From DAOVGU01 sp030637775 [NCBI: bacterium] (GTDB lineage: Bacteria; Ratteibacteria; UBA8468), in the NCBI GenBank assembly GCA_030637775.1, contig DAOWFY010000147.1, forward strand, positions 1 to 10,920: DNA of 10,920 bases. The letters run 5' to 3'. Of the stretch, positions 1 to 10,920 are shown in pieces (the first letter of the stretch is position 1; every line of letters starts with the position of its first letter). The notes under the pieces are model-generated. The model saw nothing but the letters and a program-made list of their open reading frames with translations. It did no database searches and had not been told where the DNA came from. The position numbers and the translations under genes were made by a program.

Positions 1-991
1 CAATAATTTCTTTTGCCTTTGAATCTACTACCCGGAGGGTATCACCCGGCAAAGGAAGGCGCTCGGCACCAAGAATCTTTACCGGTGTAGAGGGACCTGC
101 CTCCTTCAAATTTTTTCCCTCCTCATTAATTAATGCCTTCACTCTGCCAAAAGTGCCTCCGGCAATAAAATTATCCCCAATTTTAATTGTCCCATCCTTC
201 ACAATAACACTGATTGCTTTCCCTTCTCTCTTATCCATTTTTGCTTCAATGATTGTGCCTTCTCCTGATTTCTTGGGGTCGGCCCTTAATTCAAGCATCT
301 CTCCCTCTAAATGTAACATCTCCAATAGCTTTCCAATCCCGACCTTTGTCTTGGCAGAAGTCTCCGCAAAGATGGTCTTACCGCCCCATTCCTCAGCAAC
401 AAGATCTAATTTCGCCAATTCCTTCTTGATCGCCTCGACATTGATGTTGGGTTTATCGATCTTATTGATTGCTACCACAACAGGAACTTTTGCCTCTTTG
501 CAGTGGTTGATTGCTTCAACCGTTTGAGGCATTACTCCATCATCAGCAGCGACAACAAGCAGGACCAAATCGGTGACATGGGCCCCGCGGGCGCGCATTG
601 CCGTAAAGGCCTCATGTCCTGGTGTATCCAAAAAGACGATCTCTTTTTCATCTACTTTGACCCGATAAGCGCCAATATGCTGAGTTATTTCCCCATGTTC
701 GGCTGCGGTGAGTCGGCTTTTTCTGATGGCATCTAAAATAGAGGTCTTGCCATGGTCTACATGACCCATCAGAGTGATGATCGGGGCTCGGGGAACAAAG
801 GAGGGCCTGCCTGCCGGTAAGCAAGGTTCTTTTTTCTCTTCTTTTGCTTTGAAATGAGAAGAGATCCTTTCAATATTTTCTGTTGAAATGGAACTGGCGG
901 CAACCTTTCCTTTAATCCCTAACTCTTCTATAATTTTTAAGAGAGCCTTGCTTGTAACCTTTTCCTTCTTTGCTAATTCGTAAACTCTCAT
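1..991 (-). CDS. infB: Translation initiation factor IF-2, N-terminal 330 residues (3' end beyond the left edge)
   Basis: IF-2 is the GTPase that brings initiator fMet-tRNA to the 30S subunit and promotes joining of the 50S. Seen here: an IF2_N-type helical domain at about residues 1-48 ([19 protein letters not shown]), a short charged linker (49-69), then a complete GTPase domain with G1 GHVDHGKT (76-83), G2 Thr103, G3 DTPGH (122-126), G4 NKID (176-179) and G5 SAK (212-214). Domain II begins near 235 and the gene leaves the window there. Only about 70 residues precede the G domain, so this is a compact IF-2, unlike the long E. coli form. The start ATG is at 991-989, one base past the nusA stop, with no clear Shine-Dalgarno, so translation is probably coupled to nusA. 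The linker carries the peptide CLPAGR, encoded by a palindrome. Confidence 0.97.
806..826. repeat. Imperfect palindrome encoding CLPAGR in the IF-2 linker
   Basis: These 21 bp are centred on CCGG at 814-817. Most flanking positions pair symmetrically (T812-A819, C810-G821, G809-C822, T808-A823, C806-G825) with two mismatches and one wobble. On the coding strand it reads as CLPAG (R follows) between the IF2_N domain and the GTPase domain, a place that tolerates insertions. It may be a copy of a short dispersed palindromic repeat. Only one copy is visible in this window, so repeat status is inferred. Confidence 0.4.
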
Positions 992-992
992 A

Positions 993-2138
993 TTATTTGT
1001 GGCCCATTGTTTCTTTAGCGGCAGTAATGATTTTTTCTGCTCTTTTCTTTCCAATCCCCGAGATCTTTGAAAGAGTAGAGATTGAAGCCTCTGCCAATTC
1101 CTTAATGGAGGAAAGGCCTATTTTTGCTAAGGATGCGGCGGTCTTCTTCCCAATTCCTGGTAGCACGACAATTGCCGGCAAGAGCTCCTCTCTTATCGCT
1201 GAGCGACTCTTAACATTGATTTTGTAACCGGAAAGTTTGGCCGCTAATTTTACATTCTGGCCCTTCTTCCCAATGGCTAAAGAGAGCTGATCATCGGGAA
1301 GAATCACCAAAGCTTCCTTTTTGGCAGGATTTACTCTAACCTCTTCACATTTAGCAGGAGCCAGAGCATTGGCAATAAAAAGGGCAGGGTCTCCATTCCA
1401 GCGGATGACATCGACCCTTTCTCCGCCTAATTCTTTAAGAATCATTTTGATTCTGGAGCCCTTCACACCAATACATGTCCCCAATGGCTCTACCCTTTCC
1501 TTCTTAGAAGAGACAGCGATCTTGGTACATTCTCCCGGGTATCTCGCGATGCTCTTGATCTCTATAATCCTCTCACTTATCTCGGGAATTTCCTCATTAA
1601 ATAAAACTTTGATAAAATCAGGGTGCGTTCGAGAAAGAATTACCGCAGGCTCTTTAGATGTCCTTCTTGCCTCCAGGAGATAACCCCGGATCCTCTCTCC
1701 TCTTCGGTAATGCTCTCGGGGTAAAAGATGCTCATGGGGAAAGATCGCCTCTGCCTTTCCAATGGTAACCAGGAGTCCTTTTGGCTCATATCGCTCCACC
1801 ACGGCACTCACTATCTCCCCTTCTCTCTTTTTAAACTCCTGGAATATCGCCTCCTTTTCCGCTTCCCGCAATTGTTGGATAATAACCTGCTTGGCAGATT
1901 GAGCGCTAATGCGGTCTAAAGGGAAAGCGGAAATAGGCATTCTCTTTCCCTCCTGATCGAAAAAAGCAATCTCACCTGTCTTGGGGTCAAGACGAAGGCT
2001 AATACCATTTTCTAAATTGGTTCTCTTCCGGAAGACAGAGAGAAGTCCCTTTTCAATGGATCTAATCAGGGTATCTCGGTCAATCCCCTTTTCCCTTTCT
2101 AAATAATCAAGAGCATTTATAAGTTCCTTGGCATCCAT
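993..2138 (-). CDS. nusA: Transcription termination/antitermination factor NusA
   Basis: NusA binds RNA polymerase and nascent RNA and modulates pausing, termination and antitermination. The 381-residue protein shows the family order: an RNAP-binding N-terminal domain (about 1-105), an S1 domain (about 106-172, with GLLVTIGKAEAIFP), KH1 (about 173-250, with EPLGTCIGVKGSRIK at 217-231), KH2 (about 265-315, with SLAIGKKGQNVKLAAKL from 286) and a C-terminal helix-hairpin-helix pair (LPGIGKKTAASLAKIGL from 326, and ISGIGKKRAEKI from 359). The start ATG at 2138 gives the usual MDAKELINALDYLEREKGI beginning. No Shine-Dalgarno precedes it. A promoter 9 nt upstream would put the transcript start almost on the ATG. 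ftsK lies 40 nt upstream and infB starts right after its stop. The usual upstream neighbour rimP is absent. Confidence 0.97.
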   Translation of the reverse strand: MDAKELINALDYLEREKGIDRDTLIRSIEKGLLSVFRKRTNLENGISLRLDPKTGEIAFFDQEGKRMPISAFPLDRISAQSAKQVIIQQLREAEKEAIFQEFKKREGEIVSAVVERYEPKGLLVTIGKAEAIFPHEHLLPREHYRRGERIRGYLLEARRTSKEPAVILSRTHPDFIKVLFNEEIPEISERIIEIKSIARYPGECTKIAVSSKKERVEPLGTCIGVKGSRIKMILKELGGERVDVIRWNGDPALFIANALAPAKCEEVRVNPAKKEALVILPDDQLSLAIGKKGQNVKLAAKLSGYKINVKSRSAIREELLPAIVVLPGIGKKTAASLAKIGLSSIKELAEASISTLSKISGIGKKRAEKIITAAKETMGHK

Positions 2139-2146
2139 TGTGTAAT

Positions 2147-2176
2147 AGTTTAGTCCTATTCTTAGCTAATTGTCAA
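2147..2176 (-). promoter_or_regulatory. Candidate nusA-infB promoter in the ftsK-nusA gap
   Basis: On the minus strand a perfect -35 TTGACA (2176-2171) is followed after 18 nt by TAAACT (2152-2147), which keeps the TAnnnT pattern of a -10. The start point expected 7-9 nt beyond the -10 falls at 2140-2138, that is 0-2 nt from the nusA ATG (2138). With no Shine-Dalgarno present, a near-leaderless nusA-infB mRNA is predicted. This would add to read-through from ftsK. Confidence 0.5.
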
Positions 2177-2178
2177 TC

Positions 2179-4179
2179 TTATTTCTTTAATATCTCCCTT
2201 GGCTTGCCTTCCCGGTATGGACCCACAATACCTTCCGCCTCCATCTCTTCAATAAGTCTGGCGGCGCGATTGAATCCAATGCGCAACCTCCTTTGCAGAT
2301 AGGATATGGAGGCTAAATGTGTCTCAAAGACTATTTCCACTGCCTCTTCAAAGAGAGGATCCTTTTTTTCTCCAACTATTCTTTCCTTTTCCTCCTCTAA
2401 AATTTCCGGAAAATAGGAGGGTTCCCCCTGACTCCTCAAGAAATTACAGACCTCCTCAATCTCGGTATCGGAGACAAGACTACCCTGAGCCCGAATTGGC
2501 CTATAAGTTGTGGACGAAAGAAAAAGCATATCCCCTCTTCCCAACAGTTTTTCGGCTCCATTCATATCTAAAATTGTGCGCGAATCAACCTTAGAGGAGA
2601 CCTGAAATGAAATTCTCGTGGGAAGATTTGCCTTAATCACTCCCGTGATGACATCCACCGACGGCCTCTGTGTTGCTAAAATAAGATGGATCCCGGTTGC
2701 TCTTGCCAACTGGGAAAGACGCATAATGCTATTTTCAATTTCATCCCGAGCGATGAGCATCAGATCCGCCAATTCATCGATGATGACAACAACATAAAAG
2801 AGCGGGTTACCTTTTTCCACCTTATTGTACGCTTCAATATTCCTGACCCCTTTCTCCGAAAAAAGATTGTAGCGACGTCCCATTTCACCTACCAACCACT
2901 TTAATGCTCTTACCGAATTTTCCTTATTGGTAATCACGGGCAGAAGGAGATGGGGGATATTGTTATAGGGGGTCAATTCCACCATCTTCGGGTCAATCAT
3001 TAAAAATCTTAATTCGCTGGGTGTATTTTGGAAAAGGAGGGAGATGATTACGGAATTAATACAAACTGTCTTTCCCGAACCGGTCGCCCCTGCAATGAGA
3101 AGATGGGGCATCATCTTTAAGTCTGCCAAGAGTGGCTTGTCCAAAATATCCTTTCCCAGGCATAGGCACAGTTTAGAGGTGGCCGCTTTGAATTCTGGGG
3201 AGAGCAAAATTTCTTTAAGATAGACCAATGTTGCTTTTCGATTTGGTACCTCTACTCCCACCGTTGATTTTCCCGGGAGAGGAGCAATAATACGCACATT
3301 TGGCGCTTTCAAGGCCATCGCAATATTATCGGCCAGCCCCACAATCCGATGGGGGGTAATACCCGGAGCCAACATCAACTCATACATTGTCACTACTGGA
3401 CCTTGACTTATCTCGGTAACCTTTGCCTCTAAGTTAAAATCGGCGATCGTCTCCTCCATGACTTTAGCATATCTTTCTAAATCGGCTTTTTCCTTTTCCT
3501 CTGCCTGCAGTTCAGGCTCTTCTAAAAGAGAAAGGGAAGGTAAATTAAAACCCCCATCCCGTCCACCGGACGGGAGCCCTCCCTCTTTTTTTGGAATAGG
3601 CTTTCTTCGCCTTTTCACGCGGAATCTCGTAATTTTCTTTCTCCGGAAGAAAGAAAGAAAAAAGAGAAAATTCTCCCGGAGGATAAATCCCAAGGAAAGA
3701 AGTAGCCCGACGACAATAAGAGAAATTACAAGAATTAAGGAGCCCTCCTTACCAAGTAACCCTGAAAGGCCCTTCGAAAACCAGAGCCCCAAAATCCCTC
3801 CAGAAAGGTATGCCCTTTCTGTTGTTTTTACTGTCAGCGCCAAAAGAGTGGAGATGCAAAAGAGAAGAAGAAGAGCGCCGGAAAGATTAAGTTTGAGAGA
3901 AAATTGCTCCTTCCCCCAGATCTTATGCCAACCCCAGAGGAAAGTAGCCAGAGGAATTATGTAACTGCCCCTCCCTAAAAGAAAGAGCAATAGCCCGGAG
4001 AGATAGGCGCCGGTGAGACCTCCTAGATTATGGATGCTGCTGGAGGAGGGGAATGAAACCTTCGCAAATTCAAAGCAGGGGTCATATTCCGAATAGGAGC
4101 AGAAAACAAGAACAAGAAAAGCCGTTAAAGTAAAAAGGAGAATCCCTTCGATCCGCTTGATTAAGACCTCATTTTTCAT
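2179..4179 (-). CDS. ftsK: DNA translocase FtsK/SpoIIIE
   Basis: FtsK/SpoIIIE proteins are septum-anchored hexameric ATPases that pump chromosomal DNA through the closing division site. The 666-residue protein has an N-terminal membrane domain with about four hydrophobic segments (roughly 12-30, 53-85, 98-117, 145-168), a basic and then acidic linker (about 178-240), an alpha/beta motor, and a C-terminal winged-helix gamma domain (about 605-663) that in this family reads DNA polarity sequences. Motor motifs visible are Walker A GATGSGKT (364-371), DPKMVEL (396-402), Walker B VVVIIDELADLM (463-474) and LATQRPSVDVITGVIKANLP (501-520). The linker is short compared with E. coli FtsK, so the architecture is SpoIIIE-like. 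The start ATG at 4179 lies exactly where transcription is predicted to begin, and there is no Shine-Dalgarno. It is upstream of nusA-infB and divergent from rbfA. Confidence 0.96.
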   Translation of the reverse strand: MKNEVLIKRIEGILLFTLTAFLVLVFCSYSEYDPCFEFAKVSFPSSSSIHNLGGLTGAYLSGLLLFLLGRGSYIIPLATFLWGWHKIWGKEQFSLKLNLSGALLLLFCISTLLALTVKTTERAYLSGGILGLWFSKGLSGLLGKEGSLILVISLIVVGLLLSLGFILRENFLFFLSFFRRKKITRFRVKRRRKPIPKKEGGLPSGGRDGGFNLPSLSLLEEPELQAEEKEKADLERYAKVMEETIADFNLEAKVTEISQGPVVTMYELMLAPGITPHRIVGLADNIAMALKAPNVRIIAPLPGKSTVGVEVPNRKATLVYLKEILLSPEFKAATSKLCLCLGKDILDKPLLADLKMMPHLLIAGATGSGKTVCINSVIISLLFQNTPSELRFLMIDPKMVELTPYNNIPHLLLPVITNKENSVRALKWLVGEMGRRYNLFSEKGVRNIEAYNKVEKGNPLFYVVVIIDELADLMLIARDEIENSIMRLSQLARATGIHLILATQRPSVDVITGVIKANLPTRISFQVSSKVDSRTILDMNGAEKLLGRGDMLFLSSTTYRPIRAQGSLVSDTEIEEVCNFLRSQGEPSYFPEILEEEKERIVGEKKDPLFEEAVEIVFETHLASISYLQRRLRIGFNRAARLIEEMEAEGIVGPYREGKPREILKK
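3557..3575. repeat. Perfect 8-bp hairpin palindrome in the FtsK linker
   Basis: TCCCGTCC (3557-3564) and GGACGGGA (3568-3575) are perfect inverted repeats with a 3-nt loop. On the coding strand they encode LPSGGRD (FtsK residues about 202-208), in the disordered stretch between membrane anchor and motor. Its G+C richness contrasts with the flanking A-rich lysine/arginine codons. It resembles, in position and in the LPxGxR-like peptide, the palindrome in the infB linker. Confidence 0.5.
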
Positions 4180-4185
4180 GTATTT

Positions 4186-4214
4186 ATTTTACCATATATT
4201 GTCATCTCCTTCAA
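4186..4214 (-). promoter_or_regulatory. Candidate ftsK promoter (extended -10, leaderless)
   Basis: On the minus strand: -35 TTGAAG (4214-4209), 17-nt spacer ending in TGG, then -10 TAAAAT (4191-4186), an extended -10 (TGnTAnnnT). Counting -7 as position 4186, +1 is 4179, the A of the ftsK ATG. No Shine-Dalgarno exists, so a leaderless transcript is predicted. The element lies inside the rbfA promoter, so RNA polymerase could probably not bind both at once. Confidence 0.6.
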
Positions 4215-4227
4215 TCTATGGTAATCT
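4199..4227 (+). promoter_or_regulatory. Candidate rbfA-argS promoter (extended -10, leaderless)
   Basis: -35 TTGTCA (4199-4204, five of six consensus bases), 17-nt spacer ending in TGG (4219-4221), -10 TAATCT (4222-4227, TAnnnT). With -7 at 4227, +1 is 4234, the A of the rbfA ATG. There is no Shine-Dalgarno. The two extended -10 regions of this and the ftsK promoter form an inverted pair, ACCATA (4191-4196) and TATGGT (4217-4222). Confidence 0.55.
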
Positions 4228-4233
4228 TTGAAT

Positions 4234-4572
4234 ATGGCTTATCAAAGGGCAGAAAGGGTTGGCAGGCTTATTCAGCAGAATTTAAGTAAGATCATCCAAT
4301 CTAAATTGGAGGATCCCCGGATTGGTCTGGTCACCATCACGAGAGTAAAGGTGAGTAAGGACTTAAGTTATGCCACAATCTTTATTACCGCGGAGAATGA
4401 TAGAGTATCAAAAAAAAGCCTAAAGATTCTATTGAGTGCCAGGAGATTTATCCGCAAAAGATTGGCCGAGGTTCTTCGACTGAGAAAAATCCCTGAAATT
4501 AGTTTTAAACTGGATGAGAGGATAGAGGAGCTTCAGCGAATCAATGAATTATTCGAAAAAATAAAAAAATGA
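4234..4572 (+). CDS. rbfA: Ribosome-binding factor A
   Basis: RbfA is a small KH-fold protein that binds immature 30S subunits and helps 16S rRNA 5'-end maturation, especially in the cold. The 112-residue product has the family beginning (MAYQRAERVGRLIQQNLSKI), the DPRIGLVTITRVKVSKDLSYA core strand-turn region, the region preceding RRFIRKRLAEVLRLRKIPEI, and the C-terminal FKLDERIEELQRINELFEKI helix. The ATG at 4234 was preferred to an in-frame TTG at 4228 because it matches the family's first residues and because the TTG lies between the predicted -10 and +1. In most bacteria rbfA sits downstream of infB. Here it is on the opposite strand, separated by nusA and ftsK, and linked to argS by a 4-nt ATGA overlap. 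Confidence 0.94.
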   Translation: MAYQRAERVGRLIQQNLSKIIQSKLEDPRIGLVTITRVKVSKDLSYATIFITAENDRVSKKSLKILLSARRFIRKRLAEVLRLRKIPEISFKLDERIEELQRINELFEKIKK

Positions 4573-6215
4573 AGCAGAAGATAACCTTCTCTTTGAAAAA
4601 AGGGATAGAAAGATTAGAAGCCAAAAGGCTCTTAAAGTCGCCTCTTCCTGAAAAGATCCCTCTCTCCCTTTCTGTAGCGCCTCAATTTGGAGATCTTACC
4701 ACAAATATTGCTTTACAACTGAAGAGCGAAAAAAGACCGATGATCTTGGCAAATATTTTGGCAGAAAGTTTAAAAGAAATAGAACTAATAGAGAAGGTGG
4801 AAGTGAAAGAGCCGGGCTTTATCAACATTTTTCTAAAAAAAGAACTTTTTTATCAGGTCCTTTCCTCTGTTCTGAAAGAGGGGGAGAAATTTGGTTCTTC
4901 CCAAATCGGAAAAAGGGAAAAAGTTCTGATCGAATTTGTCAGTGCCAATCCTACCGGTCCTCTCACTATTGCTCACGGCCGCCAAGCTGCTCTGGGAGAA
5001 GCAATGGCTAAAATCCTTATCGCCTGCGGATATCAAGTTACTAAAGAATATTATCTTAATGATGTGGGAGTCCAAATTGATCTCCTGGGCGAGTCCCTTT
5101 CTGCCCGCTATCAAGAAATTTTGGATCTTCCTTTTTCAATGCCAGTTGATGGCTATTTTGGCGAATATCTTAAAGAAATGGCAAAGGATTTGAAGGACAA
5201 ATACGGAAAGGAACTTTTATCAAAGCCAAAAAAGTTCTTCTCTGATTATGCGCGAGACAGTATTTTAAATGGAATCAAGAAGGATCTTTCTGATTTTAAA
5301 GTCCACTTTGATTCCTGGGTCAGGGAGGGAAAATTCCATCAGACTGGCAAAATTAAAAAATCCCTTTCCCTGCTTGAAAAGAAAGGTTATCTTTACCGCA
5401 AAGATGAGGCACTCTGGTTTAAGTCCACTTTTTTTGGTGATGAAAAGGATCGGGTTCTTCAAAAGAGAGATGGCGCCTATACCTACCTTGCTCCCGATAT
5501 TGGTTATCATCAAAACAAGTATGAAAGAGGCTATCATTCCCTTATCGATCTTTTTGGACCAGACCACGATGGCTATCTTCCAAGACTAAAGGGTGCCCTT
5601 ATTGCTTTAGGCCACCCAACACAATCTCTCTCGATCATCATTGTCCAATTAACCACTCTTTATCAAGGAAAAAAGAAATTATCGATGTCTACCAGGAAGG
5701 GGGAATTTATTGCCTTGCGAGAATTAATTAAAGAGGTCGGAGCCGATGTAGCCAGGTACTTCTTTCTTTCGCGAAAGTCGCAGAGCCATCTTGATTTTGA
5801 TTTGGAATTGGCCAAGAAAAATTCCTCAGAAAACCCCGCTTACTATCTTCAGTATGCTCATTCCAGGGTCTGCAGCATTATGAAATTCGCCCGAGAGAAA
5901 GGAATTTCCTGCGAGAGAAGAATTAAACTTTCCTGCCTTTCCTCTCTTAAAGAAAAGGAAGAATTGGACCTTCTTCGGCTCTTGTTCCGATTCCCCTATT
6001 TGATAGAGGCCTCAGGAAGAACTCTTCAGGTTCAGCCAATCTTAAGTTTCCTGCAAGAATTGGCGGGAGATTTCCACAGTTATTATAACAAATTCAGGAT
6101 TGTCACCAAAGAGAGGGATCTAACCAGAGCCAGGTTGCTCTTGACAAAAGGAGTGGGAACTGTTTTAAGAAATGGGCTAAGGTTATTAGGAATTTCTGCT
6201 CCCGAAAAGATGTAA
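4569..6215 (+). CDS. argS: Arginyl-tRNA synthetase (class I)
   Basis: This enzyme charges tRNA-Arg with arginine using ATP, in the cytoplasm. The 548 residues follow the ArgRS plan: an N-terminal Add-1 domain (about 1-105, ending in the KEPGFINIFL motif region near 80-90), a Rossmann catalytic domain beginning EFVSANPTGPL (122-132), and the MSTRKGEF loop (from Met373), the ArgRS form of KMSKS. The C-terminal DALR anticodon-binding domain starts around 420 and ends with the typical LRNGLRLLGISAPEKM. The HIGH box, normally HVGH in ArgRS, reads TIAH (133-136): the first His is Thr and the Gly is Ala, while the second His is kept. The start overlaps the rbfA stop (ATGA) and no Shine-Dalgarno is evident, so translation is probably coupled. 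Length is normal for the family. Confidence 0.96.
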   Translation: MKQKITFSLKKGIERLEAKRLLKSPLPEKIPLSLSVAPQFGDLTTNIALQLKSEKRPMILANILAESLKEIELIEKVEVKEPGFINIFLKKELFYQVLSSVLKEGEKFGSSQIGKREKVLIEFVSANPTGPLTIAHGRQAALGEAMAKILIACGYQVTKEYYLNDVGVQIDLLGESLSARYQEILDLPFSMPVDGYFGEYLKEMAKDLKDKYGKELLSKPKKFFSDYARDSILNGIKKDLSDFKVHFDSWVREGKFHQTGKIKKSLSLLEKKGYLYRKDEALWFKSTFFGDEKDRVLQKRDGAYTYLAPDIGYHQNKYERGYHSLIDLFGPDHDGYLPRLKGALIALGHPTQSLSIIIVQLTTLYQGKKKLSMSTRKGEFIALRELIKEVGADVARYFFLSRKSQSHLDFDLELAKKNSSENPAYYLQYAHSRVCSIMKFAREKGISCERRIKLSCLSSLKEKEELDLLRLLFRFPYLIEASGRTLQVQPILSFLQELAGDFHSYYNKFRIVTKERDLTRARLLLTKGVGTVLRNGLRLLGISAPEKM

Positions 6216-6222
6216 GGAGGCA

Positions 6223-6320
6223 GAGATGACTAAAGTTTGTTCACTCGGGCTTTCTTATTCCTCGGCACTATCGTGCTCTGGGCCATAACCGCCAGCTCGC
6301 TCCCAAACCCCAGTCATCTC
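6223..6320. repeat. 98-nt element bounded by 9-bp perfect inverted repeats
   Basis: GAGATGACT (6223-6231) and AGTCATCTC (6312-6320) are perfect inverted repeats. Inside them further segments can pair in register: GTTTG (6235-6239) with CAAAC (6304-6308), CGGGC (6246-6250) with GCTCG (6295-6299), and a GCAC/GTGC hairpin with loop TATC (6265-6276). Together they make a long branched fold. No T-run follows, so it is not a standard intrinsic terminator. It lies upstream of the pilB promoter, so only argS read-through or a separate transcript would carry it. It could be a structured RNA, a Rho-linked 3' end, or a small palindromic mobile element. I see no flanking target-site duplication. Confidence 0.5.
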
Positions 6321-6347
6321 CTGAATTGGCCAAATACGTATATTTGA
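6226..6347 (+). pseudogene. Possible remnant or frameshifted small membrane-protein ORF
   Basis: A strong Shine-Dalgarno GGAGG (6216-6220) directly follows the argS stop and is 5 nt before ATG at 6226. In that frame only 20 codons follow (stop 6286-6288). Shifted by one base, the frame from 6234 to the TGA at 6345-6347 reads as a signal/membrane-like segment (FLFLGTIVLWAITASSLPNP) followed by SHLLNW. One extra A in the AAA at 6232-6234 would join the ATG to this frame, giving MTKSLFTRA. The W, SS and P spacing recalls the first helix of VanZ-like proteins, but only about 36 residues remain, so this is a weak resemblance. It overlaps the 98-nt inverted-repeat element, which could equally be non-coding. 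Confidence 0.22.
6331..6346. promoter_or_regulatory. Inverted repeat overlapping the pilB -35 (candidate operator)
   Basis: CAAATA (6331-6336) and TATTTG (6341-6346) are perfect inverted arms around CGTA. The right arm covers the first three bases of the -35 TTGACG. A protein dimer bound here would sit directly on the promoter's upstream edge, so repression or activation is possible. No regulator gene is seen nearby, and short A+T-rich palindromes can arise by chance. Confidence 0.35.
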
Positions 6348-6372
6348 CGTAAATTCCTTCCTGAGGTATAAT
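6344..6372 (+). promoter_or_regulatory. Strong sigma-70-type promoter for the pilus ATPase genes
   Basis: TTGACG (6344-6349), a 17-nt spacer and a perfect TATAAT (6367-6372) make this the best promoter in the window. The start is expected near 6378-6380, leaving a leader of about 15 nt with the purine-rich AGAGG (6386-6390) 4 nt before the ATG at 6395. So this gene, unlike ftsK, nusA and rbfA, has a conventional short leader and ribosome binding site. Confidence 0.75.
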
Positions 6373-6394
6373 ATTAGATAAAGAGAGAGGAAAA

Positions 6395-8092
6395 ATGCCA
6401 ACAAAGAGGGAGGCGATAGTACTCTTACAGAATATTGGGCTTCTCACCAAAAGACAGATTGAGGAGGCATTGGCCAAACAACGGGAAAATAAGCGTTCAA
6501 TTAAGAATGTCCTCAAAGAGCTTGGTTACCTTACAAATGAAAATATTGGATTATCCCTTCTCCCCCAATTTGGAATCTTGCCGAGAAGCTCTACCGAGGA
6601 GAATCTTCCTGTTGAGGTCGTTAAGACTGTCCCATCCTCCTTTGCCAAAGAGCATCGAGTTATTCCCTTTGAAAAGAGAAATGAGACAATTGTCTTAGCT
6701 ACCGATGAGCCCTTAAATTTACTCTCAATCGATTACTTTAAGGACGAACTTAAAAATAAGGTGCAACTGGTCATTGTGAACCAAGATACTATTGCCTCCT
6801 CTTTAAAAAAGTATTATGGAATTGAGACCGAGGATCTGGCTCCTCTCTTTGAGAGGGTTGATAAGGGCTATGCCCCTACACTGAAAGAGGGTGAGGAGGT
6901 TGCTCCGGAAGAGGAGGAAGAGGCAGCAAAAAGAACCCCGATCATCCAATTAGCAAATCTACTTATTGCCGATGGTATCAAGAAGAGAGCCAGCGATATT
7001 CATGTGGAACCCTTAGAGCACAAGTTCAGGATTAGATATCGAATTGATGGAGTGCTGCATGAAACTCTATCCCCACCTAAAAATATCCAGCGCGCCGTCA
7101 TCGCGCGACTTAAACTTATGGCCAAGATGAACCTTGCCGAAAAGAGGTTACCCCAGGATGGCAGAATCATGCTTAATGTTTTGGGCCGACCGATCGATCT
7201 TCGTGTCTCCACCCTTCCGGGACTTTATGGGGAAAGTCTGGTGATGAGGATATTGGATAAGACCACGATGTTGCTCGGGATGGACCAATTGGGATTCCTT
7301 CCTGAGGACAGAAAGAAATGGGATGCTCTTTTAAAATTTTCCGGGGGCATTGCTCTTGTCACCGGACCAACCGGCTCAGGAAAAACAACCACCCTCTATA
7401 CCTCCTTAAATACTCTCAACACCACCGATAAAAAGCTGATGACGGTAGAAGAACCGGTGGAATATCAAATTCCCGGGATTAATCAGAGTCAGGTGAGGCC
7501 AGAGATTAATCTTACCTTTGCCTTTCTGCTGCGAAGTTTCTTAAGGCAGTCCCCGGATGTTATTTTGGTGGGAGAGATCAGGGATTTTGAGACAGCAGAT
7601 ATTGCTTTACGCGCTGCCCTTACCGGACACCTTGTCTTCTCTACCCTCCATACCAACGATGCGCCATCGGCCATTACCCGTCTTATTGATTTGGGCACAC
7701 CACCATTTTTAGTTGCCTCTTCCCTTCAGGGAGTGATGGCCCAAAGACTTGTGCGGACGCTCTGTCCCTATTGCAAGGAGGAAGATAAACCTGATGCACA
7801 AACCAGAGAATTCTTAAAGGTAAAGGAGAATAAGGAGATCCATATCTTCAAATCCAATGGCTGTGAGGCCTGTGACTATACTGGCTATCATGGTCGCACC
7901 GGAATTTTTGAAATTTTTATCATGAATGAGGAATTAAGACAACTTGCTCTGAAAAAGGCAGCCGCCTCCACCATAAAGGAGACAGCAATTAGAGCCGGAA
8001 TGCGGACGATACAGGAGGATGGGATAGAAAAGATCAAGAAAGGACTAACTACAGTGGATGAGGTAATTGCGGTAACGGGAAAGGTAGAATAA
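6395..8092 (+). CDS. pilB: Type IV pilus/type II secretion assembly ATPase, PilB/GspE family
   Basis: PilB-type ATPases form hexamers at the inner-membrane base of the pilus machine and drive pilin polymerisation. The 565 residues contain two helical repeats of MshEN type (about 4-52), the T2SSE N-terminal domain (to about 145), an acidic linker (about 155-180), then the motor. Motor motifs are Walker A GPTGSGKTT (324-332), an Asp box reading EEPVEY (352-357), Walker B VGEIRD (392-397) and the His box STLHTNDAPS. A four-Cys zinc motif, CPYC (457-460) and CEAC (490-493), marks PilB/GspE rather than PilT, and the end IQEDGIEKIKKGLTTVDEV is typical. Two positions depart from the family pattern: EDPVEY is EEPVEY, and LRQDPD is LRQSPD. 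pilT follows after a 96-nt structured gap. GspE of a type II system is the alternative; PilT next door favours pili. Confidence 0.92.
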   Translation: MPTKREAIVLLQNIGLLTKRQIEEALAKQRENKRSIKNVLKELGYLTNENIGLSLLPQFGILPRSSTEENLPVEVVKTVPSSFAKEHRVIPFEKRNETIVLATDEPLNLLSIDYFKDELKNKVQLVIVNQDTIASSLKKYYGIETEDLAPLFERVDKGYAPTLKEGEEVAPEEEEEAAKRTPIIQLANLLIADGIKKRASDIHVEPLEHKFRIRYRIDGVLHETLSPPKNIQRAVIARLKLMAKMNLAEKRLPQDGRIMLNVLGRPIDLRVSTLPGLYGESLVMRILDKTTMLLGMDQLGFLPEDRKKWDALLKFSGGIALVTGPTGSGKTTTLYTSLNTLNTTDKKLMTVEEPVEYQIPGINQSQVRPEINLTFAFLLRSFLRQSPDVILVGEIRDFETADIALRAALTGHLVFSTLHTNDAPSAITRLIDLGTPPFLVASSLQGVMAQRLVRTLCPYCKEEDKPDAQTREFLKVKENKEIHIFKSNGCEACDYTGYHGRTGIFEIFIMNEELRQLALKKAAASTIKETAIRAGMRTIQEDGIEKIKKGLTTVDEVIAVTGKVE

Positions 8093-8188
8093 AGGAGACT
8101 CGGAGCACTTTCTCGGGAGCAACGAGAGCGAAGATTTCCTCGCTGGGGGAATTGAGCGTGCCGCCGAAGAAGATAGTCCGAACACATT
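8093..8188 (+). ncRNA. Structured pilB-pilT spacer, possible leader RNA of pilT
   Basis: This G+C-rich gap can fold into a three-way junction. The closing stem is CGG-A-GCAC (8101-8108) with GTGC-CG-CCG (8158-8166), possibly extended by GACT (8097-8100) with AGTC (8175-8178). Hairpin 1 is TCTCG/CGAGA (8111-8115, 8123-8127; loop GGAGCAA). Hairpin 2 is TTCCTC/GGGGAA (8136-8141, 8146-8151; loop GCTG, one wobble). AGGAG (8093-8097) lies just 5' of the fold and the pilT ATG 10 nt 3' of it, with no other ribosome binding site. Folding would bring the two together. No known riboswitch consensus was recognised. Drawn by hand, not energy-tested. Confidence 0.4.
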
Positions 8189-9262
8189 ATGGCACAGGAT
8201 ATTAATTCTCTTTTGAACGCAATCATAGAGAAGAATGCTTCCGATATTCACCTTCATGTCGATAAACCGCCAACGATGCGGCTTAACGATAGGCTAATCG
8301 ACCTTGACGAGAAGCCCTTAACTCCTGATGATACTCTCACCTATATGAAGGCCATCACTCCTCCCGAAGGCCAGCAAGAGGTAGAAAAGGTAGGAGGCAC
8401 AGACTTCGGTTACGCCTTTGAGGATAAAGCAAGGTTTCGGGTCAGCGTTTATCGGCAGAAAGGAAACATCAACATTGCGATGCGACTCATTCCCTATAAG
8501 TTTTTAAGCTTTGAGGAATTGGGGCTATCGCAATCCATTAAGAAACTCTGTCATAGACCAAGGGGGCTAGTCCTGGTTACCGGTCCAACCGGTTCAGGCA
8601 AGACCACAACTCTGGCGACAATGATTGATTATATTAACAGTAGCCGTGATTGCCATATTATTACCATTGAGGACCCGATTGAATATTACCACACCCATAA
8701 GAAGTCAATTGTGACGCAGCGGGAATTAGGGGCTGATGTCCCTTCCTTTCCCGAAGCATTAAGGAGAGGGTTGCGCCAGGACCCGGACGTATTCCTGGTA
8801 GGAGAGATGAGGGATTTAGACACAATCTCGGCGGCCATTACTGCCGCGGAAACAGGTCATTTAATCTTTGGCACATTGCACACTACCGGAGCCGCGCGCA
8901 CCGTTGACCGAATCGTTGATGTTTTTCCGATAGACCAGCAGGAGCAGATTCGCATTATGCTTTCTGTCTCCATTATTGCCGTTGTCTCTGAACAACTATT
9001 GGTAAGGGCCGATGGAAAAGGTAGAATTGCGGCCTTTGAGATTATGGTTGCTACCCCGGCCATTCAGAATCTTATCCGGGAGAAAAAGACCTATAGAATT
9101 CTTTCGGAACTTCAGACCGGGGCAAAGTATGGGATGAAAACAATGGATGAGTCCTTAATAGAACTCTATTCATCCGGTCTCATCACTTATGAAAATCTTT
9201 TAGGAAATGCCTATGACCCGGAACAGATTCGAATTCAGGTGGAGGGGGTAAAGAAACGATGA
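8189..9262 (+). CDS. pilT: Type IV pilus retraction ATPase PilT
   Basis: PilT is a cytoplasmic hexameric ATPase that depolymerises the pilus and powers twitching motility and DNA uptake. At 357 residues it has the normal PilT length. Seen: an N-terminal PAS-like domain with NASDIHLHVDKPPTMR (from 15), Walker A GPTGSGKTT (132-140), Asp box EDPIEY (161-166), Walker B VGEMRD (204-209), the His box GTLHTTGAARTVDRI, and the PilT signature AIQNLIRE (291-298; usually AIRNLIRE) needed for retraction in characterised PilTs. No zinc cysteines are present, which separates it from PilB. The ATG at 8189 is fixed by a TAG 12 nt upstream in frame and by the family's N-terminus. No Shine-Dalgarno lies in the 20 nt before it. 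The stop overlaps the next gene's start (ATGA). Confidence 0.95.
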   Translation: MAQDINSLLNAIIEKNASDIHLHVDKPPTMRLNDRLIDLDEKPLTPDDTLTYMKAITPPEGQQEVEKVGGTDFGYAFEDKARFRVSVYRQKGNINIAMRLIPYKFLSFEELGLSQSIKKLCHRPRGLVLVTGPTGSGKTTTLATMIDYINSSRDCHIITIEDPIEYYHTHKKSIVTQRELGADVPSFPEALRRGLRQDPDVFLVGEMRDLDTISAAITAAETGHLIFGTLHTTGAARTVDRIVDVFPIDQQEQIRIMLSVSIIAVVSEQLLVRADGKGRIAAFEIMVATPAIQNLIREKKTYRILSELQTGAKYGMKTMDESLIELYSSGLITYENLLGNAYDPEQIRIQVEGVKKR

Positions 9263-10920
9263 GTCCCCTACCGGTAAAAACAAAGAAAAAGTTACTCGGT
9301 CAGATCCTCATCGAGCATAACCTCATTACCGAAGATCAACTGCGTATTGGTCTTGAGGAACAGAAGCGTACCGGAAAATTTTTGGGGAGAACCCTCGTTG
9401 ACCTCCATTTCATCGATGAGAAGATTCTGCGCAAGGTTCTTTCTATTCAATCAGGGATAGAGACAATTAAGTTGAAGGATTACGAAATCAGTCCGGGGGT
9501 AATCAAGAAATTTCCCGCTGCTTTAGCCAAAACCTATCAGGCGATACCCCTTAAGTTAGAGGATAAAACCCTCACGATCGCGGTAGGCGATGCCTTAAAT
9601 GTCAGCGCTCACGACGACCTTTCCTTTATCCTTGGTTACAAAATCAAGATTCTTCTTGCCGACAGTGCCGAGATTAATGGAATAATCGAGAAATATTATG
9701 GGGCGGATACTACCTCTATCGAAGATCTGATGAAATGGTTCGATAAAGGAGCACCAGCAGTTTCCGAGATCACTACGGGTGCGGCTGCAGGAGGAGAACT
9801 GGCCAATATCACTACTCTTGAAGAGATTGCCAGCCAGGCACCGGTAATAAGTCTTTTCAACCTTGTCCTTGTCCAGACGGTAAAGGATTACGCTACAGAT
9901 TTACACTTGGAGCCCTTTGAGAATGACTTTAGAGTCCGGTATCGGGTCGATGGCATGCTTTATGACCTTCTTCATCCTTCCCCTGATTTAGCCTTTGCTC
10001 TTTTCTGTAGATTCAAAATTATGGCCGGGATGGATATTGCGGAAAGAAGATTGCCTCAGGATGGAAGACTCGAACTGACCATTGGAGGAAGGGAGGTAGA
10101 TTTGAGGGTCAATACCGTCCCCACCGTCTTTGGAGAATGTCTTTCGGTCAGGGTTCTGGACCGGGGGAAAGCGGTCCTGGAACTGGAGAATATTGGGCTT
10201 TCAGAAAGCAATCTACCAAAGGTGGATGAGATGATAAAAAAGCCGCAGGGAATTGTTTTAGATACAGGTCCAACCGGCTGCGGAAAGACAACCTCCCTTT
10301 ATGGCATTTTAAGAAGATTAAATAAGCCGGGGGTAAAGATTGTTACCGTCGAAGACCCGGTAGAGTATCTTTTGGATGGAGTTGTTCAGGTTCCAATTAA
10401 GGAGAAAATTGGTCTTTCCTTCTCCAATACCCTGCGCCACATTCTTCGCCAAGACCCTGATATTATCCTCGTAGGGGAAATAAGGGATTTGGAGACGGCA
10501 GAGATTGCTGTTCAAGCCTCCCTTACCGGGCACTTGGTGCTATCTACCCTGCATACCAATGATGCTCCCTCCACCATCACCAGACTTATCGATATGAAGG
10601 TCGAACCCTTTCTTCTTGCTTCCTCAATCACTGGAGTAATTGCCCAGAGATTGATCAGACTGCTTTGTCCAAAATGTCGCGAGAAATATCAGCCCAGCCA
10701 GGAGGAACTGCTTGAATTGGGGCTAAACCTACAGCAAATAAAGGAAGAAAGGGAGAAACCATTCTATCGGCCGGTCGGATGTCCAGCCTGCAAAGGTGGC
10801 TATAAGGGGCAGATCGCCATCTTTGAAATTCTTGGTCCCCAAGAGGGATTCTGGAAACTTGTCATGGAAAAGCGTCCCACGGGTGAAATCAGAGAAAAGG
10901 CAATTGAGGAAGGGATGAAG
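9259..10920 (+). CDS. Second PilB/GspE-family assembly ATPase (C-terminus beyond the right edge)
   Basis: The 554 visible residues are a second assembly-type ATPase, lacking only the last 20-40 residues expected. Order: MshEN-like repeats (about 12-62, with LLGQILIEHNLITEDQL and FLGRTLVDLHFIDEK), the T2SSE N-terminal domain (to about 150), a linker, a motor N-domain (TDLHLEP, YRVDGML), Walker A GPTGCGKTT (337-345), Asp box EDPVEY (365-370), Walker B VGEIRD (405-410), His box STLHTNDAPS, and zinc motif CPKC (470-473) with CPAC (508-511). Walker A has Cys341 where Ser is usual, and the usual GRxGIFE after the zinc motif reads GQIAIFE. The ATG at 9259 overlaps the pilT stop; GGAGGGGG about 10 nt upstream can serve as ribosome binding site. 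It is a clear but distant paralogue of the first pilB, so a type II secretion GspE or a specialised PilB are both possible. Confidence 0.9.
   Translation, partial: MSPLPVKTKKKLLGQILIEHNLITEDQLRIGLEEQKRTGKFLGRTLVDLHFIDEKILRKVLSIQSGIETIKLKDYEISPGVIKKFPAALAKTYQAIPLKLEDKTLTIAVGDALNVSAHDDLSFILGYKIKILLADSAEINGIIEKYYGADTTSIEDLMKWFDKGAPAVSEITTGAAAGGELANITTLEEIASQAPVISLFNLVLVQTVKDYATDLHLEPFENDFRVRYRVDGMLYDLLHPSPDLAFALFCRFKIMAGMDIAERRLPQDGRLELTIGGREVDLRVNTVPTVFGECLSVRVLDRGKAVLELENIGLSESNLPKVDEMIKKPQGIVLDTGPTGCGKTTSLYGILRRLNKPGVKIVTVEDPVEYLLDGVVQVPIKEKIGLSFSNTLRHILRQDPDIILVGEIRDLETAEIAVQASLTGHLVLSTLHTNDAPSTITRLIDMKVEPFLLASSITGVIAQRLIRLLCPKCREKYQPSQEELLELGLNLQQIKEEREKPFYRPVGCPACKGGYKGQIAIFEILGPQEGFWKLVMEKRPTGEIREKAIEEGMK

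Follow-up and report, generated by a model that had tools for sequence, protein, structure and literature searches.

Opposed promoter-like elements in the ftsK–rbfA gap of a Candidatus Ratteibacteria genome and a probably old ftsK promoter at the start codon

How can two divergent genes be expressed from an intergenic gap of only 54 bp, and does the overlap of their promoters amount to a choice between two transcription units? These questions are raised by the ftsK–rbfA locus of DAOVGU01 sp030637775, a member of the Candidatus Ratteibacteria class. The window, i.e., the whole 10,920-nt stretch of DNA analysed, is contig C47 of its own assembly (1.40 Mb, 177 contigs, 83.5% complete). The leftward genes in the window are infB, nusA, and ftsK, and the rightward genes are rbfA, argS, and secretion/pilus ATPase genes. 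The features considered here are:

2–1054, minus strand: infB, truncated by the window end
993–2138, minus strand: nusA
2147–2176, minus strand: promoter-like site of nusA, TTGACA-18-TAAACT, 8 nt before the ATG, between ftsK and nusA
2179–4179, minus strand: ftsK
4180–4233: intergenic gap of 54 bp between the divergent genes ftsK and rbfA
4191–4186, minus strand: ftsK -10 hexamer TAAAAT, 6 nt before the ATG at 4179
4194–4192, minus strand: TGG extension of the ftsK -10
4214–4209, minus strand: ftsK -35 hexamer TTGAAG, spacer 17
4199–4204, plus strand: rbfA -35 hexamer TTGTCA, spacer 17
4219–4221, plus strand: TGG extension of the rbfA -10
4222–4227, plus strand: rbfA -10 hexamer TAATCT, 6 nt before the ATG at 4234
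4189–4224: inverted repeat built from both promoters, arms 4189–4201 and 4212–4224
4234–4572, plus strand: rbfA
4569–6215, plus strand: argS, its start overlapping the end of rbfA

Two predicted opposed promoters in 54 bp

A sequence-only reading had placed two mutually nested promoters in this gap. A script check located the hexamers, the 17-nt spacers, and the TGG extensions exactly where that reading had them, and the coordinates put the ftsK -35 inside the spacer of the rbfA promoter and vice versa. Both -10 hexamers end 6 nt before their own ATG by the script (the earlier reading had put the predicted +1 on the A of each start codon), and the predicted transcription start sites (TSSs) lie 55 bp apart. 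Neither ATG in the window has a Shine-Dalgarno sequence close to it, by eye or by script, in agreement with the same reading; a lone AAGGAG in the gap (minus strand, 4211–4206) stands 26 nt away from the start of ftsK and upstream of the predicted TSS. The rbfA -10 matches TATAAT at three of six positions and the ftsK -10 at five of six. Judged by its sequence, the gap contains two promoters of the ordinary sigma-70 type, each with an extended -10, predicted to face outward and to share the DNA between the divergent genes.

Such hexamers could in principle be chance matches, with ftsK and rbfA transcribed from promoters elsewhere and carrying ordinary leaders. A generic promoter scan finds 19 promoter-like sites in the whole window, close to the 14.0 expected (sd 3.7), and two further weak sites extend into the gap (plus strand, 4173–4200; minus strand, 4245–4218); the same scan detects the ftsK promoter and misses the rbfA promoter. 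However, among 200,000 dinucleotide shuffles of the 54 bp, scored by loose rules (TTG, spacer of 16–18, TGN, TA...T, 5–8 nt to the ATG), the plus promoter arose 191 times, the minus promoter 58 times, and both together never, and the position of the ftsK promoter is kept across families, as described below. We therefore regard a chance origin as hardly credible.

Comparison with described systems places the arrangement among known forms. A -10 ending about 6–7 nt before the start codon is a mark of leaderless genes, and both ftsK and rbfA carry it. Leaderless genes with an ORF-adjacent -10 have been predicted widely in a survey (PMC3160421) and described in Deinococcus (Deinococcus-Thermus), where promoter function was tested (PMC12340547). 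As in those genes, the -10 lies about 6–7 nt before the ORF and a Shine-Dalgarno sequence is lacking; unlike there, the present genes have a -35 that can be recognised in addition to the extended -10, belong to the Candidatus Ratteibacteria class, and have predicted starts. In Mesoplasma florum, overlapping back-to-back promoters of divergent genes have been mapped by 5'-RACE, with TSSs 6–7 nt from the -10 and some of them on start codons (PMC7745072). The likeness extends to overlapping outward promoters of divergent genes and to the TAWAAT plus TGN elements; the Mesoplasma promoters have no clear -35, and the sections of that report used here mention neither nested -35s nor a switch. Salmonella bidirectional promoters likewise start divergent transcripts from one DNA stretch, and they arise from -10 symmetry, with overlapping -10s and TSSs 7–25 bp, mostly 18 bp, apart (PMC10268837). 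At 55 bp between predicted TSSs and with separate -10s, the present pair falls outside that symmetric class. Our literature searches found nothing on leaderless promoters in the candidate phyla radiation and, judged by title, nothing on transcription in Ratteibacteria.

Other observations concern the surroundings of the gap. The infB ORF is listed with a TTG at 1054 and so shares 62 nt (993–1054) with the end of nusA; its real start is probably further inside the ORF. Within infB, positions 806–826 (minus strand) hold a palindromic GC-rich repeat in imperfect form, translated as CLPAGR in IF-2; the repeat core CTGCCGGCAGG occurs at several further places in the genome (0 for the reversed control). 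Before a pilus-type ATPase gene, TTGACG-17-TATAAT (6344–6394) lies 22 nt from the ATG with a GAGAGAGG run, which on its sequence is an ordinary leadered promoter and serves as a contrast case. No Rfam family reached its gathering threshold in the window, and the 16S rRNA, sought for its anti-Shine-Dalgarno sequence, was not found in the window's own genome.

Conservation of the two promoters in the genus and the class

In the congener G001 the ftsK–rbfA gap is 80 bp. The minus promoter reads TTGCCT-17-TAAAAT, 6 nt from the ftsK ATG, and the plus promoter TTGTTA-17-TAAAAT, 14 nt from the rbfA ATG. The rbfA promoters of the two genomes align without gaps, and an additional stretch in G001 parts the two promoters, so that both 17-nt spacers are retained and the nesting is not: the -35s stand side by side, and the predicted TSSs are 73 bp apart. 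Of the hexamers and spacing whose conservation in close relatives the sequence-only reading had set as a check, the two spacers of 17 thus stand, whereas the nesting and the distance to the rbfA ATG have changed. An upstream ORF on the minus strand, with its ATG at 4205 and its end across the start of ftsK, was considered as a candidate and rejected; its ATG is absent from the G001 sequence of this gap.

The two promoters form the halves of an inverted repeat with 13-nt arms that are 92% complementary, and the fold z-scores are -3.28 and -3.38. Arms and fold would be consistent with an operator bound by a dimeric regulatory protein or with a transcribed hairpin that carries AAGGAG in its loop. 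We consider either highly unlikely: the exact arm pattern (gap of 12–28 nt) occurs a single time in the genome, the arm bases that survive in G001 are promoter bases and the distance between the arms is longer there, and a hairpin would fall outside the transcripts if both start at the ATGs. Two promoters, rather than a palindromic signal, remain our reading of the gap in what follows.

For ftsK the distance from the -10 to the ATG, which had been proposed as a check in related genomes, held in most of the class genomes with a clear start. The search covered 35 genomes; ftsK was found in 32, 30 loci were returned, and five without an N-terminal match (G004, G008, G027, G028, and G029) were left out, leaving 25 with a clear ATG. 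In 18 of these, TGN-TANNNT ends 6–9 nt before the ATG (6 nt in 2, 7 nt in 11, 8 nt in 2, and 9 nt in 3), and these 18 genes have no Shine-Dalgarno sequence. By family, the pattern is present in f1 3/3, f5 8/9, f3 7/10, f2 0/1, and f4 0/2. Other occurrences within 39 nt of the ATG are one each at 4, 16, and 39 nt, and an alternative in-frame ATG would give 7 nt both in G016 (4 nt) and in G011 (16 nt). Among the loci left out, a cruder script found TATATT with TG at 8 nt in G027 and nothing in G004 or G008. The seven exceptions comprise the one f2 genome, both f4 genomes, three of the ten f3 genomes (one with AGGA, one with TAAATT lacking the TG, and one that fits via another ATG), and one of the nine f5 genomes; G025 and G006 have Shine-Dalgarno-like runs. 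A codon-statistics gene caller misplaced the ftsK start, and the gene-sample counts given below use first-ATG rules instead.

Upstream of the -10, and within a promoter set pre-selected for having the motif, TTG stands at spacer 17 in 3/3 f1 and 8/9 f3 promoters, the ninth f3 promoter having it at 18 (by eye). The f5 core is almost invariant, while bases farther upstream and toward the ATG vary. A run ATTTTATG ahead of the f5 ftsK -10 is invariant in 9/9 genomes and holds an opposed TAAAAT that rbfA could potentially use. The run also persists in G022, whose gap measures 239 bp and whose rbfA carries a separate extended -10 at 17 nt, and for this reason we do not take it for an rbfA promoter. 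Given an extended -10 at 6–9 nt in 18/25 genomes and the absence of a Shine-Dalgarno sequence, ftsK is likely to be leaderless or nearly so, and this would be an old trait.

The rbfA side behaves differently, and the same check on distance fails there. Besides the 14 nt of G001, the f5 genomes have a Shine-Dalgarno sequence in 8/9 cases, and an extended -10 at 6–9 nt before the assigned rbfA start was found in no genome except the window's. A leaderless rbfA, if real, would therefore be confined to the window's genome among those seen. The f3 genomes present another start: in all ten loci examined (L024, L241, L242, L249, L251, L254, L258, L029, L030, and L031) there is no ATG, GTG, or TTG at the expected position, and ATT (eight genomes) or ATA (two) comes after a purine-rich run that resembles a Shine-Dalgarno sequence. 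L029 has in-frame ATGs farther upstream, and L024 has a TTG some codons downstream. These sequences suggest AUU/AUA as possible start codons of f3 rbfA. In G003 (L005, 1370–1500) the DNA ahead of rbfA resembles an inverted repeat, long and imperfect (ccacaaagacacgaag ... actctgtggtg), and may be a dispersed element.

Candidate near-leaderless promoters elsewhere in the genus

Sequences of the ftsK promoter form recur in the genus: the window's own genome has 53 copies of TRTGNTAWAAT, compared with 15 of the reversed pattern, and G001 has 66 compared with 25. The own genome holds 49 distinct sites, of which 15 fall 4–13 nt and 8 fall 14–27 nt before an ORF ATG; a Shine-Dalgarno-like run, judged by eye, accompanies 6/8 of the latter and about 2/15 of the former. 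In samples of 347 kb (own) and 273 kb (G001), TGNTAWNAT stands 4–13 nt before a first ATG in 8/140 and 6/151 cases, respectively, compared with 1/80 and 1/84 for the reversed pattern. Sorted by distance (5–11, 12–18, 19–25, and 26–46 nt), extended -10s number 6, 1, 3, and 0 for the own genome (235 genes) and 5, 2, 2, and 2 for G001 (182 genes). Unextended -10-like hexamers (5/6 match) at 5–11 nt are little above the reversed control (19 vs 17 own; 25 vs 17 in G001).

Outside the family the picture changes. None of 220 genes sampled from six class genomes of other families had an extended 5/6 hexamer at 5–11 nt. Leaderless promoters of this type are therefore not common there, with the proviso that the filter also drops the TAAATT form. 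Outgroups gave 0/28 and 1/29, and G003 gave 1/11. For 20 own near-leaderless sites, 11 have an orthologue among the G001 loci and all 11 orthologues have an extended -10, a proportion that is biased since the loci were largely fetched for bearing the motif and that includes ftsK and the topA pair. Distances to the ATG are 9, 18, 9, 6, 7, 13, 9, 8, 6, 7, and 6 nt in G001 and, in the same order, 10, 10, 9, 6, 10, 9, 10, 8, 7, 8, and 6 nt in the window's genome.

The topA pair is a second opposed arrangement, in a 62-bp gap where topA diverges from an argH-like gene with Lyase_1 and ASL_C2 domains. By position these promoters are nested in both the own genome and G001, and in each of them 56 bp separate the predicted TSSs; the topA -35 of the own genome agrees with the consensus at only two of six positions. 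A strict pattern recovers the opposed extended -10s in 4/4 family genomes, with inner gaps of 31, 31, 29, and 31 bp:

L238, 575–617: topA/argH-like opposed extended -10 pair
L239, 577–619: the same pair
L236, 589–629: the same pair
L237, 609–651 (minus): the same pair

The topA -10 lies 10, 7, 14, and 9 nt from the ATG in the four genomes; for the lyase gene the distance is 9 and 13 nt in two, while G002 gives an ambiguous value and in G003 the -10 is far from the ATG. The promoter pair is thus conserved, as far as its sequence pattern indicates, and the exact leader length is not; this gap would lend itself well to a test of promoter competition.

Nesting, competition, and coupling

Is the nesting itself a switch? 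The sequence-only reading had proposed a reciprocal choice, in which mutual occlusion of polymerases selects either ftsK (with nusA and infB) or rbfA–argS. From the geometry, the two polymerase footprints likely overlap in the gap, and both polymerases probably could not be bound at once. Evidence consistent with a switch is that (i) each -35 lies within the opposite spacer, with the predicted TSSs 55 bp apart, (ii) ftsK and rbfA are divergent neighbours, by coordinates, in 22 of the 28 class genomes in which both were found (the remaining 6 have them on separate contigs), (iii) the gap is 48–143 bp in 13/15 measured genomes, and (iv) the topA/argH-like opposed pair is retained throughout the family. 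However, nested geometry at ftsK–rbfA was seen in the window's genome only and is lost in its congener, gaps in the class vary, two of them measuring 239 and 311 bp, and in G022 a separate extended -10 precedes rbfA. In the window, moreover, the rbfA -10 is weak (3/6), and nusA is preceded by a promoter-like site of its own. That site has a counterpart in G001, TTGACA-18-TACAAT, with a longer leader (34 nt to the ATG), and was not seen in G003. The proposed reciprocal choice therefore fares poorly, and we consider a switch of this kind unlikely.

We also considered a preferred spacing of divergent promoters and rejected it. Several pairs have predicted TSSs 55–58 bp apart, yet others vary: among outward-facing pairs of extended -10s less than 60 bp apart, the inner gap spans 10–54 bp across the two genomes, and a pattern search of 291 genomes matched in 56, with spacings that appeared mixed by eye.

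The account that we favour, and consider probable from the sequence comparisons, is that an old ftsK promoter at the start codon has been joined by a changeable rbfA promoter, with the nesting as a by-product rather than a dedicated switch. The ftsK promoter would be an old TTG-17-TGN-TANNNT element ending 6–9 nt before the ATG, and we infer that the ftsK message begins at or within a few bases of the AUG and is translated without a Shine-Dalgarno sequence. Its conserved divergent neighbour, rbfA, would have a younger or more changeable promoter, of the same form in this genus. In the window's genome the rbfA promoter would happen to lie so close that the two interpenetrate, as a consequence of the short gap and the leaderless ftsK.

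RbfA helps to mature the 30S subunit, and AUU starts are IF3-sensitive. A more speculative thought is that ftsK and rbfA are tied at translation initiation, a leaderless ftsK and an rbfA that, in f3, may start with AUU or AUA both responding to IF3 and the 30S state, but differently; we regard this as a long shot. If true, the nested promoters of the window would be one compact form of a translation-linked ftsK/rbfA pair. One of the works cited in PMC12340547 concerns, by its title, an action of IF3 against leaderless starts.

Under the favoured account, the comparative evidence points to a leaderless or almost leaderless ftsK in several families of this uncultured class of bacteria. This bears on the annotation of start codons and on the translation of essential genes that lack a Shine-Dalgarno sequence, and ftsK and the topA/argH-like pair may serve as conserved test cases for leaderless initiation and for the competition of closely packed divergent promoters.
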